Below, piece by piece: positions 1 through 64,000 of a stretch of 64,000 nt of DNA (its first letter is position 1; each line of letters opens with the position of its first letter). The stretch spans positions 681,317-745,316 of the forward strand of contig NZ_LMEI01000001.1 of the NCBI RefSeq assembly GCF_001426585.1, given 5' to 3'. The notes beneath the pieces were generated by a model. The model was given only the letters and a program-made list of their open reading frames with translations. It was not told the DNA's origin and ran no database searches. A program made the position numbers and the translations under genes. This DNA is from Streptomyces sp. Root431 (GTDB lineage: Bacteria > Actinomycetota > Actinomycetes > Streptomycetales > Streptomycetaceae).

Positions 1-1
1 G

Positions 2-634
2 CCCGTCGCCCACCTCTCGTCGCTGCTCCTCATGCTCCGCCGCGAGGGGTACGTCGAGCAGGTCGCCGACGGCGCGTACGTCATCGGGGACTCCCTCGTC
101 CTCCTCGGTTCCGGCCTGACCCGCCGCGAAGCGCTGGAGGCCAAGCTCCAGGAGACCCTGACCGAACTGCGCGACTCCGTCGGCGCGGCCGTCTACATCA
201 GCCGGTACATCGACGGCGAGGTGAAGATCACCCAGTTCGCCGACGGGCCGCGCACCCCGAAGGTCAACGAGTGGGTGGACTTCCGCTCGGCGGCGCACGC
301 CAGCGCGGTCGGCAAGTGCCTGCTGACCCAGCTCGATCAGAACGGGCGGCGGGACCACCTCGCCCGCCACAAGATCGCCCGGCTGACCTCCCGGACGATC
401 ACCAACGAGCGGATCCTCTTCTCGAAGCTCGACAGCCAGCCGGCGACCGTGCCCGTGCTCGACCTCCAGGAGTACGCGGTCGGCACGGTCTGCGCCGCCG
501 TCCCGCTCACGGCGGGCTCCGCCGTGGGCTGCCTGGCACTCTCCCTGCCGATCGAGCACGCCCACCGGCTGCGCGCGGCGGCGGACACGCTCAACCGGCG
601 GGCCGCGCCGGTGGTGCTCTCGCTGGCGATCTAG
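2..634 (+). CDS. IclR-family transcriptional regulator, 5' truncated by window edge
   Basis: The reading frame is open from the first bases of the window, so the start and most of the N-terminal winged helix lie outside. What remains is the last helix of the DNA-binding domain (LLLMLRREGYVEQ, then GAYVIGDSL) and a complete IclR effector domain with the family landmarks SAAHASAVGKCLL and a late A-V-P-L/G-C-L-A-L strand pair. About 210 residues are visible, and a full IclR protein has about 250. The target operon is upstream and not visible, so the effector cannot be named. The family binds small aromatic or sugar-acid ligands. The family call is firm; the role is unknown. Confidence 0.85.
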   Translation, partial: PVAHLSSLLLMLRREGYVEQVADGAYVIGDSLVLLGSGLTRREALEAKLQETLTELRDSVGAAVYISRYIDGEVKITQFADGPRTPKVNEWVDFRSAAHASAVGKCLLTQLDQNGRRDHLARHKIARLTSRTITNERILFSKLDSQPATVPVLDLQEYAVGTVCAAVPLTAGSAVGCLALSLPIEHAHRLRAAADTLNRRAAPVVLSLAI

Positions 635-765
635 GGCCTGTCCGGCGCATCAGGGTCGGATACGCCCTGGCGCCGGCCGAGGATGTGGCGACCCCGCCGG
701 ACGGTGCTCCGGCGGGGCGGTCACGAGCACCCCGGAACACCAGGTAGTATTTTCTCTGTCAGCAG

Positions 766-839
766 GCGCCGCTAGCTCAGTTGGTTAGAGCAGCTGACTC
801 TTAATCAGCGGGTCCGGGGTTCGAGTCCCTGGCGGCGCA
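766..839 (+). tRNA. tRNA-Lys (anticodon CTT), copy 1
   Basis: A 74-nt cloverleaf. Acceptor GCGCCGC pairs with GCGGCGC, the anticodon loop is CTCTTAA with anticodon CTT, and the T-arm has TTCGAGT. Discriminator A is at 839, and the CCA end is not encoded. An identical copy lies at 9348-9421, and both share the immediate upstream string CTCTGTCAGCAG. A terminator follows at once. Confidence 0.95.
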
Positions 840-847
840 CAGACAGG

Positions 848-880
848 GAAAGCCCCTCGCTTCGGCGGGGGGCTTTCTTG
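848..880. terminator. Bidirectional intrinsic terminator between tRNA-Lys and the response regulator
   Basis: A 13-bp stem (GAAAGCCCCTCGC with GCGGGGGGCTTTC, one wobble pair) closes a TTCG tetraloop and is flanked by A-rich and T-rich ends. It sits between the 3' end of the tRNA on the plus strand and the stop codon of the response regulator on the minus strand, so it can serve both. Confidence 0.8.
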
Positions 881-1552
881 TCATGCCCGGAGGTAGGTCA
901 GCACGGCGAGGACGCGCCGGTGGGTGTCCTCGGCCTGCGGCAGGTCGAGCTTGGCCAGGATGTTCCCGATGTGCTTGCCGACGGCGGCCTCGGTCACCAC
1001 GAGACGGCGGGCGATCTCCCCGTTGGAATGCCCCTCCGCGACCAGGCCGAGGACCTCGCGCTCGCGCGGGGTCAGCGCCTCCAGCGGGTCCCGGTGGCGG
1101 CGCAGCAGCTGCCGTACGACCTCGGGGTCGACGACCGTGCCGCCGTCGGCGACCTGCGTGAGGGCCTCGACGAACTCCTCGACCTGCCCCACCCGGTCCT
1201 TCAGGAGGTAGCCGACGCCGGTGCCGTCGCCCGAGTCGAGGAGGTCGGCGGCGTAGCTGCGCTGCACGTACTGGCTGAGGACGAGGACCGGCAGGCCGGG
1301 CCGCTCGGCGCGGAGCGCGACGGCGGCGCGCAGCCCCTCGTCCTGGAAGCCGGGCGGCATCCGGACGTCGGTGACGACGATGTCCGGGTCGTGGGCGCCG
1401 ACCGCCGCGCGCAGCCCGTCGGCGTCACCGACGGCGGCGACGACCTCGTGGCCGAAACGGGTCAGGAAGCCGATCAGTCCCTCGCGGAGGAGGACGCTGT
1501 CCTCGGCGAGGACGACACGGAGCTTTCGGGGGGCGCGGGGAGCGATCGGCAC
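881..1552 (-). CDS. NarL/LuxR-family response regulator
   Basis: A 223-aa two-component response regulator. The receiver domain (about 10-130) has the acidic pair in VVLAED, the phospho-acceptor Asp in VVTDVRMPP, and the conserved Lys in GYLLKDR. The C-terminal LuxR-type helix-turn-helix (about 155-215) contains LTPREREVLGLVAEGHSN. I chose the GTG at 1552 because GGAG lies six bases upstream. An in-frame extension further upstream has no plausible start and is noise. It overlaps the 3' end of the kinase gene by about 79 bases, so the two are translationally coupled partners. The target genes are not visible. Confidence 0.88.
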   Translation of the reverse strand: MPIAPRAPRKLRVVLAEDSVLLREGLIGFLTRFGHEVVAAVGDADGLRAAVGAHDPDIVVTDVRMPPGFQDEGLRAAVALRAERPGLPVLVLSQYVQRSYAADLLDSGDGTGVGYLLKDRVGQVEEFVEALTQVADGGTVVDPEVVRQLLRRHRDPLEALTPREREVLGLVAEGHSNGEIARRLVVTEAAVGKHIGNILAKLDLPQAEDTHRRVLAVLTYLRA

Positions 1553-2787
1553 GGGATCTCCACTCGGAGGAGGGTCGGCCCGCCCGGCGGGCTCATGATC
1601 GTCAGTGTGCCATCGAGGACGGCGATCCGGTCGGCGAGTCCGGTGAGCCCGCTGCCCCGGGACGGGTCGGCGGCGCCCCGCCCGTCGTCCTCGACGTCGA
1701 GCCGCAGGGCGCCGTCCTCGTACCGGGCGGTGATCCTCGCCTGGGCGGCGCCGCTGTGCTTGCCGATGTTGGCGAGCGCCTCGCAGCCCGCGAAGTAGCC
1801 GGCGCTCTCCACGGAGACGGGCAGCCGGGGCAGTTCGATGTCGGTGTCGACGGGGACGGCCGAGCGGTCGGCGGCGTCGGCGAGGGCCGCGCCGAGGCCG
1901 TAGTCGGCCAGGACCTGCGGGTGGATGCCGTGGATCAGCTCCCGCAGCTCGGTCAGGACCTGCCCGGCCTCCCCGTGGGCCTTGGCCAGCTGGTCGGCGA
2001 GCGGCCCCGGCGGGGCGTCGAGGCGGGCGAGGCCGAGGGTCATGGTGAGGGCGACGAGGCGCTGCTGGGCCCCGTCGTGGAGGTCGCGCTCGATGCGGCG
2101 GCGCTCGGCCTCGAAGGCGTCGACGAGCCGGGCGCGGGAGGCGATGACCTCGCCGATCCCGCCGTCGCCCGCGTCGGTCTCGCGCGGGGCGAGCAGGGCC
2201 CGGGCGAGGGCGGCGCGTGCTCCGGCGACGGCGGCGAGGGGGTAGGCGAGGGCGACGAGGAGGAGGGCGCCGAGCAGGGCGGCGGCGAAGGCCTCGGGGT
2301 AGGAGGTGACCAGGTACGCCTTGACGACCTTGGCCTCGTGGCCGTCCACCGCGAGCTGGAGCGGGGCGCTGAGGAGGGCGAGGGGCAGGCCGACGCCGAC
2401 GGCGAGCGCGGTGAGGTCGAGCGGCCACAGGACGGTGGCGAGCAGCAGGCCGTACCCGAGCTCCCGCCAGGTCGCCTGCTCCCCCGCCCGGAGCCGGAGC
2501 CAGGCGGTCAGGCCGGGGGCGGCGGGGACGCGGTGCGGGTCGGGGGCCGGGTCCAGGTCGACGAGCCGGAGCCGGAGCCGCTCGACGGAACCGAGGGCGA
2601 TCCCGGACAGGAGGAGCAGCGGCAGCCCGACGAGGAACAGCGAGAACACACCGAGTACGAGGAGCACGAGACAGGCGAGGCCCCCGACGATCCCTCCGGT
2701 GGCGAGGTACGCGGCGGCCCGCCAGGGCCAGGGGCCGAGCGGGAAGCGGGACCGGGTGAGCGCCTGCCAGGGGTTACGGGGTTCCAT
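1474..2787 (-). CDS. Sensor histidine kinase, HisKA_3 type with N-terminal membrane sensor
   Basis: A 437-aa integral membrane kinase. Residues 25-70 and 115-205 hold at least four hydrophobic helices, matching the putative sensor domain (DUF-type, PF13796-like) common in actinobacterial kinases. The HisKA_3 dimerisation box RRRIERDLHDGAQQRLVAL carries the phospho-His. The HATPase_c domain follows with N-box NIGKHSGA and G-boxes DDGRG and GSGLTGLADR. The last 40 residues run into the response regulator gene and are rich in Ser/Pro. The signal sensed cannot be read from the sequence. It is the first gene of a two-gene operon with the response regulator. Confidence 0.88.
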   Translation of the reverse strand: MEPRNPWQALTRSRFPLGPWPWRAAAYLATGGIVGGLACLVLLVLGVFSLFLVGLPLLLLSGIALGSVERLRLRLVDLDPAPDPHRVPAAPGLTAWLRLRAGEQATWRELGYGLLLATVLWPLDLTALAVGVGLPLALLSAPLQLAVDGHEAKVVKAYLVTSYPEAFAAALLGALLLVALAYPLAAVAGARAALARALLAPRETDAGDGGIGEVIASRARLVDAFEAERRRIERDLHDGAQQRLVALTMTLGLARLDAPPGPLADQLAKAHGEAGQVLTELRELIHGIHPQVLADYGLGAALADAADRSAVPVDTDIELPRLPVSVESAGYFAGCEALANIGKHSGAAQARITARYEDGALRLDVEDDGRGAADPSRGSGLTGLADRIAVLDGTLTIMSPPGGPTLLRVEIPCRSLPAPPESSVSSSPRTASSSARD

Positions 2788-2888
2788 GAGCGCCCACGGT
2801 AGGCGCGGGTCCGGTGCGGGGCCATGGGCCTGGGGGGCGTGGCGGGGGTAGGGCCGGCCCTACCCCCGCCTCCGCGCGTCCCCTCTGT

Positions 2889-4556
2889 CTATGCCGGGGT
2901 GCGGCCGTGGCGGGCGTACTCCTCCTGGAGCGTGGCGCTCGCCTCGGCGGTCAGGGGTTCGTACGGGGCGGTGGGGGTCGGGCGCCACCAGACCGGGTCC
3001 GGGCAGAGGAAGGACGCCCGGCGCAGGCCCACGCGGTGGATCTTGTTGGTGGCGGTGAGGGGCAGCTCCCGCATGACGCGGACGAAGCGCGGCGGCATCT
3101 TCGTGCCCAGGTCCGGCTGGGCGGCGAGGAAGGCCGCGAATTCCGCCGGGTCGAAGGAGGCGCCTTCGCGCAGGGCCATCGCCGCCATGACCTGGTCGCC
3201 GGCCACCGGGTCGGGTATCGCGTAGACCGCCACCCCGGCGGCCCGGTCCCAGCGGGCGAGGATGTTCTCGATCATCGCCGCCGCCAGGTTCTCGCTGTCG
3301 ACCCGCAGGCGGTCGTCCGTGCGGCCCGCGAAGTAGAGGAAGCCGGCCTCGTCCCGGTAGAAGAGGTCGCCCGTCCAGTACCAGCCGCCGCGCAGCCGGA
3401 CCGCCTCCGCCTCGGGGTTGCGCCAGTAGCCCTCGAAGGGGCTGCGGCCCCGGTTGACGAGCTCGCCGACCGCCTCGTCCGTGTTGAGGAGCCGCCCCGT
3501 GGGCGAGAAGCGGGCCGGTGCGCACTCCTTGCCGCTCTCCGCGTCCAGCACGGCCAGGTCGTCGCCCGGCGCGGCCCGCCCGATGGCCCCGGCCGGGGTG
3601 TCCGGGGTCCGCTGGATCGCCGCGCCGCCCTCGGACGATCCGTACCCCTCGACGAGCGGGACCCCGAACCGCTCGCGGAAGCGGGCCGCGTCCACGGCCC
3701 CCGCCTCCGTGCCGAAGCCGAGGCGCAGCGCGTGCGCGCGGTCGTCGGGTCCCGGCGGGGTGGCGAGCAGGTACTGCACGGCCCGGCCCACGTACGTGAA
3801 GTAGGTGGCGCCGAAGCGGCGCACGTCGGGCAGGAAGCCGGATGCCGAGAAGCGGGCCCGCAGCGCCACTCCCGCGCCGGCGGAGAGCGCGGGCGCCCAG
3901 TCCGCGATGACCGCGTTGCCGTGGAACATCGGCATGCAGACGTAGTGGACGTCGTCCGGCCGGACGGAGAAGTGGGCGGCGAGCGAGGCGCCGGCGGCCG
4001 CGAGCCGCCCCTGGCTGCAGAGCGCGGCCTTCGGCGCGCCCGTCGACCCTGAGGTGAAGGAGAGCAGGAAGCGGCTGTCGGGGCGTACGGGACCGAGGCT
4101 CGCGTCTCCCGGACGGGCGTCCGCGTAGGGGGCGAGGAGCTCACGGTAGGCGTCGGTGTCGGTGACGAGGATGCGCAGCCCCGGCAGCGGCAGGCCGTCG
4201 AGGAGCGGCAGGTGGGCGCGCTGGGTGACCAGGATCCGGCAGTCGGTGTGCCGGATGTCCCGGGCGAGTTCGGCGCCGCGCCGGGTGGGGTTGATCCCGG
4301 CGACGGCGGCCCCCGCGAGGGCCGCCGCGCCGAGCCAGAGCGGGTACTCCGGCGTGTTGTCGAGCAGGATGCCGAGGTGCGGCTCGCGCCCCGGCAGGGG
4401 AGGCATCAGGTCCACGAGCAGTGCGGCCCGCGCGGCGGCGCCCGCGGCGACCTCGTGGTGGCTGAGGGTGTGGTGCTCGTCCCTCAGGCCGGTCCGGTGG
4501 TCGCCCCATTGGCGTCGTACGAGCTCCGCGACGGTGTCCGCACCACTCCCACTCAT
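2889..4556 (-). CDS. Acyl-CoA synthetase / AMP-binding ligase (FadD17-like)
   Basis: A 555-aa ANL-superfamily ligase that should activate a fatty or carboxylic acid as acyl-AMP and then acyl-CoA in the cytoplasm. Visible motifs are the P-loop-like A3 LLSFTSGSTGAPKAAL, the A5 GYGSSEGG, the hinge A8 region TGDLFYRDEAGFLYFAGRTDDRLRV and the catalytic-Lys end TATNKIHRVGLRR. The domain order and length fit mycobacterial FadD17-type enzymes. ATG 4556 starts directly at MSGSGADTVAEL. It stands alone, with no acyltransferase or dehydrogenase alongside, so the substrate is open (long-chain or steroid side-chain acids are possible). Confidence 0.85.
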   Translation of the reverse strand: MSGSGADTVAELVRRQWGDHRTGLRDEHHTLSHHEVAAGAAARAALLVDLMPPLPGREPHLGILLDNTPEYPLWLGAAALAGAAVAGINPTRRGAELARDIRHTDCRILVTQRAHLPLLDGLPLPGLRILVTDTDAYRELLAPYADARPGDASLGPVRPDSRFLLSFTSGSTGAPKAALCSQGRLAAAGASLAAHFSVRPDDVHYVCMPMFHGNAVIADWAPALSAGAGVALRARFSASGFLPDVRRFGATYFTYVGRAVQYLLATPPGPDDRAHALRLGFGTEAGAVDAARFRERFGVPLVEGYGSSEGGAAIQRTPDTPAGAIGRAAPGDDLAVLDAESGKECAPARFSPTGRLLNTDEAVGELVNRGRSPFEGYWRNPEAEAVRLRGGWYWTGDLFYRDEAGFLYFAGRTDDRLRVDSENLAAAMIENILARWDRAAGVAVYAIPDPVAGDQVMAAMALREGASFDPAEFAAFLAAQPDLGTKMPPRFVRVMRELPLTATNKIHRVGLRRASFLCPDPVWWRPTPTAPYEPLTAEASATLQEEYARHGRTPA

Positions 4557-4596
4557 GGGCCGGACTGTAACTGACGTACCGTCAGAACTGAATGCC

Positions 4597-5196
4597 TCAG
4601 AACGTGACGTCCGAGCAGGCGTAGAAGGCGTTCGCGGTGTCCGCGATCGTCCACACCGCCAGGATCAGGTGACGGCCCGTCTTGCCCGCCGGGAGGGTCC
4701 CGGAGTGCGAGAGGGTCGCCGGCGGCTGCTGGTTGTTGTAGGGGACGGTGAGGAACGGCTGGGGGTCGAGCGCGGCCCGCGTCAGCTTCTGACTCGGGTT
4801 CCAGCCGTTCTTGGTGATGTAGTACTTGAAGTCGGTGGTGCGGTGCCGGGCCGTGAACTGCCAGCGGAAGCTGTGGCTCTGCCCCGCCGTGAGGCTCGTC
4901 GCCGGCCAGGTGCCACCCCGGGGGTCGTCGAGCTGGGCGAACTGCGTGAGCCCGGCGGAACAGATCTTTCCGTCGGCGGGGCCGGCGGCGGGGAAGCCCT
5001 TGGGGCCCTCGACCGACTGCGGCTCCCACTGGATGGAGCCGCAGTTGGTCACGGTGCCGTTGGCGCAGAGCTTCTGGCGGCTGATCGGCGAGTCGGTGTA
5101 GCCGTGGCTGCCCGCGCTGCCGGTGGCGAGGAGGGTGGCGCCGGCGACGCCGAGCGCCACCACCGCCGCCCCTACTGACTTCTTGCGCATGTGCAT
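4597..5196 (-). CDS. Secreted AA10 lytic polysaccharide monooxygenase (chitin-binding domain type)
   Basis: A single-domain copper LPMO that oxidatively cleaves crystalline chitin or cellulose outside the cell. Starting at ATG 5196 (GGAG eight bases upstream) gives a 30-residue signal peptide ending TGSAGS and a mature N-terminus HGY, whose His is the first ligand of the histidine brace. The second brace His is in WQFTARHRTTDFKYY. Four Cys suggest two disulfides. At 199 aa it matches single-domain AA10 proteins without a carbohydrate-binding module. A near-perfect DasR-type operator lies about 87 bases upstream, which ties it to the chitin/GlcNAc regulon and favours chitin as substrate. Confidence 0.92.
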   Translation of the reverse strand: MHMRKKSVGAAVVALGVAGATLLATGSAGSHGYTDSPISRQKLCANGTVTNCGSIQWEPQSVEGPKGFPAAGPADGKICSAGLTQFAQLDDPRGGTWPATSLTAGQSHSFRWQFTARHRTTDFKYYITKNGWNPSQKLTRAALDPQPFLTVPYNNQQPPATLSHSGTLPAGKTGRHLILAVWTIADTANAFYACSDVTF

Positions 5197-5282
5197 GCTG
5201 TCGCTCCAGGAGAACGTGGGGGAGTTCCGTTGGGCCGTGCGCACGCGTGCGGTCTTGCCGGGTGTGGTGCAGGTGACTCATT

Positions 5283-5296
5283 TTGGTCTGGACCAA
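5283..5296. promoter_or_regulatory. DasR-like operator (dre) upstream of the LPMO gene
   Basis: TTGGTC-TG-GACCAA is a 6+2+6 inverted repeat that closely matches the published DasR consensus TGGTCTAGACCA. Read on the minus strand it is preceded by a second TTGGT half, giving the direct-repeat look known from Streptomyces chitinase promoters. It lies 87 bases upstream of the start codon, in the -35 neighbourhood expected of those promoters. Confidence 0.75.
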
Positions 5297-5335
5297 GTAC
5301 CAAGGTATGGACGGAAGTTGAACATGTCCATCCCC

Positions 5336-7600
5336 TCAGGCCCCTTCGGCGGGTGCCGTCCTCCCCGTGTAGAACGCCACCGTCAGGTCCTTGACCAGCG
5401 CCTTGCGCTCGTAGTCGTCCAGCTCGACCAGACCACGACTGGTCAGCCGGTGGACCACGTCGTCCACCGCGTCCACCACCGACGTCAGGACACTGTCCCG
5501 GTGCTTCGCGTCGATCGCCGCGATCCGGCGCCGCTGCATCGCCGCCGCGACCTCCGGGGCGTACTCGATGCGCGTCGGCTGCGCCGAGAAGACGTCGACA
5601 CCGACCGGGGCGCACTCCGCCGACAGCATCCGCGTCAGGGCCTCGCCGACCGCCTCCGCGTCCCGGAGCGTCGGGGCGTCCTCGTGGAAGGCGTCCGCCG
5701 GAAGCTGCGACAGCACCCGGGCCATCGCCGCCTCCACCTGCTCCCGCAGATAGTCCTCGTGCCCGTCGACGCCGAGCGCCGCCCGGACGGTGTCCCGCAC
5801 CCGCCACACCACGAGCACGGTGACATCGAGCGCGGTGCCCTTGGCGTCGACCGCGGGCAGCGGCTCGCTGCGCCAGTGCCGGAGCCGGACGTCGACGCGA
5901 CGGCGGAGCAGGAGCGGGCTGACCCAGACCAGGCCCGTACGGCGGACGGTGCCGCGGTAGTCGCCGAACAGGGTCAGGACCCAGGCGTAGCCGACCCGGC
6001 CGCGGCCGAGCCCGCCGAGCGCGAAGAGGGTGGCGACGACGCCGAGCGCGAGCAGCGCCCACTGGCCGAGGTGGATGCCGTTGTACGGGCGGGCCGGCAG
6101 CCGCAGCATCCGCGCCGCCTCCGCGGGCACGGCCCCCGCCCACCACACGACCGCCGCGCAACCGGCGAGCGCGAGGGCACCGCCGGCGACGCCGACCCAG
6201 CCGGGCAGCACCGGACCTGGCCGCTCGACGAGATCGGGGTCGGCGGTGGGGGCGGGGCGGGACTGCTTCCGGGCCTGGGAGGAGGACGGGGAGGGCGACT
6301 GCTTCTGGGGCTTGGCCTGCCCCTTGGTCTGCCCCTTGGTCTGCCCCTTGGCCTGTCCCTTGGTGGTCGCCCTCGCCTGTTCCTGCGCCTGCTGCTGCGT
6401 CTTCGCGGGCGCCGGGATCGCGGCCTTGCCGTTCTTGGCGGGGACGGTGGGCGCGGGCATGGCGACGGTGTCGGGCCCTCCGTCGTCCGGAGTCGCGCCG
6501 AGGGCGGTGGCACCGGCGCCCGGCTCGTCGCGGAAGAGCAGGTGCACCGGGATGGAGCCGGTGGTCTCGGCCCCGATCACGTTCTTGCGCCTCGCCACCC
6601 GTACGACACCGGCGACGGGCACCGAGAGCGCGGCGACCCGCGCCCCCGTGATCCGCCCGAAGTCGGGCACCTCGACGCGCTCCTTGACCACGGAGACCTT
6701 GGCCGCGACGGGGGCCACGGCGGCGGAGGCCGGGACGGGGGCGGAGGAGGAGGAAGCCGGTTCGGCTTCGCGGGTCGGGGTCGGGGTCGGGGTCGGTGAG
6801 GGAGTGGGAGTGGGGGCTGCGGCGGCCGGGGTCACGGCGGCTGCCGTGTCGGCCGCCCGCTCGGCGGGGGCGGGCGCGCTCGGCTCGGCGGGGGCTGGGG
6901 TAGGGGCCCCCACCCTCGGATCAGTGACCGCGCTCACCGGGGCGGGTGCGCGCGGCGGTGTGGCGGCGGGCGAGCCCGCCGACGCGGGCGCCGTCGTCGG
7001 CGCACCGGTGGCCGAGCCGGCCGGGGCGGGTGACCCCGTCCGCGTAACGGCGGACGAGCCCACGGGCGCGGGCGCGTCCCCGGGCCCGGCGGGTCTGCCC
7101 GCCGTCGGCCCCGAAGAGGCGGGCGTGCTCGTCGGCGGCGCGTCCGCGGGTGCCGCCGCAGCCACGGTCGGCGACCCCGTCGCCGTTCCGGCGCCCGTCG
7201 GCATACCCGCCTCGGGGCCCGGGGAGACGGGCGCGCTCGTCGGTGTGTCGGACGTCGGAAGTGCCGAGGCCGGCGCGCGCTCGGGCGTGTCCGCCGCCGG
7301 GGCGGGCGGGCCCGTGCTCTCGCCGGGGGCCGGTAGCGGCGCGGCCCGGTCGCCCGTCGGGGTGTCGGCGACCGGGCCCGTCAGGGCGGTGGGTGCGCTG
7401 TCCACCGGGGCGGCGGGCGCCGGGGCGGGTGGTGTCGGGGCCTGGTGCCGTGGTGTGGCCGTGGCGAGCGGCACCGGTTCCCCGCCCGTCGGGGGTGACG
7501 TGCGCGGAAGAGTGCCGTCCGTCAGGCGTCTGGCCGTGCGGGCCGCGTCACGCGAGGCCGCCGCGCCGGAGTCCGCGGGGGTCGGGGTCGATGCGGTCAT
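5336..7600 (-). CDS. SPFH/Band 7 membrane protein with long Pro/Ala/Thr-rich N-terminus
   Basis: About 754 aa. Residues 1 to about 290 are a low-complexity Ala/Pro/Thr/Gly tract. A beta-rich segment (VKERVEVPDFGRITGARV) and a KGQ(A/T) tandem repeat follow, then two membrane helices (about 465-487 and 507-527), then an SPFH domain (YAWVLTLFGDYRGTVRRTGL through RIEYAPEVAAAMQRRRIAAIDAKH). SPFH proteins form large membrane-associated scaffolds. ATG 7600 is preferred over 7615 because GAGGTGG lies six bases upstream. It follows the NlpC-type gene by 25 bases, so both are probably one envelope operon. The long N-terminal tract is unusual, as most SPFH proteins lack it. Its function is unknown. Confidence 0.75.
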   Translation of the reverse strand: MTASTPTPADSGAAASRDAARTARRLTDGTLPRTSPPTGGEPVPLATATPRHQAPTPPAPAPAAPVDSAPTALTGPVADTPTGDRAAPLPAPGESTGPPAPAADTPERAPASALPTSDTPTSAPVSPGPEAGMPTGAGTATGSPTVAAAAPADAPPTSTPASSGPTAGRPAGPGDAPAPVGSSAVTRTGSPAPAGSATGAPTTAPASAGSPAATPPRAPAPVSAVTDPRVGAPTPAPAEPSAPAPAERAADTAAAVTPAAAAPTPTPSPTPTPTPTREAEPASSSSAPVPASAAVAPVAAKVSVVKERVEVPDFGRITGARVAALSVPVAGVVRVARRKNVIGAETTGSIPVHLLFRDEPGAGATALGATPDDGGPDTVAMPAPTVPAKNGKAAIPAPAKTQQQAQEQARATTKGQAKGQTKGQTKGQAKPQKQSPSPSSSQARKQSRPAPTADPDLVERPGPVLPGWVGVAGGALALAGCAAVVWWAGAVPAEAARMLRLPARPYNGIHLGQWALLALGVVATLFALGGLGRGRVGYAWVLTLFGDYRGTVRRTGLVWVSPLLLRRRVDVRLRHWRSEPLPAVDAKGTALDVTVLVVWRVRDTVRAALGVDGHEDYLREQVEAAMARVLSQLPADAFHEDAPTLRDAEAVGEALTRMLSAECAPVGVDVFSAQPTRIEYAPEVAAAMQRRRIAAIDAKHRDSVLTSVVDAVDDVVHRLTSRGLVELDDYERKALVKDLTVAFYTGRTAPAEGA

Positions 7601-7625
7601 TCGGGTCCACCTCATGCTCTCGGGG

Positions 7626-9164
7626 TCATCGGAACAAGCGCCGCCAGGTCTCCGGGCCCGGGTAGCCGTCGGCCGCTCCGCCGCGCCAGCCCTGAGCCCG
7701 CTGGAACGCCTCGACGTTGCGGCGGTCCGCCTCCGTCCAGCGCGGACCGGGTCCCGACAGGTAGTGCTTGCCGAAGCCCCGCTTCACCAGTTGTTTGCCC
7801 AGCTTCTCCACATATGCGTTGGATTGGCCCGGACGGAAGTAGCCACGCCCGGGGAACCCCGTCGCATTCGCGCTCGACCCGCCCGAACCACCCGATCCGC
7901 CGATGCTCTTGCCCCCGCCGGTCACGAGGAGCTTCCACGTCTGCGGGCCGGGCAGACCGTCCGCCTCCTTGCCCTTCCAGCCCTGTGCGAGCTGGAACGC
8001 CTGGGTCGCCCGGCGGTCCGCCTCGCCCCACTTCGGACCGGCGCCCTTGCTGTAGTACTTCTTGCCGCCGCGCTCGATGAGGAGCTTCCCGAGCTGCGTG
8101 ACGTACGCGTTGTCGGCGCCCGGGCCGAACATCGCCGTGCCCGGGTACGGGGTCGCCGGCGTCGTCGGGGTCGACCCTCCGCCGGTCGTGCCGCCCCCGC
8201 TGCCGCCGCTCACCACGCCCTTGTAGCGGTAGGCCACGTACCGGGCGGAGTTCTCCCAGTACGCCATCGGCGTCGCCTGCTTCCGCGTGCGCGGCTTGGT
8301 CTGCTCGTACGCGATGTACGAGGTGTGGGTGTAGTCGGTCCAGCCGCCGAAGATCGTCACGTGCGAGCCGCGCGTCGGGTTGGCCGGGTTGTGGAAGAGC
8401 AGGATGTCGCCGGGCTGGAGCTCGGTGCGGTCGATCCGCTCGGCGAAGCGGTCGAGGCTGCCGGTCCACTCGTTGCTGCGCAGGTTCCAGGCCATGGAGA
8501 TGTAGCCGGAGCAGTCCTGGCGGTACCCGTCCGACCAGTACTTCTCCATCGAGTACGGGACCTGCGCGGTCACCCACAGCTTGGCGCGGTTGATGATCTC
8601 GGCCCGGGTCGTCTGCCGCAGCGTGCCCGTCGAGATCTGACTGGTCGTCGGGGTCGTGCCCGTCCCTGTGCCGGTGCCCGGCGTCGGGGAGGGCTGGGGA
8701 CCCGGGCCCGGCGCTCCGTGCAGCGGTTCCCGTCCGCCCTGCGGGGTCTCCGGCCCGGGCCAGGGGGCCACGGGGTCGGCGGCGTCCACGGCCGAGCGCT
8801 CCCGCAGGACCGCCGTGTCCACGTCCGTACCCGCGCCCCCGTTCTTGCCGATGTCCATGCCCAGGGCCGCGCCCGCGCCCTGACCCGTACCCGTACCCGC
8901 GCCCGCGTCCGCCGGGGTGAACGGGTCCGTCGGGCCGACCGGCTCCGCCGGGCGGGAGAGAGCCGTCGCCACTCCCGCCCCTCCCCCACCGAGAACCACT
9001 CCCGCCGCCGTCACCAGGACCAGCGCGCGGCGCGCGCCGTGCGCCGCCGGGTGGCCGCCCGCCCGCACGGGCAGGCCAAGCGCGAGGCCACGGCGCTGCT
9101 GGGCGCAGCCCGGGCAGCCGCAGTCGGCCGCGGGTTCGAACTCCTCGAAGACCGGCACGCTCAT
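7626..9164 (-). CDS. Membrane-anchored NlpC/P60-like peptidase with two peptidoglycan-binding repeats
   Basis: 512 aa. The cytoplasmic N-terminus has a Cys cluster (CGCPGCAQQRR), followed by one membrane helix (about 46-66), a Pro/Gly/Thr linker, a papain-like domain with catalytic Cys in YRQDCSGYISMAW and His in SHVTIFGGW, and two copies of a wall-binding module (VTQLGKLLIERGGKKYY... and VEKLGKQLVKRGFGKHY..., each ending PGPETWR or PGPQTWK). It probably trims peptide stems in the wall. ATG 9164 has the strong site GGAGGGG. It is the first gene of a pair with the SPFH gene. The Cys cluster may bind zinc or form a regulatory disulfide (inference). Confidence 0.78.
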   Translation of the reverse strand: MSVPVFEEFEPAADCGCPGCAQQRRGLALGLPVRAGGHPAAHGARRALVLVTAAGVVLGGGGAGVATALSRPAEPVGPTDPFTPADAGAGTGTGQGAGAALGMDIGKNGGAGTDVDTAVLRERSAVDAADPVAPWPGPETPQGGREPLHGAPGPGPQPSPTPGTGTGTGTTPTTSQISTGTLRQTTRAEIINRAKLWVTAQVPYSMEKYWSDGYRQDCSGYISMAWNLRSNEWTGSLDRFAERIDRTELQPGDILLFHNPANPTRGSHVTIFGGWTDYTHTSYIAYEQTKPRTRKQATPMAYWENSARYVAYRYKGVVSGGSGGGTTGGGSTPTTPATPYPGTAMFGPGADNAYVTQLGKLLIERGGKKYYSKGAGPKWGEADRRATQAFQLAQGWKGKEADGLPGPQTWKLLVTGGGKSIGGSGGSGGSSANATGFPGRGYFRPGQSNAYVEKLGKQLVKRGFGKHYLSGPGPRWTEADRRNVEAFQRAQGWRGGAADGYPGPETWRRLFR

Positions 9165-9347
9165 GCGATTCCCCTCCACACTCGTCAAGATCTTTTGACC
9201 CTCGTTTCGGGCGCTAGTGTCTCAACTGTCTGGACAAATCGCATTTTGACGGATCGAAGGCCTGATACGACCATCCGACAGGCCGGGCGCGACCGGTATT
9301 GGTCAGGAGCACACCTCCAGGTCGGGTAGAGTTCTCTCTGTCAGCAG

Positions 9348-9421
9348 GCGCCGCTAGCTCAGTTGGTTAGAGCAGCTGACTCTTAATCAGCGGGTCCGGG
9401 GTTCGAGTCCCTGGCGGCGCA
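9348..9421 (+). tRNA. tRNA-Lys (anticodon CTT), copy 2
   Basis: Identical over all 74 nt to the copy at 766-839, with the same upstream CTCTGTCAGCAG and its own terminator. The two copies lie in direct orientation 8.5 kb apart. Confidence 0.95.
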
Positions 9422-9429
9422 CGCAGAGT

Positions 9430-9462
9430 CAAGACCCCCTCACCATCGGTGAGGGGGTCTTG
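9430..9462. terminator. Bidirectional intrinsic terminator after tRNA-Lys copy 2
   Basis: A perfect 15-bp stem, CAAGACCCCCTCACC / GGTGAGGGGGTCTTG, with loop ATC. It serves the tRNA on the plus strand and probably the GH6 gene that ends at 9492 on the minus strand. Confidence 0.85.
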
Positions 9463-9491
9463 ATCGTTCCCGGACTCTCTCCCGACCCCAA

Positions 9492-10526
9492 CTACCGAAC
9501 GTTCCGAGCGAGTTCCAGCGCGTACGCGTCGAACCACTCCCCCGCCCTCGGGCCGCCCCCGCACTCCCCGTCCGACTCCCCCGGCCGCTTGATCCACAGG
9601 TGCGCCGCGACCAGCGGGTCCCCGGTGCGGCGGGTCGGCGGCGCGCCGAGCGCGCGGCCCGGCGGGTTGCACCAGTTCTGGGCCGGGTCGCCCTCGGTGT
9701 AGGGGCCGTTCCCGTTCCTGCTGGTGTCGATCACGAAGGGCTTGCCGCCGACCAGCGCCGACAGCCGGCGGCCGTAGGCGGTGCTCGCCGCGGTCGTCTG
9801 GAAGTTCGAGACGTTGACCGCGAAGCCGTCGGCCTCGGCGATCCCGGCCTCCTGGAGCGGTCCGCGCAGCGCCTCGGGCGCGGCCCAGCCGGCGTTGCCC
9901 GCGTCCAGGTAGACGGTGGTGGCCGGCTGCCGCTTCAGCCGGCCGACGGCCGCCTTGAGCAGCTCGTACCGCTCCCCGTGGCGCTGCTCCTCGGTGCAGC
10001 CGTCGACGACGTGCATCACGGCGTCCGGTTCGAGGACGACGGTCGCGCGCCGCGCGCCGATGCCGCGGGCGACCCCGTCCACCCAGGCGCGGTAGGCGGC
10101 GGGGTCCGCCGCGCCGCCCGCCGAGTGCCGGCCGCAGTCGCGGTACGGGATGTCGTAGAGGACGAGGAGCGCCTCGCGCCCGGCGCGGGTGGCGGCCTCG
10201 GTGAGGGCGCGGGTCTCGGCCTCGGGCCGGTCGGCGCCGATCCACTCGGCGACGGGCCGGGACGCGATCCGCCGCAGGAGCCCGGCCTCGGCGGTGCGGC
10301 CGGCGGCGAGGTGCGCGGCCATCTGCCGGGCGGCCTTGCCGTCGGGGTTCACCCAGTAGGGGGCGGGCGCGGACGGTGTGGGCGCGGGGGCGGGACCGGC
10401 GGCGGGCGGCTCGCTCCTGTCCGCACGCGGGGTCGCCGGGCTCGTACAGCCGGCGGCGAGGAGGACGGCGAGCGCGAGAGCCGGGAGGGTGGGTCCCGCA
10501 CGGCGCGCGCCAGAAAATACGGACAT
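9492..10526 (-). CDS. GH6-family cellulase lipoprotein
   Basis: A 344-aa glycoside hydrolase family 6 enzyme (endoglucanase/cellobiohydrolase fold). A signal peptide ends in the lipobox LLAAGC, so it should be lipid-anchored at the membrane surface after Cys modification. A short Pro/Ala linker is followed by the catalytic domain, YWVNPDGKAARQ to the C-terminus. The acid/base Asp is expected in IPYRDCGRHSAGG, and the second active-site Asp is in VVLEPDAVMHV. The product-binding Trp/Lys is in LWIKRPGESDGEC. It hydrolyses beta-1,4-glucan. I found no clear CebR operator in front. It has no carbohydrate-binding module, unlike many secreted GH6 enzymes. Confidence 0.88.
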   Translation of the reverse strand: MSVFSGARRAGPTLPALALAVLLAAGCTSPATPRADRSEPPAAGPAPAPTPSAPAPYWVNPDGKAARQMAAHLAAGRTAEAGLLRRIASRPVAEWIGADRPEAETRALTEAATRAGREALLVLYDIPYRDCGRHSAGGAADPAAYRAWVDGVARGIGARRATVVLEPDAVMHVVDGCTEEQRHGERYELLKAAVGRLKRQPATTVYLDAGNAGWAAPEALRGPLQEAGIAEADGFAVNVSNFQTTAASTAYGRRLSALVGGKPFVIDTSRNGNGPYTEGDPAQNWCNPPGRALGAPPTRRTGDPLVAAHLWIKRPGESDGECGGGPRAGEWFDAYALELARNVR

Positions 10527-10686
10527 TCGGGGCCCCTCGGCACGTACGGAGCGGTCGTCGTCATCGTGACACGACAGCCCTCTGGGCCGGGCGAGGCAGG
10601 GCCTCTACAGTTTCCGGAACCCCGACCTCCCGCGGTCGGCACCGGGCTCCTCCCGCCGCCCGTGAGCCCCGCGGTCGAGGACCGGA

Positions 10687-10724
10687 CCGGCCGGTGGCGC
10701 CGCGGGACGCGACCCACCGGCCGG
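10687..10724. terminator. Candidate terminator hairpin after the sortase operon
   Basis: An 11-bp stem, CCGGCCGGTGG / CCACCGGCCGG, with a 16-base loop, about 77 bases past the sortase stop codon. It has no U-tract, so it could be a weak or factor-dependent terminator. The rest of the 274-base gap (10527-10800) shows nothing else recognisable. Confidence 0.35.
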
Positions 10725-10800
10725 GGCCCGGTCGCCGGGCCCCGTCGGCCGACGGGTGGCCGTCGGACCTCCATCCGTACGGGCCCGGGCGCCCCGGCCC

Positions 10801-11505
10801 TCAGGTGCCGGTCGCCGCCGTCTCCGTGCCCGTCTCCGTGCCCGTCTCCGTCCCCGTGAGGTACGCCGAGACGACCACGTTCGCCGAGTACGTGCCGGCC
10901 GTGCGGTCGAAGGTGCCGCCGCAGGTGATCAGGCGCAGCTCGGCCCTGCGGGGTTCGCGCGGGCCGTAGACCTTCGTCGCGTCGAAGTCCTCGCGCGGGA
11001 AGACCTGGACGTCGTCGACCGTGAATTCGGCGACCGTGCCGTCCGTCCGGGTGACCCGGACCTTCGCGCCGGGGCGGGCCGCGCTCAGGCCGTAGAAGAC
11101 CGCCGGGCGGGTGTCCGTGTCGACGTGGCCGACGAGGAGGGCCGCCCCCGCCGCGCCCGGCTGCGTACCGGCGCCGAACCAGCCCACGGTGTGGGACATC
11201 TCGAAGGGCGGCGGGTCGATCGCGCCCGTACCGTCCAGGCCGCGCGCCACGACGGGCGCGGCGATGCCGAGGGACGGGACCTCCACCCGCCGGGGTTCGG
11301 CGGGGGCGATCGGCGCGTGGGCCGGGGGCAGGGCCACGCCGAGCGGCCGGCCGACGGCGGCGATGTCGCCGTGGGTGGGGGCGGAGCTGCCCCCGGGGCC
11401 CTCGGTGACCTCGCGGCCCCAGAGCCAGAGCCCGAGGAGCAGCAGCGCCCAGGTCACGCCGGTGACGAGCCGCCCGGTGCCCGCCGGGCGGGTTCCGGAC
11501 GACAT
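10801..11505 (-). CDS. Class F sortase
   Basis: A 234-aa membrane-bound cysteine transpeptidase. One N-terminal membrane helix (about 12-30) is followed by the sortase barrel: PSLGIAAPVV, the catalytic His in LLVGHVDTD, the catalytic Cys in LRLITCGGTFD, and an Arg expected downstream. The TLITC-GG context is typical of actinobacterial class F enzymes rather than class E. It ends in a short Thr-Gly-Glu repeat. The ATG lies two bases after the stop of the upstream secreted protein, so the two are co-translated and the neighbour may be its partner or substrate. Its sorting-signal preference is unknown. Confidence 0.85.
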   Translation of the reverse strand: MSSGTRPAGTGRLVTGVTWALLLLGLWLWGREVTEGPGGSSAPTHGDIAAVGRPLGVALPPAHAPIAPAEPRRVEVPSLGIAAPVVARGLDGTGAIDPPPFEMSHTVGWFGAGTQPGAAGAALLVGHVDTDTRPAVFYGLSAARPGAKVRVTRTDGTVAEFTVDDVQVFPREDFDATKVYGPREPRRAELRLITCGGTFDRTAGTYSANVVVSAYLTGTETGTETGTETAATGT

Positions 11506-11507
11506 CC

Positions 11508-12125
11508 TCAGTCCGTGCCCGTGCCCGTGCCGGACCCGGCGGCGCGGCGGCGGGAGGAGCTGCGGAAGGCGACCGCCACGGCCGCGATGGCGGCCAGGCC
11601 GAGGCCGAGCAGGGTGTACGGCGTGCCGAGGCCGCTCTCGCTCGTGGTCTGGGCGACTCCGGGGGCGGCCGGGGCGGCGAAGGCGGCGGTGCCGCCGCCG
11701 CCGGCGCGGACCGGGGCGACCGGGGTGGCGTGGTGGGTCGGCTCGTGCGTCGGCTTGTGGGTCGGCTGCTGGTGCCTGACCTGCACGGTTCCGACGTCCG
11801 GGTGGTCGTGGCCGTCGCAGGTCACGCTGACCTTGTACGTACCGTCCTCGAGTCCGGACTTGACCGTGGTGTCCCCGAACAGCGGGTAGTCCCCGCCGTC
11901 CCGGCCGGTGAGCTCGACGTCGGCGACGAACGCCGGGGACTTCGCGGCACCGGTCGTGCCCTTGCAGCCCTGGACGCGGACGTCGACGTCGGCGCCGGGC
12001 GAGGCGGTGGACGGGGTGACGGTGACCTTCACGCCGTCGTGGGCGTACGCGCTGCCGGCCGTGGGAGCCAGTACGAGTACCAGGGCCGCCCCTGCGGCAC
12101 GGAGAGCAATGGGACCTGAACGCAT
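11508..12125 (-). CDS. Secreted, C-terminally membrane-anchored protein partnered with the class F sortase
   Basis: 205 aa. It has a signal peptide (ends GSAYAHDG), an Ig-like beta domain of about 90 residues with two Cys (VQGCKGTTG, VSVTCDGHDH), a His/Pro/Thr-rich linker (THKPTHEPTHH), and a C-terminal hydrophobic helix followed by RRR. No canonical LPXTG or LAXTG motif is present; the residues before the helix are SGLGTPYT. Operon position just before the sortase suggests a surface function. It may not be a sortase substrate. Confidence 0.7.
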   Translation of the reverse strand: MRSGPIALRAAGAALVLVLAPTAGSAYAHDGVKVTVTPSTASPGADVDVRVQGCKGTTGAAKSPAFVADVELTGRDGGDYPLFGDTTVKSGLEDGTYKVSVTCDGHDHPDVGTVQVRHQQPTHKPTHEPTHHATPVAPVRAGGGGTAAFAAPAAPGVAQTTSESGLGTPYTLLGLGLAAIAAVAVAFRSSSRRRAAGSGTGTGTD

Positions 12126-12199
12126 CGTGACCTCCTGATACTGGCAGGGTCACCCGGATCGGCGCTCTTCGCATCCGCAGGGGGCGGGCGGAGCGGCCG

Positions 12200-12979
12200 C
12201 TACACGCGGTCGACGATGTCCGCGATCGAGTCGACGATCTTGGACGGGCGGAACGGGAAGCGGTCGATCTCGGCCTGGCTCGTCAGGCCCGTCAGGACGA
12301 GGAAGGTCTGCATGCCCGCCTCCAGGCCGGCCAGGATGTCGGTGTCCATCCGGTCGCCGATCATCGCGCTGGACTCGGAGTGGGCGCCGATCGCGTTGAG
12401 GCCGGTGCGCATCATGAGCGGGTTCGGCTTGCCCGCGAAGTACGGCTCCTTGCCGGTGGCCTTCGTGATGAGCGCGGCGACGGAGCCGGTGGCCGGGAGG
12501 GGGCCCTCCAGGGAGGGGCCGGTCTCGTCGGGGTTGGTGCAGATGAAGCGGGCTCCGCCGTTGATGAGCCGGACGGCCTTGGTCATCGCCTCGAAGGAGT
12601 ACGTCCGGGTCTCGCCGAGGACCACGTAGTCCGGGGCGTGGTCGGTGAGGACGTAGCCGATGTCGTGCAGCGCGGTGGTGAGACCGGCCTCGCCGATGAC
12701 GTACGCGGTGCCGCCGGGGCGCTGGTCGTCGAGGAACTTGGCGGTGGCGAGCGCCGAGGTCCAGATGTTCTCGACGGGGACTTCGAGGCCCATCCGCATG
12801 AGGCGGGCGTGCAGGTCGCGGGCCGTGTACATCGAGTTGTTCGTGAGCACCAGGAAGGGCTTCCCGGTCTCCCGCAGCTTCTTGATGAACGCGTCGGCGC
12901 CGGGGATCGGAACGCCCTCGTGGATGAGGACGCCGTCCATGTCGGTCAGCCAGGATTCGATCGGCTTGCGCTCTGCCAT
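12200..12979 (-). CDS. HAD-superfamily IIA phosphatase (NagD-like)
   Basis: 259 aa. HAD motif I is TDMDGVLI, where the Asp is the nucleophile and the second Asp the acid/base. Motif II is in LVLTNNS, the motif III Lys is in FAGKPNPLMM, and motif IV is IGDRMDTDI. The large C2A cap between motifs II and III is the subfamily IIA hallmark. It dephosphorylates small cytoplasmic phosphates such as nucleoside or sugar phosphates; the physiological substrate cannot be inferred. ATG 12979 begins MAERKPIESWLTDMDG. It is probably monocistronic. Confidence 0.88.
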   Translation of the reverse strand: MAERKPIESWLTDMDGVLIHEGVPIPGADAFIKKLRETGKPFLVLTNNSMYTARDLHARLMRMGLEVPVENIWTSALATAKFLDDQRPGGTAYVIGEAGLTTALHDIGYVLTDHAPDYVVLGETRTYSFEAMTKAVRLINGGARFICTNPDETGPSLEGPLPATGSVAALITKATGKEPYFAGKPNPLMMRTGLNAIGAHSESSAMIGDRMDTDILAGLEAGMQTFLVLTGLTSQAEIDRFPFRPSKIVDSIADIVDRV

Positions 12980-13028
12980 GGGTGCGGGACTCCTGCCGTA
13001 CAGATGCACGCACGTGACGTGCGGTGTG

Positions 13029-13066
13029 CTGGGGGCGCCGCGACAGCGCTGTGGCGACGCCCCCAG
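13029..13066. terminator. Terminator after the phosphodiesterase gene
   Basis: The outer stem CTGGGGGCG / CGCCCCCAG encloses a further self-complementary segment around ACAGCGCTGT. It lies immediately past the stop at 13072 on the minus strand. Confidence 0.6.
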
Positions 13067-13071
13067 CCTAA

Positions 13072-14616
13072 TCAGGAAGCCGTGACCTTGACCCCGTCGA
13101 TCGTCCAGTACCAGTTGTTGGCTCCGGTGTAGCGGAAGCGGAAGCTCACGCTGGACGTCCCGGCGGGGACGTTCACGGTGAGCGACTGGGGCTGGGAGAT
13201 CACGTCGGAGGTGTAGCTCTTGACGACGGTCGGGGTGCCGCCGTTGAAGCTCGCCAGGACCTGCGCGGACTGGCTGCCCTCCTGGCGGTAGAAGGTCGTG
13301 AAGTCGAGGGTGGCCCTGGTCGCGCCGGAGACGCTGTACGCGGGGGTGACCAGGGTCGAGTCGTACGTGCCCGAGAAGGACTTGTCGGCCCATTCGTCGG
13401 AGTCGGCGACGGCGAAGACGCCCCGGGCGCGGACGTTCAGCTCGCGGGACTGGTCGCGCTGGGAGCGGGACCAGAACTCGTCGGTGGCGAAGGACCAGCC
13501 GCGCCACTCGGTCATGCCGCCGGTGCCCATGGCGTTGTTGATGACGGACCAGCCGCTGGGCGCGGTGTGGGTGAAGCCGAGGATCCCGGCGGGGATGCCG
13601 GTCTCGTCGACGCGGCCGCTCAGCGAGCCGTAGAGGCTGTCGAAGGGGTCGGTCGAGCGCTGCTGGACCGGCTTGCCGTCGAGGCCCCAGGACGGGTCGG
13701 GGACGATGCCGAGCTGGTGGAAGACGGTGGCGGCGACGTCGACGAGCCGGGTGTCGATCGGGCGGGCGCCGACGGCGATGCCGGGGCCCTGCGCGAGGAC
13801 GAAGGTGCGGCGCTCCTCGATGGAGGAGCCGCCGTGGCCGCCGCCGTCGGTGTGGCCGTGGTCGGTGGCGACGATGACCGTCCAGCGCTCCGTGGCGTAC
13901 GAGGGGCGGGCCTTGATCGCGGTGAGCAGCCGGCCGAGGTAGGCGTCCTGGACGTCGATGGCGTCGAGGTACTTGCTGTGCGCCGCGCCGTAGTTGTGGC
14001 CGATCTCGTCGGTCTCGCCGAAGTAGACGAAGAGGACGTCCGGGTTCTGGTTGCGGAGGATGTCCTCCGTCGCCTCGGTGATCACGAGGTCGTTGACCAC
14101 GTAGTCGTTGTTGTAGACGAGCTTGGCGTCGGCGCCGGGGGTGACCGTGCCGTGGGTGTCCAGCTCGGGCCAGTCGACGGCGGCGAAGAGCGAGAGCTCG
14201 GGGCGGATCTGGTGCAAGCGGGCCAGGAATCCGGGGTACTTGGCGTAGTTCTTGCCGGTGAAGGTGTTGTCCTTCACGCCGTGCTTGTCGGGCCACACGC
14301 CGGTGGAGATCGTGGACCAGCCGGGGCCGGAGGAGGTCGCGGCCATCGGGTTGGCGTAGAGCAGCGAGCGGCCGAACGTGCCGTTCGTCATCAGGGACTT
14401 GAGGTTCGGGGCCTGGGCGGCGTCGATCCGGTCGTACCGCAGGCCGTCCATGCCGACGACGAGCACCTTGTCCTTGCTGGTGCCGTCGGGGAGCGCGGGC
14501 GCGGCGGTGGTGGCCGCGTGGGCGGCGGGGGCGGTGAGCGCGCCGGTGGCGGCGACGGCCGCGGTGGCGCCGGCGGCGGCGAGCACGGTGCGGCGGGAGA
14601 TGCCGGTGATCGGCAT
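13072..14616 (-). CDS. Tat-exported alkaline-phosphatase-superfamily phosphodiesterase
   Basis: 514 aa. A Tat signal peptide (SRRTVLAAAG, cleaved near AHA) leads into a type I phosphodiesterase / nucleotide pyrophosphatase fold. Metal sites are seen in VVGMDGLRYD, in the Thr nucleophile region SGPGWSTISTGVWPDKHGV, in FGETDEIGHNYG and in ATDHGHTDGGGHG. The last about 110 residues form a separate beta domain ending in VSFRFRYTGANNWYW. It probably cleaves phosphodiesters or nucleotides outside the cell. The start has GGAGG eight bases upstream. It lies just downstream of the aminophosphonate operon but behind a strong terminator, so it has its own promoter. Confidence 0.85.
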   Translation of the reverse strand: MPITGISRRTVLAAAGATAAVAATGALTAPAAHAATTAAPALPDGTSKDKVLVVGMDGLRYDRIDAAQAPNLKSLMTNGTFGRSLLYANPMAATSSGPGWSTISTGVWPDKHGVKDNTFTGKNYAKYPGFLARLHQIRPELSLFAAVDWPELDTHGTVTPGADAKLVYNNDYVVNDLVITEATEDILRNQNPDVLFVYFGETDEIGHNYGAAHSKYLDAIDVQDAYLGRLLTAIKARPSYATERWTVIVATDHGHTDGGGHGGSSIEERRTFVLAQGPGIAVGARPIDTRLVDVAATVFHQLGIVPDPSWGLDGKPVQQRSTDPFDSLYGSLSGRVDETGIPAGILGFTHTAPSGWSVINNAMGTGGMTEWRGWSFATDEFWSRSQRDQSRELNVRARGVFAVADSDEWADKSFSGTYDSTLVTPAYSVSGATRATLDFTTFYRQEGSQSAQVLASFNGGTPTVVKSYTSDVISQPQSLTVNVPAGTSSVSFRFRYTGANNWYWTIDGVKVTAS

Positions 14617-14649
14617 GTCGGAGTCCTCCGTGAAAGGGGGGCGGGCGTG

Positions 14650-14679
14650 CCAACGCCCCTGATTCCTCAGGGGCGTTGG
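14650..14679. terminator. Strong intrinsic terminator of the aminophosphonate operon
   Basis: A perfect 13-bp stem, CCAACGCCCCTGA / TCAGGGGCGTTGG, with a four-base loop. It lies between the stop of the solute-binding protein gene (14761, minus strand) and the phosphodiesterase start. Confidence 0.85.
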
Positions 14680-14760
14680 TTCGTACCCGTTATCTTTCCG
14701 CGATCTGCGGAGGCTTTCCAGGGGCGTGCGGTGAACTCTTGGCTGCCGATCGGCTACCGA

Positions 14761-15819
14761 TCAGCTTCCGGTCGCGGACTTCCACGCGTCGACGTACGTC
14801 TTCAGGTTCTTGTCGATGTCGGCCCAGTCCGGCTCGAAGATCTCGACGCCGTCGAGGATCTTGGCGAGCTCGATCGCGTTGGCGTCGGTGGGCTTGACGT
14901 CCTTGCGGGCCGGGAAGCCGCCGCCGATCGCGCTGACCTCGCGCTGCGCCTGCTCGCTCAGCATGAAGTCGAGGAGCTTCTTGCCGTTCTCGCCGTGCGG
15001 GGCCTTGTCGACGAGGCCGGCGGCGTACGGCAGGGCGAAGGTGGTCGGCTTGCCCGCGCCCTTGGCCGGGAACCAGATGCCGAGGTTCGGCATGGACCGG
15101 GCCTGGGCGAAGTTCATCTGGACGTCGCCGTTGGCGACGAGCAGTTCGCCCTTGTCGACCTTCGGGGCGAGCTTGGAGGTGGAGGAGGACGGGCCGACGT
15201 TGTTGGCCTGGAGCTTCTTCAGGTACTCCATCGCCGGCTCCTGGCCGCCGAAGTCGTGCATGGCCTTGATGAGGACGGCGGTGCCGTCGCCCGCGACGCC
15301 GGGGGTCGAGTACTGGAGCTTGTTCTTGTACTTCGCGTCGAGCAGCTCCTCCCAGCTCTTGGGGGCGGCGGGGAGCTCCTTCTTGTTGTGGATGAAGCCG
15401 AAGTAGTTGTTGACGACCGAGGTCCACTTGCCGTCGCCGGACTTGTCGGCGCCGCTGACCTGGTCGGAGCCCTGCGGCTCGTACGCCTGGAGCAGGCCCT
15501 TGGAGTCGGCCTGCTGGATGAAGGGCGGCAGGGTCACGATGACGTCGGCCTGGGTGTTGCTCTTCTCGCGGAGGGCGCGCTGCACCATCTCGCCGGAGCC
15601 GCCCTCGACGTACTCGACCTTGATGCCCGTCTTCTTCTCGAAGTCCTTGAAGACCTTGTCGTACCAGCCGTCGCCCGCCTCGCCCTTGAGGCCGTCGGCG
15701 CTGTAGACGGTCACGGTCTTCTCGTCGGACGCGGCGGAGGATCCGCCGCAGGCGGTGAGGGTGGAGGCGAGGGCGAGAGCGCCGGTGACGGCGGCGATCG
15801 GCTTGGCGTACGTACGCAT
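14761..15819 (-). CDS. 2-aminoethylphosphonate-type ABC transporter solute-binding lipoprotein (PhnS-like)
   Basis: A 352-aa extracytoplasmic binding protein. The signal peptide ends in the lipobox STLTAC. The mature protein begins KTVTVYSADGLKGEAG, which is typical of the iron/AEP subgroup of family 1 binding proteins, and contains VEYVEGGSGEMVQRAL and PFIQQADSKGLL. Being last in an operon with two permeases, an ATPase, a phosphonatase-like hydrolase and a FAD oxidoreductase points to an aminophosphonate as ligand. It is separated from the permease by a 72-base spacer of heptamer repeats, and AGGAG precedes the start. Confidence 0.8.
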   Translation of the reverse strand: MRTYAKPIAAVTGALALASTLTACGGSSAASDEKTVTVYSADGLKGEAGDGWYDKVFKDFEKKTGIKVEYVEGGSGEMVQRALREKSNTQADVIVTLPPFIQQADSKGLLQAYEPQGSDQVSGADKSGDGKWTSVVNNYFGFIHNKKELPAAPKSWEELLDAKYKNKLQYSTPGVAGDGTAVLIKAMHDFGGQEPAMEYLKKLQANNVGPSSSTSKLAPKVDKGELLVANGDVQMNFAQARSMPNLGIWFPAKGAGKPTTFALPYAAGLVDKAPHGENGKKLLDFMLSEQAQREVSAIGGGFPARKDVKPTDANAIELAKILDGVEIFEPDWADIDKNLKTYVDAWKSATGS

Positions 15820-15866
15820 AACGTCGTTTTCTCCTAGCGGGCTGCGGACTGGCGGGCTGCGGATGG

Positions 15867-15894
15867 CGGACTGCGGACTGCGGACTGCGGACTA
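15867..15894. repeat. Heptamer tandem repeat between permease and binding-protein genes
   Basis: CGGACTG three times, then CGGACTA, running across the stop codon of the permease. Degenerate copies continue toward 15840. It may tune coupling or RNA stability between the two genes, or be a slippage product. Confidence 0.7.
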
Positions 15895-16689
15895 GCGGAA
15901 GGAAGCTCTGGTGCGGATGCGGGAGACGGCGAGCAGGGCCAGCAGGGTCGCGGTCATGAGGACCACGGCGAGCGCCGAACCGGTGAAGAGCGAACCCCGG
16001 TCGGTGGACGTGAAGATGAGCACCGGAAGCGGCAGCCAGTCCGGCGGGTAGAGCATCATCGTGGCGCTCAGCTCGCCCATGGACAGGGCGAAGCAGAGCC
16101 CGGCCGCCGCGTTCAGGGACGGCAGCAGGAGCGGCAGCTTCACCCGGAGCAGGACGTACGAGGGGCGGGCGCCGAGGCTGGCCGCCGCCTGCTCGTACAT
16201 CGGGTCGAGGCGGCGGATGGCCGCCGAGACCGACTGGTGGGCGAAGGCCGTGACGAGCACGGTGTGCGCGAGGATCACGATCCAGCGCGTGCCGTTGAGG
16301 AGCAGCGGCGGCTGCGAGAAGGCCACGAGGACGGCGAGGCCGACGACGACGGACGGCACGGCGACCGGCAGCATGAACAGGGCGTCGAGGATCCGGCGGC
16401 CCCGCTTGCCCATCGCGGCGGAGGCGAGCGCCGCCCAGGTCCCGATCGTCAGGGCGACGAGGCTCGCGGTGACGGCGGTGACCAGGCTGGTGGTGAGCGC
16501 CTGGAGGGACTCCCCTCGCACGGCCGCCGTGTAGTGGGCGGTGGTGGGTCCTGAGGGGAAGGCGCCGGACCAGTGCGTGGAGAACGAGGCGGCGACGATG
16601 ACGAGCAGGGGCAGGGCGAAGAGGGGGACGAAGAGGAGCGCGAACAGCGCCCAGGCCGTCCACTTGCCCGTACGGCTATGCACCAGCAC
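15892..16689 (-). CDS. ABC transporter permease (aminophosphonate), second subunit
   Basis: A 265-aa inner-membrane permease with six predicted helices and the binding-protein-dependent EAA loop AAASLGARPSYVLLRVKLPLLLPS. It belongs to the CysW/PotC-like group. The start is probably GTG 16689; GTG 16683 is an alternative. It overlaps the 3' end of the first permease by 14 bases, so the two are tightly coupled. It should form the channel with the neighbouring permease. Confidence 0.85.
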   Translation of the reverse strand: MLVHSRTGKWTAWALFALLFVPLFALPLLVIVAASFSTHWSGAFPSGPTTAHYTAAVRGESLQALTTSLVTAVTASLVALTIGTWAALASAAMGKRGRRILDALFMLPVAVPSVVVGLAVLVAFSQPPLLLNGTRWIVILAHTVLVTAFAHQSVSAAIRRLDPMYEQAAASLGARPSYVLLRVKLPLLLPSLNAAAGLCFALSMGELSATMMLYPPDWLPLPVLIFTSTDRGSLFTGSALAVVLMTATLLALLAVSRIRTRASFR

Positions 16690-17548
16690 GGCGGCTCACC
16701 CCCCGGTAGAGGACGTAGAGGCCCACGGAGAGCGCGACGTTGACGACGGCGACGACACAGGCGGCCGCGTAGTCGGATTCGAGGATCGCCTTGCTGTAGA
16801 CGAGCATCGGGAGGGTCGTGACGCCCTTGGCGCCGGTGAAGAGGACGATCCCGAACTCGTTGAGACACATGACGAGGACGAGGCTGCCGCCGGCGGCGAG
16901 CGCGGGCAGCGCCTCGGGCAGGATCACCTGCCGGATGATGCGGAGCGGCCTCGCGCCGAGGGAGGACGCCACCTCCAGCTGGGCGGTCTCCAGTTGCGAG
17001 AACGCGGCGAGGAGGGGGCGCATCACGAAGGGCGTGAAGTACGTGATCTCGGCGAGGAGGACGCCCCAGGGGGTGGTCAGGAACTGGAAGGGGCCGGTCG
17101 CGTCGCCGGTGACGTCCGTCCAGACGCCGTTGGCCATGCCGACCGTGCCGTAGAGGAACAGCAGGGCGAGCGTGATCAGGAACGACGGGAAGGAGAGGAA
17201 GACGTCGATGAACTTCGCCACCGCCTTCCCGCCGGGGAAGGGCACGAAGGCGATCACGAGCGCGAGCGCGAAGCCGAGGACGAGGCAGCCGGCGGTGGAG
17301 GCGACGGCGAGCCACACGGTGGTGACGAGGGCGTCGCGGAAGGACGCGGAGGCGAAGACGTCGGCGTACGCGCCGGGCGCCAGCGACTCCTGGACGACCA
17401 GCGCGAGCGGGTAGAGGAAGACGAGGGCGAGGACGGCGACGGGTGGCAGGGCCCAGACCCAGGCGGGGATCGAGCGGGACGTCCTCGGGGACGGGCCGGG
17501 CTCCTGGTCCGTCGCCGCCGGGGCGGCGAGCCGCACGGCGCTAGCCAT
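16676..17548 (-). CDS. ABC transporter permease (aminophosphonate), first subunit
   Basis: A 290-aa permease with six helices after a Pro-rich cytoplasmic N-terminus. The EAA motif is EVASSLGARPLRIIRQVILPEALPA. The FPSFLITLALLFLYG segment and length match PotB/PhnU-like AEP permeases. ATG 17548 overlaps the ATPase stop by eight bases. It pairs with the permease at 15892-16689. Confidence 0.85.
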   Translation of the reverse strand: MASAVRLAAPAATDQEPGPSPRTSRSIPAWVWALPPVAVLALVFLYPLALVVQESLAPGAYADVFASASFRDALVTTVWLAVASTAGCLVLGFALALVIAFVPFPGGKAVAKFIDVFLSFPSFLITLALLFLYGTVGMANGVWTDVTGDATGPFQFLTTPWGVLLAEITYFTPFVMRPLLAAFSQLETAQLEVASSLGARPLRIIRQVILPEALPALAAGGSLVLVMCLNEFGIVLFTGAKGVTTLPMLVYSKAILESDYAAACVVAVVNVALSVGLYVLYRGVSRRAGA

Positions 17549-18593
17549 CGGCCACCCCCGCGCCGAGCAGCACCGCGTCCTCCGGCGCGAAGTGGAGCGT
17601 GACCTCGGTGCCGAGGGCCGGCGTCTCCCTGAGCTCCCGTACGTCCGCCTTCACGCGGTGGCCGCCGACCTCGACGTACAGCCGGTGGGTGGAGCCCCGC
17701 CACTGGACCTCGGTGATGCGGCCCCGGAGCGCGTTCGGGCCTTCGCCGAGGCCGACGAGGTGCGGGCGGACGCAGAGGGTGGCGCTCGCGCCGGCGGCGA
17801 CCCCGTCGGTGGGGACCTTCAGCTCGGCGCCCGCGAAGGCCACCCCGTCCGCGCCGACGGTCACCGGCAGCAGGTTGGCGTTCCCGACGAACGACGCCGT
17901 GAACTCCGTACGCGGACGGCGGTACAGGTCCTGCGGGGTGCCGCAGTCCTGGAGCCGGGCCTTGTCCATGACGGCGATCCGGTCGGCGAGGGTGAGCGCC
18001 TCGACCTGGTCGTGGGTGACGTACAGGATCGACACGTCGGGCAACTCGCGGTGCAGGCGGGCCAGTTCGGCCAGCATGCCGGAGCGGAGCTGTGCGTCGA
18101 GGGCGGAGAGCGGCTCGTCGAGGAGGAGGACGCGCGGCCGGATCGCGAGGGCGCGGGCGATGGCGACGCGCTGCTGCTGTCCGCCGGACAGCTCGCGGGG
18201 GTAGCGGCGCGCGTACGCGGCCATGCCCGTCATCTCCAGGGCCTCGGCGACCCGGGCCGGGATCTCGGCCTTGGGCGCCTTCCGGGCCTTGAGGCCGAAG
18301 GCGACGTTGGCGTCGACGCGCAGGTGCGGGAAGAGGGCGTACTGCTGGACGACCATGCCGATGCCCCGCCGGTACGGCGGGAGGGCGGTGACGTCCTGGC
18401 CGCCGATGAACACCCGCCCGGAGGCCGGCCTGACGAACCCGGCGACGGCCCGCAGCGCGGTCGTCTTGCCGGATCCGGAGGGGCCGAGGAGGGCCATGAC
18501 CTCGCCGGGTTCGACGGTCAGGTCGAGGCCGTCGAGGACGGTCGTGCCGCCGTACGCGACGGAGACGCCGTCGAAGCGGATGCCGCTGTTCAT
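17541..18593 (-). CDS. ABC transporter ATPase (aminophosphonate, PhnT-like)
   Basis: 350 aa. Walker A is GPSGSGKTT, the Q-loop is VVQQYALFPHL, the signature is LSGGQQQRVAIARAL, Walker B is LLLDEPLSALD and the H-loop is VTHDQVEAL. A C-terminal TOBE domain (about 270-345) is present, as in spermidine/iron/AEP importers. The ATG overlaps the phosphonatase-like stop codon (ATGA), indicating one polycistronic message. It powers uptake through the two permeases that follow. Confidence 0.9.
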   Translation of the reverse strand: MNSGIRFDGVSVAYGGTTVLDGLDLTVEPGEVMALLGPSGSGKTTALRAVAGFVRPASGRVFIGGQDVTALPPYRRGIGMVVQQYALFPHLRVDANVAFGLKARKAPKAEIPARVAEALEMTGMAAYARRYPRELSGGQQQRVAIARALAIRPRVLLLDEPLSALDAQLRSGMLAELARLHRELPDVSILYVTHDQVEALTLADRIAVMDKARLQDCGTPQDLYRRPRTEFTASFVGNANLLPVTVGADGVAFAGAELKVPTDGVAAGASATLCVRPHLVGLGEGPNALRGRITEVQWRGSTHRLYVEVGGHRVKADVRELRETPALGTEVTLHFAPEDAVLLGAGVADG

Positions 18594-19276
18594 GCCTCCA
18601 GCTCCCGGAGGAGCGCGGGGAGTTCGGCGATCGAGGCGAGGACGTGGGTGGCGCCGTGCTCCTGGAGGGCGCTCTCGCCGTGGGCGCCGGTGAGGACGCC
18701 CGCGACGAGCCCTGCGCCCGCGCGGGAGCCGCTGAGCATGTCGTACGAGGTGTCGCCGGCGACCGCGATGCGCCGGACGTCGTCGACCGCGCCCGTGCGG
18801 AGGAGGGCCGCGAGGACCATGTCCGGGTAGGGGCGGCCCCGGCCGCCGGCGTCGGCCGGGCAGAGGGTCAGCCCGACGAGGTCGCGCCAGCCGAGGGCGT
18901 CGAGGATGGCGTCCTGGGTGACCCGGGCGAAGCCGGTGGTGAGGACGACCGTCCTGCCCTGCTCCTTCAGCGTGGCGACGGCCTCGGCCGCGCCGGGGAT
19001 CGGGGCGATCAGGCCGCCGGAGACCAGCTCTCCGTACGCCTCCTCGAAGGCGAGGTTGGCCTGCTGGGCGCGCTGCTCGTCGCCGCCGAAGAGGTGGCGG
19101 AAGACGGAGATCTTGGACTCGCCCATGGTGGCGCGGACGTAGTCGATCATCGTGGCGGGATCCTCGCCGAGGCGCTCGGCGGCGGCGCCGAACGCCCGCT
19201 CGACGAGGCCGCCGTCGGCGACGGTCGTCCCGGCCATGTCGAGGACGACGAGGTTCATCGGGTCGCTCTTGGTCAT
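18590..19276 (-). CDS. Phosphonatase-like HAD hydrolase
   Basis: About 228 aa. HAD motif I is VVLDMAGTTVADGG, very like phosphonoacetaldehyde hydrolase. LTTGFARVTQDAIL (motif II), GRPYPDMVLAAL and VAGDTSYDMLSG follow. The protein matches the phosphonatase-like family (TIGR03351 as I recall) that travels with phosphonate transporters. It probably cleaves a C-P bond in an aldehyde phosphonate made by the FAD oxidoreductase. Starts at ATG 19276 or 19258 are both possible. The gap to the oxidoreductase stop is five bases. Confidence 0.82.
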   Translation of the reverse strand: MTKSDPMNLVVLDMAGTTVADGGLVERAFGAAAERLGEDPATMIDYVRATMGESKISVFRHLFGGDEQRAQQANLAFEEAYGELVSGGLIAPIPGAAEAVATLKEQGRTVVLTTGFARVTQDAILDALGWRDLVGLTLCPADAGGRGRPYPDMVLAALLRTGAVDDVRRIAVAGDTSYDMLSGSRAGAGLVAGVLTGAHGESALQEHGATHVLASIAELPALLRELEA

Positions 19277-19281
19277 CGGTG

Positions 19282-20403
19282 TCACCAGCCCAGTTCGTTC
19301 GCGGTCGTCTCGGCGATGGCCGGCGAGCAGGTCATGCCGCGCCCGCCGGGCCCGGTCACCAGCCACACGCCGTCGCCGACCTGCTGGCGGTGCACGACCC
19401 TGCTGGTGTCGACGCACTGCGCGTACACCCCGGCCCAGCGGCGCTTGATCTTCGGCAGCGGGCGGCCGAGGAACGACTCGACGACGCGGGTGAGGTGCTC
19501 GTAGGGGTCTTCGAGGGTGTCGAAGGCGAAGGGGTGCTCGTACTCGTGGGTGTCGCCGATCGTCAGTCCGCCGTCGAGCCGCTGCACCATGAGGAGCTGC
19601 ATCTTGTGGGCGGCGGCGGTCGGGTCCTGCGGCTGCCCGGAGTTGAGGGCGTCGAGCGCCTCGGAGGCGTACGCCGGGTAGTAGCGGAAGGAGTCGGCGT
19701 CGGCGACGGAGGTGGTGAGCGGCTCGCCGAGGGGCTCGGTCTGCATCATCTGGAGCCGGACGCGGCGGACGGGTATCTCGCCGGCGACCTCGCGGACGAG
19801 GCCGGAGAGCCAGGCGCCGGTGCACAGGACGACGGCGTCGCCGGTGTGCGTCTCGCCCCGGTCGTCGCGGACGGCGCCCCTGCCGACGACGTCCCGGACC
19901 TCGCGGTTCGGCAGGAACGTGTACTTGCCGGTGGCCAGCAGGGCCTCGCGGAGGGCGAGTTGGGCGAGGCGCGGCTCGACGGCGGCGTCCCGCTCGCACC
20001 AGAGGGCCGCCTCGAACGTCCCTCGGAGGGCGGGGTTGACCGCGCGGGCCTCGTCCGCCGTCAGCAGCTTGTAGCCGCGGGCTGCGGCGTCGGGGCGCGC
20101 CAGGGCGGCCTCGGCGACGGCCAGTTCCAGGTCGTTGCGTACGGGCGTGAGCGAGCCGATGGCCCGGAAGCCGAGGCCGGGGACGCGGGCCCCGACGCCC
20201 TCCCACAGCTCGCGGGCGCGCAGGGCGGTGTCGAGCTCCTCCCCGCCCGCGCGTCCGCTCACCCAGATCTGGCCGAAGTTGCGGAGGGACGCTCCGCGCG
20301 CCTCCGCCTCGCGCTCGATGTGTACGACCTCATGGCCGCGTTCCACTGCGTGCCAGGCGTGCATGGTTCCCACCACGCCGGCTCCTACGACGATCACCTT
20401 CAT
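19282..20403 (-). CDS. FAD-dependent amine oxidoreductase of the aminophosphonate cluster (HpnW/PbfD-like)
   Basis: A 373-aa DAO-family flavoenzyme. The dinucleotide-binding start is MKVIVVGAGVVGTMHAWHA, and the C-terminal FAD contact is WLVTGPGGRGMTCSPA. The family (TIGR03364 as I recall) occurs next to phosphonatase-like hydrolases. Related FAD enzymes have been reported to deaminate 2-aminoethylphosphonate or its N-methyl form to phosphonoacetaldehyde. ATG 20403 begins exactly at the Rossmann strand; a 24-residue in-frame extension is not supported. It is first in the six-gene operon and replaces the usual PhnW transaminase, which is absent. Confidence 0.82.
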   Translation of the reverse strand: MKVIVVGAGVVGTMHAWHAVERGHEVVHIEREAEARGASLRNFGQIWVSGRAGGEELDTALRARELWEGVGARVPGLGFRAIGSLTPVRNDLELAVAEAALARPDAAARGYKLLTADEARAVNPALRGTFEAALWCERDAAVEPRLAQLALREALLATGKYTFLPNREVRDVVGRGAVRDDRGETHTGDAVVLCTGAWLSGLVREVAGEIPVRRVRLQMMQTEPLGEPLTTSVADADSFRYYPAYASEALDALNSGQPQDPTAAAHKMQLLMVQRLDGGLTIGDTHEYEHPFAFDTLEDPYEHLTRVVESFLGRPLPKIKRRWAGVYAQCVDTSRVVHRQQVGDGVWLVTGPGGRGMTCSPAIAETTANELGW

Positions 20404-20477
20404 GGCCGAAACGGTCGTGGCGGCGGGTGGCCCGGACGGATCCGGTGGGCAACGGGACGGTGAACGGCCCGACAAGC

Positions 20478-20490
20478 TTGGACCAGACCC
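20478..20490. promoter_or_regulatory. Candidate GntR/UTRA operator before the aminophosphonate operon
   Basis: TTGGACCAGACCC matches 9 of 12 positions of the HutC-subfamily consensus TGGTCTAGACCA. It lies about 75 bases upstream of the oxidoreductase start and just downstream of the GntR gene. The motif ACCCGTTATCTT (20487-20498) overlaps it and recurs at 14685-14696. Confidence 0.45.
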
Positions 20491-20538
20491 GTTATCTTCT
20501 CGTTACCCAAGGGGTGGGTGCGGGCGGGCGGATCGGGG

Positions 20539-21297
20539 TCAGTCCTGGCGGCCCAGGTGCGCGGTGAAGCTGAAGCGGTCGCCGCGGTAGAGGGTGCGGA
20601 CCCGCTCCAGCGGCCGCCCCGAGGTGTCCCGCGAGACACGGTGGAGCAGGAGCATCGGCAGGGCGGGCGGGGTGCCGATGAGCAGGGCCTCGCGCGGGGT
20701 CGCGAGGACGGTCTCGATGCGCTCGTCGGCGTCGCCGAAGGTCACGCCGAGGTGGTCGTGGAGGTAGGCGTAGAAGGAGGAGTCCGGGTCGAAGTCGACG
20801 TCCAGGCGCGGGGCGCGGGCCTCGGAGACGTACGTGCTCTCCAGGCCGACCCGCTCGTCGTCGGCGAGCAGCACGCGCTCCATGTGCCAGACGGACTCGC
20901 CGCGTTCGGCGCCGATCTCCGGCGCGAGCGCCTCCGGGCAGGGGAAGCGGTCGAGGGAGATCAGGCTGCGGCCGGGGCGGCGGCCCTGGCGGCGGACGCC
21001 CTCCGTGTAACTGGCGAGCGACAGGGGCTGTTCCAGCTTGGGGCCCGCGACGACCGTGCCCCGGCCCTGGCGGCGCACCCGCCCTTCCAGGAGGAGTTCG
21101 CGCAGCGCCTGCCGGACGGTCTCGCGGGACACCTCGTACCGGACGGCGAGGTCGCGCTCGGTGGGCAGCAGCCCGCCCTCCCCCAACTCGTCGACGAGCA
21201 GGGCGAGTTTCGCCTTCACGGCGTAGTACTTGGGGACCCTGCCGTGCTCGGGTACTCCGGAACGGACGGGGGCGCCGGGGTCGGTCTGGTAGTTCAC
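20539..21297 (-). CDS. GntR/HutC-family transcriptional regulator with UTRA domain
   Basis: 252 aa. A winged helix (about 25-90: YYAVKAKLALLVDEL, LPTERDLAVRYEVSRETVRQAL, RRQGRGTVV) is followed by a UTRA ligand domain ending RTLYRGDRFSFTAHL. GTG 21297 is the only reasonable start. No good ribosome site precedes it, so it may be weakly translated or leaderless. It lies directly upstream of, and in the same direction as, the aminophosphonate operon, with an operator-like site between them, so it is probably the operon's regulator, with an aminophosphonate or its product as ligand (inference from context). Confidence 0.82.
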   Translation of the reverse strand: MNYQTDPGAPVRSGVPEHGRVPKYYAVKAKLALLVDELGEGGLLPTERDLAVRYEVSRETVRQALRELLLEGRVRRQGRGTVVAGPKLEQPLSLASYTEGVRRQGRRPGRSLISLDRFPCPEALAPEIGAERGESVWHMERVLLADDERVGLESTYVSEARAPRLDVDFDPDSSFYAYLHDHLGVTFGDADERIETVLATPREALLIGTPPALPMLLLHRVSRDTSGRPLERVRTLYRGDRFSFTAHLGRQD

Positions 21298-21347
21298 GGA
21301 GGGATCGTCGCAGACGGGGATGAACGGGAAGGTGTACGGAGCATGGC

Positions 21348-22430
21348 TCAGGAGTGCCGGGGGCGGCGGGGTCGTTGTGCGGTGCTGGGGACGGTCCGCC
21401 GGGCGGTGCGCCGGGCGGTACGGATGAGGGTGGCGCCGCACAGGACGAGCGCGGCGGCGAGCGCGGCCAGGAGGACGGCCTCCCGGTCGGACTCCCGTCC
21501 GGTGTGGGCGAGTTCGCGCTCGGGGCCGGTGGCGGTGGCGCTCTTCGGGTCCTTCGGGTCCTTCGGGTCCTTGGCGGCGGGGGCCGTGGAGGCCGGCGGG
21601 TCGGCCGGGGTCGCGGTCGGCTCGGGCGTACCGGATTCCTCGGGCGCGACGGGGCCGACGGTCAGGCGGTAGTCGTCGGACGCGCCGACCCAGTCGCCGT
21701 CGGCGCCCCGGCGCTGGACGACCGCCGCGCTCACGACGACCTCGTCGGGGACGGTGTCCTCGCGGAACGCGAGCCGTACGGGGACGGTCAGCGTCCGGCC
21801 CGCGGGGACCGCGAAGCCGCCGAAGCCGGTGAACGCGCCGACGTTCTCGGCCTCTTCGGTCGCTTCGAAGACCACGGGCCGCCAGTCGGCCGACCCCTCG
21901 TCGTAGAACTCGAAGCGGATCTGGCCGGCCCGGAGCGCACGGTCCCGGTCGGTGAGGACGAGGACGGGGTGGACGCCGGTGCAGGGCGCGTCGGTGGTGT
22001 TCGTGAGGTCGAGCTTCCAGGCCTGGAGGGGGCCGCCGGCGGGATAGTCGGCCGGGCCGCCGTGGATCCGGGCCGCGAGCGGGAACCCGCCGTCCGGGGC
22101 CGCGCCGCAGGACGGGGTGGGCGGGTCGGGGGCGGGGATGTGGGGGGCGGGGGCCCGGGGGGCCGCCGGGGCGTCGGGGGCGTTCGGGGCGGGGGCGGCG
22201 GAGGCCGGGGCGGCTGGGACGGCCGGCCCGGCTGGGGCCAAGGGGGCCGCCTTCGGTGCGGGGGCCTCTCTCGTGGAGATGGTCGCCGGGGTCGCGAGTA
22301 CTGGGGCCGTGAGGCCGAGGGCCGCGGTCGCGGTGACCGCCGAGACGGCCGCCGCTCTCGCCGTCGCGGCCAGGGTCGTGGTCACGGTCTCGGCGAGGGC
22401 AGTGCGCTGGCGCAGGGGGGCGGGTGCCAT
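21348..22430 (-). CDS. Surface protein with C-terminal LAHTG sorting signal
   Basis: About 360 aa. It has a long N-terminal region with a hydrophobic signal (VSAVTATAALGLTAPVLA), a Pro/Ala linker, a beta-sandwich domain (about 110-270, two Cys: PSCGAAP and APCTGV), and a KDPKDPKDPK repeat. The end is a cell-wall sorting signal: LAHTG at about 50 residues from the end, a hydrophobic stretch and a basic tail. LAXTG is the motif reported for class E sortases, one of which is encoded at 32917-33747. ATG 22430 is chosen over GTG 22484; its ribosome site (AAAGG) is modest. Function unknown. Confidence 0.72.
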   Translation of the reverse strand: MAPAPLRQRTALAETVTTTLAATARAAAVSAVTATAALGLTAPVLATPATISTREAPAPKAAPLAPAGPAVPAAPASAAPAPNAPDAPAAPRAPAPHIPAPDPPTPSCGAAPDGGFPLAARIHGGPADYPAGGPLQAWKLDLTNTTDAPCTGVHPVLVLTDRDRALRAGQIRFEFYDEGSADWRPVVFEATEEAENVGAFTGFGGFAVPAGRTLTVPVRLAFREDTVPDEVVVSAAVVQRRGADGDWVGASDDYRLTVGPVAPEESGTPEPTATPADPPASTAPAAKDPKDPKDPKSATATGPERELAHTGRESDREAVLLAALAAALVLCGATLIRTARRTARRTVPSTAQRPRRPRHS

Positions 22431-22555
22431 GGGGTGGCTGCCTTTGCTGCTCGCGGGCGTACGGGTCGGCCGCGACGCTGCCACGCCCGGACGGGCGGGC
22501 CGGGCAGCGACACCGTGCGCGCGCCCGAACGGCCCGCGTAATCCGCCTGATCAGC

Positions 22556-23722
22556 CTATTGTCCGAAGATCGGAGCGAGAACGAGCCACGCCGCGCCCAC
22601 CGCCACGGCCTGCGGGGCCGTGGCCACGACGACCGGCGTCGGGAGCCCCAGCCCGGCGAGGACCCCCCGGACGCCGTCTGCGAAGACCTCCGGCGCGCCG
22701 AGCACCACCCGCCCGCCCAGCAGGACCTGATCGATGTCGAGGAGCCGTACGAGGTTGGCCGCGCCCGTGCCGAGGATCCGCGCGGCCTCGGCGAGTTCGC
22801 CGCGTACGACCTCCGCCAGGCAGAGGACCTCCAGGCAGCCGCGCCCGCCGCAGCCGCACGGCGGCCCGTCGAGCTGGACGGTCTGGTGCCCGAACTCGCC
22901 CGCCCCGGTCCTGTCCCCGCGCAGCGGCGTGCCGCCGAGGACGAGGCCGGCGCCCAGCCCCGTACCGAGGTGGACGTAGGCGAAGGAGCCGGGGGCGGCG
23001 GGGCGCAGGGCGAGGCCGAGGGCGGCGGCGTTCGTGTCCTTGTCGAGGACGACGGGCAGCCCGAGGCGCCGGGCCAGCTCGTCGCGTACGGGATATCCGT
23101 CCCAGGAGGGGAAGCCGGTCACCCGGCCGGGCACTCCGGCGCGATGGTCCAGGGGGCCGGGCATGGCGACGCCGATCCCGAGGACGGGCCCGGCGGACTC
23201 CCCGGGACCCGCCCCGGCGGAGTCCCCGGGCCCCGCCCCGGCGGACTCCCCGAGCCCCGCCGCGGTCTCCCCCGACCCGGGCCTCGCCGCGAGCAGCGCC
23301 CGTACCTCCCCCGTCACCGCGTCCAGGACGGGACCCGCCCCCTCGCCCAGGTCGACCGGGCGGCGGCGCAGGGCCACGACCGTGCCCGCGAGGTCCGTCA
23401 GGAGGGTCGTCAGCTCGTCGCGGTCGAGGTGGACGCCGACCGCGTGCCCGGCGGAGGGCACCAGGCGCAGGACCGTGCGGGGCTTGCCGCCCGTCGAGGC
23501 TCGGTGGCCCGCCTCGGCGGCCAGGCCCTCGGCCCGGAGCCTGGCGGTGATCTTGCTGACGGCCTGCGGGGTGAGCCCGGTCCTCTCGGCCAGCTCCAGG
23601 CGGCTGATCCCCGCCTCCCCCGCCGTGCGCAGCAGGTCGAGCACGAGCGCGGCGTTGTGGCTGCGCAGCGCCGGTACGTTCACGCCGCCGAGGCCCTTCG
23701 CATGCATCTGCTCCCTGTTCAC
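22556..23722 (-). CDS. ROK-family transcriptional regulator
   Basis: 388 aa. An N-terminal MarR-like winged helix (about 15-80: SRLELAERTGLTPQAVSKITARL) is fused to a ROK sugar-kinase-like domain with the zinc signature GHQ...CGCGGRGCLE and the glycine-rich GTGLGAGLVLGG. A degenerate GAGPGESAG-type repeat sits in the linker near 160-185. It probably represses the divergent Gfo/Idh oxidoreductase gene in response to a sugar. GTG 23722 is used; ATG 23707 is an alternative. A 27-bp palindrome lies in the shared promoter region. Confidence 0.87.
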   Translation of the reverse strand: MNREQMHAKGLGGVNVPALRSHNAALVLDLLRTAGEAGISRLELAERTGLTPQAVSKITARLRAEGLAAEAGHRASTGGKPRTVLRLVPSAGHAVGVHLDRDELTTLLTDLAGTVVALRRRPVDLGEGAGPVLDAVTGEVRALLAARPGSGETAAGLGESAGAGPGDSAGAGPGESAGPVLGIGVAMPGPLDHRAGVPGRVTGFPSWDGYPVRDELARRLGLPVVLDKDTNAAALGLALRPAAPGSFAYVHLGTGLGAGLVLGGTPLRGDRTGAGEFGHQTVQLDGPPCGCGGRGCLEVLCLAEVVRGELAEAARILGTGAANLVRLLDIDQVLLGGRVVLGAPEVFADGVRGVLAGLGLPTPVVVATAPQAVAVGAAWLVLAPIFGQ

Positions 23723-23745
23723 GCCCCCATTGTCGCGGTCGCTTG

Positions 23746-23772
23746 CACTTTGGCAACAGCGTTGCTTAAGTG
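23746..23772. promoter_or_regulatory. 27-bp palindrome between ROK regulator and oxidoreductase genes
   Basis: Symmetric layout CACTT, 2 bases, GCAAC, AGC centre, GTTGC, 2 bases, AAGTG. Both pairs of arms are perfect inverted repeats. It begins 24 bases upstream of the regulator start and ends 7 bases before the oxidoreductase ATG, so bound protein would block both. It is a likely ROK operator. Confidence 0.75.
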
Positions 23773-23778
23773 AGACGC

Positions 23779-24867
23779 ATGACTGGCACCGCCCCGCGCA
23801 CCCCCCTCCGCGTCGGACTCGTCGGCTACGGCCTCGCGGGCTCCGTCTTCCACGCCCCGCTGATCGACGCCTCCGAGGACCTCGTCCTCGCCGCCGTCAC
23901 CACCGGCAATCCGGAGCGGGCCGCCGAGGTCCGCGCCGCCCACCCGGGCGTGCGGGTCGCGGCCTCCCCCGACGAGCTGTGGGAGCGGGGGGCCGAGGAG
24001 CTCGACCTCGTCGTCGTCGCCTCCCCCAACAAGACGCACGTCGCGGTCGCCACCGCCGCCCTGGAAGCCGGCATCCCGGTCGTCGTCGACAAGCCGCTCG
24101 CCGGGACCGCCGCCGAGGCACGCGGCCTCGCCGCCCTCGCCGAGGAGCGGGGCCTGCTGCTCTCGGTCTTCCAGAACCGCCGCTGGGACAACGACTTCCT
24201 GACCCTCCGCCGCCTCCTCGACGAGGACGCGCTCGGCGAGGTCCAGCGCTTCGAGTCCCGCTTCGAGCGGTGGCGCCCGCAGCCCAAGGGCGGCTGGCGG
24301 GAGTCGGGCGCGCCCGAGGAGATCGGCGGGCTGCTGTACGACCTGGGCAGCCACGTCGTCGACCAGGCCCTCGTGCTCTTCGGCCCGGCGGTCTCGGTGT
24401 ACGCCGAGTCGGACGTGCGCCGCCCGGGCGCCGCCGCCGACGACGACACCTTCCTGGCGATCACACACGCGGGCGGGGTCCGCTCCCATCTGTACGTGAG
24501 CGCCACCGCCGCCCAGCTCGGCCCCCGCTTCCGGGTGCTCGGGCAGCGCGCGGGCTTCGTGAAGTACGGGCTCGACCCGCAGGAGGCCGCCCTGCGCGAG
24601 GGCCTGCGCCCCGTGCCCGGCACGGTCTGGGGCGTGGAGCCCGAGGGGCTGTGGGGCCGGCTCGGCTCCGGGGAGTCCCCGCTGACCGGCGGCGGCACCC
24701 CGGTCCCGTCGCTGCCCGGCGCGTACCCGGCGTACTACGCGGCCGTCGCCGCCGCCCTGCGCGGCACCGGCGACAACCCGGTCACGGCCCACGAGGCCGC
24801 CGCCGCGCTCGACGTCCTGGAGGCGGCGAAGCGGTCGGCCCGCGAGGGCGTCACGGTGACGCTGTGA
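23779..24867 (+). CDS. Gfo/Idh/MocA-family oxidoreductase
   Basis: About 362 aa. The N-terminal Rossmann fold has GLVGYGLAGSVFHAPLI and the VVVDKPLAG element (the conserved Lys-Pro of the family). The C-terminal substrate domain has DLGSHVVDQALVLFG with the catalytic His. It oxidises or reduces sugars or polyols using NAD(P). ATG 23779 is chosen over GTG 23770, which falls within the operator. It is divergent from the ROK regulator and overlaps the next gene by four bases (GTGA), so a two-gene operon is likely. The substrate cannot be named. Confidence 0.87.
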   Translation: MTGTAPRTPLRVGLVGYGLAGSVFHAPLIDASEDLVLAAVTTGNPERAAEVRAAHPGVRVAASPDELWERGAEELDLVVVASPNKTHVAVATAALEAGIPVVVDKPLAGTAAEARGLAALAEERGLLLSVFQNRRWDNDFLTLRRLLDEDALGEVQRFESRFERWRPQPKGGWRESGAPEEIGGLLYDLGSHVVDQALVLFGPAVSVYAESDVRRPGAAADDDTFLAITHAGGVRSHLYVSATAAQLGPRFRVLGQRAGFVKYGLDPQEAALREGLRPVPGTVWGVEPEGLWGRLGSGESPLTGGGTPVPSLPGAYPAYYAAVAAALRGTGDNPVTAHEAAAALDVLEAAKRSAREGVTVTL

Positions 24868-25349
24868 GCACCCCCGAGATCGGCGAACTGGAGGCCCAGG
24901 AAGCCCGCCTGGTCCTCCCCCGGTTCACGTACGAGGACGCCTGGGCGCTCGGCACCCTCCTCGTCCGCCTGGCCCGGGAGCGCGATGCGCCGGTGGCGAT
25001 CGACATCCGACGCGGCGCACAGCAGCTGTTCCACTGCGCGCTGCCGGGGTCCAGCGCGGACAACGACGCCTGGATCGACCGGAAGCGGCGGGTCGTCGAG
25101 CGGTACGGCGCGAGTTCGTTCCTGGTCGGCGCCCGGTTCCGCGCCAAGGGGACGACGTTCGAGGCGTCCTCGCGCCTCGACCCCGACCGGTACGCCGCCC
25201 ATGGCGGTTCGTTCCCGGTCGCGGTCGAGGGCGCGGGGGTGATCGGCTCGGTCACGGTCTCGGGGCTGCCGCAGGCCGAGGACCACGCGATGGTCGTCGA
25301 GGCGCTGGAGCGGCTGCTCAGCTCGTACGGCTCCGGCGACGGCGGCTGA
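24864..25349 (+). CDS. UPF0303 / heme-degrading-domain (DUF336-like) protein
   Basis: 161 aa. It matches the small GlcG/HbpS-like fold ([32 protein letters not shown] and [35 protein letters not shown]). Related proteins are annotated UPF0303 or heme-degrading, but the activity is not established. GTG 24864 overlaps the oxidoreductase stop, so it is co-translated. Its last 32 bases overlap the end of the convergent surface protein gene. Confidence 0.82.
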
Positions 25350-26865
25350 CGGTCACGAGGATCCCGCCGCCGAGGGCGAGGCCGGCGGCGAGGGCGCCCA
25401 TGACGACCGTCCCGGTGCCGGCTCCGGTCTCGGACAGTTCGCCCTGCGGGCCGTGGTTGCCGCCGGAGTCGCCGTAGCCACCCGAGTCTCCGTAACCGCC
25501 GGAGTCGCCGTAACCGCCGGTGTCTCCGCCCGAGTCACCGCCGTTCGAGCCACCGGTCGTGGGGTCGGTGGGCGTGGGGGTGGGGGTGGGGTCGGTCGGG
25601 GTCGGCGTCGGGTCCGTCGGGGTCGGCGTCGGGTCCGTCGGGGTCGGCGTCGGGTCCGTCGGGGTCGGCGTCGGATCGGTCGGCGTGGGAGTGGGGTCCG
25701 TGGGAGTCGGGGTGGGATCCGTCGGAGTCGGCGTCGGATCGGTCGGCGTCGGTGTGGGGTCCGTCGGGGTCGGTGTGGGCGTGGGGTCGGTGCAGGACGG
25801 AAGGTCGCCGTCGAACGGGTAGGCGTGCATCTCCTGGCCACCGCCGCCGGTGGCCTCCGAAGCGTGTGTCAGGTTCCCGGTGGTGAAGAAGCGGCCGTTG
25901 GTGCCCGGCATCGTGACCGTCGCCGTGCTGGCCTGGTTGCCGATGAGCACACTGCCCGCGAACTGGGCCGTGCCCTCGAACTTGACCGTCGTCGCGTCCG
26001 GGAAATTCCACAGGACGCGCTCGCGCAGTCCGTCCGGCAGTCCGTTGATGTACGTGTCGACGGTGCGGTCGGCGCCGAGGACGTTGACCAGGACGGTCGC
26101 GTCGGCGGGGATGTTCTCGAAGCGGATGCCCTGCTGCCCGCCGCTCGCCGACTCCAGGTCGAAGTCGACGTTGAAGACCTGGAGATCCGAGCTGCCGTCA
26201 CCCGTGAAGAGGGTCTCGGTGTCCTTGTTGACGGCGGTTCCGGTCTCGGTGCGGGAGGCGCCGTTCACGTAGGCGTAGCACTGGCTGGCGTCGGTGAGCT
26301 GCCCCCGGAGGGCGGTGTACGGGTCGGCGGCCGCGGTGTCGTGGACGGGGGTGGGGTTGACCGTCCCCGAGAGCACGCCCCCGTACCGTACGACGCCCTT
26401 GACGACGCCCTCCTCGGCGAGGAGCGTCTGGCCGGAGGCCACCGTCAGGTCCTTGCCGACGGTGAGGAAGTCCTTGCCGTCCTCGGGTGGGATGCGGGAG
26501 CCGGCGCCGACGATGCCCACGTTGTAGACGCTGGAGACGCCTGCGCGCTTGTTCTGGTCGAAGCCGCCGAGGACGACGACCTTGCCCTCGGCCTCGGCCG
26601 CGGCCTCGCGGACGAGGAAGTCGCCCCCGACGAAGATGTTGATGTTGTTGTCGCGGTAGATGACGGCGTCGCTGTTGATGCCGGGGTAGCCGTCGGGCGG
26701 GCACTTGCCCGGCAGGCAGGGGCCGAGGCCACCGGGGAGCGGATCCGCGAAGCCGTTGACGGCCAGCGCGCCGACGAGGGCGGTGGCCCCGACCGTGGCC
26801 GCGGCGATGACTGCGAGGCGGCGGCGGGAAGGCCGCCGGTTATGCGTGTCTTGTTCTGGTTCCAT
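25318..26865 (-). CDS. Choice-of-anchor-A surface protein with DPTPT repeat stalk and LSETG sorting signal
   Basis: About 515 aa. A signal-anchor or signal peptide ([20 protein letters not shown]) leads to a choice-of-anchor-A domain (about 55-355; [58 protein letters not shown]). A stalk of about 12 PTPTDP units, a Gly/Asp/Tyr repeat ([12 protein letters not shown]), then LSETG, a hydrophobic helix and RRRRSRTS follow. This is the layout of a covalently wall-attached adhesin-like protein. LSETG departs from the LAXTG class E motif at position 2. ATG 26865 is chosen although its ribosome site is weak. Confidence 0.82.
25559..25795. repeat. Coding tandem repeat (PTPTDP stalk)
   Basis: About a dozen 18-24-base units of the type GGGTCGGCGTCGGGTCCGTC (plus strand), all in frame. 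They encode the Pro/Thr/Asp stalk. There are no unique spacers, so this is not a CRISPR array. Copy number is likely to vary between strains. Confidence 0.9.
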
Positions 26866-26951
26866 ACCGGGCAATATGCAAAAAGGATACGAAAATAGCG
26901 ACGCCCCACGCGGGGCGCCGCCATCTTCAGGCCAGCGTGTTCAAGCCACGG

Positions 26952-27809
26952 TCAGGCGCCCTTCAGCTCCTGCCGCTGCCGGCCGAGGCCCTCGACCTCC
27001 AGCTCGACGACGTCGCCGGGGCGCAGGTACGGCTTGGGCTCCGGCTGGCCCATGGCGACGCCCGCGGGTGTGCCGGTGTTGATGATGTCGCCGGGGTAGA
27101 GCGTCATGAACCGGCTGACGTACCGGACGACCTCCGCGACCGGGAAGATCTGGTCGGAGGTGTGACCGTCCTGCTTGAGCTCGCCGTTGACCCAGAGGCG
27201 GAGGGAGAGGGCCTGCGGGTCGGGCACCTCGTCGGCGGTGACGAGCCAGGGGCCGAGGGGGTTGAACGTCTCGGCGTTCTTGCCCTTGTCCCAGGTGCCG
27301 CCGCGCTCGATCTGCCACTCGCGCTCGGAGACGTCGTGGGCGACCGCGTAGCCCGCGACGTGCGCGAGGGCCTCCTCGTCGGTCTCCAGGTAGCGGGCGG
27401 TGCGGCCGATGACGATCGCGAGCTCCACCTCCCAGTCGGTCTTCACCGAGCCGCGCGGTACGAGCACGGTGTCGTCCGGGCCGACGACGGTGTCGGCGGC
27501 CTTGAGGAAGACGACCGGCTCCGCCGGGGTGGCCTGGCCGGTCTCGGCGGCGTGCCCGTGGTAGTTCAGCCCGATGCACACGACCTTGCCGATGCGGCCG
27601 ACCGGCGGGCCGACGCGCAGCCCGGTCGCGTCGAGCGCGGGCAGCACGCCGGCCCCGGCGGCCGCCCGGATCCGGTCGAGCGTGGAGGCGTCGGAGAGCA
27701 GACCTCCGTCGATGTCGTCGACCAGCGCGGACAGGTCGCGGAGGGTCCCGTCCCGGTCGAGCAGGGCGGGACGCTCGGCTCCCGGCGGGCCTACGCGCAG
27801 CAGCTTCAT
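26952..27809 (-). CDS. Fumarylacetoacetate hydrolase-family protein
   Basis: A 285-aa FAH-fold enzyme. The metal-binding Glu/Asp set is seen in SVKTDWEVELAIVIG and DVSEREWQ, with substrate-loop residues in CIGLNYHGHAAETG and the C-terminal INTGTPAGVAMG. The family hydrolyses or isomerises 3-oxo acids in aromatic or sugar catabolism. ATG 27809 has GGGAGAAG upstream. It has no pathway neighbours here, so the substrate is open. Confidence 0.87.
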   Translation of the reverse strand: MKLLRVGPPGAERPALLDRDGTLRDLSALVDDIDGGLLSDASTLDRIRAAAGAGVLPALDATGLRVGPPVGRIGKVVCIGLNYHGHAAETGQATPAEPVVFLKAADTVVGPDDTVLVPRGSVKTDWEVELAIVIGRTARYLETDEEALAHVAGYAVAHDVSEREWQIERGGTWDKGKNAETFNPLGPWLVTADEVPDPQALSLRLWVNGELKQDGHTSDQIFPVAEVVRYVSRFMTLYPGDIINTGTPAGVAMGQPEPKPYLRPGDVVELEVEGLGRQRQELKGA

Positions 27810-27947
27810 GGTCTTCTCCCGGTGGTCGAGGTGGGCCCGGGAAGGGCCCTGAGGGTGCCCCGGCCGATGGAGTGCGGCCATCGGAGGATTGGTCGATCCT
27901 CCAAGAGAACGGGTCGCTCTGCAAGACCCCGTTCACACACTGGACCC

Positions 27948-28676
27948 TTACGCGCGAGTAGCAACGGCGCCCGAAGGCTCCCGCTTCGCCTGGTCGCGGT
28001 AGAGGAACGCCCGCTCGACGGCGGTCCAGGTGGTGCTGGTGACGACGTAGAGGGCGGCGGCGAGGGGGACGACGGCGACCGTGATGAGGGTGGCGAAGGA
28101 GAGCAGCGGCATCACCTTGGCGATCGCGCCCGCGCCGGGCGTGGGCTGCCCCAGGTCGAGGGGCTGGACGGCGAGCTGCTGCTTCGTGCGGCGGTAGGTG
28201 AAGACGGCGACGGCGGCGACGACCGCGAAGAGGACGAGGTAGACGCGCCCCGCCGGGCCGAGGACTCCGCCGTGGGAGAGGACGTCGGCCCAGTGGTCGC
28301 CGAGCGGGGCGGCGAAGAGGGTGTGCCCGGCCATCCGGTCGCCGGAGAACAGGTGGTACATCAGGAAGAACGCGGGCGCTTGGAGGAGGCTGGGCAGGAT
28401 CCCGGCGAAGGGCGAGACCTTCTCCTTGGCGTGGAGCTCCAGCATCGCCTTCTGGAGTCGCTCGGGGTTCTTGGCGTGCTTCTTGCGGAGGGCGGCGAGC
28501 TGCGGGGCGATCCGGGTGCGGGCCTTCTGGCCGCGCGCGGCCGCCCGGGAGAGCGGGTGGATCGCGAGCCGTACGAGCATCGTGAAGAGGATGATCGCGG
28601 CGGCCGCGGCGGTGGTGGCGAAGAGCGGCTGGAGCAGGTCGGCGAGCCGCTCGACCAGGGAAGCGAAAACGGACAA
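27948..28676 (-). CDS. yidC: YidC/Oxa1-family membrane insertase (paralogue)
   Basis: A 242-aa insertase with five hydrophobic helices. The positively charged groove region RGQKARTRIAPQLAALRKKHAKNPERLQKAMLEL and PSLLQAPAFFLMYHLF are typical of YidC2-type proteins. It is shorter than the housekeeping YidC found beside rnpA, so it is likely a second copy. A TTG start at 28676 is supported by GGAGGG six bases upstream. It is preceded by a small membrane protein gene (28806-29099) in the same direction, a pairing I recall from other Streptomyces. Confidence 0.85.
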   Translation of the reverse strand: MSVFASLVERLADLLQPLFATTAAAAAIILFTMLVRLAIHPLSRAAARGQKARTRIAPQLAALRKKHAKNPERLQKAMLELHAKEKVSPFAGILPSLLQAPAFFLMYHLFSGDRMAGHTLFAAPLGDHWADVLSHGGVLGPAGRVYLVLFAVVAAVAVFTYRRTKQQLAVQPLDLGQPTPGAGAIAKVMPLLSFATLITVAVVPLAAALYVVTSTTWTAVERAFLYRDQAKREPSGAVATRA

Positions 28677-28805
28677 GGGAGCCCTCCGTGGGGTCTCGTC
28701 GTGCCGGGAGAGATTCGGGTCTCGGCATGACGGATCCGCGTGAGGACCTTCCGGTGTACGTCGGACTCCCGGCAGGCGACCGAGGTCACCGACCGGCGTG
28801 GGCTC

Positions 28806-29099
28806 CTACGCGGCCGTCGGGAGGGGGCGGCCGGGAGCTCGGGGTCTGCGGCGGCCGGCGGCGTCGGGATCGCGCTGGGGCAGGAAGGCGGTGCGCCGCT
28901 CGCGGTCGCGTATCGCCGTGCGGACGCGGGTCGCCGGGACGGCGGGGGCCGTGGGGGCGCCGATGAGGGCGCAGACGACGGTGGTCGCGGCGAGGACGAC
29001 GGCGGCGAGGCCCGCGCCGTCGGAGAGGAAGAGGTCGGCAAGGGCGAGGAGGAAGAAGAGCGGCGCGAGCACGCGCAGGACCAGACTCCTGACCGTCAT
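28806..29099 (-). CDS. Small membrane protein (DUF6412-like) upstream of yidC
   Basis: 97 aa. It has two hydrophobic helices (VLRVLAPLFFLLALADLFL and LAAVVLAATTVVCALIG) and then a basic, Pro/Arg-rich tail. The start codon follows GGTGGTGAG directly. It shares direction with the YidC paralogue about 130 bases downstream. The DUF number is from memory. Function unknown. Confidence 0.7.
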   Translation of the reverse strand: MTVRSLVLRVLAPLFFLLALADLFLSDGAGLAAVVLAATTVVCALIGAPTAPAVPATRVRTAIRDRERRTAFLPQRDPDAAGRRRPRAPGRPLPTAA

Positions 29100-29140
29100 C
29101 TCACCACCCCCTGCTTCCCGCTCGCCGGCACGCTTCTCGC

Positions 29141-29173
29141 GCGATTCCGACGCGATTCCGACGCGATTCCCAC
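29141..29173. repeat. Three 11-bp direct repeats upstream of the DUF6412-yidC pair
   Basis: GCGATTCCGAC repeated at exactly 11-base spacing, the third copy ending CAC. It ends 42 bases upstream of the DUF6412 start. One-turn-per-repeat spacing is what a direct-repeat operator (for example of an OmpR-type regulator) would show. Confidence 0.6.
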
Positions 29174-29205
29174 GCACTTTCCACCATGAGGACGTACCGC
29201 ACCGA

Positions 29206-29763
29206 TCAGGAGTTCCCGCGCTCCGGCGTGTCCTCGCGCACGACGGGGACGACCGGGACGAGCAGCCGGCGGGGCCGGAGCAGGGCGCGGCCGACCGGAT
29301 CCACCGGGTCCCGGTCGAGCCCGGCGCCGGGCCGCATCTCGACGTCGGCGGGCGGCACGGGGACGCGGCAGGCGGGGCATTCGCCGTACGAGCCGAGCTC
29401 GGTGCCGCAGTCGGCGTGGTGGAAGTGGCGCACCGGTACGGCTCCGGGGACCTCGGCGCGCCCCCAGGCGCCGAGCGAGCGGAGGACGGGCCAGAGGGCG
29501 AGGCCGCGCTCGGTGAGCACGTACTCGTCGCGCGGGGGCGACTCCTGGTAGCGCCGCCTGTCGAGGACTCCGGCCTCGACGAGGGCCTGGAGGCGGGCGG
29601 CGAGGACCGCGCGCGGGGCGCCGAGGTGGACGAGGAAGTCGTTGTAGCGGCGGACGCCGTAGAAGGCGTCGCGGACGACGAGGAGGGTCCAGCGCTCGCC
29701 GACGACCTCGAGGGCGCGGGCGATGGAGCACTGCTGGTGGGCGTAGTCCTTGCCGAGAGCCAT
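29206..29763 (-). CDS. HxlR-family transcriptional regulator
   Basis: 185 aa. The winged helix begins with the family hallmark CSIARALEVVGERWTLLVVRDAF (the Cys can be redox-active in relatives), followed by RRYNDFLVHLGAPRAVLAARLQ and a wing. The C-terminal extension has two CxxC-like pairs (HADCGTELGSYGECPAC), suggesting a zinc ribbon. It is divergent from an MFS exporter with two matching palindromes between, so it is probably the exporter's repressor. Confidence 0.87.
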   Translation of the reverse strand: MALGKDYAHQQCSIARALEVVGERWTLLVVRDAFYGVRRYNDFLVHLGAPRAVLAARLQALVEAGVLDRRRYQESPPRDEYVLTERGLALWPVLRSLGAWGRAEVPGAVPVRHFHHADCGTELGSYGECPACRVPVPPADVEMRPGAGLDRDPVDPVGRALLRPRRLLVPVVPVVREDTPERGNS

Positions 29764-29784
29764 GGCTCCATCGTACCCATTCAA

Positions 29785-29832
29785 GGTTCGGTGAACGAAC
29801 CGAGCTGCTAGGTTGGGTTCATTCACTGAACC
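29785..29832. promoter_or_regulatory. Twin HxlR operators in the regulator/exporter intergenic region
   Basis: Two 17-bp palindromes, GGTTCG-N5-CGAACC (29785-29801) and GGTTCA-N5-TGAACC (29816-29832), are centred 31 bases apart, about three helical turns. Further half-sites ACCGAACCGA follow at 29840 and 29854. Confidence 0.75.
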
Positions 29833-29881
29833 GACGGTCACCGAACCGAGTGCACCGAACCGACGGGTGGAGGTCCCTGCC

Positions 29882-31264
29882 ATGCCCCAGCTCGCCACCG
29901 CCCACGGCGCCCCCGCGCGCACGCGGCGGGCCCGCCCCGCCGCCACGCTCGCCGTCACCGGCGCCGCCACGGCCGTCGCGCTGATGAACTACACGGCCCC
30001 AATGCTCACCCTCCCCGACACGGCGGCGGCCTTCGGGACCCCGGACTCGGCCCGGGCCTGGCTGCTCAACGGCACCCCGCTCGGCCTCGCCGTCCTCCTC
30101 CTCGTGGCCGGCAGCCTCGCCGACGCGCACGGCCGGCGCCGGGTCTTCCTCCTCGGCACCCTCGCCCTGGGCGTCACCACCGCCCTCGGCGCCTTCGCGG
30201 GCTCCACGCTCACCTTCACCCTGGCCCGGATCGCCCAGGGCGCGGCGAGCGCGGCGGTCCTCGCGGGCAGCCTGGGCCTGCTGGCCGACGCGTACCCCTC
30301 GGGCCGCGACCGGATCAGGGCGACCGGCATCTGGGGCGCGTCGGTGAGCGGCGGCATCGCGCTCGGCCCGCTGCTCGCGGGCGCGCTGAGCCTGGTGGAC
30401 TGGCGCCTGGCGTACGAGGTGCTGGGGCTCGCGGCCCTGGCGACCGCGGCGGCGGGCGCCCGCGCACTCGGCCCCGACACGGCGGAGCGGCCGCGGCAGG
30501 CGCGCCCCGACATCCCGGGCGCGCTCGCGCTCGGCCTGGCCCTGGCGGCCCTGCTCACCGCGCTCACCCTGGGCCGTGACGGCTGGCTGCGCGCCCCGGT
30601 GGGCCTCCTCTTCCTCGCCTCGGCCGCCCTGTCGGCGGTCTTCGTGGCGGTCGAGCACCGGAGCCGTACGCCCATGGTCGACCTGGCGCTCCTGCGCCGG
30701 CCCGCGTTCCTGGCGTCGACGCTCGGGGCGCTGTTCACGGGCCTGGCGGTGATCGGCCTGTTCAGCGTGGTGCCCGCGCTGCTCCAGAGCGGGGCGGGGA
30801 TGTCGCCGCTGGGGGCGGCCGGGCTGTTCGTGCTCTGGTCGGGCACCGCGTTCGTCGTCGCCCTCCAGGCGCGCCGCCTCGCGGGCCGGCTGTCCGCCGC
30901 GTACCAGCTGACCGTGGGCTTCACCCTGTCGGCGACGGGCGTCCTCGCCCTGCTCGGCGGCCTGGAGGGCCCCTGGCCGCGCCTCCTCCCCGGCCTCCTC
31001 GTGGCCGGCGCGGGCAGCGGCCTCCTGAACGCGGCGCTGCCCCGGCTCGCCGTCGACTCCGTACCGCCGGAGCGGGCGGCGATGGGCTCGGGGGCCAACA
31101 ACACCGCCCGCTACATCGGTTCCGCGGCGGGCGTGGCCCTGACGCTGGCCCTGACGACGGCCGGCGCGGACGCGGCGCTCCTGGTCTCGGCGGGCCTGGC
31201 GCTGTCCGGCGCCGTGATCACCCTCGTCCTGGGAAGGCGGCCGGAACGACGGCCGCGTCGGTGA
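29882..31264 (+). CDS. MFS multidrug efflux transporter
   Basis: 460 aa, with 12-14 predicted helices. MFS motif A-like AGSLADAHGRRRVFLLG is in the first cytoplasmic loop, and motif C-like GASVSGGIALGPLLAGAL is in helix 5, typical of proton-driven drug exporters (DHA2 group). ATG 29882 has GGAGG eight bases upstream; the longer in-frame reading 29813-29881 is operator DNA. Control by the divergent HxlR protein is likely. It overlaps the convergent symporter gene by 47 bases. Confidence 0.88.
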   Translation: MPQLATAHGAPARTRRARPAATLAVTGAATAVALMNYTAPMLTLPDTAAAFGTPDSARAWLLNGTPLGLAVLLLVAGSLADAHGRRRVFLLGTLALGVTTALGAFAGSTLTFTLARIAQGAASAAVLAGSLGLLADAYPSGRDRIRATGIWGASVSGGIALGPLLAGALSLVDWRLAYEVLGLAALATAAAGARALGPDTAERPRQARPDIPGALALGLALAALLTALTLGRDGWLRAPVGLLFLASAALSAVFVAVEHRSRTPMVDLALLRRPAFLASTLGALFTGLAVIGLFSVVPALLQSGAGMSPLGAAGLFVLWSGTAFVVALQARRLAGRLSAAYQLTVGFTLSATGVLALLGGLEGPWPRLLPGLLVAGAGSGLLNAALPRLAVDSVPPERAAMGSGANNTARYIGSAAGVALTLALTTAGADAALLVSAGLALSGAVITLVLGRRPERRPRR

Positions 31265-32738
31265 ACTCCTCCAGGGCGAGGACGTCCTCGTCACCCCGCT
31301 CGTCCCCGGTCTCGGGCGCCCCGAGGAGGCTGACGGAGACGGCCACGGCGAGATTGACGACGAGGGCAAGCAGCCCGGCGTTGACGCCCCACAGCGGATC
31401 GTTCCCGGAGAAGACGAGCGCGCAGACGACCGCGACCCCGACCCCCAGCCCGCACACCCCACCCCTCAGGGTCATCCCCCGCCACACGAGCCCCAGCAAC
31501 ACCAACGGCAGCAACTGCGCCATCCCCTCGTACGAGATGAGAGAGAGCCGCACGAGGGTGTTGGGGGCGGTGTACGTCATCACAAGGGCGAGCACCCCGG
31601 CGACGACGACCACGAGCTGGGCGGCGCCCTTCTCCCGGCGGCGCAGGCGAGGGGAGAGCGAGAGCACGCTCCGCCCCCACATGGTGCCGATGACCAGCAT
31701 GAACACGGCCATAGGGACGATCGAGGAGAGCGCGGCCGCCACGCCGACGAGGCCGACGGCCCAGGCGGGGAGCGAGTCGGTGACCAGCTTGAAGAGGGCG
31801 AGGTTCGACTCGGCGCCGACGAGCCCGGGGACGACGAAGAGGGCCGCGGTCCCGAGGAGCATGGGAACGAACAACAGGACGTTGTAGGCGGGCAGCCAGA
31901 CGGCGTTGCGCCGGAGGGTGTCGGCGTCACGGGCACCGAGATACCCGGCGACGGTGGTCGGAAAGATGACCACGGTGAGGGAGTTGAGGACGGTGGTGGA
32001 GGCGAACCAGCCGACGCCGTACCCGCTCTCCTCACCCCCGTGCCCGGGCAGGGACAGCCACTCGCTCTTCTCGTCGACGAGCCGCCCGAAGAACTCCCCG
32101 AACCCGCCGAAGTAGTGCAGCGGCACGTACACGAAGAGAAACCCCAGCGTGAGGATCACGAGCGCGTCCTTGAGGACGGACACCCAGGCGCTCCCCCGCA
32201 GCCCGCTCACCACCACGAACCCGGTGGTGACGGCGAAGGCGAGGAAGTAGGCGAGGTCGAGGCCGATCGTGCCGTACGAGATCGTGGACACGACCACGCC
32301 CATGCCGGTGATCTGGAGCTGGATGTACGGCAGGAGGAAGACGGTCGCGAGGACGGCGACGGCCGCACCGAGCCAGGGCCGGCGGTAGCGGTGGGCGGTG
32401 ATGTCGCTGAGGGAGACGAGCCCGTGCTTGCGGGCGTACCCCCAGAGCATGGGCCCGACGACGTAACCGACGGCGTAGCCGCAGGACATGTACGCGACGA
32501 CGTACAGCACCGGGGCGCCGTAGTTGTATCCCCAGCCGGCGGCGCCGAGATAGCTGAAGCTGGTGTACCCCTCCCCCGCCATCAGCACCCAGATGAAGAC
32601 GGGCCCGAGCGAACGCCCGCCGACGGACCACCCGTCGAGCCCGCCGCTCTGCTCCCTGCGCACGGCGAGCAGCCCGAGAAGAACGGTCAGCACCATGAAC
32701 ACACCGAAGACGGACACGGCGACGGCGGCGGAACTCAC
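31218..32738 (-). CDS. Sodium:solute symporter family transporter
   Basis: A 506-aa SSS-family carrier with about 13 helices. GEGYTSFSYLGAAGWGYNYGAP and the YLLPYIQLQITGMG-like region fit the family, as does VFPTTVAGYLGARD. The GTG start at 32738 overlaps the stop of the 55-aa DUF3311 protein (GTGA). DUF3311-SSS pairs are common in actinobacteria. The substrate (organic acid, proline or other) is not evident. Confidence 0.87.
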   Translation of the reverse strand: MSSAAVAVSVFGVFMVLTVLLGLLAVRREQSGGLDGWSVGGRSLGPVFIWVLMAGEGYTSFSYLGAAGWGYNYGAPVLYVVAYMSCGYAVGYVVGPMLWGYARKHGLVSLSDITAHRYRRPWLGAAVAVLATVFLLPYIQLQITGMGVVVSTISYGTIGLDLAYFLAFAVTTGFVVVSGLRGSAWVSVLKDALVILTLGFLFVYVPLHYFGGFGEFFGRLVDEKSEWLSLPGHGGEESGYGVGWFASTTVLNSLTVVIFPTTVAGYLGARDADTLRRNAVWLPAYNVLLFVPMLLGTAALFVVPGLVGAESNLALFKLVTDSLPAWAVGLVGVAAALSSIVPMAVFMLVIGTMWGRSVLSLSPRLRRREKGAAQLVVVVAGVLALVMTYTAPNTLVRLSLISYEGMAQLLPLVLLGLVWRGMTLRGGVCGLGVGVAVVCALVFSGNDPLWGVNAGLLALVVNLAVAVSVSLLGAPETGDERGDEDVLALEEFTDAAVVPAAFPGRG

Positions 32739-32902
32739 GACCGGTCCCCCCTACGGGCAAGGGCGACGGCGACGGGGGTGACGAGGGTCGCCCCGAACAG
32801 CCACAGGACGAACAGGGGAACGGAGTTCACCAGCGGCAGCGCGACGACGAACAACAGATACGGGAGGAGAAGCCAGAGCAACCGGGGCCTACGTCTGATC
32901 AC
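32735..32902 (-). CDS. DUF3311 small membrane protein
   Basis: A 55-aa protein from GTG 32902: a basic start (VIRRRPRLLW), two hydrophobic helices (LLLPYLLFVVALPLVNSVPL and FVLWLFGATLVTPVAVALA) and RRGDRS. The stop overlaps the symporter start by four bases. It is probably an accessory subunit of the symporter, by analogy with other DUF3311-SSS pairs. It is too short for most automatic gene callers. Confidence 0.82.
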   Translation of the reverse strand: MIRRRPRLLWLLLPYLLFVVALPLVNSVPLFVLWLFGATLVTPVAVALARRGDRS

Positions 32903-32916
32903 CCGGTCGACCCTAA

Positions 32917-33747
32917 CTAGGAGACCAGCTTCGCCCAGACGACGAGCCGGTAGGCGCTGCTGAACTCGGGGGTGCAGGTGGTGAGGGTGAGATAGGACCC
33001 CGGACGGGAGTACCCGTAGGACGGCTTGACGAGGGACCGGGGAACGGCCTGGATGACGCCGACGTCACGGGGAGCGGTCTGCGGGAGGACCTGGTCGACG
33101 CGGTACGTGAACGTCCGCTCGCGGGTCCGCACGGTGATGCGATCCCCCTCGCGGAGCCGGTTGACGTACCGGAAGGGCTCGCCGTGGGTGTTCCGATGCC
33201 CGGCGAGCGCGAAGTTCCCGGAAAGCCCGGGCCCGGCGGTGCCGGGATAGTGCCCGACGTACCCCTTGTCGAGGACGGAACGCTTGGAGACGCCGCGGGC
33301 GACGGGGACGGTGAGGCCGAGGCGGGGGATACGGAGGATGGCGAAGGCGCGGGAGTCGGGGGCGGGAGGAGTGGGGGAAGGGGCGGCGGACTCACCGCTC
33401 GCCACAGGAGGCTCACCACCCTCAACCGTCACATCACTCGCAGCATCACCACTGCCGGCATCACCCCTGCCGGCATCACCCCTGCCGGCATCACCACCCG
33501 CAGCATCACCACCCCCCACCTCGCCACCCCCCGAAGGAGAGATCCCCCACTCCCCCCACTCCCGCTCCAAAACCCTCACCTGCTCGCGGGCGTCGGCACG
33601 GGCCTGCTGATTGGTCCACCAGAGCTGGTGGACGACGAGGAGGAGTACGAGAACCCCGCAGGTGACGAAGGTTTCGGCGCACGCCCAGAGCACGCGGCCA
33701 CCGGCACGGCGACGCCCCCGCGTCTGAACGACGACCGGCACCCGCAC
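32917..33747 (-). CDS. Class E sortase
   Basis: About 276 aa. It has one N-terminal membrane helix (TFVTCGVLVLLLVVHQLWW), a low-complexity Gly-Asp-Ala repeat stalk, then the sortase barrel with IPRLGLTVPVARGVS, the catalytic His in FALAGHRNTHGEPF, the catalytic Cys in LTLTTCTPEFSSAYRL, and Arg nearby. The TLTTC-P pattern marks class E, which in Streptomyces attaches LAXTG proteins such as chaplins. Candidate clients in this window are at 21348 (LAHTG) and 25318 (LSETG). The start is uncertain: GTG 33747 follows AGGGGG, and GTG 33777 or 33786 are possible. Confidence 0.85.
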   Translation of the reverse strand: MRVPVVVQTRGRRRAGGRVLWACAETFVTCGVLVLLLVVHQLWWTNQQARADAREQVRVLEREWGEWGISPSGGGEVGGGDAAGGDAGRGDAGRGDAGSGDAASDVTVEGGEPPVASGESAAPSPTPPAPDSRAFAILRIPRLGLTVPVARGVSKRSVLDKGYVGHYPGTAGPGLSGNFALAGHRNTHGEPFRYVNRLREGDRITVRTRERTFTYRVDQVLPQTAPRDVGVIQAVPRSLVKPSYGYSRPGSYLTLTTCTPEFSSAYRLVVWAKLVS

Positions 33748-33840
33748 GCGCCCCCTGCCCCGCTCCCTGTCCCGCACGCGGGGCACGATAAGCGTTGAGG
33801 CGCCAACTCTCCAGGCCCGTACAGCAGTACGGTGGAGAGC

Positions 33841-34848
33841 ATGCGCCCCGACACTCCTGCCGCCCACACCACCGAAGCCGAGCGTCTGCTGCGCACGGCA
33901 GCCCAGTACCCGGGAGACCGGGAACCCCTCTACCTCCAGGCCGCGGCCCACCGGGAACTGGCGGGCGACCGCCCGGGGGCGACGGCCCTCTACGACGAGC
34001 TCCTCTCCGGCGAGCCGGCCAACCCGCACCTGATCAGGTCGCTGAAGGCGGCGAACCTCTGGGAGTACGGCCACGAGGCGGAGGCCCGCGCGATCATCGA
34101 CGGGATCCGCCGCGAGAAGCCGGCGGACGCGGCGCCGTGGGAGATCACGGCGGAGACGCTGGAGGCGCACGACGAACTGGAGGCGGCGGAGGCCACGCTC
34201 ACCGAAGCGGCCACGCTCCTGCTGCAGGCGCCGACCCCCCTCCCCCACCCCACTCAATCCCTGGTCATCACCAGGCACAGGATCCGCAGGATGCTGGCGC
34301 TCCCGCACGACGACTGGGACACCCTGGCGGACCGGCTCCACACGGCGGCGGTCCCCCTAGACGAACTCCACGACCCGAAGCGCCTGTGGTCACTGGGCTC
34401 GGATGACCCGGCAGAACTCCAAGCGGAAATCACGAGGCTCCGCTCGGAACTGGGCACCTACCGCACGGCCCTCTCCCGCCCCTTCCCGGTAGCGGTCCTG
34501 CACTGGCCGAAGGCGGAACTGGACGAGCTCCTGGCGGCGTACCCGGAACTGGAGGCGGAGTACCCCACGTACAGAGCCCACCTCACCGACATCGAGGCCT
34601 CCCTCCGCGAACTCTCCCAGGCGGGCACCCCCAACCTGGGCATCGTCCGAGCCACGGTCCCCTCCTACGAAGCCTTCGCCGCCTCGGAATCCACCCACCC
34701 CTCCAACTCCGACCTCCTCCCCCAATACGCCACCACCCTCGCGGCCCGAGCCCGAGCGACGGCTTGGCCGCCGTCGCGGGACGCGGGGTGCTGGTGCGGA
34801 TCGGGGTTCACGTACGGGGAGTGCCACGGGGGCACGGTCTCCGCCTGA
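33841..34848 (+). CDS. SEC-C domain protein with TPR-like helices
   Basis: 335 aa. The N-terminal 150 residues look like TPR repeats (LLRTAAQYPGDREPLYLQAAAHRELAGDRPGA, LYDELLSGEPANPHLIRSLKAANLWEYGHEAEA). The middle is acidic and helical. The C-terminus is a small SEC-C zinc motif, CWCGSGFTYGECHG. Such proteins are widespread in Streptomyces with no known role. ATG 33841 with GGAG is chosen over GTG 33832. It is the last conserved gene before the defence locus. Confidence 0.78.
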   Translation: MRPDTPAAHTTEAERLLRTAAQYPGDREPLYLQAAAHRELAGDRPGATALYDELLSGEPANPHLIRSLKAANLWEYGHEAEARAIIDGIRREKPADAAPWEITAETLEAHDELEAAEATLTEAATLLLQAPTPLPHPTQSLVITRHRIRRMLALPHDDWDTLADRLHTAAVPLDELHDPKRLWSLGSDDPAELQAEITRLRSELGTYRTALSRPFPVAVLHWPKAELDELLAAYPELEAEYPTYRAHLTDIEASLRELSQAGTPNLGIVRATVPSYEAFAASESTHPSNSDLLPQYATTLAARARATAWPPSRDAGCWCGSGFTYGECHGGTVSA

Positions 34849-34931
34849 CGAACAGCCGTCCGGGTACCGATGTCGGCGCCGTCCATTAGGGTCAGCCTTG
34901 TTCGGATGTAGGCGCATATCCCAAGGCGAAC

Positions 34932-36479
34932 ATGACGACTGACTGGCAGTTCGAGGTACCCACCACCGGCAGCAAGCACCTGCCTCCGGACGCTCGGTAC
35001 ATGGAGGCCCTCAGCAGTCAGGGCTACGGCTTCGAGGCGGCGATCGCGGACCTGGTGGACAACTCCATCGACGCCGGCGCCAAGGACGTCGTGATCCACT
35101 TCCTGCGTGACGGCGACAGGCTCGTCAGCCTGCTCGTCGTCGACGACGGCAAGGGCATGGACGAGGAGGAACTGGACGTCGCGATGACGGTCGGCGGTCG
35201 CCGTCAGTACGACACGAAGGCCCTCGGCATGTTCGGTACCGGCCTGAAGTCCGCCTCGCTCAGCCACGCCGGCGCCGTCACCGTCGTCAGCAAGGTGCGC
35301 CGCACTCGTGCCGCGGCCCCCGCGGGGCGCCGCTGGACGATGGAGCGGGCGGTCACCGGCTACCAATGCGACATCGTCGCCCCGGACTACGCCCAGCAGC
35401 TCATCGATCGCTACTACGACTGCCCGATCGTCTGGCAAGGCACGGTCATCCGCTGGGACGCCGTCAAGGACTTCCCCCACACCGGCGGTGGCGGCCAGAC
35501 CGACCGCTACCTGCACCGCACGATCAACAAGCTGGGGCTCCACCTCGGCCTGTACCTGCACCGCTTCCTGGCCCGTGACGACTTCAACATCACCATCGCG
35601 GTCGAGGACGTCTCCACGGGTGTCGAGTACATGAACTTCGGCGTCCAGCCGCTCGACCCGTTCGCCTACCCGGTCAGCGGACATCCCGACTACGCCCGCG
35701 CCTTCGTCGCCGACGTCCCCTCCGTCGGCCCGATCGCCTTGACCGCGCACGTCTGGCCGGCGAAGTCGAACCTCGACGAGTTCAAGGCGGTGGGCACGGT
35801 CATCGACCGGCAGGGCTTCTACTTCTACCGGCACGACCGCCTCGTCCAGGCCGGCGGCTGGAACAACTTCCGCCAGCCCGAACAGCACCTCGCCCTCGCG
35901 CGCGTCGCCGTCGACCTCCCGGACGACTCCATCGCCTCCGAGGTGTTCCGCCTCACGGTGAAGAAGGACGGCGTCTCCACCTCCCCGGAGTTCGTGACGT
36001 CCCTGGAGACCGCGGCGGACACCGACGGGAACCCGTTCTCCCGGTACGTCGCCGACGCCGACGCGACGTACCGGGAGGCACGGAAGCGGACCGGCACGAC
36101 GCGGAAGCCGGTGATCCCTGCCGGGAAGGGCTTCGAATCGTCCGTGCGGGAGGCGATAGAGGACGAACTGCCCATCATCCCCGGCGAGGAGCCGATCGCC
36201 GTCCGCTGGCAGAAGATCGACAACAGCGCCTTCTTCGAGGTCGACCGGGAGAACCGGACGATCATCCTCAACCACCACTACCGTGCCGCGATCCTCGGTG
36301 GCCGGCGCGGCGGACTCAACGACGCCCCGACCCTCAAGTCCCTCATGTACCTGCTGCTCCACCAGATCTTCGAGAAGGAGTACAGCGGCAGCCGCGAGAA
36401 GGACAACCTGCAGCTGTGGCAGTCCGTGCTCGTCGCGGCCGCCCGTGCCGAGTTGAACCGAGTGGCGGACGATGAGTGA
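34932..36479 (+). CDS. MORC/MutL-like GHKL ATPase of a defence locus
   Basis: A 515-aa Bergerat-fold ATPase. Motif I is at 35-50 (EAAIADLVDNSIDAGA, metal-binding Asn44), motif II at 71-77 (DDGKGMD) and motif III at 99-110 (GMFGTGLKSASL). A MutL-type transducer domain follows, then a long C-terminal region with no recognised fold. Iyer and colleagues (2008) described such ATPases as the prokaryotic ancestors of MORC proteins in restriction-like loci. It is first in an operon with a PD-(D/E)XK protein (8-base overlap) and a Z1 protein. It probably loads on foreign DNA and licenses the nuclease (inference). Confidence 0.87.
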   Translation: MTTDWQFEVPTTGSKHLPPDARYMEALSSQGYGFEAAIADLVDNSIDAGAKDVVIHFLRDGDRLVSLLVVDDGKGMDEEELDVAMTVGGRRQYDTKALGMFGTGLKSASLSHAGAVTVVSKVRRTRAAAPAGRRWTMERAVTGYQCDIVAPDYAQQLIDRYYDCPIVWQGTVIRWDAVKDFPHTGGGGQTDRYLHRTINKLGLHLGLYLHRFLARDDFNITIAVEDVSTGVEYMNFGVQPLDPFAYPVSGHPDYARAFVADVPSVGPIALTAHVWPAKSNLDEFKAVGTVIDRQGFYFYRHDRLVQAGGWNNFRQPEQHLALARVAVDLPDDSIASEVFRLTVKKDGVSTSPEFVTSLETAADTDGNPFSRYVADADATYREARKRTGTTRKPVIPAGKGFESSVREAIEDELPIIPGEEPIAVRWQKIDNSAFFEVDRENRTIILNHHYRAAILGGRRGGLNDAPTLKSLMYLLLHQIFEKEYSGSREKDNLQLWQSVLVAAARAELNRVADDE

Positions 36480-37455
36480 CTTCGCGACCGGTCCGGCGCT
36501 GGCCTGGTCCACGGTCGAGCACTACCTGGGGGAAGGGCTCGGCACCAGCTACCGCCTCTCGGCCGCCGACGGTCACCCCGTCGTCTCGTACGAGGTCGGG
36601 CACGGCGGTGGGGACATCGCCCTGCTCGTCGAGCTCGGCCGGAACCAACAGCCGCCCCGTTCCGCTCTGCCCGCCGTCCGCATCGACCAGGTGGCCATGG
36701 GCGACGGGCGACGGATGGCCCGCATCCGGACCACCCAGGTGGAGTCGATGCGCGACTTTCACGACATGCTGCTCGCCGTCGCCGATCGGATCGTCGCGAA
36801 GAACCGGTCACTCGACCACGCCTTCGCCGAGACCGTGGACGGATGGAGCTCGTTGCTCGGCCGCCCTCGGGCGATGAGCGTCGAGCAGCGGATCGGGCTC
36901 CTCGGCGAGGTGTCGATACTGGCTCGACTCGCCCGGACCTACGGCTGGGAACCGGCCGTCGAGGCATGGACCGGCCCCTACGGGGAGGAACACGACTTCG
37001 CCCTCGTGGACTTCGACATCGAGGTGAAGACGACAGCGGCGGAGCGGCGACGACACACGATCCATGGACTCGGGCAGTTGCAGGCGGCTCCCGGCCGCCC
37101 TCTCTGGTTCGCCTCGCTCCGGCTTACCCGCGGCGGCACCGGCGGTCGCACGCTCGCCGAGTCGGTCCAGGCGGTGCGCGATGCCGTCACCAAGCAGGCT
37201 CCGACGGTGCTGACCCGACTGGATTCCGCCTTGGAACGTGCCGGCTGGTCGGCCGAGTACACGGACGACGAGCGTTGGACGCCACGGGACGAGGCTCTGG
37301 TCCTGGCCGCCGACTCCGTACCGCGCCTCGACCCCGCACTGCTCGCCGCAGCCGCGCTGGAACGGATCTCGGCCGTGACCTACCAAACCGATCTCACCGG
37401 GCTCGCCCCCACGGTCGGCGCACCGGTGGACCTGACCGGTCTTCGTCTCCCGTAA
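36472..37455 (+). CDS. PD-(D/E)XK motif protein (DUF4420), putative restriction nuclease
   Basis: 327 aa. The nuclease core is visible as RIGLLGEVSILARLAR (first acidic residue on a helix), EEHDFALVDFDIEVKTTAAERRRHTI (Asp then E-x-K, at about 175-190), and HGLGQLQAA. N- and C-terminal flanks are of unknown fold. The start codon overlaps the ATPase stop by eight bases. In MORC-type loci this family is the likely DNA-cutting effector. No methyltransferase is encoded nearby to mark self DNA. Confidence 0.85.
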   Translation: MSDFATGPALAWSTVEHYLGEGLGTSYRLSAADGHPVVSYEVGHGGGDIALLVELGRNQQPPRSALPAVRIDQVAMGDGRRMARIRTTQVESMRDFHDMLLAVADRIVAKNRSLDHAFAETVDGWSSLLGRPRAMSVEQRIGLLGEVSILARLARTYGWEPAVEAWTGPYGEEHDFALVDFDIEVKTTAAERRRHTIHGLGQLQAAPGRPLWFASLRLTRGGTGGRTLAESVQAVRDAVTKQAPTVLTRLDSALERAGWSAEYTDDERWTPRDEALVLAADSVPRLDPALLAAAALERISAVTYQTDLTGLAPTVGAPVDLTGLRLP

Positions 37456-37504
37456 ACCCGCCGGCCTCTCCGCCCCCGCCCTCCCGACAGCCGAGGAACC
37501 ACCG

Positions 37505-40489
37505 ATGAACACCCCCGACGCCGCCGCCGGCATCCGCCTCGACCTGCATCACCACGCGCTCGGCGACATGAGTTCGGGAAAACCGAAGCGACTCGTCCGT
37601 GCCCTGGAGTACCAGGCCGAGGACCTCGCGCCGGAAGCCATGGAGTACGCCACCGAAGCCGACTTCCTGTCCGTACTCCGCCAGGCGCGCGCCACCGACC
37701 AGTTGGTGGAGGTGTGGCGCAAGCAGCTCACTCGCTGGGACTACAGCGAGAACGCCGCCTGGTCGTCCCACCCTCCCCGTACCGACGAGCGGCGTGCCGA
37801 CACGTACGCGCTGCTCGGCGTCTGCCAGGAGACCGGCAAGCTCCTCGACGACCTCGTGCCCGTCTCCAAGGCCACCGGGACGGTCGTCATCAGCGCCGAA
37901 CACAAGCCCTGGTACACCCCGCAGTCCCTCCAGGGTCGTCCCTGGTACTGGCCCGCGTACCGCAAGCTGCTGGTGGACAAGGGCTGGCCCGAGAACGTCG
38001 TCGCCGGTCTCGACGAGGCCTCCGACCGTGTCGTGGAGCGGCTCGCGGACCCGGCGGCGGTCGAGGCCTACCAGTCGAAGGGACTGGTGGTCGGATACGT
38101 CCAGTCCGGCAAGACCGCCAATTTCGCCGGTGTCATCGCGAAGGCGATCGACGCCGGCTACCGACTCGTGATCGTCCTGGGCGGCACTCTCAACATGCTG
38201 CGCGCCCAGACCCAGCGGCGCCTGGACATGGAGCTGGTGGGCCGGGAGAACATCCTGCGCGGCGCGAGCGAGTACGAATCCGAGTACGCGGACGACCCCG
38301 CCTGGAGCCAGGGCAGGTTCGCCACGTTCGGCGCGCTGCCCTCCGCCCTCGGAGCCTTCGACATCCACCGGATGACGACCCATGGCAAGGACTACCAGAG
38401 CCTTCTGCAGGGGATCGTCGCCCTCGAAGCCGACAAGCAGGAACCCGCACTCCCTCTCTACGACCCGCGCAACCTGCATCGGGCAGCGGCCCGCCTGATG
38501 GTGGTCAAGAAGAACAAGACGGTCCTGACCAAGCTGGTCAACGACCTGCGGAAGATCAAGACGCCGCTCTCCGAGATCCCGGTCCTGATTGTGGACGACG
38601 AGTCCGACGAGGCCTCCGTGAACACCACCGACCTCGCCAAGCCGGACGCCGAGCGGACGGCGATCAATCAGAAGATCTCCGAGCTGCTGCGGATGTTGCC
38701 GCGCGCCCAGTACGTCGGTTACACCGCGACGCCCTTCGCGAACGTCTTCATCGACCCGAGCGACACCGAGGACATCTTCCCGAAGGACTTCATCATCTCC
38801 CTGCCTCGTCCGGACGAGTACATGGGGGCCCGCGACTTCCACGACCTCGACTCCGCCGTGGCCGAGGAGGAGCGGACCTACGCGAACTCCAACGAGATGG
38901 CCCACGTCCGCGACATCGTGGCGGAGGACGACGAGAACGACACCCACCTCGAACGCGCCATGGACATGTTCGTGTTGACGGCCGCGATGAAGTTGTACCG
39001 CGAGGCCAAGGGCGGTCTCGGCGATCGCTACTTCCAGCACCACACCATGCTGATCCACGAGTCCGTCCGGCAGGACGCGCACCGCGAGCTGCTCGGTCGG
39101 GTCACCCGGCTGTGGTGGAACGCCGGCTACCTCGGTGCTCGTGGTCACGAGCGGCTGCGCGACCTGTTCGACACGGATATCGCCCCGGTCTCGGCGGTAC
39201 GCGCCGACGGCCAGGCCGTGCCCGCCTCGTTCGACGACCTCGCGCCCTACATCGGCCCCGCCGCGATCCGGATCGGCGGCGACGACAAGCCGATCATCGT
39301 GGTCAACGGCGACAAGGACATCGACTCCGGCGAAGCCGACTTCGACAAGCGGTCCATCTGGAAGATCCTCATCGGCGGTCAGAAGCTGGCCCGCGGCTTC
39401 ACCGTCGAAGGGCTGACCGTCTCGTACTTCCGGCGCCGTGCCGGCAATGCCTCCACCCTCATGCAGATGGGCCGCTGGTTCGGCTTCCGCAACGGCTACC
39501 GGGATCTGGTACGGCTCTACCTGGGCCGCCAGGAAACCCTGGGGAAGAAGGAAGTCGACCTCTACGAGGGCTTCGAGGCCATCTGCCGTGCCGAGGAGGA
39601 GTTCCGCGCGGAGCTGGCGCAGTACTCACTGCCCGTCGACGGCCGGCCGCAGATCACCCCGGACAAGGTGCCGCCCTTGGTGTCGCAGCACATTCCGTGG
39701 CTCAAGCCGACCAGCCCGAACAAGATGTACAACGCGCGCCTGGTCACCCTTCGTTCGCCCGGCCGGTGGCAGGAGCCGACCGCCTACCCCATGAAGGTCG
39801 CCGATCTCCGGCACAACACCAACCTGTGGACACCCGTCCTGGACTCCCTGTCCGCGGAGCCGACGGAGTTCTCCTACCACTTCCGGGAAGACGGCGTCAC
39901 TCACCGCTTCTCCGCTCTCACCGGGCTGATGGGAGCCGCTGATCTCGTCGATCTGGTGTCACGCCTGCGCTGGGAAGCCCCGTCGCAGTTCGCCCCTCAC
40001 CTGGACTATCTGCGAGAGATCACCACGAGTGCTCCTGCCCAGGTGGACGACTGGGTCGTCCTGGCACCCCAGCACGCACAAGCAAGTCGACGGATCCGGT
40101 TCGGCAACGCCGGCCGTGCGTTCTCCTACTTCGCTCGTGATCGTCGTCGCCACCCGCTCTTCGGTGCCATCAGTGACGTCAAGCACCGTGCGGCGGCGCT
40201 GCGCATCGCGGGTGCGCTCACCGATCCCGGCGACGCCGCCACCGAGAGCCTCGTCGCCCCTCGGCGGGGTGTGGTCGTCCTCTACCCGATCGTCGAAGCC
40301 GCGCATCGGGCCGCACTCGTCGGGGACGACCCGCTCGACCCGAGTCGGATCGTGACGGCCTTCGACTTCGTCGCCCCGGCGTCGGCGCGCAGCGACGACG
40401 GCCGTGTGCTTCGGTTCACGACCGTCGACTCCTCTCGGGAAGGCGTCGCCATCATCGACACCTCGCCGCGAGAGACGGCGACGCCCTGA
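37505..40489 (+). CDS. Z1-domain ATPase, superfamily II helicase-like
   Basis: 994 aa. The Z1 domain has Walker A GLVVGYVQSGKTANFAGVIAK (near 200), a Walker B-like acidic motif PVLIVDDESDEAS (near 360), a PRAQYVGYTATPFANVF element comparable to helicase motif III, and KLARGFTVEGLTVSYFRRRAGNASTLMQMGRWFGFRNGY (near 625-665) comparable to motifs V-VI with an arginine finger. The C-terminal third is unassigned. The Z1 ATPase is the expected motor of MORC-type restriction loci. GAGGA lies seven bases before ATG 37505; the gap after the nuclease gene is 49 bases. Confidence 0.87.
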   Translation: MNTPDAAAGIRLDLHHHALGDMSSGKPKRLVRALEYQAEDLAPEAMEYATEADFLSVLRQARATDQLVEVWRKQLTRWDYSENAAWSSHPPRTDERRADTYALLGVCQETGKLLDDLVPVSKATGTVVISAEHKPWYTPQSLQGRPWYWPAYRKLLVDKGWPENVVAGLDEASDRVVERLADPAAVEAYQSKGLVVGYVQSGKTANFAGVIAKAIDAGYRLVIVLGGTLNMLRAQTQRRLDMELVGRENILRGASEYESEYADDPAWSQGRFATFGALPSALGAFDIHRMTTHGKDYQSLLQGIVALEADKQEPALPLYDPRNLHRAAARLMVVKKNKTVLTKLVNDLRKIKTPLSEIPVLIVDDESDEASVNTTDLAKPDAERTAINQKISELLRMLPRAQYVGYTATPFANVFIDPSDTEDIFPKDFIISLPRPDEYMGARDFHDLDSAVAEEERTYANSNEMAHVRDIVAEDDENDTHLERAMDMFVLTAAMKLYREAKGGLGDRYFQHHTMLIHESVRQDAHRELLGRVTRLWWNAGYLGARGHERLRDLFDTDIAPVSAVRADGQAVPASFDDLAPYIGPAAIRIGGDDKPIIVVNGDKDIDSGEADFDKRSIWKILIGGQKLARGFTVEGLTVSYFRRRAGNASTLMQMGRWFGFRNGYRDLVRLYLGRQETLGKKEVDLYEGFEAICRAEEEFRAELAQYSLPVDGRPQITPDKVPPLVSQHIPWLKPTSPNKMYNARLVTLRSPGRWQEPTAYPMKVADLRHNTNLWTPVLDSLSAEPTEFSYHFREDGVTHRFSALTGLMGAADLVDLVSRLRWEAPSQFAPHLDYLREITTSAPAQVDDWVVLAPQHAQASRRIRFGNAGRAFSYFARDRRRHPLFGAISDVKHRAAALRIAGALTDPGDAATESLVAPRRGVVVLYPIVEAAHRAALVGDDPLDPSRIVTAFDFVAPASARSDDGRVLRFTTVDSSREGVAIIDTSPRETATP

Positions 40490-40588
40490 CACCCGACGGA
40501 TCGTGGTGGGCAGGCGCGGTCCGGCCCTGCCCACCGGACGACGAGCAACGTCCGTCTCGCTGCCCGGTGCCGGCTCCCCACGGCCACT

Positions 40589-41041
40589 TCAAGTGACTCC
40601 CGCCTTGGTCCGCAGCAGGGCCTTCCGTGCCTCGACGACCGCCGCCACCCGCGCGGCGGCCTCATCCGCGGCCTCGTGCTCCCAGACCCGTACGGACACC
40701 CACCCCGCCGCTTCCAGGCGAGCGTCGGTGTCGGCGTCCCGTGTCCGGTTCTTCTCGATCTTCGTCCGCCAGAACTCCGAGTTCCTCTTCGGCCACGTCG
40801 CGTGCTCCGGGCACGCGTGCCAGAAGCAACCATCGACGAACACGGCCACTTTGGTGGGCCCGAAGACGATGTCAGCCTCGCGCCGCACACCCCTGAGCGG
40901 ACGTCGGTGAACCCGATAGCGGAGCCCGGAGGCGTGCAGAATACGGCGCAGCGCCACCTCCACACCGGTGTCCCGACTGCGCTGCTTGCTCATTCGGGAG
41001 CTGGTCGACGCCGTCGTCTCCAAGACCCTCATGGTGACCAT
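40589..41041 (-). CDS. vsr: Very short patch repair endonuclease (Vsr-like)
   Basis: 150 aa. It has the Vsr start motif MSKQRSRDTGVE, catalytic Asp in READIVF, and the Zn/His cluster VFVDGCFWHACPEH; NSEFWRTKIEKNRTRD follows. Classical Vsr nicks at T:G mismatches made by deamination of 5-methylcytosine and normally accompanies a Dcm methylase. Here it is convergent with the Z1 gene and no methylase is present, so it may act as a second nuclease of the defence system. The start is uncertain: ATG 41041 gives the usual length, and 41032 or 40993 are possible. Confidence 0.87.
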   Translation of the reverse strand: MVTMRVLETTASTSSRMSKQRSRDTGVEVALRRILHASGLRYRVHRRPLRGVRREADIVFGPTKVAVFVDGCFWHACPEHATWPKRNSEFWRTKIEKNRTRDADTDARLEAAGWVSVRVWEHEAADEAAARVAAVVEARKALLRTKAGVT

Positions 41042-41047
41042 TGTGAC

Positions 41048-41088
41048 GTGGTTTCCCTGGTGGTTTCCCTGGCCCGCTCGCGAGCGGG
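41048..41088. promoter_or_regulatory. Direct repeat and 16-bp palindrome in the vsr / membrane-protein divergent region
   Basis: A 12-bp tandem repeat GTGGTTTCCCTG (41048-41071) is followed by the perfect palindrome CCCGCTCG-CGAGCGGG (41073-41088). It lies just upstream of vsr on the minus strand and 60 bases upstream of the plus-strand gene. It could be an operator for the defence genes; this is not established. Confidence 0.45.
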
Positions 41089-41147
41089 GACACCGTCCGC
41101 ACCTCGTACGATCGAAAGACGACACACCGACCCGAAAGGCCCCCGTC

Positions 41148-41450
41148 ATGCCCCGCATCCTCTCCCCCGCCATAGCCGCCGCCGGACTCGTCGGTGGTTA
41201 TGCCGTTGCCCGGTGGACCAAGAAGCGGCCGCTTGGTGGGGTGGTGCTCGCCGTTGCCGGTGGCGTGGCCGCTCGGGAGTGGCAGCAGGTGGGTGGGGCC
41301 AAGGCCGCCGTCGGGCTGACCGGTGCCTACGTGGCCGCGTTCGCCGGGTCCCATCCGCTGGCGAAGAAGATCGGGGCCTGGCCCGCCGTGTTCTCCGTCG
41401 CCGGGGCCGTGGCCGCTGCCTCCTGGGCCGTCACCCGCGACAAGGGCTGA
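41148..41450 (+). CDS. Small conserved membrane protein
   Basis: 100 aa, with two to three hydrophobic stretches (ILSPAIAAAGLVGGYAVARW, LGGVVLAVAGGVAA, AVGLTGAYVAAFAGSHPLAKKIGAWPAVFSVAGAVAAASW). AAGG precedes the start at ATG 41148. It appears to be a conserved streptomycete gene of unknown function, and marks the right-hand edge of the defence island. Confidence 0.75.
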   Translation: MPRILSPAIAAAGLVGGYAVARWTKKRPLGGVVLAVAGGVAAREWQQVGGAKAAVGLTGAYVAAFAGSHPLAKKIGAWPAVFSVAGAVAAASWAVTRDKG

Positions 41451-41493
41451 GGTCCGGGGCCGGCCCTCGCTCGCGCGAGGTCCGAGCGGCCTC

Positions 41494-42762
41494 TCAGCCG
41501 CCCAGTGCGTGGCTGAAGGTGTAGATCAAGAGGCCCGCAAGCGCGCCCACCACCGTGCCGTTGATGCGGATGAACTGGAGGTCGCGGCCGATGTTGGCCT
41601 CGATCTTCTTCGAGGTCTGAGTGGCGTCCCAGCCGGCGACGGTGTCCGTGATCAGGGACGTGATCTCGTGGCGGTAGGTGGTGACGACGTAGGCCGCGGC
41701 GTCCTCGGCCCAGCCTTCGACCTTCGCCTGGAGGCGGGGGTCCGTCGCCAGGCGGTTGCCGAGGGAGATCAGGGACGCGCGGGCGCGGAGGCGGAGCTGG
41801 CTGCGGTCGTCCTCGGCGGCGGCGATGATCAGGTTGCGGATCGAGGACCAGGCCGAGGCGATGATGTCCTGGATCTCCGGGCGGGCCAGGAGGTCCGCCT
41901 TCAGGCGCTCCACGCGGGCCCTCGTGTCCGTGTCCGCCTGGAGGTCGGCCGCGAAGTCCGTCAGGAAGCGGTCGATCGCACCGCGCGCCGGATGGGCCGG
42001 CATGTCCCGCATCTCCGTCACGAAGCGGAGGAGCTCCTTGTAGACCCGCTCGCCGATGCGCTTGTCGACGAAGCGCGGTGTCCAGCCGGGCGCGCCGCCC
42101 TGCACCGCGTCCATCACCGACTCGCCGTGCGTGACCAGCCAGTCGTGGGCCCGCGTGCAGACCAGGTCGACCGCCCGGTGGTGCGCACCGTCCGAGACGA
42201 TCTTCTCCAGGGTCTTGCCCAGGCCGGGGGCGATCTCCGCCGACTCCGCCCGGCGCGTGATGGCCTCGCCCACGACCGCCTGCACGTCCGAGTCCCGCAG
42301 GACCGTCAGCGCGCCCCGCAGCGCCGTCGACGCCTCCGCCGTCACCCGGTCCGCGTGCGCCGGGTCCGCCAGCCACGCCCCCAGCCGGCGGCCGATCCCG
42401 AAGGCCTGGAGCCTGCCCCGTACGACGTCCGCGGAGAGGAAGTTCTCGCCGACGAAGGAGCCCAGCGAGGCGCCCAGCTGGTCCTTCTTCGTCGGGATGA
42501 TCGCCGTGTGGGGGATGGGGAGTCCCAGCGGGTGGCGGAAGAGGGCCGTCACCGCGAACCAGTCCGCCAGCGCGCCCACCATGCCCGCCTCCGCCGCCGC
42601 CGCGACGTAGCCCGTCCAAGGTCCCCAGCCCGCGTTCCGCGCCCAGGTCGCCAGGGCGTAGATCACCGCCACGGCGAGCAGCAGCGCCGTCGCCAGGGAC
42701 TTCATGCGGCGGACGCCTCTACTCTTCTCCTCGTCCGCAGCCGTGTACGAGAAACTCACCAT
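41494..42762 (-). CDS. DUF445 family membrane protein
   Basis: A 422-aa protein. An N-terminal helix (ATALLLAVAVIYALATW) and the family signature GMVGALADWFAVTALFRHPLGLPIPHTAIIPTKKDQLG are followed by a long helical, partly coiled-coil body and a C-terminal membrane helix (GTVVGALAGLLIYTFSHALGG). This is a YjiN/YheB-like topology with both ends in the membrane. The start at ATG 42762 has GGAGG eight bases upstream. Function is not established. Confidence 0.87.
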   Translation of the reverse strand: MVSFSYTAADEEKSRGVRRMKSLATALLLAVAVIYALATWARNAGWGPWTGYVAAAAEAGMVGALADWFAVTALFRHPLGLPIPHTAIIPTKKDQLGASLGSFVGENFLSADVVRGRLQAFGIGRRLGAWLADPAHADRVTAEASTALRGALTVLRDSDVQAVVGEAITRRAESAEIAPGLGKTLEKIVSDGAHHRAVDLVCTRAHDWLVTHGESVMDAVQGGAPGWTPRFVDKRIGERVYKELLRFVTEMRDMPAHPARGAIDRFLTDFAADLQADTDTRARVERLKADLLARPEIQDIIASAWSSIRNLIIAAAEDDRSQLRLRARASLISLGNRLATDPRLQAKVEGWAEDAAAYVVTTYRHEITSLITDTVAGWDATQTSKKIEANIGRDLQFIRINGTVVGALAGLLIYTFSHALGG

Positions 42763-42774
42763 CGACTCGACCTC

Positions 42775-43755
42775 CTACGTCAGAGACTCCCGGCGCTCGT
42801 CGCGAGTTCCCCCGTACATCTTCGCGATCACGGCCTCGATGTCCGGCTCCCGCACCGAGAGGTCCACCAGGGGGTGCTTCGCCGCCACCGCCGCCACCAG
42901 CGGCGCCGCCGATTCCGTCGCCGGGAAGGCCAGCCACTGGCGCGGTCCCTCCGACCGTACGTAGCGGGCTCCCGCCACGTCGTCGATCGGGGGCAGCTCC
43001 CGCTCCAGGTCCACCACCAGGAGCCGCTCGCTCTCGCCGACCGCGTGCAGCCCGGCCAGCTCCCCGTCGTACATCAGCTTCCCGTGGTCGATCACCATCA
43101 CCCGCGAGCAGAGCTGCTCGATGTCGGTCAGGTCGTGGGTGGTGAGGAGGACCGTGGTGCCGTTCGTCGTGTTCAGTTCCCTCAGGAACTCCCTCACCCG
43201 CGCCTTCGACACGACGTCCAGGCCGATCGTCGGCTCGTCCAGGTACAGCACGTCCGGGTCGTGCAGCAGCGCCGCCGCGATGTCGCCGCGCATCCGCTGC
43301 CCGAGCGAGAGCTGGCGCACCGGTACGTCCAGGAGCTCGCCCAGCTCCAGCAGCTCCACGCAGCGCGCGAGGTTCTCGGCGTAACGCGCGTCCGGGATCC
43401 GGTACATGCGGTGCATCAGCCGGTACGAGTCCTTCAGCGGAAGGTCCCACCACAGGGTCGTGCGCTGCCCGAAGACCACGCCGATCCGCTGCGCCAGCCG
43501 CGTCCGGTCCCGCGCCGGATCGATGCCCGCGACCCGCAACCGGCCCCCGGTGGGGGTGAGGATGCCGGTCAGCATCTTGATCGTGGTCGACTTCCCGGCG
43601 CCGTTCGGGCCGATGTACCCGACCATCTCCCCGCGTTCCACGCCGAAGCTGATGCCGTCGACCGCCCGGACCTCGCGCTTCGACCTCCGCAACAGGCCCG
43701 TCCTGCGGCGGATCGTGAACGTCTTCTCCAGTGACTCCAGCTCGATGAACGGCAC
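42775..43755 (-). CDS. ABC-2 exporter ATPase
   Basis: 326 aa. Walker A is GPNGAGKSTTIKML, the Q-loop is VFGQRTTLWWDL, the signature is LSLGQRMRGDIAAAL, Walker B is VLYLDEPTIGLD, and the H-loop is LLTTHDLTDIEQL. A C-terminal extension of about 90 residues is typical of NatA/DrrA-like exporters. GTG 43755 starts four bases after the permease stop. It forms a three-gene exporter with the two permeases that follow the PF06182-type pattern. The substrate is unknown. Confidence 0.9.
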   Translation of the reverse strand: MPFIELESLEKTFTIRRRTGLLRRSKREVRAVDGISFGVERGEMVGYIGPNGAGKSTTIKMLTGILTPTGGRLRVAGIDPARDRTRLAQRIGVVFGQRTTLWWDLPLKDSYRLMHRMYRIPDARYAENLARCVELLELGELLDVPVRQLSLGQRMRGDIAAALLHDPDVLYLDEPTIGLDVVSKARVREFLRELNTTNGTTVLLTTHDLTDIEQLCSRVMVIDHGKLMYDGELAGLHAVGESERLLVVDLERELPPIDDVAGARYVRSEGPRQWLAFPATESAAPLVAAVAAKHPLVDLSVREPDIEAVIAKMYGGTRDERRESLT

Positions 43756-43759
43756 GGCC

Positions 43760-44806
43760 TCAGCTTCCTGTCGATCGGTACGAACGGATTCCGGCCCGCC
43801 ACGCGAGCCCGGCCACCCCGCAGCAGACCGCCGCCACCAGCGGCGACGCGAACACCGCCCAGCCCGGCACGCCCGCCGGGGCCGGCCGGTCCAGGACGTA
43901 CAGCGCGGGCAGCCAGTTCACGAACGCCAGCGGTACGACGTACACGACCCCCCGCACCAGCTCCTGCGCGAAGATCGTCGGCGGGTACCCGAGGAGGGTG
44001 TTCCCGCCGTACGTGAACGAGTTCGTGACCTCGGCCGCGTCCTGCATCCAGAACAGGGCGGACGCTCCGAGCACCATCACCGCCGCGAAGATCACCGCCC
44101 CGCAGACCAGCATCACCGGCAGCAGCACCACCTTCACCGGCGTCCACTCCACGTCCAGCAGCACCAGCGCCCACACCAGCACGAACAGGCCCTGCGCCAC
44201 CCGACCGAACCGGCGCAGCGCGAACTTGTCCGCCGCGACCTGCGCGAGCAGCGGCGCCGGCCGCATCAGGAACGTGTCCAGCGAGCCGTCCCTGACCCGC
44301 TTCCCCATCCGCTGGAGCGACCCCATCGTCAGGTCCGCCAGGCCGAACGACGTGCCCGCCGTCCCGTACAGCAGCGCGACCTCCGCGAAGGAGAAGCCGC
44401 CCAGGCCCTTCACCTGACCGAACATCAGCAGGATGACGACGAAGTCGAAGAAGGTGACGCAGAAGCTGGTCACCAGGGTCAGGGCGAAGGAGGAGCGGTA
44501 CGTCATCGTCGACCGGATCCACATCCCGGCCACCATCCGGTACGTACGCCAGGACTCGGCCAGCAGCCCCGGTCGAGCCGTGTCGGCCCAAGATTTCGGA
44601 TGAGCGGTGCCGGCCGGAGACTCCGGACCAGCCCCCTCAGCCAGAGACTCCGGGCGCGCGGTGTCCGCCAGAGACTCCGGGCGCGCGGCGTCCGCCAGAG
44701 ACTCCGGGCGCGCAGTGTCCGCCAGAGACTCCGGACTGGTGGTGTCGGCCGCCTGGCCCGGACCGGCAGCCTCGGCCATCCGCCCCGGACGCGCAGTGTC
44801 AGCCAC
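43760..44806 (-). CDS. ABC-2 exporter permease with N-terminal 9-residue repeat tract
   Basis: 348 aa. The last 260 residues are a six-helix ABC-2 permease (PF06182-like; RTYRMVAGMWIRSTMTYRSSFALTLVTSF, YGGNTLLGYPPTIFAQELVRGVVYVVPLAFVNWLPALYVL). The first about 87 residues are a tandem PESLADTAR repeat not seen in typical family members. It overlaps the second permease gene by eight bases. If the repeat is not translated, the true start could be near WRTYRM at about 44551, but no strong internal ribosome site is evident. Confidence 0.78.
   Translation of the reverse strand: MADTARPGRMAEAAGPGQAADTTSPESLADTARPESLADAARPESLADTARPESLAEGAGPESPAGTAHPKSWADTARPGLLAESWRTYRMVAGMWIRSTMTYRSSFALTLVTSFCVTFFDFVVILLMFGQVKGLGGFSFAEVALLYGTAGTSFGLADLTMGSLQRMGKRVRDGSLDTFLMRPAPLLAQVAADKFALRRFGRVAQGLFVLVWALVLLDVEWTPVKVVLLPVMLVCGAVIFAAVMVLGASALFWMQDAAEVTNSFTYGGNTLLGYPPTIFAQELVRGVVYVVPLAFVNWLPALYVLDRPAPAGVPGWAVFASPLVAAVCCGVAGLAWRAGIRSYRSTGS
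44546..44788. repeat. Coding 27-bp minisatellite in the ABC permease gene
   Basis: Nine consecutive 27-base units each encode nine residues of the type PESLADTAR. Units at 44627-44734 are nearly identical and the outer units are decayed. The reading frame is kept throughout. Confidence 0.88.
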
Positions 44807-45605
44807 CCTGCACCACCACCTTCCGCGTCGCCGCCGCCTGCGCCGCCCGCCCGGCCCCGAGCAGCACCAGCGCCCAGCACCCCTGGAAGGCGTACGCCCC
44901 CGCCAGCTCGCGCCCGCCCTCGTACTTCCCCAGGTACACGTCGGCCGGCACCTGGAGCATCGACGCCCACGGCAGCACCCGCGCCACCTCGCCCAGCGCG
45001 CCCGGGAAGACCGTCAGCGGGAGCAGCATCCCCGAGAAGAACAGGCCGCCCAACCAGGCCACCTGCACCACACCCTGGCCGTCGAGCAGCCAGAACGCGC
45101 TCATCGCCACCAGGTACCAGATCGCGAAACTGACCACCGAGCCGAGCGCCACCGCCACCAGGAACGCGAGCCACGTCCCCGGACCCGACGGCAGCGTGAA
45201 GTCGAAGGCGAGCGCGCCGACCGCCATCGGGACGACCCCGCGGCCGAGCAACTGGTAGGCCGCCCGGCCGAGGTTGGCCGAGAACCACCAGGTCTGGAGG
45301 TCGGCGGGGCGGTAGAGGTCGACCGCGATGTCCCCGGTCCTGATCCGCTCGATCAGCTCCTCCTCGAAGCCGCCGCCCATCAGCCCGCAGACGGTGATCA
45401 GCGCCTGTCCGATCCACACATAGGCGAGGGCGTCGTCCATGGAGTAGCCGCCGAGCTGCGGCCGTTCGTCCCAGAGGGCGATGTAGGTGTACGACAGGAT
45501 CAAGCCGAAGACGGTGTTGGTGAACACCCCCGCCGCCGTCGCCACCCGATAGGTCGCATGGCGCCGGAAGCCACCCGCGGCCACCGTCGCGTACAGCCGC
45601 AGCAT
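44799..45605 (-). CDS. ABC-2 exporter permease, second subunit
   Basis: 268 aa, with six helices. Landmarks are FTNTVFGLILSYTYIALW, the GGGFEEELIERIRTGDIAVDLYRPADLQ cytoplasmic loop and LDGQGVVQVAWLGGLFFSGMLLPLTVFPGALGEVARVLPWASMLQVPADVYLGKY, which is characteristic of PF06182-like permeases. ATG 45605 is chosen because AAGGAG lies four bases upstream; an earlier start at 45632 lacks one. First gene of the exporter operon. Confidence 0.85.
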   Translation of the reverse strand: MLRLYATVAAGGFRRHATYRVATAAGVFTNTVFGLILSYTYIALWDERPQLGGYSMDDALAYVWIGQALITVCGLMGGGFEEELIERIRTGDIAVDLYRPADLQTWWFSANLGRAAYQLLGRGVVPMAVGALAFDFTLPSGPGTWLAFLVAVALGSVVSFAIWYLVAMSAFWLLDGQGVVQVAWLGGLFFSGMLLPLTVFPGALGEVARVLPWASMLQVPADVYLGKYEGGRELAGAYAFQGCWALVLLGAGRAAQAAATRKVVVQGG

Positions 45606-45801
45606 GCCGCTCCTTCCCGGAAACATGCGCAATGCGCCGAAAAACGCCGAAGCGCACGACCCTAGCGAGGTACGGCTCCCCCTCGCGAGGGGATTTCGCG
45701 CCGGGAGCGGTTTCGCGCCGCGCGCGGATTTCGCACCGCCTTCGCGTCACTTTCGGGTCGTGTTGCGGAGATTCCTCGCCTTAAGGGCAATATGAGGTGC
45801 C

Positions 45802-47979
45802 ATGCCCCCTTCCTCCGGTACGAGCGACACCCCCCGGCCATCCCGACCGGGCTGGGAGCCGAGGGACCCCACCCTCTCCGCTCCGCCACCCCCGGCGCCG
45901 AAACCCCGGCGCGCGGGACGCGTCCGCCGCGTCCTGCGGACCCTGCTCGGCCTCTGCCTGCTCGGCGTCCTGCTCCTCGCCGGGGCCTTCACCGCCGGCT
46001 ACCTCCTGGTGGAGATCCCGCCCGCCAACGCCGCCGCCGTCGCCCAGTCCAACGTCTACCTCTACCGCGACGGCAGCCCCATCGCCCGCGACGGCGAGGT
46101 CAACCGCGAGAACGTCCGGCTCGACCAGGTCCCCCTCGGCGTCCGCCAAGCCGTCCTCGCCGCCGAGGACCGCGACTTCCACACCTCGCACGCCGTCGAC
46201 CCCAAGGCCATGGTCCGCGCCACCTGGAACACCGTCACCGGCAAGGGCCGCCAGTCCGGCTCCACCATCACCCAGCAGTACGTCAAGAACTACTACCTCG
46301 GCCAGGAACAGACCCTCACCCGCAAGGCCAAGGAATTCTTCATCGCGATCAAACTGGGCCGCGAGAAGACCGAGGAGGAGATCCTCCAGGGCTACCTGAA
46401 CACCAGCTACTTCGGCCGGAACGCCTACGGCATCCAGGCCGCCGCCCGCGCCTACTACGGCAAGGACGTCGAACAGCTCGACACCGCCCAGGGCGCCTAC
46501 CTCGCCTCCCTCCTCAAAGCCCCCAGCGCCTACGACGTCACCACCCACCCCGAAAACCGGGCCAAGGCCGTCGCCCGCTGGAACTACGTCCTCGACGGCA
46601 TGGTCACCGAGGGCTGGCTCGGCCACGCCGAACGCGCCGCCGCCCGCTTCCCCCTCCCCCAGACCGCCCGCCCCGCCACCGGCCTCTCCGGACAGCGCGG
46701 CTATCTGGTCCAGGCCGTCGAGGAGTACCTGACCGGCCACGGCGTCATCGACGAGAAGACCCTCGCCGGCGGCGGCTACCGCATCACCACCACGCTGGAG
46801 CGCGCCCAGCAGGAGACGCTCGTCCAGGCCGTGGAGGACCGGGTCATCTCCCGGCTCGACCCGGCCCGCGACCCCGCCGACCGGTACGTACGCGTCGGAG
46901 CCGCCGCCGTCGACCCGGCGACGGGAAAGGTCCTCGCGATGTACGGCGGCATCGACTACACCCAGCAATACGTCAACAACGCCACGCGCCGCGACTACCA
47001 GGTCGGCTCCACCTTCAAACCGTTCGTCTTCACAGCGGCCGTGCAAAGCGGGGCGCAGACCCAGTACGGCATGCCGATCACCCCGTACACCCTCTACGAC
47101 GGAACCAACCGGCGCCCGGTCGAGGGCTGGAACGGCAGCCCCTACGACCCCGCCAACGAGGACGACGCCAGCTACGGCGAGATCGCCGTCGGCGAGGCCA
47201 CCGACCTGTCGGTCAACGCCGTGTACGCCCAGATGGCCGTGGACGTCGGCCCCGCCCACGTACGACGGACCGCCGTCGCCCTCGGCCTGCCCGGCTCCAC
47301 CCCCGACCTCACCGCCTCCCCGTCCATCGCCCTCGGCCCCGCCACCGCCAGCGTCCTCGACATGGCCTCGGCGTACGCGACGCTCGCCGCGCACGGCCGG
47401 CACGGCACGTACACCCTCGTCGAGGGCGTCACGAAGGGCGGCGAAACGGTAGACCTGCCGTCCCGCCCGGCCCGGCAGGCGGTCACCCGGGAGGCCGCCG
47501 ACACGACCACGTCGATCCTGCGGAGCGTCGTCGAAGCGGGTACGGGCACGGCGGCACAGGCCGCCGGGCGGCCGGCGGCGGGCAAGACCGGCACGGCGGA
47601 GGACGACAGAGCCGCCTGGTTCGCGGGCTACACCCCGGAACTCGCGACGGTCGTCGCGCTGATGGGCCAGGACCCCGAGTCGGGCCGGCAGGAATCGCTC
47701 TACGGGGCGCTCGGACTGCCCCGGATCAACGGCGGCGGGGCACCGGCCGAGATCTGGGCCCAGTTCACCCGGGAGGCGCTGGCCGGAACGCCGCCGCGCG
47801 ACTTCGACCTCCGGCTGATGCCGGGGGCGGAGATCATGCCGCCCGTGCCACCGATGCCGGACGGCCCGGACGGGCCGGTCGGCGAGGAGAACCAGGACCC
47901 CTACCTGACCGGCGAGGCGGGCCCGGGGGCAGCGGTCTCCCGCAGCCCCCTACCGGCCCGCAGCAGCCCGCGTCAGTGA
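45802..47979 (+). CDS. Class A penicillin-binding protein (transglycosylase/transpeptidase)
   Basis: 725 aa. A Pro-rich cytoplasmic start and one membrane helix (GLCLLGVLLLAGAFTAGYLLV) precede a GT51 glycosyltransferase with catalytic Glu in LAAEDRDFHTSHAVD and GSTITQQYVKNYYL. The penicillin-binding transpeptidase has SxxK in GSTFKPF, SxN in LSVNAVY and KTG in AGKTGTAEDD. It polymerises and cross-links peptidoglycan outside the membrane. It is divergent from the ABC exporter. Its last seven bases overlap the end of the sugE-like gene. Confidence 0.92.
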   Translation: MPPSSGTSDTPRPSRPGWEPRDPTLSAPPPPAPKPRRAGRVRRVLRTLLGLCLLGVLLLAGAFTAGYLLVEIPPANAAAVAQSNVYLYRDGSPIARDGEVNRENVRLDQVPLGVRQAVLAAEDRDFHTSHAVDPKAMVRATWNTVTGKGRQSGSTITQQYVKNYYLGQEQTLTRKAKEFFIAIKLGREKTEEEILQGYLNTSYFGRNAYGIQAAARAYYGKDVEQLDTAQGAYLASLLKAPSAYDVTTHPENRAKAVARWNYVLDGMVTEGWLGHAERAAARFPLPQTARPATGLSGQRGYLVQAVEEYLTGHGVIDEKTLAGGGYRITTTLERAQQETLVQAVEDRVISRLDPARDPADRYVRVGAAAVDPATGKVLAMYGGIDYTQQYVNNATRRDYQVGSTFKPFVFTAAVQSGAQTQYGMPITPYTLYDGTNRRPVEGWNGSPYDPANEDDASYGEIAVGEATDLSVNAVYAQMAVDVGPAHVRRTAVALGLPGSTPDLTASPSIALGPATASVLDMASAYATLAAHGRHGTYTLVEGVTKGGETVDLPSRPARQAVTREAADTTTSILRSVVEAGTGTAAQAAGRPAAGKTGTAEDDRAAWFAGYTPELATVVALMGQDPESGRQESLYGALGLPRINGGGAPAEIWAQFTREALAGTPPRDFDLRLMPGAEIMPPVPPMPDGPDGPVGEENQDPYLTGEAGPGAAVSRSPLPARSSPRQ

Positions 47980-48293
47980 CCCGACGTCGCCTTGAGACCC
48001 ACCACGGCGACGAGCAGCAGACAGACGAAGAAGATCCGGGCGGCGGTCGCCGGCTCACCGAGCACCACCATGCCGAGCACCGCCGCACCGGCCGCGCCGA
48101 TGCCGACCCACACGCCGTACGCGGTGCCGATGGGCAGCGTCTTCGCGGCGTGCGACAGCAGGAGCATGGAAGCGACGATCCCGGCGCCGGTGAACACACT
48201 GGGCCAGAGCCGCGTGAAGCCCTCGGTGTACTTCATACCGATCGACCAGCCGACTTCGAGCAGACCCGCGACCACAAGAAGAACCCAGGCCAT
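47973..48293 (-). CDS. sugE: SugE/Gdx-type SMR guanidinium exporter
   Basis: A 106-aa, four-helix small multidrug resistance protein. The essential Glu is in GLLEVGWSIGMKYTEGFTRL, which is the SugE/Gdx pattern rather than EmrE. IGTAYGVWVGIGAAGAAVLGMVVLGE is also Gdx-like. Such proteins export guanidinium in exchange for protons. A guanidine-III riboswitch candidate in the 5' leader (48329-48370) independently supports the substrate. Confidence 0.92.
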   Translation of the reverse strand: MAWVLLVVAGLLEVGWSIGMKYTEGFTRLWPSVFTGAGIVASMLLLSHAAKTLPIGTAYGVWVGIGAAGAAVLGMVVLGEPATAARIFFVCLLLVAVVGLKATSGH

Positions 48294-48328
48294 GACGACA
48301 CACCTCCGCGAGACGGAACAACAGGAGT

Positions 48329-48370
48329 GCGTCGTCTTGTCGTCATCCCGGTACGGCGCGTCTCGTCGGG
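48329..48370 (-). promoter_or_regulatory. Guanidine-III riboswitch (ykkC-III class)
   Basis: The 42-nt minus-strand segment reads, in blocks, CCCGACGAG, GCGCCGTACCGGG and GACAAGACGACGC in the order and spacing I remember for ykkC-III RNAs such as that of Thermobifida fusca. CCCG/CGGG and GCGC/pseudoknot partners are retained. It ends 35 bases before the sugE start codon, next to the AGGTG ribosome site, so ligand should free translation or transcription. Confidence 0.85.
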
Positions 48371-48399
48371 TGTCCCCAGGCTAGCAAAGAACATGCAAA

Positions 48400-48427
48400 G
48401 GCCCTGGTGACGATGGTCACCAGGGCC
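48400..48427. terminator. Terminator after the GroES-like gene
   Basis: A perfect 12-bp stem, GGCCCTGGTGAC / GTCACCAGGGCC, with a four-base loop. It lies between the GroES-like stop and the sugE promoter/leader. Confidence 0.8.
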
Positions 48428-48443
48428 CTCGGGAAGCCTTCGG

Positions 48444-48782
48444 CTACAGATACAACCCGGTCGAGTCCGTCGTGCCCTGGAACCGGTCCGCGGCCACCGC
48501 GTGCAGGTCCCGCTCCCGCATCAGTACGTACGCGGTGCCCCGCACCTCGACCTCGGCGCGGTCCTCGGGGTCGTACAGCACCCGGTCGCCGATCTCGACG
48601 GTACGGACGTTCTGGCCGACCGCGACCACCTCGGCCCAGGACAGCCGGCGGCCGACGGCCGCGGTCGCCGGGATCAGGATGCCGCCGCCGGAGCGCCGCT
48701 CCCCCTCCGGGGAGTCGGTGCGGACCAGGACCCGGTCGTGAAGCATCCGGATGGGCAGCTTGTCGTGCGTGTTCTCGCTCAC
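48444..48782 (-). CDS. GroES-like co-chaperonin family protein
   Basis: 112 aa. The GroES fold is recognisable: IRMLHDRVLVRTDSPEGERRSGGGILIPATA, AEVVAVGQNVRTVEIGDRVLYDPEDRAEVEVRG and YVLMRERDLHAV. It has the mobile-loop position (GERRSGG) but lies away from any groEL gene, so it is a divergent paralogue whose role is not established. The start is GTG 48782. Confidence 0.87.
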   Translation of the reverse strand: MSENTHDKLPIRMLHDRVLVRTDSPEGERRSGGGILIPATAAVGRRLSWAEVVAVGQNVRTVEIGDRVLYDPEDRAEVEVRGTAYVLMRERDLHAVAADRFQGTTDSTGLYL

Positions 48783-48828
48783 GGTCCGAACCTACCTGCC
48801 CGGGCGTGTCGCCCGTGGCGGGGAGGGG

Positions 48829-49149
48829 TCACCCCTTGCTCTTCCGCGACGAGGACACGATCAGCCCGACGACCGCGACGGCGACGAGCGCCACCGGCAC
48901 GACCCGCTCCAGGCGGGGTGCGCCGTCCTCGTGGGTGAAGCGGGCCTTCACGTCCGAGACGACCCGGTTGACGGCGACGAAGGCGCGGCCGGCGGTCTGG
49001 TCGACCGTCGAGGCGACCTTGGCCTTGGCGTCCCCGATGATCGTCTTCGGGTGCACCCGAATGCCGATCTCGTCGAGAGTGACGGCGAGCTGCTCGCGCC
49101 GGCGGACGATGTCCGCCTCGATCTGCGCAGGGGTCCTGGCCTCTGACAC
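48829..49149 (-). CDS. DUF3618 family membrane protein
   Basis: 106 aa. The DUF3618 motif ARTPAQIEADIVRRREQLAVTLDEI and the helical IIGDAKAKVASTVDQTAGRAFVAVNRVVSDVKARF are followed by a single C-terminal helix (VVPVALVAVAVVGLIVSSS) and RKSKG. The start is GTG 49149. It is a tail-anchored protein of unknown role, conserved next to bcp in streptomycetes as far as I recall. Confidence 0.85.
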   Translation of the reverse strand: MSEARTPAQIEADIVRRREQLAVTLDEIGIRVHPKTIIGDAKAKVASTVDQTAGRAFVAVNRVVSDVKARFTHEDGAPRLERVVPVALVAVAVVGLIVSSSRKSKG

Positions 49150-49286
49150 CGCGCTGCCTCCGTAGTCGTGTATCCGGTCGTTGACGGACAGTCTGTCAGC
49201 TCGATCGCCGATGGGCCGCCCCCGACCCCCATTAGCGGACCGCCATTAGGCTCTGAACGCGTAAGCGCATCTTCCCGAGGAGAGCC

Positions 49287-49754
49287 ATGAGCGAGCGACT
49301 GCAGCCCGGCGACACCGCCCCCGCCTTCACCCTGCCCGACGCGGACGGCAACGAGGTCTCGCTCGCGGACCACAAGGGCCGCAAGGTCATCGTCTACTTC
49401 TACCCGGCGGCCCTCACTCCCGGCTGCACGAAGCAGGCCTGCGACTTCACCGACAACCTGGACCTGCTGACGGGTGCGGGCTACGACGTCATCGGCGTCT
49501 CCCCCGACAAGCCGGAGAAGCTCGCGAAGTTCCGCGAGAAGGAGAACCTGAAGGTCACCCTCGTCGGCGACCCGGAGAAGAAGATCCTGGAGGAGTACGG
49601 CGCCTTCGGCGAGAAGAAGCTGTACGGCAAGACGGTGACGGGCGTGATCCGCTCGACGATCGTCGTCGACGAGGACGGCAAGGTCGAGCACGCCTTCTAC
49701 AACGTGAAGGCGACCGGCCACGTGGCCAAGATCATCAGGGACCTGGGCATCTGA
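49287..49754 (+). CDS. bcp: Thioredoxin-dependent peroxiredoxin Bcp
   Basis: 155 aa. It has the peroxidatic Cys in ALTPGCTKQACDF and a resolving Cys five residues later, the atypical 2-Cys Bcp pattern. The full thioredoxin-fold signature runs GDTAPAFTLPDADGN to STIVVDEDGKVEHAFYNVKATGH. It reduces hydroperoxides in the cytoplasm with thioredoxin. The ATG follows GAGGAG, and a strong terminator follows the stop. Confidence 0.93.
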   Translation: MSERLQPGDTAPAFTLPDADGNEVSLADHKGRKVIVYFYPAALTPGCTKQACDFTDNLDLLTGAGYDVIGVSPDKPEKLAKFREKENLKVTLVGDPEKKILEEYGAFGEKKLYGKTVTGVIRSTIVVDEDGKVEHAFYNVKATGHVAKIIRDLGI

Positions 49755-49773
49755 GCCCTCCGCCTTCGGCGCC

Positions 49774-49814
49774 GAACGGGCCGCATCGCCTTCCGAGGGC
49801 GGTGCGGCCCGTTC
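49774..49814. terminator. Terminator after bcp
   Basis: A 17-bp stem, GAACGGGCCGCATCGCC / GGCGGTGCGGCCCGTTC (one wobble pair), with a seven-base loop and a short CGTTTA tail. Confidence 0.85.
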
Positions 49815-49919
49815 CGTTTATCGGACGCGACAGTCGTACGCGATATGGCGTAACCGTCCGATATTCGGCTCGTTACTCCGTGCGAGACCACGAACGGGTG
49901 GTCGGGGCGGAGGGGCTCG

Positions 49920-50561
49920 ATGGGCACGAGCGCGTACACGAGGGAACGGCTCGAAGCGGCGGCGCGGGGAGCGCGGACGCTGACGGAGGCGCTGGAGCGG
50001 CTGGGGGTGGATCCGAAGAGCTCGACGCGACGGTACGTGCGGGAGCGGATGCGGAAGCTGGGGGTGGACATCTCGCACTTCGAGCGGGAGGGGATTCGAT
50101 GGACGCGTGAGGTCCTGGCACAGGCCGTGGCTGCCTCGACGAACATGTGTGATGTGCTGCGGCGGCTCGGGGTGGAGGTCGTGGGCGGGCAGCACACGCA
50201 CATCAGCCGCCGCATCAAGGCGTACGGGATCGACACCTCGCACTTCCGCGCGCCGTCCCGGCGAGGCAAGCCCTGGCGCCCCCGGACACCCGAGGGCCTG
50301 CTCATCGAGCAGACCGGCCCGCAAACCCGACGCGTCCCGAGCGATCGCCTCGCCTGGGCGATGACGGAATCCGGGGTGCGTAAGCAGTGCGCGATGTGCG
50401 GCGCCGAGGCCGTATGGCGCGGCCGACCGCTCCCGTTGGAGATCGACCACGTCGATGGAGACTGGCGCAACAACCGCATCGAGAACCTGAGGTTCCTGTG
50501 CCCGAACTGCCACTCGGCGACCGATAACTACCGGGGGCGCGGCAGGAGGCGGAACTCTTGA
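49920..50561 (+). CDS. HNH endonuclease, first of a tandem paralogous pair
   Basis: 213 aa. The N-terminus has two helical SxxTTAxAL-like repeats (YTRERLEAAARGARTLTEALERLGVDP and WTREVLAQAVAASTNMCDVLRRLGV), possibly DNA-binding. The C-terminal HNH domain has CAMCGAEAVW, LEIDHVDGDWRNNRIENLRFLCPNCH, i.e. two CxxC zinc pairs and H-N-H. It overlaps its paralogue by four bases. The pair lies directly upstream of an atypical tRNA. It could be an autonomous homing-type or defence nuclease; the substrate is unknown. Confidence 0.82.
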   Translation: MGTSAYTRERLEAAARGARTLTEALERLGVDPKSSTRRYVRERMRKLGVDISHFEREGIRWTREVLAQAVAASTNMCDVLRRLGVEVVGGQHTHISRRIKAYGIDTSHFRAPSRRGKPWRPRTPEGLLIEQTGPQTRRVPSDRLAWAMTESGVRKQCAMCGAEAVWRGRPLPLEIDHVDGDWRNNRIENLRFLCPNCHSATDNYRGRGRRRNS

Positions 50562-51235
50562 CGAGCGGCCCGCGATACACCCGCGAGCGGTTGGCCGAAG
50601 CCGCCGCGCGGTGCTCGAACATGGACGAGGTCGTCGCCTTCTTCGACTCGCCGCCGTACGACAAACTCCGCCGCTACCTGCTGAAGCGCTTCGATCACTA
50701 CGGAATCGACGTCTCACACCTCATCCACCGGAAGCGACGAGGCGGGCAGCCTCCTCGCCCAGCACCGGGCGAGCTGAGGCAAGCTGTCGACCAGGCCACA
50801 TCCGTGGCCGGTGCCCTTCGCATCCTGGGTAGGCCCTGCACCGGGCAAATGCGCGCGCTGTTCCAGCAGTGGGCCGAGGAGGACAGCCTCAGTACGTCGC
50901 ACTTCCTGGGGCAGGCACACCAGCGGGGCAAGCAAGGGCCCACTCCGGTCAAGCGGCCCGAGGACATTCTTGTGCGCCACGACCGGGGGCGCCGGACCAG
51001 AACTCGCCTGCTCCGTCGAGCGCTCCGCGAGTCCGGTGCCCCCGAGAAGTGCGCCGACTGCGGCATCGGCACCGAGTGGTTCGGCAAGCCCATGACTCTG
51101 GAGGTCGACCACATCAACGGAGATTGGGCCGACGACCGGCGCGAGAATCTGCGGTTGCTCTGCCCCAACTGCCATGCGACCACGGATACCTGGTGCCGGG
51201 GAGGCAAGCGTTCCCGCGCTTCAGATGGGCAGTAA
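50558..51235 (+). CDS. HNH endonuclease, second of a tandem paralogous pair
   Basis: 225 aa. It has the same architecture as its upstream neighbour: YTRERLAEAAARCSNMDEVVAFF, a related second repeat GELRQAVDQATSVAGALRILG, then CADCGIGTEW and LEVDHINGDWADDRRENLRLLCPNCH. The TTG start at 50558 overlaps the first gene's stop (TTGA). Divergence between the two is large outside the HNH core, so the duplication is old. The stop is 14 bases before the tRNA. Confidence 0.8.
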   Translation: MTSGPRYTRERLAEAAARCSNMDEVVAFFDSPPYDKLRRYLLKRFDHYGIDVSHLIHRKRRGGQPPRPAPGELRQAVDQATSVAGALRILGRPCTGQMRALFQQWAEEDSLSTSHFLGQAHQRGKQGPTPVKRPEDILVRHDRGRRTRTRLLRRALRESGAPEKCADCGIGTEWFGKPMTLEVDHINGDWADDRRENLRLLCPNCHATTDTWCRGGKRSRASDGQ

Positions 51236-51249
51236 GGTAGTCGGCGTCT

Positions 51250-51324
51250 GGGCCCGTATCCCAGCTGGTTAGAGGACGCCGTTTTAGAGGCGGTGCGTCG
51301 TGGGTTCGAGTCCCACCGGGCCTA
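51250..51324 (+). tRNA. tRNA with apparent UAG anticodon and short variable arm (isotype uncertain)
   Basis: 75 nt. Acceptor GGGCCCG pairs with CGGGCCT, leaving a G1-U72 wobble. The T-arm GTGGG-TTCGAGT-CCCAC is canonical. The best anticodon fold is GCCGT-TTTAGAG-GCGGT, giving anticodon TAG at 51285-51287 (Leu CUA), with U33 and A37. The variable region is only five bases, whereas tRNA-Leu normally has a long arm. The CCA end is not encoded. A terminator follows. Confidence 0.7.
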
Positions 51325-51328
51325 CATC

Positions 51329-51361
51329 AAAGGCGCGGCACCCTGATGGTGCCGCGCCTTT
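51329..51361. terminator. Terminator between the tRNA and rdgB
   Basis: A perfect 14-bp stem, AAAGGCGCGGCACC / GGTGCCGCGCCTTT, with loop CTGAT. It is bidirectional and serves the plus-strand tRNA and the minus-strand rdgB. Confidence 0.87.
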
Positions 51362-51370
51362 CCGCGCCCC

Positions 51371-51973
51371 TCAGCCCAGCAGCTCCCGCACCACCGGTAC
51401 CAGCGCCCGGAACGCCTTGCCCCGGTGGCTGATCGCGTTCTTCTCCGCCGGGGTCAGCTCCGCGCAGGTCACCTCGTGGCCGTCCGGCTGGAGGATCGGG
51501 TCGTAGCCGAAGCCGTTGGTGCCGACGGGGGCGTGGCGGAGGGTACCGGGCATCGTGCCCTCGACGACGCGTTCCGTACCGTCCGGGAGGGCCAGGGCCG
51601 CCGCGCAGGCGAAGTGGGCCGCGCGGTGGACGTCGTCGATGTCGGCGAGCTGGGCCAGGAGGAGGTCCAGGTTCGCGCGGTCATTGCCGTGGGTGCCGGA
51701 CCAGCGGGCCGAGAAGATGCCGGGGGCGCCGTTCAGGACGTCGACGCAGAGGCCGGAGTCGTCGGCCACCGCCGGGAGGCCGGTGGCCTGGGCGAGGGCG
51801 TGGGCCTTGAGGAGCGCGTTCTCGGCGAAGGTGACGCCGGTTTCCTTGACGTCGGGCACGTCGGGGTACGCGTCCGCGCCGACGAGTTCGAGGTCGAGGC
51901 CCGCGTCGGCGAGGATCGCGTGGAGTTCGGTGATCTTGCCCGCGTTGCGGGTGGCGAGGATCAGACGGGTCAT
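51371..51973 (-). CDS. rdgB: XTP/dITP pyrophosphatase (HAM1-like)
   Basis: 200 aa. It has the nucleotide-binding start LILATRNAGKITELHAIL, the acidic metal site VADDSGLCVDVLNGAPGIFSARWSG and the substrate loop GTNGFGYDPIL, with SHRGKAF near the end. It removes non-canonical purine triphosphates from the pool. ATG 51973 follows GGGGG. It is upstream of no gene in the same operon other than possibly the lipoprotein gene behind it. Confidence 0.93.
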   Translation of the reverse strand: MTRLILATRNAGKITELHAILADAGLDLELVGADAYPDVPDVKETGVTFAENALLKAHALAQATGLPAVADDSGLCVDVLNGAPGIFSARWSGTHGNDRANLDLLLAQLADIDDVHRAAHFACAAALALPDGTERVVEGTMPGTLRHAPVGTNGFGYDPILQPDGHEVTCAELTPAEKNAISHRGKAFRALVPVVRELLG

Positions 51974-52022
51974 GCCCCCGATTATCCGGGGTCCGCTGAT
52001 CATCCGGGGTCCGCGCCGGCCT

Positions 52023-52403
52023 TTAGCCCGGAGTGCAGACCTTCGCCACTTCGCTCGCCCCGTCCGTGATCGGCTGGATGTCCGGCGTCGTGTCGCCGTT
52101 CTTCACCGCCGTGCGGACGGACTCGACGCCCTTGGTGAGGTCGTCGACGGCCTTCGCGAGGTCGGCGTTGTCCGTGGTGTCCTTGAGGTTGCCGAGCTCG
52201 GTGGAGATCGAGTTCAGGGACTCCTCGATCTGCGTCGGGTCGTTCGAGGCGTTGGAGACGGCCTGCTGGAGCTTGTCGACGGAGGTGGCTATCGCGTCGG
52301 CGGTCTTGACGCAGTCCATGGCGGTGTCGAGGGCTCCGCAGCCGCTCAGGACGGTGGTGAGCGCGGCGGCCGTGGCCACGGTGAGTGCGAGACGGCGCTT
52401 CAA
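52023..52403 (-). CDS. Small secreted lipoprotein
   Basis: About 126 aa. A signal peptide (LKRRLALTVATAAALTTVLSGC) ends in a lipobox. The mature part is helical (MDCVKTADAIATSVDKLQQAVSNASND, LAKAVDDLTKGVESVRTAVKNG) and ends in a second Cys (KVCTPG), which may pair with the first internal Cys. TTG 52403 is preferred because GGGGAGG lies seven bases upstream; ATG 52424 is the alternative. It lies between rph and rdgB in the same direction. Function unknown. Confidence 0.72.
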   Translation of the reverse strand: MKRRLALTVATAAALTTVLSGCGALDTAMDCVKTADAIATSVDKLQQAVSNASNDPTQIEESLNSISTELGNLKDTTDNADLAKAVDDLTKGVESVRTAVKNGDTTPDIQPITDGASEVAKVCTPG

Positions 52404-52489
52404 GGCGGGTCCTCCCCTGTACATGACAGTCGTGCGGGCGCACGGAGCTTATCCGTGCGCCCGTTGCCCGTCATGACGCAGCCAGGGGG

Positions 52490-53221
<732 letters not shown>

Positions 53222-53267
53222 GGGACGAGGGTAGCGGGACATGGCGGGCGGCCCGTTCCTCCGCGGT

Positions 53268-53356
53268 GAAGGGCCTGCTCGTTCATGACGAAGGGCCTGT
53301 TCGTCCATGACGAAGGGTCGGCTCGTTCATGACGAAGGGGTCGGCTCGTCCATGAC
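53268..53356. repeat. 22-bp tandem repeats between rph and nagF
   Basis: Four copies of GAAGGGCCTGTTCGTCCATGAC-like units (22, 22, 22 and 23 bases; variation at positions 7-15), plus a partial fifth that merges into the nagF terminator hairpin. They lie in the leader region of rph on the minus strand. Confidence 0.85.
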
Positions 53357-53357
53357 G

Positions 53358-53389
53358 AAGGGCCCGTTCCCCTGTCGGAACGGGCCCTT
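53358..53389. terminator. Terminator after nagF
   Basis: A perfect 13-bp stem, AAGGGCCCGTTCC / GGAACGGGCCCTT, with loop CCTGTC. It lies 20 bases past the nagF stop on the minus strand. Confidence 0.85.
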
Positions 53390-53408
53390 GTCGATGCGAG
53401 TCAATCGC

Positions 53409-53642
53409 TCACATCATGTCTTCGATCTCCGCGGCGATGGGGTCCGCGTCGGTGCCGATGACGACCTGGATGGCGGTGCCCATCTTCACGACGCCGTGGG
53501 CGCCGGCGGCCTTCAGCGCGGCCTCGTCGACGAGGCTGGGGTCGTTGACCTCGGTGCGCAGCCGGGTGATGCAGCCCTCGACCTCTTCGATGTTGTCGAG
53601 GCCGCCGAGCCCGGCGACGATCTTCTCAGCCTTGCTGGCCAT
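53409..53642 (-). CDS. nagF: N-acetylglucosamine PTS EIIB component
   Basis: 77 aa. The single-domain EIIB has the phosphorylated Cys in VEGCITRLRTEV, and HGVVKMGTAIQVVIG follows. It passes phosphate from HPr/EIIA to the sugar carried by the EIIC proteins encoded divergently. ATG 53642 has GGAG upstream. A dre site at 53815 sits between it and nagE1, so DasR control of both is likely. Separate EIIB and EIIC genes match the Streptomyces GlcNAc system. Confidence 0.92.
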   Translation of the reverse strand: MASKAEKIVAGLGGLDNIEEVEGCITRLRTEVNDPSLVDEAALKAAGAHGVVKMGTAIQVVIGTDADPIAAEIEDMM

Positions 53643-53814
53643 GTGTTTCTCCCTGTCCGTTCCGTTCGCGCGAGCGCGAATCTCGGCGCACCTGTGGTCC
53701 GCTTTGTCACGGTAACCCACGGTTGGCCCAACTTCGCGAGCGAGTGCCGCCGTTCTGCCGAATGATGACGATCACCGGCGGCCTGTCCTCAGCGGGCTCC
53801 CGGAGCCTATCGCA

Positions 53815-53830
53815 ACTGGTCTACACCAGT
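53815..53830. promoter_or_regulatory. DasR responsive element (dre) between nagF and nagE1
   Basis: ACTGGTCTACACCAGT matches the DasR consensus ACTGGTCTAGACCACT at 14 of 16 positions. It lies 48 bases before nagE1 and 173 bases before nagF. Confidence 0.87.
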
Positions 53831-53877
53831 GTGCAACGAGAAGCGGACCCGGCTTGTTCCGGGCAGGGAGGACGCCG

Positions 53878-55176
53878 ATGAGTACGGACAGCGCCGCGGC
53901 GCGGCCGCAGAAGTCCCTGTGGGGCGGGCTCTTCCAGGGGCTTCAGAAGATGGGGCGCAGCCTTCAGCTCCCCATCGCCGTGCTGCCGGCCGCGGGCATC
54001 ATCAACCGGCTGGGGCAGCCGGACGTCTTCGGTGCGGAGGGGCTCGGCTGGGACAAGGTCGCCGCGGTGATGGCGGGCGCGGGCGGCGCCCTGCTCGACG
54101 GCAACCTCGGCCTGCCGCTGCTGTTCTGCGTCGGTGTCGCCATCGGCATGGCGAAGAAGTCGGACGGATCGACCGCGCTCGCGGCCGTCGTCGGCTTCCT
54201 CGTCTACTACACGGTCCTGCGTCAGTTCCCGAAGGACTGCCCGCCGGGTACGAGGGACATCGGCGGTGGCTGCCTGGCGCCCGATGAGGCCTTCGGCGCC
54301 TACACGTACCAGAACCCCGGTGTCTTCGGTGGCATCGTCATGGGTCTGCTGACCGCGTACCTGTGGCAGCGGTACCACCGGACGAAGCTGGTCGACTGGC
54401 TGGGCTTCTTCAACGGCCGCCGTCTCGTCCCGATCATCATGACGTTCGTGGCGATCGTGTTCGCCTCGCTCTGCCTGTGGGTCTGGCCGCCGATCGGTGA
54501 CGCCCTGGAGAACTTCAGCGACTGGCTGGTCGGCCTCGGCTCCTGGGGTTCCGGGATCTTCGGTGTGGCGAACCGTGCGCTGCTCGTCATCGGCCTGCAC
54601 CAGTTCCTGAACGTGCCCATCTGGTTCCAGTTCGGCACGTACGAGAAGCCGGACGGCACGGTGGTCCATGGCGACATCCCGATGTTCCTGGCGGGCGACC
54701 CGAACGCCGGCCAGTTCCTGACGGGTTTCTTCCCGATCATGATGTTCGCCCTGCCGGCGGCTGCGCTCGCGATCACCCATTGCGCGAAGCCGCATCGCCG
54801 CAAGGAGATCGGCGGCATGATGCTCTCGGTGGCGCTGACCTCGTTCGTCACCGGTATCACCGAGCCGCTGGAGTACTCGTTCCTCTTCATCGCGCCGGTG
54901 CTGTACGCGATCCACGCGGTGCTCACCGGTGTCTCGATGGCGGTGACATGGGCGTTCGGCGTGAAGGACGGCTTCAGCTTCTCGGCCGGTCTGATCGACT
55001 ACGTGATCAACTGGGGTCTCGCGACGAAACCGTGGCTGATCATTCCGATCGGCCTCGCCTTCGCGGTCGTGTACTACGCGATCTTCCGGTTCGCGATCAC
55101 CAAGTTCAACCTGCAGACGCCGGGCCGTGAGCCGGACGAGGTCGGTGACGAGATGGAGCGGGAGAACGTCAAGTAG
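53878..55176 (+). CDS. nagE1: N-acetylglucosamine PTS EIIC permease, first copy
   Basis: A 432-aa EIIC of the glucose/GlcNAc family with about ten helices. The family elements are LFQGLQKMGRSLQLPIAVLPAAGI, GLPLLFCVGVAIGMAKKSDG, LHQFLNVPIWFQFG and FVTGITEPLEYSFLFIAPVLYAIHA. It brings GlcNAc in with EIIB-dependent phosphorylation. ATG 53878 has GGGAGG upstream. The paralogue that follows is clearly homologous along its length, indicating a tandem duplication. Confidence 0.92.
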   Translation: MSTDSAAARPQKSLWGGLFQGLQKMGRSLQLPIAVLPAAGIINRLGQPDVFGAEGLGWDKVAAVMAGAGGALLDGNLGLPLLFCVGVAIGMAKKSDGSTALAAVVGFLVYYTVLRQFPKDCPPGTRDIGGGCLAPDEAFGAYTYQNPGVFGGIVMGLLTAYLWQRYHRTKLVDWLGFFNGRRLVPIIMTFVAIVFASLCLWVWPPIGDALENFSDWLVGLGSWGSGIFGVANRALLVIGLHQFLNVPIWFQFGTYEKPDGTVVHGDIPMFLAGDPNAGQFLTGFFPIMMFALPAAALAITHCAKPHRRKEIGGMMLSVALTSFVTGITEPLEYSFLFIAPVLYAIHAVLTGVSMAVTWAFGVKDGFSFSAGLIDYVINWGLATKPWLIIPIGLAFAVVYYAIFRFAITKFNLQTPGREPDEVGDEMERENVK

Positions 55177-55240
55177 TGCTGCGGTCACCCTGGAGAGCCT
55201 GACCGATTCGGGGCTTTTGACCCCCTCGTAAGCCCCACAG

Positions 55241-55273
55241 AAGGCCCCTGGACCTGACAGTCCGGGGGCCTTA
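55241..55273. terminator. Terminator between the two EIIC genes
   Basis: AAGGCCCCTGGAC / GTCCGGGGGCCTT (one wobble) with loop CTGACA. It separates nagE1 transcription from nagE2, which has its own operators downstream. Confidence 0.8.
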
Positions 55274-55344
55274 TGTCGTGCATTTCCGGCTATGGCTGAG
55301 CACACAAAATTCGCAGGTTCCTTATCTAAGTCTCACGTGCTAAA

Positions 55345-55389
55345 ACTGGTCTACACCACTGATTGGTGTAGACCACGCGGTCCAGACCA
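55345..55389. promoter_or_regulatory. Tandem dre sites upstream of nagE2
   Basis: Three DasR-type sites in a row: ACTGGTCTACACCACT (55345-55360), ATTGGTGTAGACCACG (55362-55377) and a weaker CGGTCCAGACCA (55378-55389, 10 of 12). Centre spacing is 17 and 14 bases. Confidence 0.85.
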
Positions 55390-55461
55390 CCGCGTTCCAC
55401 GAGATGTCGCCTCCCCCCGTGTTCACTCCCTGGCGGCGCCTTGCCTTACTGGAGGAAGTTG

Positions 55462-56727
55462 ATGAGTACGGCCACCGCCCAGGCCGCCGCTCCCGCGAAG
55501 AAGCGCGGATCCGGCCTGTTCCAGGGCCTGCAGAAGGTCGGTCGCAGCCTGCAGCTGCCGATCGCCGTTCTGCCGGCCGCGGGTATCTTGCTCCGTCTCG
55601 GCCAGCCCGACGTCTTCGGCGCCGAAGGCCTCGGCTGGGGCAAGGTCGCCACGGTCTTCGCCTCCGCCGGAGATGCGGTCTTCGCCAACATGCCGCTGCT
55701 GTTCTGCGTCGGCATCGCGATCGGCTTCGCCAAGAAGGCCGACGGCTCCACCGCCCTCGCCGCCCTCGTCGGCTTCCTCGTCTACTCGAGCGTCCTCAAG
55801 GCGTTCCCGGTCAGCGAGGCCGTCGTCAACACGACCGCGAACAAGGGTGTCGACGTCGCCGCGACGTACAACGACCCCAAGGTCTTCGGCGGCATCATCA
55901 TGGGCCTGCTCGGCGCCGTCGTCTGGCAGCGGTTCCACCGCACCAAGCTGGTCGACTGGCTCGGCTTCTTCAACGGCCGCCGTCTCGTCCCGATCCTCAT
56001 GGCCTTCGTCGGCACCATCATGGGTGTTCTCTTCGGTCTCCTCTGGGAGCCCGTCGGCAACCTCATCACCGACTTCGGCAACTGGATGACCAGCCTCGGC
56101 GCCCTCGGCTCCGGCATCTTCGGCGCCATCAACCGTGGTCTGCTCCCGGTCGGCATGCACCAGTTCGTGAACACCGTCGCCTGGCAGGAGATCGGCACCT
56201 TCACCGACTCCACCGGCGCCGTCTGGCACGGCGACCTGCCCCGCTTCTTCCACGGTGACCCGTCCGCCGGTCAGTTCATGTCCGGGTTCTTCCCGATCAT
56301 GATGTTCGCCCTGCCGGCCGTCGCCCTGGCGATCACCCACGCCGCCCGCCCCGAGCGCCGCAAGGTCGTCGGCGGCATGATGTTCTCGCTCGCCCTGACC
56401 TCGTTCGTCACGGGCATCACCGAGCCCATCGAGTTCGCGTTCATGTTCCTCGCGCCGCTGCTGTACGTGATCCACGCGGTGCTCACCGCCGCCTCGATGG
56501 TCATCACCTCGGCCCTCGGCGTGCACCACGGCTTCACCTTCTCCGCCGGTGCGCTGGACTACTTCCTGAACTGGACGTACGCCTCCAAGCCCTGGCTGAT
56601 CATCCCGATCGGCCTGGTCTTCGCGGCGATCTACTACGTGGTCTTCCGCTTCGCGATCACCAAGTTCAACCTCGCCACCCCGGGCCGCGAGCCCGAGGAG
56701 GAGCTCGAGGACCTCACCAAGGCGTGA
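55462..56727 (+). CDS. nagE2: N-acetylglucosamine PTS EIIC permease, second copy
   Basis: 421 aa, strongly similar to the first EIIC: LFQGLQKVGRSLQLPIAVLPAAGI, MPLLFCVGIAIGFAKKADGSTALAALVGFLVYSSVL, MHQFVNTVAWQEIG, FVTGITEPIEFAFMFLAPLLYVIHA. ATG 55462 has GGAGG six bases upstream. In S. coelicolor the equivalent gene is the main GlcNAc transporter, and two-plus dre sites in front fit strong DasR control. Confidence 0.92.
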   Translation: MSTATAQAAAPAKKRGSGLFQGLQKVGRSLQLPIAVLPAAGILLRLGQPDVFGAEGLGWGKVATVFASAGDAVFANMPLLFCVGIAIGFAKKADGSTALAALVGFLVYSSVLKAFPVSEAVVNTTANKGVDVAATYNDPKVFGGIIMGLLGAVVWQRFHRTKLVDWLGFFNGRRLVPILMAFVGTIMGVLFGLLWEPVGNLITDFGNWMTSLGALGSGIFGAINRGLLPVGMHQFVNTVAWQEIGTFTDSTGAVWHGDLPRFFHGDPSAGQFMSGFFPIMMFALPAVALAITHAARPERRKVVGGMMFSLALTSFVTGITEPIEFAFMFLAPLLYVIHAVLTAASMVITSALGVHHGFTFSAGALDYFLNWTYASKPWLIIPIGLVFAAIYYVVFRFAITKFNLATPGREPEEELEDLTKA

Positions 56728-56747
56728 GCCCTCTCGCCTGACGAAAC

Positions 56748-56795
56748 GTCGGCCTTCAGGACCTGATCGTGGTCCTGGAGGCCGACTTTCTTTTC
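56748..56795 (+). terminator. Intrinsic terminator after nagE2
   Basis: A 16-bp stem, GTCGGCCTTCAGGACC / GGTCCTGGAGGCCGAC (one wobble), with loop TGATCGT, followed by TTTCTTTTC. It is a canonical rho-independent terminator that isolates the glycocin cluster from the PTS operon. Confidence 0.9.
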
Positions 56796-56976
56796 GGGGT
56801 GCATGCCGGATTCACGGCCCGGAAATTGACACCGGAGCAACCTGACAAACTCACGGACAAGATCACGTACATTCCTTCCTCCCTCCATAGGATTAGACCA
56901 ATCGAGCCGGGGGAACCGCTCGGCGCACCATCCCGATGGGCAGGACCAGCCCGTCACGACCAGGAAAGAGAAGCAC

Positions 56977-57171
56977 ATGAGCCTCTCCACGCTGCGCGAG
57001 ATGAACTTCACGACCATGTCCGACAGCGAGACCGACGCCGTTTCCGGCGGCCGCCTCTCCAAGGCCCAGTGCGCCGCGATCTGGGCCAACGCCCAGGCCA
57101 ACATGATGGGTTACGGCTGTGGCGGCAGCTACACGGACTACATGGGCATCTACAACCGTGAGTGCCGGTAG
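56977..57171 (+). CDS. Glycocin (sublancin-like) precursor peptide
   Basis: 64 aa. The 25-residue leader (MSLSTLREMNFTTMSDSETD then AVSGG) ends in a double-glycine C39 cleavage site. The predicted 39-residue core begins RLSKAQCAAIWANAQAN and ends YNRECR. It parallels sublancin 168 (GLGKAQCAALW..., ...GCGGG..., ...NYRQFCR): Cys7 and Cys38 match the outer disulfide, and Cys23 in YGCGGSY matches the S-glucosylated Cys22. Cys14 and Cys29 of sublancin are missing. It would be a secreted S-glycosylated bacteriocin. It is first in a cluster with exporter and glycosyltransferase. The upstream gap (56728-56976) holds a terminator and AT-richer promoter-like DNA around TAGGAT (56889). Confidence 0.87.
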   Translation: MSLSTLREMNFTTMSDSETDAVSGGRLSKAQCAAIWANAQANMMGYGCGGSYTDYMGIYNRECR

Positions 57172-57212
57172 CAGATAACGCTGCCAGGAATCACCTGACA
57201 GCAGTCTAAGAG

Positions 57213-57262
57213 CGGCGGCGCCTCCACTCCGGGAAGGAATCCCGGAATCCGAGGCGCCGCCG
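57213..57262 (+). terminator. Strong hairpin between glycocin precursor and exporter genes
   Basis: A 12-bp outer stem, CGGCGGCGCCTC / GAGGCGCCGCCG, contains an inner stem CTCCGGGA / TCCCGGAA. No U-tract follows, so partial termination or 3'-end protection is more likely than full termination. This would give excess precursor mRNA over the processing genes. Confidence 0.7.
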
Positions 57263-57285
57263 ATCCGCATCCCAGGGGGCGCAAG

Positions 57286-59442
57286 ATGAAATGGCAGGCC
57301 TATCACACGCATCAGGAAGGTGATACGGACTGCGGCCCAGCCTGCGTGCGCACTGTCCTGCGGAGACACGGAGTGCACGTGGACTCCGCGATTCTTCGGG
57401 AATCCGTGGGGCTCGGCGAAGGCGGTGCGAGCCTTTTCCGGCTCCAGCAGGTGCTCGACGACTACGGCGTCACCTCCCAGGCCTTCCGCCTGACCGTGAA
57501 CGAGCTGCACCAGGCTGTCACGCTGGCAGGACCTGCCATCGCCCTGACGTCGGACGAGGGACTCTCTCACTTCGTCGTCGTCCAAGAAGCCCTGCCCAAC
57601 GGCGACTTCGTCATCAGCGACCCATGGTTCTACCGGCCGAGGACCGTGACCGCCGACGAGCTGTCGCAGACCTTCTCCGGTGAGACCCTCGTCTCCGAGA
57701 CCCCCTCGACCAACGTCAGCCGATGGGGGCGCTTCAGGCATTCCTGGAAGCAGAGCGTCTTCGTGAACGAGGTCCGCGAGAACCGGCGGACAATCACCGG
57801 GGTCATCGCTCTGACGCTCCTCGTGGCCGCGCTTTCGATCTCCAGCAGCATATATCTCCAGGTGTCCGTCGACGGATTCCTGCAGTCGGACAGCATCAGC
57901 GCCCTCACGCTGACCTCCCTTGCGTTCGTGGGAATGGTCCTGGCCGCCGGAGCTCTCCAATACATACGCGGGCTCATCATCGTCAGATTCGGGCAGCGCG
58001 TACAGAAGAACCTGTCCGAGCGCTACGTGGAGAAACTCCTCCGTCTACCGGTCCGCTTCTACTCGGGCCGTAGAACCGGAGACCTGGCAAGTCGGCTCGA
58101 TGACGTCCAGGGAATACAGACGCTTCTGACTTCCACCACGATCGGCGTGTCGGTGGACATGGCCATCGTGCTCATCGTCGGCAGCTACCTCGCTTGGTCG
58201 AGCCTGCCCCTCTTCGGCATCCTCATGAGTTCCGCATTCATCACGGTCCTAGCCTCGTGGAGTCTCTATCGCGGAATTCGGGAGACGTCCGAGGAAGCAT
58301 TGCAGCGTGACGCCACGCTCAAATCCGAACTGATCAACGTCCTCAATCACCACGAGGTCGTGATCTCTCATGGAAAGCGTGATTTCGCGGCCCGGCGGAT
58401 CTCCGACGCTTTGTCACGGCGTATCGAATCCGAGACGAGACTCGGGCGCCTCGACAACCTCTCCGCCACGATCCGGCTGGTGACCCACGGCTGCTTCGCC
58501 GTCACCGTGACCTGGATCGGCCTCCTCCAGGCCCAGAGCGGCCGGATCTCGCTGGGGCAGGTCCTCAGCTTCATCTCGCTGTCCGGGTACTTCCTCACCT
58601 CACTGGTGAACATCTCCACCCTGCAGACCACGCTCCAGCGGAGCTCCGCCGCGATCGGCCGCTATCGGGACATCATGACCCAGCGTGAGCCCGTCATCCT
58701 CCCGTCTCCCACGGGCGCCCACGCACGTACGGGCGGCGCGCCCGCACAGCCGGACCTCCCGCACGGAACGCCCTCCGCCCTCTCGGCGCGAGGCCTGACG
58801 TTCTCGTACCCTGGCGCTGCGCGCCGCGTCATCGAAGACGTCTCCGTGACCGTCCCCGCCGGGCGCTCGGTGCATCTGGCAGGGGACAACGCCTCGGGAA
58901 AGAGCACTCTCCTGAAGCTCCTGGCAGGCCTGCACACGGCGGACGACGGGACGGTCTTCCTCGGTGGTGTGCCGCTCGAAAGCCTCGATCCCGACACCGT
59001 CCATCGCAAGGTCCTCTATCTGCCCGAGATCCCGATGATCGTCAACGCGACCGTCCGGGAGAACCTGACGCTGGGAGCGCACTACTCCCAGGACGAAGTC
59101 GATCAGGCTTGCGCCTTGGCCCATGCGACATCCGTCGTCGACTCCCTGGACAAGGGCTACGACGAGGTCCTGCGGGAGGACGGGACCCGCCTGTCCCGAG
59201 GCCAGCTGCAGAAGCTCGCGCTGGCACGCGCGGTGTTGATCCGCCCCGACGTCTTCCTGTTCGACGAAAGCTTCAGCGGCATCGACCAGGACGCCTTCGT
59301 CCGGATCTGGGACTCCCTGGCCACGACGGGAGCCACTCGCGTCCTGGTGGCTCACCGAGAGGTCGACGACCTGCGGTGCGACCTGACCATGCGCCTGGAC
59401 AGCGCCCCCGACCGTGCCGCCCTGACGAAGGAACCCGCATGA
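57286..59442 (+). CDS. Peptidase-containing ABC transporter (PCAT) for glycocin leader removal and export
   Basis: 718 aa. The C39 peptidase domain has catalytic Cys16 in GDTDCGPAC, His95 in LSHFVVV and Asp112 in FVISDPW. The six-helix ABC membrane domain runs about 165-450. The ATPase has Walker A DNASGKST (about 535), signature LSRGQLQ (about 637), Walker B VFLFDES and H-loop VAHRE. The signature LSRGQ departs from LSGGQ. It cleaves after the double Gly and exports the peptide, like SunT. It overlaps the glycosyltransferase gene by four bases (ATGA), so they are co-translated. Confidence 0.93.
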   Translation: MKWQAYHTHQEGDTDCGPACVRTVLRRHGVHVDSAILRESVGLGEGGASLFRLQQVLDDYGVTSQAFRLTVNELHQAVTLAGPAIALTSDEGLSHFVVVQEALPNGDFVISDPWFYRPRTVTADELSQTFSGETLVSETPSTNVSRWGRFRHSWKQSVFVNEVRENRRTITGVIALTLLVAALSISSSIYLQVSVDGFLQSDSISALTLTSLAFVGMVLAAGALQYIRGLIIVRFGQRVQKNLSERYVEKLLRLPVRFYSGRRTGDLASRLDDVQGIQTLLTSTTIGVSVDMAIVLIVGSYLAWSSLPLFGILMSSAFITVLASWSLYRGIRETSEEALQRDATLKSELINVLNHHEVVISHGKRDFAARRISDALSRRIESETRLGRLDNLSATIRLVTHGCFAVTVTWIGLLQAQSGRISLGQVLSFISLSGYFLTSLVNISTLQTTLQRSSAAIGRYRDIMTQREPVILPSPTGAHARTGGAPAQPDLPHGTPSALSARGLTFSYPGAARRVIEDVSVTVPAGRSVHLAGDNASGKSTLLKLLAGLHTADDGTVFLGGVPLESLDPDTVHRKVLYLPEIPMIVNATVRENLTLGAHYSQDEVDQACALAHATSVVDSLDKGYDEVLREDGTRLSRGQLQKLALARAVLIRPDVFLFDESFSGIDQDAFVRIWDSLATTGATRVLVAHREVDDLRCDLTMRLDSAPDRAALTKEPA

Positions 59443-60752
59443 AGTTCGCCGATGTCCTCGATCAGGCCTGGGCCGAGGATTCCGGCCCGGCGACCGCGCT
59501 GGGCCGGGATCTGCGGCTCGTCCGCGCGGCCGCCCCGGAACTGCTCGCGCTGGACGTCCCGGCCGGCTCGTACGGCGAGCTCGCCGGCTCCTATCGGCCG
59601 GACCGGGCAGGCGCCGTCACCGCCGTCGTACTGACACACGACGAGGAGCAGGTGATCGGTGCGTGTCTGCGCGCCCTGACCGATGACTGCGACCGCATGC
59701 TCCTCGTCGACGCCGAGTCCCAGGACTCGACCTTGGGCACCGCGAGGTCCGCCGTCGCCCATGTGGAACACGTCACCCGTGCGTGGACCGACGACTTCGC
59801 GGCACAGCGCAACGCCGCGTTCGGGCACGCCCGCGCCGGCGGCTGGCTCGCCCATGTGGACGCGGACGAAACCCTGTCGGCGGAGAGCAGGGGGCGGCTG
59901 CGGGCAGTCCTGTCGGCTCTGGACCACGTCCTGCCCGGTGCCGACCTGGTGGTGTCCCCTCGCATTCTCGACACGAGTCGGGAATGCCATACGAACACCC
60001 GGCGGGTCGTCCGCTCCGACTCGGCCCTGCGGTTCAAGGGGCGTCTCCACGAGCGGCTGTACGACGCACACGGCGCCCAGCCTCCGTCCGTCGAGGTGGA
60101 CGTGGTCTTCCACCACACCGGCTACGAGCCGGAGGTGATCACGCGCAGGGGCAAACGGGAGAAGTACGCACGGCTCGTCGAGGTGTGTCTGGCGGAGGAG
60201 CCGTCGAATCCGAAGTGGCACTTCTACGCGGTGCGCGACGGCCTCGTGGGTCGTCAGCCCGGTCCCGACGAAGCCCTCGCACTGTTCCGGAGGCTCCGGG
60301 AAGCACACGCCCTGTACGACCGGGTTCCTCTGTCCGACTACGAGGCGGAGCGCTGGACCGACAGTCTGGTCCTCCAGTGCGAGCTGGCCCTGGGGTTCGG
60401 CGGCGGCCGTGAGATCGGGGAGCTCACGCCTCTCCTGCACGCGCGGGGACGCCTCCTCGAAGCCTCGTACTACCGGACGTTCGCCGAGTTCAGTGCCCTG
60501 CTCAACCGCTCCTCGCGACTGCTGGACGAGCTCTCCGAGGGAAGCCGGCACCAGCTGCCGGACCATCGGCAGCTGGTGGGCCGCAGCTACGACCTCCAGG
60601 CCCTGCTGGCACTGACCTGCGGCCGCTACGACGAGGTGCCCGTGTTGTTGGGCGAAGCCCGGTCCCGCCAGGCCGGATCGCTCACGACGGCCACCGTGGA
60701 ATCTCTCGCGGACCGGCTGCCGAGCTGGCGGGACCTTCCTCAGATCTCGTAG
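59439..60752 (+). CDS. SunS-like GT2 glycosyltransferase (peptide S-glycosyltransferase)
   Basis: 437 aa. A GT-A fold begins AVVLTHDEEQVIGACLRAL and DCDRMLLVDAESQDST, then DDFAAQRNAAFGHARAGGWLAHVDADETLS, whose VDADE is the metal-binding DXD. RLHERLYD and VVFHHTGYEP follow as in SunS-type enzymes. The C-terminal 200 residues are helical and TPR-like, as in SunS. It should transfer a UDP-sugar to the core Cys before export. There is no second glycosyltransferase nearby. It converges on an MBL hydrolase with a 13-base overlap. Confidence 0.88.
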   Translation: MKFADVLDQAWAEDSGPATALGRDLRLVRAAAPELLALDVPAGSYGELAGSYRPDRAGAVTAVVLTHDEEQVIGACLRALTDDCDRMLLVDAESQDSTLGTARSAVAHVEHVTRAWTDDFAAQRNAAFGHARAGGWLAHVDADETLSAESRGRLRAVLSALDHVLPGADLVVSPRILDTSRECHTNTRRVVRSDSALRFKGRLHERLYDAHGAQPPSVEVDVVFHHTGYEPEVITRRGKREKYARLVEVCLAEEPSNPKWHFYAVRDGLVGRQPGPDEALALFRRLREAHALYDRVPLSDYEAERWTDSLVLQCELALGFGGGREIGELTPLLHARGRLLEASYYRTFAEFSALLNRSSRLLDELSEGSRHQLPDHRQLVGRSYDLQALLALTCGRYDEVPVLLGEARSRQAGSLTTATVESLADRLPSWRDLPQIS

Positions 60753-61492
60753 ACCGCGCCGGGCCTCGCCAGCTCCGACGGGCCCGTGTACACCGCGCGC
60801 GCGTCCGCCAGGTTCTGCTCGCCGTCCGTCCACGGCGGGATGTGGGTGAGGACCAGCCGGCCCACATCGGCCCGGGTCGCCTGCGCCCCGGCCTCGCGGC
60901 CGTTGAGGTGGAGCGCCGGGATGTCCTCCTTGCCGTGCGTGAAGGAGGCCTCGCAGAGGAAGAGGTCGGTGCCCTCGGCGAGCTCGTGCAGCGCGTCGCA
61001 GACCCCGGTGTCGCCGGAGTACGTGAGCGAACGGCCGCCGTGCTCGACGCGGATGCCGTACGCCTCGACCGGGTGGCAGACCTTCTCCGTGCGGACCGTG
61101 AAGGGGCCGATCTCGAAGGAGGCCGACTTCAGCGTGTGGAAGTCGAAGACCTCGCCCATCGCGGTGGGCGAGGGGGTGTCCGCGTACGCCGTGGTCAGCC
61201 GCTGCTCGGCGCCCTCCGGCGCGTAGACGGGGATCGCGTCGCAGCGTCCGCCCTCGTGCCGGTAGTAGCGGGCGACGAAGTAGCCGCACATGTCGATGCA
61301 GTGGTCCGCGTGCAGATGACTGAGGAAGATCGCGTCGAGGTCGTACAGACCGATGTGTCGTTGCAGCTCGCCGAGGGCGCCGTTGCCCATGTCGAGGAGC
61401 AACCGGAAGCCGTCGGCCTCGACGAGGTAGCTCGAACAGGCCGAATCCGCGGACGGGAACGACCCGGAGCAACCGACGACGGTGAGCTTCAT
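60740..61492 (-). CDS. MBL-fold metallo-hydrolase
   Basis: A 250-aa metallo-beta-lactamase-fold protein. The metal signature is SHLHADHCIDM, with GCSGSFPSADSACSSYLVEADGFRLLLDMG at the start, and SGDTG and LCEASF later, close to the RNase Z/PhnP-like subgroup. Such genes are usual in streptomycete cores near the cysM/rph region. The substrate is unknown (a tRNA 3' end or a cyclic phosphate is possible). ATG 61492. It is not part of the glycocin cluster by orientation. Confidence 0.88.
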   Translation of the reverse strand: MKLTVVGCSGSFPSADSACSSYLVEADGFRLLLDMGNGALGELQRHIGLYDLDAIFLSHLHADHCIDMCGYFVARYYRHEGGRCDAIPVYAPEGAEQRLTTAYADTPSPTAMGEVFDFHTLKSASFEIGPFTVRTEKVCHPVEAYGIRVEHGGRSLTYSGDTGVCDALHELAEGTDLFLCEASFTHGKEDIPALHLNGREAGAQATRADVGRLVLTHIPPWTDGEQNLADARAVYTGPSELARPGAVYEI

Positions 61493-61695
61493 GGAGCGTG
61501 AACCTCCGTGGACGGGTGCGGAAAGCGCGCTGAGGGAGGGGGAGGCTGTGCGGTCTGTCGAGCGTAAGGCGCACCCGGGCCTGTCGCTCCTTTGCGGCGG
61601 CCCGTTGTGGGCGAACTCACGGGCTCTGTCACCGGTTCGGATGGATGGCGGGGCGTCACGGCGGAGTGAGCCACGCGCCGGTACCGTCTTGAGGT

Positions 61696-62190
61696 ATGGA
61701 CACGTCATGGTGGCCCGCGCTGGTCGCGGTCGTGGTGATCGCGCTGGTCGTGGTGGTCGCCGGTGGGCAGAAGCGTTCCGCGCGGAAGCCCGTCGGCCGG
61801 CGGCCCCCGGGGCGGAGCCGCGCGCCGGAGCGGACCCGCCCGCCGGCCCGGCCGGCCGGGCCGCGGAAGGCGCCGTCGCGGTTGCCGCGGGCGGGCGAGA
61901 TCTGGTGGGCGGACGTGCCCTTCGAGGACGGTCCCGGTTCGAAGGACCGGCCGTGTCTGGTGCTCTCGCTGCGGGGCGACAGTGCGCTCGTCGCCAAGAT
62001 CACCAGCAAGTACCACGACGAACGGCCGGGCGTGATCGCGCTGCCGCCGGGGGCGGTGGGCGACGCTCAGGGGCGGCCGAGCTTCCTGGAGACGGACGAG
62101 CTGCGGGACGTTCCGGTGGCGGACTTCCGCCGGAAAGTGGGAACGGCGGACCCGGTCGTATGGGACCAGGTCCGCCATCTGGCGCGCTGA
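61696..62190 (+). CDS. Membrane-anchored PemK/MazF-like protein
   Basis: 164 aa. An N-terminal helix (WWPALVAVVVIALVVVVAGG) is followed by a basic Pro/Arg linker, then a PemK/MazF fold: RAGEIWWADVPFEDGPGSKDRPCLVLSL, VAKITSKYHDERPGVIALPPG, FLETDELRDVPVADFRRKVG. Classic MazF toxins are soluble ribonucleases with a small antitoxin gene upstream. No antitoxin gene is visible, so this could be a housekeeping or orphan member. It may cut RNA at the membrane (inference). Confidence 0.8.
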   Translation: MDTSWWPALVAVVVIALVVVVAGGQKRSARKPVGRRPPGRSRAPERTRPPARPAGPRKAPSRLPRAGEIWWADVPFEDGPGSKDRPCLVLSLRGDSALVAKITSKYHDERPGVIALPPGAVGDAQGRPSFLETDELRDVPVADFRRKVGTADPVVWDQVRHLAR

Positions 62191-62203
62191 GGGCGCCGTG
62201 AGG

Positions 62204-62285
62204 GCTCCCGCGTCGAGGGGGCCGTAGCGGCGCTCCCGCGTCGAGGGGGCCGTGCGGCGCTCCCGCGCTGAGGGAGCCTTGCGGG
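62204..62285. repeat. 28-bp tandem repeats between convergent mazF-like gene and cysM
   Basis: Three units of GCTCCCGCGTCGAGGGGGCC type, 28, 27 and about 27 bases, the last diverged (GCTCCCGCGCTGAGGGAGCC). No open reading frame or clear hairpin explains them. Confidence 0.8.
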
Positions 62286-62286
62286 C

Positions 62287-63621
<1,335 letters not shown>

Positions 63622-63738
63622 TCAGAGCGCAGCGCGGTACGTACACATCGCGCTGGAGAGGCGGCACAGGTCGACGTGCAGGCGTGCCACGAGCAGGGGT
63701 GTGCCCGGAGTCTCTTCGCTCACGTCGTGGGAAACCAT
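63622..63738 (-). CDS. Cysteine leader peptide
   Basis: 38 aa from ATG 63738, too short for most gene callers. It reads MVSHDVSEETPGTPLLVARL, then HVDLCRLSSAMCTYRAAL. The LHVDLCRL and C-terminal Cys-x-Tyr-Arg pattern is what is annotated as a putative leader peptide in front of sulfur genes in Streptomyces. A TACGAT -10 box ends six bases before the ATG, so the message is probably leaderless. Stalling at Cys codons would control cysO-cysM. Confidence 0.85.
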   Translation of the reverse strand: MVSHDVSEETPGTPLLVARLHVDLCRLSSAMCTYRAAL

Positions 63739-63774
63739 GGGCTCATCGTATCGATTCCCGGTCCGGGTTCCGGA

Positions 63775-63788
63775 ATGTGATCTCACAT
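63775..63788. promoter_or_regulatory. 14-bp palindrome in the cys operon promoter region
   Basis: ATGTGA-TC-TCACAT, six-base arms. It lies about 25 bases upstream of the -10 of the leader peptide gene and overlaps the stop region of the ABC ATPase gene. It is a possible operator; the binding protein is unknown. Confidence 0.45.
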
Positions 63789-64000
63789 GGTGGATAGTTT
63801 CTGACCGACTGCCGGACCGTGCAGGTAGACGACGGTGGGGCTGCCGGTCCTGGGATGCGGGATGACCTCGGCGTCGACCCCGTAGACGGCGTCGAGGAGG
63901 GCGGGGGTGAGGACCTCGGCGGGGGTGCCGCCGGTGACGACCCGGCCCTGCTCCAGGACGTAGAGGCGGTCGCAGTACGCCCCCGCGAGGTTGAGGTCGT
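63783..64000 (-). CDS. ABC transporter ATP-binding protein (iron/heme type), truncated by window edge
   Basis: Only the last 72 residues are in the window: DLNLAGAYCDRLYVLEQGRV, then VTGGTPAEVLTPALLDAVYG and a Pro-rich end. The H-loop Asp-Leu-Asn context and LYVLEQGRVVTGGTPAEVLT are typical of FecE/HmuV-type siderophore or heme importers. The rest lies to the right. The stop TGA is at 63783-63785. Confidence 0.8.
   Translation of the reverse strand, partial: DLNLAGAYCDRLYVLEQGRVVTGGTPAEVLTPALLDAVYGVDAEVIPHPRTGSPTVVYLHGPAVGQKLSTM

Follow-up and report, generated by a model that had tools for sequence, protein, structure and literature searches.

A candidate one-disulfide glycocin encoded behind a nagE2-type permease gene in Streptomyces, with likely DasR control in several relatives

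What does a three-gene cluster placed directly behind a GlcNAc permease gene produce, and does the position bear on what the product does? We addressed this in the window, a 64,000-nucleotide stretch of the Streptomyces sp. Root431 genome, which an initial annotation had described as encoding a sublancin-like glycocin. The three forward-strand reading frames that it listed are present (Table 1). The exporter and glycosyltransferase (GT) genes overlap by four bases (59439-59442), the 3' ends of the GT gene and the metallo-beta-lactamase-fold (MBL) gene also overlap, and the whole insert directly follows nagE2, beside the GlcNAc-import genes. The annotation made no mention of this GlcNAc-PTS neighbourhood.

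Table 1 Features of the cluster and its surroundings, in window coordinates
Feature	Position	Strand	Basis
PTS EIIB gene, nagF-type	53409..53642	-	PF00367, E 1.7e-14
Predicted dre between nagF and nagE1-type genes	53815..53830	+	identical to S. coelicolor nagE1 site
PTS EIIC gene, nagE1-type (ptsA)	53854..55176	+	PF02378, E 8.1e-64
Predicted dre before nagE2-type gene	55345..55360	+	matrix
PTS EIIC gene, nagE2-type (ptsB)	55441..56727	+	PF02378, E 2.6e-67
Insert extent relative to cluster-free relative G004	56731..60737	+	blocks of window/G004 alignment
Degenerate dre-like site upstream of precursor	56887..56902	+	score 10.9, p 0.005 vs shuffles
Glycocin precursor gene, 64 aa	56977..57171	+	ORF list; PF19151 match below cut-off
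Predicted leader, 25 aa, ending in SGG	56977-57051	+	cleavage site inferred
Predicted core, 39 aa	57052-57168	+	cleavage site inferred
First outer cysteine of the predicted disulfide (precursor residue 32)	57070..57072	+	Cys in 18/18 precursors
Loop cysteine of the GCGG motif (residue 48), predicted sugar acceptor	57118..57120	+	Cys in 16, Ser in 2 of 18
Second outer cysteine of the predicted disulfide (residue 63)	57163..57165	+	Cys in 18/18 precursors
C39-peptidase ABC exporter gene, 718 aa, SunT-like role	57286..59442	+	PF03412, PF00664, PF00005
GT2-family peptide glycosyltransferase gene, 437 aa, SunS/ThuS-type	59439..60752	+	profile and fold
MBL gene, conserved right flank	60740..61492	-	PF12706

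The exporter, annotated initially as a C39-peptidase ABC protein, showed all three domains above cut-off (Peptidase_C39 PF03412, E 1.1e-22; ABC_membrane PF00664, E 1.8e-34; ABC_tran PF00005, E 1.3e-22). The GT matched TIGR04195, the SunS equivalog, at E 1.1e-38 and 133 bits, below the cut-off of 350, and weak matches to this model also occurred in 10 of 14 control genomes. A 13-row GT profile matched ThuS (7msk, E 1.3e-59) and SunS (7msn, E 5e-56), and fold comparison revealed a GT-A domain and a helical C-terminal part like those of 7msn and 7msk, the structural hallmark of SunS/ThuS enzymes. Profile and fold thus bear out the SunS-type assignment, structural neighbours of the kind on which the annotation had made it depend having been found. 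A SunS-type GT gene stands beside a small precursor gene that is accompanied by a C39 exporter, and this supports assignment of the cluster, from its sequence, to the glycocin type.

The precursor itself was a weak match: its best Pfam family was PF19151 (Sublancin; E 1.4e-4, 22.4 bits, gathering cut-off 26.9), it reached 16.7 bits against TIGR04196 (cut-off 40), and sublancin (PDB 2mij) matched it at E 0.23 only. Because this similarity is weak by itself, the assignment is carried by context. The core has three cysteines (precursor residues 32, 48 and 63) compared with five in sublancin. Each of 18 aligned precursors, diverse in their cores, has two or three cysteines and none more than three, and a second disulfide pair is absent from all of them. 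Two relatives have Ser at the loop position and retain both outer cysteines, which points to Cys48 as the modified residue; in types V and VI the loop C and S share one alignment column, with a total spacing of 31 in both. A low-confidence model (pLDDT 66), used for its helix-loop-helix outline alone, placed the loop Cys between two predicted helices. The corresponding GCGG cysteine is reported to be glucosylated in SunA, ThuA and PalA, and every glycocin characterized by 2019 is reported to have five cysteines (PMC6405829).

The term sublancin-like obscures the lack of that second pair: the peptide is below both curated cut-offs and lacks the five cysteines and two nested disulfides of the sublancin family. 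A product that is glucosylated and carries two disulfides, which the initial comparison implied, is very improbable; KAQCAAxW, GCGG and a YNRxCR-like end (YNRECR here) are in the precursor as annotated and common to sublancin, but the cysteine count excludes two disulfides. The computed monoisotopic mass of the core with one disulfide is 4320.88, rising to 4482.94 with Hex and 4523.96 with HexNAc. Sharma, Ahlawat and Rao reportedly described an actinobacterial S/O-HexNAc-transferase in 2021 (Glycobiology, cwab089). The enzyme is reportedly SvGT, from Streptomyces venezuelae ATCC 15439; its precursor is reported to lie two genes away, probably in a type I cluster. With that enzyme in print, the novelty suggested for an actinobacterial S-glycosylated bacteriocin is not supported and, because it is named a HexNAc-transferase, HexNAc is at least as likely as the single hexose first proposed.

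As lower bounds (GT-profile searches scored the 4 best first-look candidates per genome), the GT was found in 17 distinct genomes across three genome draws, the window's included, and in two further strains, giving 19 clusters; in the genus draw the cluster was present in 12 of 392 genomes. The annotation had proposed co-occurrence of precursor and enzymes in related genomes as a test, and the ABC gene was kept in 18/19 clusters and the precursor in 17/19, the latter detected with looser motif filters and tblastn, a strict motif filter having missed most. The exporter gene is truncated in G924, and in G036 tblastn splits it between two frames close to the beginning of the gene. GT matches outside the Streptomycetaceae (five genomes of the phylum draw, E 1e-31 to 1e-36) were taken as other GT2 enzymes; neither an exporter nor a precursor match was found in their 2.5-3.7 kb loci.

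Comparison with G004 (L114) delimited the insert: where the window carries it, G004 has 68 bases with a stem-loop, and the flanks align at 92.6% (left block, 52023-56730) and 91.1% (right block, 60738-63500, the latter being the query end). A plasmid origin was rejected, blastn against plasmids having returned 15 records of at most 9% of the query each, nearly all pieces of PTS or MBL paralogues. Fourteen of the 19 clusters lie at the nag locus: types I, III and IV and the solo GT of G970 on the same strand behind nagE2, type V on the opposite strand behind nagE2, and type VI on the opposite strand between nagE1 and nagE2. All type II clusters (4/4) and that of G924 occupy other sites, which shows that a cluster need not sit at the permease locus. 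In both the exporter and GT trees (all 19 GT rows) these five group together, apart from all linked clusters (support 100/99 and 100/98), indicating that linkage represents few events rather than 14.

These trees also favour a rival reading, which we consider rather unlikely: the product would be the glycocin proposed here, but its adjacency to nagE would be an accident of transfer. The cluster would have been acquired in one or a small number of transfers, and homologous flanks (the nagE1 and nagE2 3' ends and the MBL gene) would shuttle it between strains and paralogues with no functional tie. At this locus the window's GT shares only 40-47% identity with GTs of other types, whereas identity in the rph, MBL and cysM flanks stands at 75-95%, a pattern that fits exchange by recombination. 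The arrangements of types VI and V, too, look as though the cluster had been relocated between the downstream sides of the two EIIC genes. Against this reading, other genes in the gap were rare. Among 51 measured nag loci without a glycocin there, two of them cut short on the MBL side, the nagE2-MBL gap was below 700 bp in 48 of 49 measurable loci and the nagE1-nagE2 gap at most 643 bp (43 loci). Three gaps were inspected: APC-permease-like and universal-stress-like genes occupy that of G034, a short frame resembling an acetyltransferase lies in that of G019 (674 bp), and no gene was found in the nagE1-nagE2 gap of G031. With two such cases seen, an insertion hotspot was rejected. Several other loci without a glycocin there have gaps of 360-460 bp.

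The regulatory sites argue further against accident. Both nagE1 and nagE2 are reported DasR targets in S. coelicolor (PMC4398421), and the window's dre sites for these genes score 21.1-21.7. The window's precursor site is weaker: 18 of 4913 background windows reach its score and, in an unweighted count over 250 nt, with cruder shuffles, it matched 11/16 consensus positions, and 47 of 300 shuffles did at least as well. By that count four of 13 linked promoters stood out (G064, G907, G122, G1035), the window's not among them. Stronger precursor sites, scoring 14.8-17.4, occur in G064, G315, G122, G907 and G1035. With start codons set by hand, 9/13 linked precursors have a dre-type site with a score of roughly 10 or above (p at most 0.007 for each) versus 0/4 unlinked ones; the matrix found none for the linked precursors of S. 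niger, G208, G192 and G311. At this threshold, calibration picked out 30 of 4913 background windows and, among regions lying upstream of genes, 1 of 242 for six control genes and 176 of 187 for nagE1, nagE2 and nagF; its own precursor row, 5/12 at 10 or more, came from a tblastn set that misses several precursors and includes unlinked ones. In G315, G080 and G1035 the site overlaps the -10 box behind TTGATC-N18, and a type III strain carries GGTCTAGACC at its precursor promoter. Such sites are enriched only in linked clusters and, in the window, lie inside the insert next to the precursor. In several relatives at least, the cluster is likely to be under DasR, which also regulates the GlcNAc importer.

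From sequence and analogy, we lean modestly towards the following mechanism. The starting point is a single insert behind nagE2 that carries all three genes. The GT would modify the loop residue Cys48, flanked by two predicted helices, probably with HexNAc, the exporter would cut the leader after SGG and secrete the 39-residue core, and a single Cys32-Cys63 disulfide would form. In several relatives, DasR would keep the precursor promoter repressed until GlcN-6-P, formed from GlcNAc after its import, lifts the repression; the corresponding site in the window is weak. The sugar would then dock into a rival's NagE-type EIIC, jamming or misusing it, by analogy with glycocin F, whose likely target is reported to be a GlcNAc-PTS (PMC5890784), and with sublancin, which like glycocin F is reported to target a sugar PTS (PMC6405829).

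This target leaves self-protection unexplained, since the nagE2 protein of cluster-free G004 differs from the window's at three residues only. No immunity gene was recognized within the three-gene cluster in the ORF list, and we therefore weighed whether the adjacent nagE2 is itself a private, insensitive target copy. The adjacency in 14/19 clusters and the lack of another candidate would fit, as would joint inheritance in types III (4/4 present) and V (2/2), whose nagE2 rows each form a clade of cluster-bearing strains alone. Those clades may be just related strains, however, and the near-identity with G004 speaks against such a role, as does the EIIC tree (57 rows; the motif did not pick up the second EIIC of G192), in which both main nagE2 classes contain cluster-bearing and cluster-free strains; we consider immunity improbable. 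Divergent nagE2 (53-59% identity) was likewise rejected as a cluster-specific trait, the same class occurring in cluster-free strains. The absent immunity gene, the near-identical nagE2 and the DasR-type sites in relatives would also suit a signal that acts on the producer's own GlcNAc permease, tuning GlcNAc sensing and hence development and antibiotics. This we hold unlikely, though less so than immunity, because patchy presence in the genus draw and diverse cores look bacteriocin-like.

The window cluster resembles sublancin 168 (SunA-SunT-SunS, Bacillus subtilis) and thurandacin/ThuS in its SunS/ThuS-type GT, C39 exporter and KAQC-helix-GCGG-loop-helix core. It differs from the sublancin system in having one predicted disulfide rather than two, a chromosomal site beside the GlcNAc-PTS, a GT and precursor below curated cut-offs, and no recognized BdbA/BdbB-like or SunI-like gene in the window's ORF list. 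Glycocin F/ASM1 of Lactiplantibacillus shares the likely HexNAc sugar and, as its likely target, a GlcNAc-PTS (PMC5890784), but glycocin F is reported to be diglycosylated and has two nested disulfides, and gccH/gccI have been proposed as its immunity genes (PMC8620827). Thermoglycocin and orniglycocin are described with a Ser/Cys exchange at the glycosylated loop residue, as in types V and VI, but are from Firmicutes and have three disulfides (PMC12457901). Literature titles and abstract openings named neither nag linkage nor DasR control of a glycocin, which does not imply absence from print.

More tentatively, and below the mechanism in our estimation, the system may serve nutrient denial: a DasR-switched three-gene glycocin in the GlcNAc-import locus whose one-disulfide peptide displays GlcNAc on Cys or Ser. 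If so, rivals' GlcNAc-PTS permease would be jammed exactly as GlcNAc from chitin or cell-wall debris appears, and one regulon would be common to the glycocin genes of the producer and the target gene. To our knowledge, it was resistance genetics in Firmicutes that identified the targets of glycocins. In the present case genomic location and regulatory sites suggest a target by themselves: a peptide likely bearing GlcNAc, or a sugar related to it, has its gene at a GlcNAc permease and, in relatives, is probably co-controlled with it. We know of no smaller glycocin scaffold than this loop C/S exchange between two constant outer cysteines, and it could help to tell apart the contributions of sugar, linkage and second disulfide. 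Genetically tractable Streptomyces hosts may in turn allow tests of PTS permeases as receptors.

In the window the glycocin cluster occupies an inserted segment of roughly 4.0 kb, to the left of which lie nagF-, nagE1- and nagE2-type PTS genes. Alignment with a cluster-free close relative (G004) stops on one side of the insert and restarts on the other, and the relative carries in its place a junction of 68 bases that includes a stem-loop. The same comparison spoke against the window's nagE2 being a private copy. In a tree of EIIC genes, nagE2 of the type III strains (cluster on the same strand behind nagE2) and of the type V strains (opposite strand there) formed their own clades.

Features of the window and of the compared loci
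Genome, locus	Coordinates	Feature	Remark
Window	50558-51235 (+)	HNH endonuclease-type gene	PF01844, E 3.8e-5; PADLOC homing-endonuclease model, E 9.5e-13
Window	52023-56730	Block aligned to G004	92.6% identity
Window	60738	Restart of alignment to G004	
G970, L112	9241-10674	Glycosyltransferase (GT) alone	Between nagE2 and MBL gene
G924, L111	9235-11989	GT adjoining truncated exporter frame	Exporter frame 476 aa
G924, L111	13192-14505	Transposase-like frame	Call by eye
G036, L064	12068-12192	Exporter match split over two frames	Near gene start
G034, L141	1845-3888	Amino-acid-permease-like and universal-stress-like genes	nagE2-MBL gap; named by eye
G019, L126	9113-9700	Small acetyltransferase-like frame	nagE2-MBL gap; named by eye

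A GT profile, scored on only the best four candidates per genome, matched at E 1e-40 or better in 12 of the 392 genomes drawn from the genus and 10 of the 394 drawn from the family; at 1e-30, the seven matches among 396 genomes drawn from the phylum comprised two clusters from the other draws and five weak matches in genomes outside the family. The draws share genomes, the window's own being present in all three, and pooled they held 17 distinct GT-positive genomes including it. Searched strain contigs added NRRL B-1347 (L006) and S. niger (L007), giving 19 clusters, 17 with a readable precursor.

The nag locus between rph and the metallo-beta-lactamase-fold (MBL) gene houses 14 of the 19. The cluster lies on the same strand behind nagE2 in G000 (the window's genome), G305, G268, G208, G315, G192, G080, G311 and G1035, together with the solo GT of G970; on the opposite strand there in G064 and G907; and on the opposite strand between nagE1 and nagE2 in S. 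niger and G122. The five unlinked clusters are those of L006, G036, G012, G914 and G924, and direct examination of the nag loci of G012 and G036 found no cluster in either. Among 51 glycocin-free nag loci the nagE2-MBL gap was under 700 bp in 48 of the 49 measurable; non-glycocin cargo was seen there twice (G034, G019).

Some clusters appeared decayed or broken. Neither exporter nor precursor was found at the G970 locus, and its lone GT is apparently the remnant of a decayed glycocin cluster. No precursor was found at the G924 locus. The split exporter of G036 reflects either a frameshift or a sequencing error.

In unrooted trees, the exporters of 13 linked clusters separated from those of the five unlinked ones (support 100/99), and the same five grouped by GT (100/98). 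Because both trees part unlinked from linked clusters, linkage was gained once or a few times. To account for the three arrangements of linked clusters, a minimum of two shifts in strand or place is required, all within the nag locus. Selection for linkage fits the trees and arrangements, as does recombination via nagE paralogues.

We scanned 150 nt upstream of the precursors with a DasR matrix built from 11 published S. coelicolor sites. Scores of about 10 or more, 53-92 nt before the start codon, were obtained for 9 of 13 linked and none of four unlinked precursors (combined Fisher p 4e-13 and 0.97, respectively, the linked value overstating independence because the promoters are nearly the same in the three type I clusters [same strand behind nagE2], and likewise in the two of type V). 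With near-identical sets reduced to one row, 6 of 10 linked precursors kept a site; S. niger, G208, G192 and G311 had none by matrix. In calibration over 200 nt, scores of 10 or more were reached by nagE1 (61/65), nagE2 (56/57) and nagF (59/65) regions and, for six control genes, by a single region out of 242; among background 150-nt windows the count was 30 of 4913. Three of the sites (G315, G080, G1035) coincide with a promoter of the form TTGATC-N18-TA(A/T)GGT, whose -10 they overlap. A palindromic stretch resembling TGATCATGATCA is also present in type III promoters (L113, L065, L063); it lies roughly 100 nt ahead of the precursor gene, on the far side of the -35 box, and may be the site of a second regulator. 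When consensus matches were simply counted over 250 nt, G064, G907, G122 and G1035 alone exceeded shuffles; the window's precursor promoter showed no excess (47/300). The window's site before nagE1 matches, base for base, the DasR site of S. coelicolor nagE1 as printed in a passage of PMC4398421. DasR control of the window's own cluster is a suggestion from sequence.

The 17 precursors were aligned with P0002, an extra precursor from Streptomyces sp. NPDC058955 found by protein search. An outer Cys pair is invariant in all 18, with one further reactive residue between, Cys in 16 and Ser in two (S. niger, G122); the Ser precursors match the HGC precursors of G064 and G907 column for column, with a total spacing of 31 in both. 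Sublancin has a second Cys pair, which is absent from all 18. The simplest reading is one disulfide per peptide, predicted as Cys32-Cys63 in the window, and one glycosylated loop residue, putatively S-linked in most precursors and O-linked in two. The window precursor was modelled (pLDDT 66) as a leader helix, a helix at 29-43, a loop and a helix at 52-62.

Glycocin-type clusters in Actinobacteria are already known, going by the titles of two papers (Singh & Rao 2021; Sharma et al. 2021). The titles and passages searched contained no mention of glycocin residence in a GlcNAc-PTS locus, of DasR-type sites at glycocin genes or of a one-disulfide C/S scaffold across a family. The system described by Sharma and colleagues is reportedly that of S. 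venezuelae ATCC 15439, which may be of the same cluster type as the window's. Among the cluster ORFs, none was recognisable as an immunity or oxidoreductase gene. According to a passage in PMC5890784, glycocin F is thought to target a GlcNAc-specific PTS transporter via its own GlcNAc residues, and a passage in PMC6405829 has sublancin and glycocin F activity influenced by a sugar PTS; an actinobacterial peptide S/O-glycosyltransferase is published as a HexNAc-transferase (Sharma et al. 2021). Given these precedents, its location next to nagE2 and the presence of DasR-type sites, the cluster is best read as encoding a one-disulfide glycocin that would carry GlcNAc (or HexNAc) and be directed against the GlcNAc permease of neighbouring bacteria.
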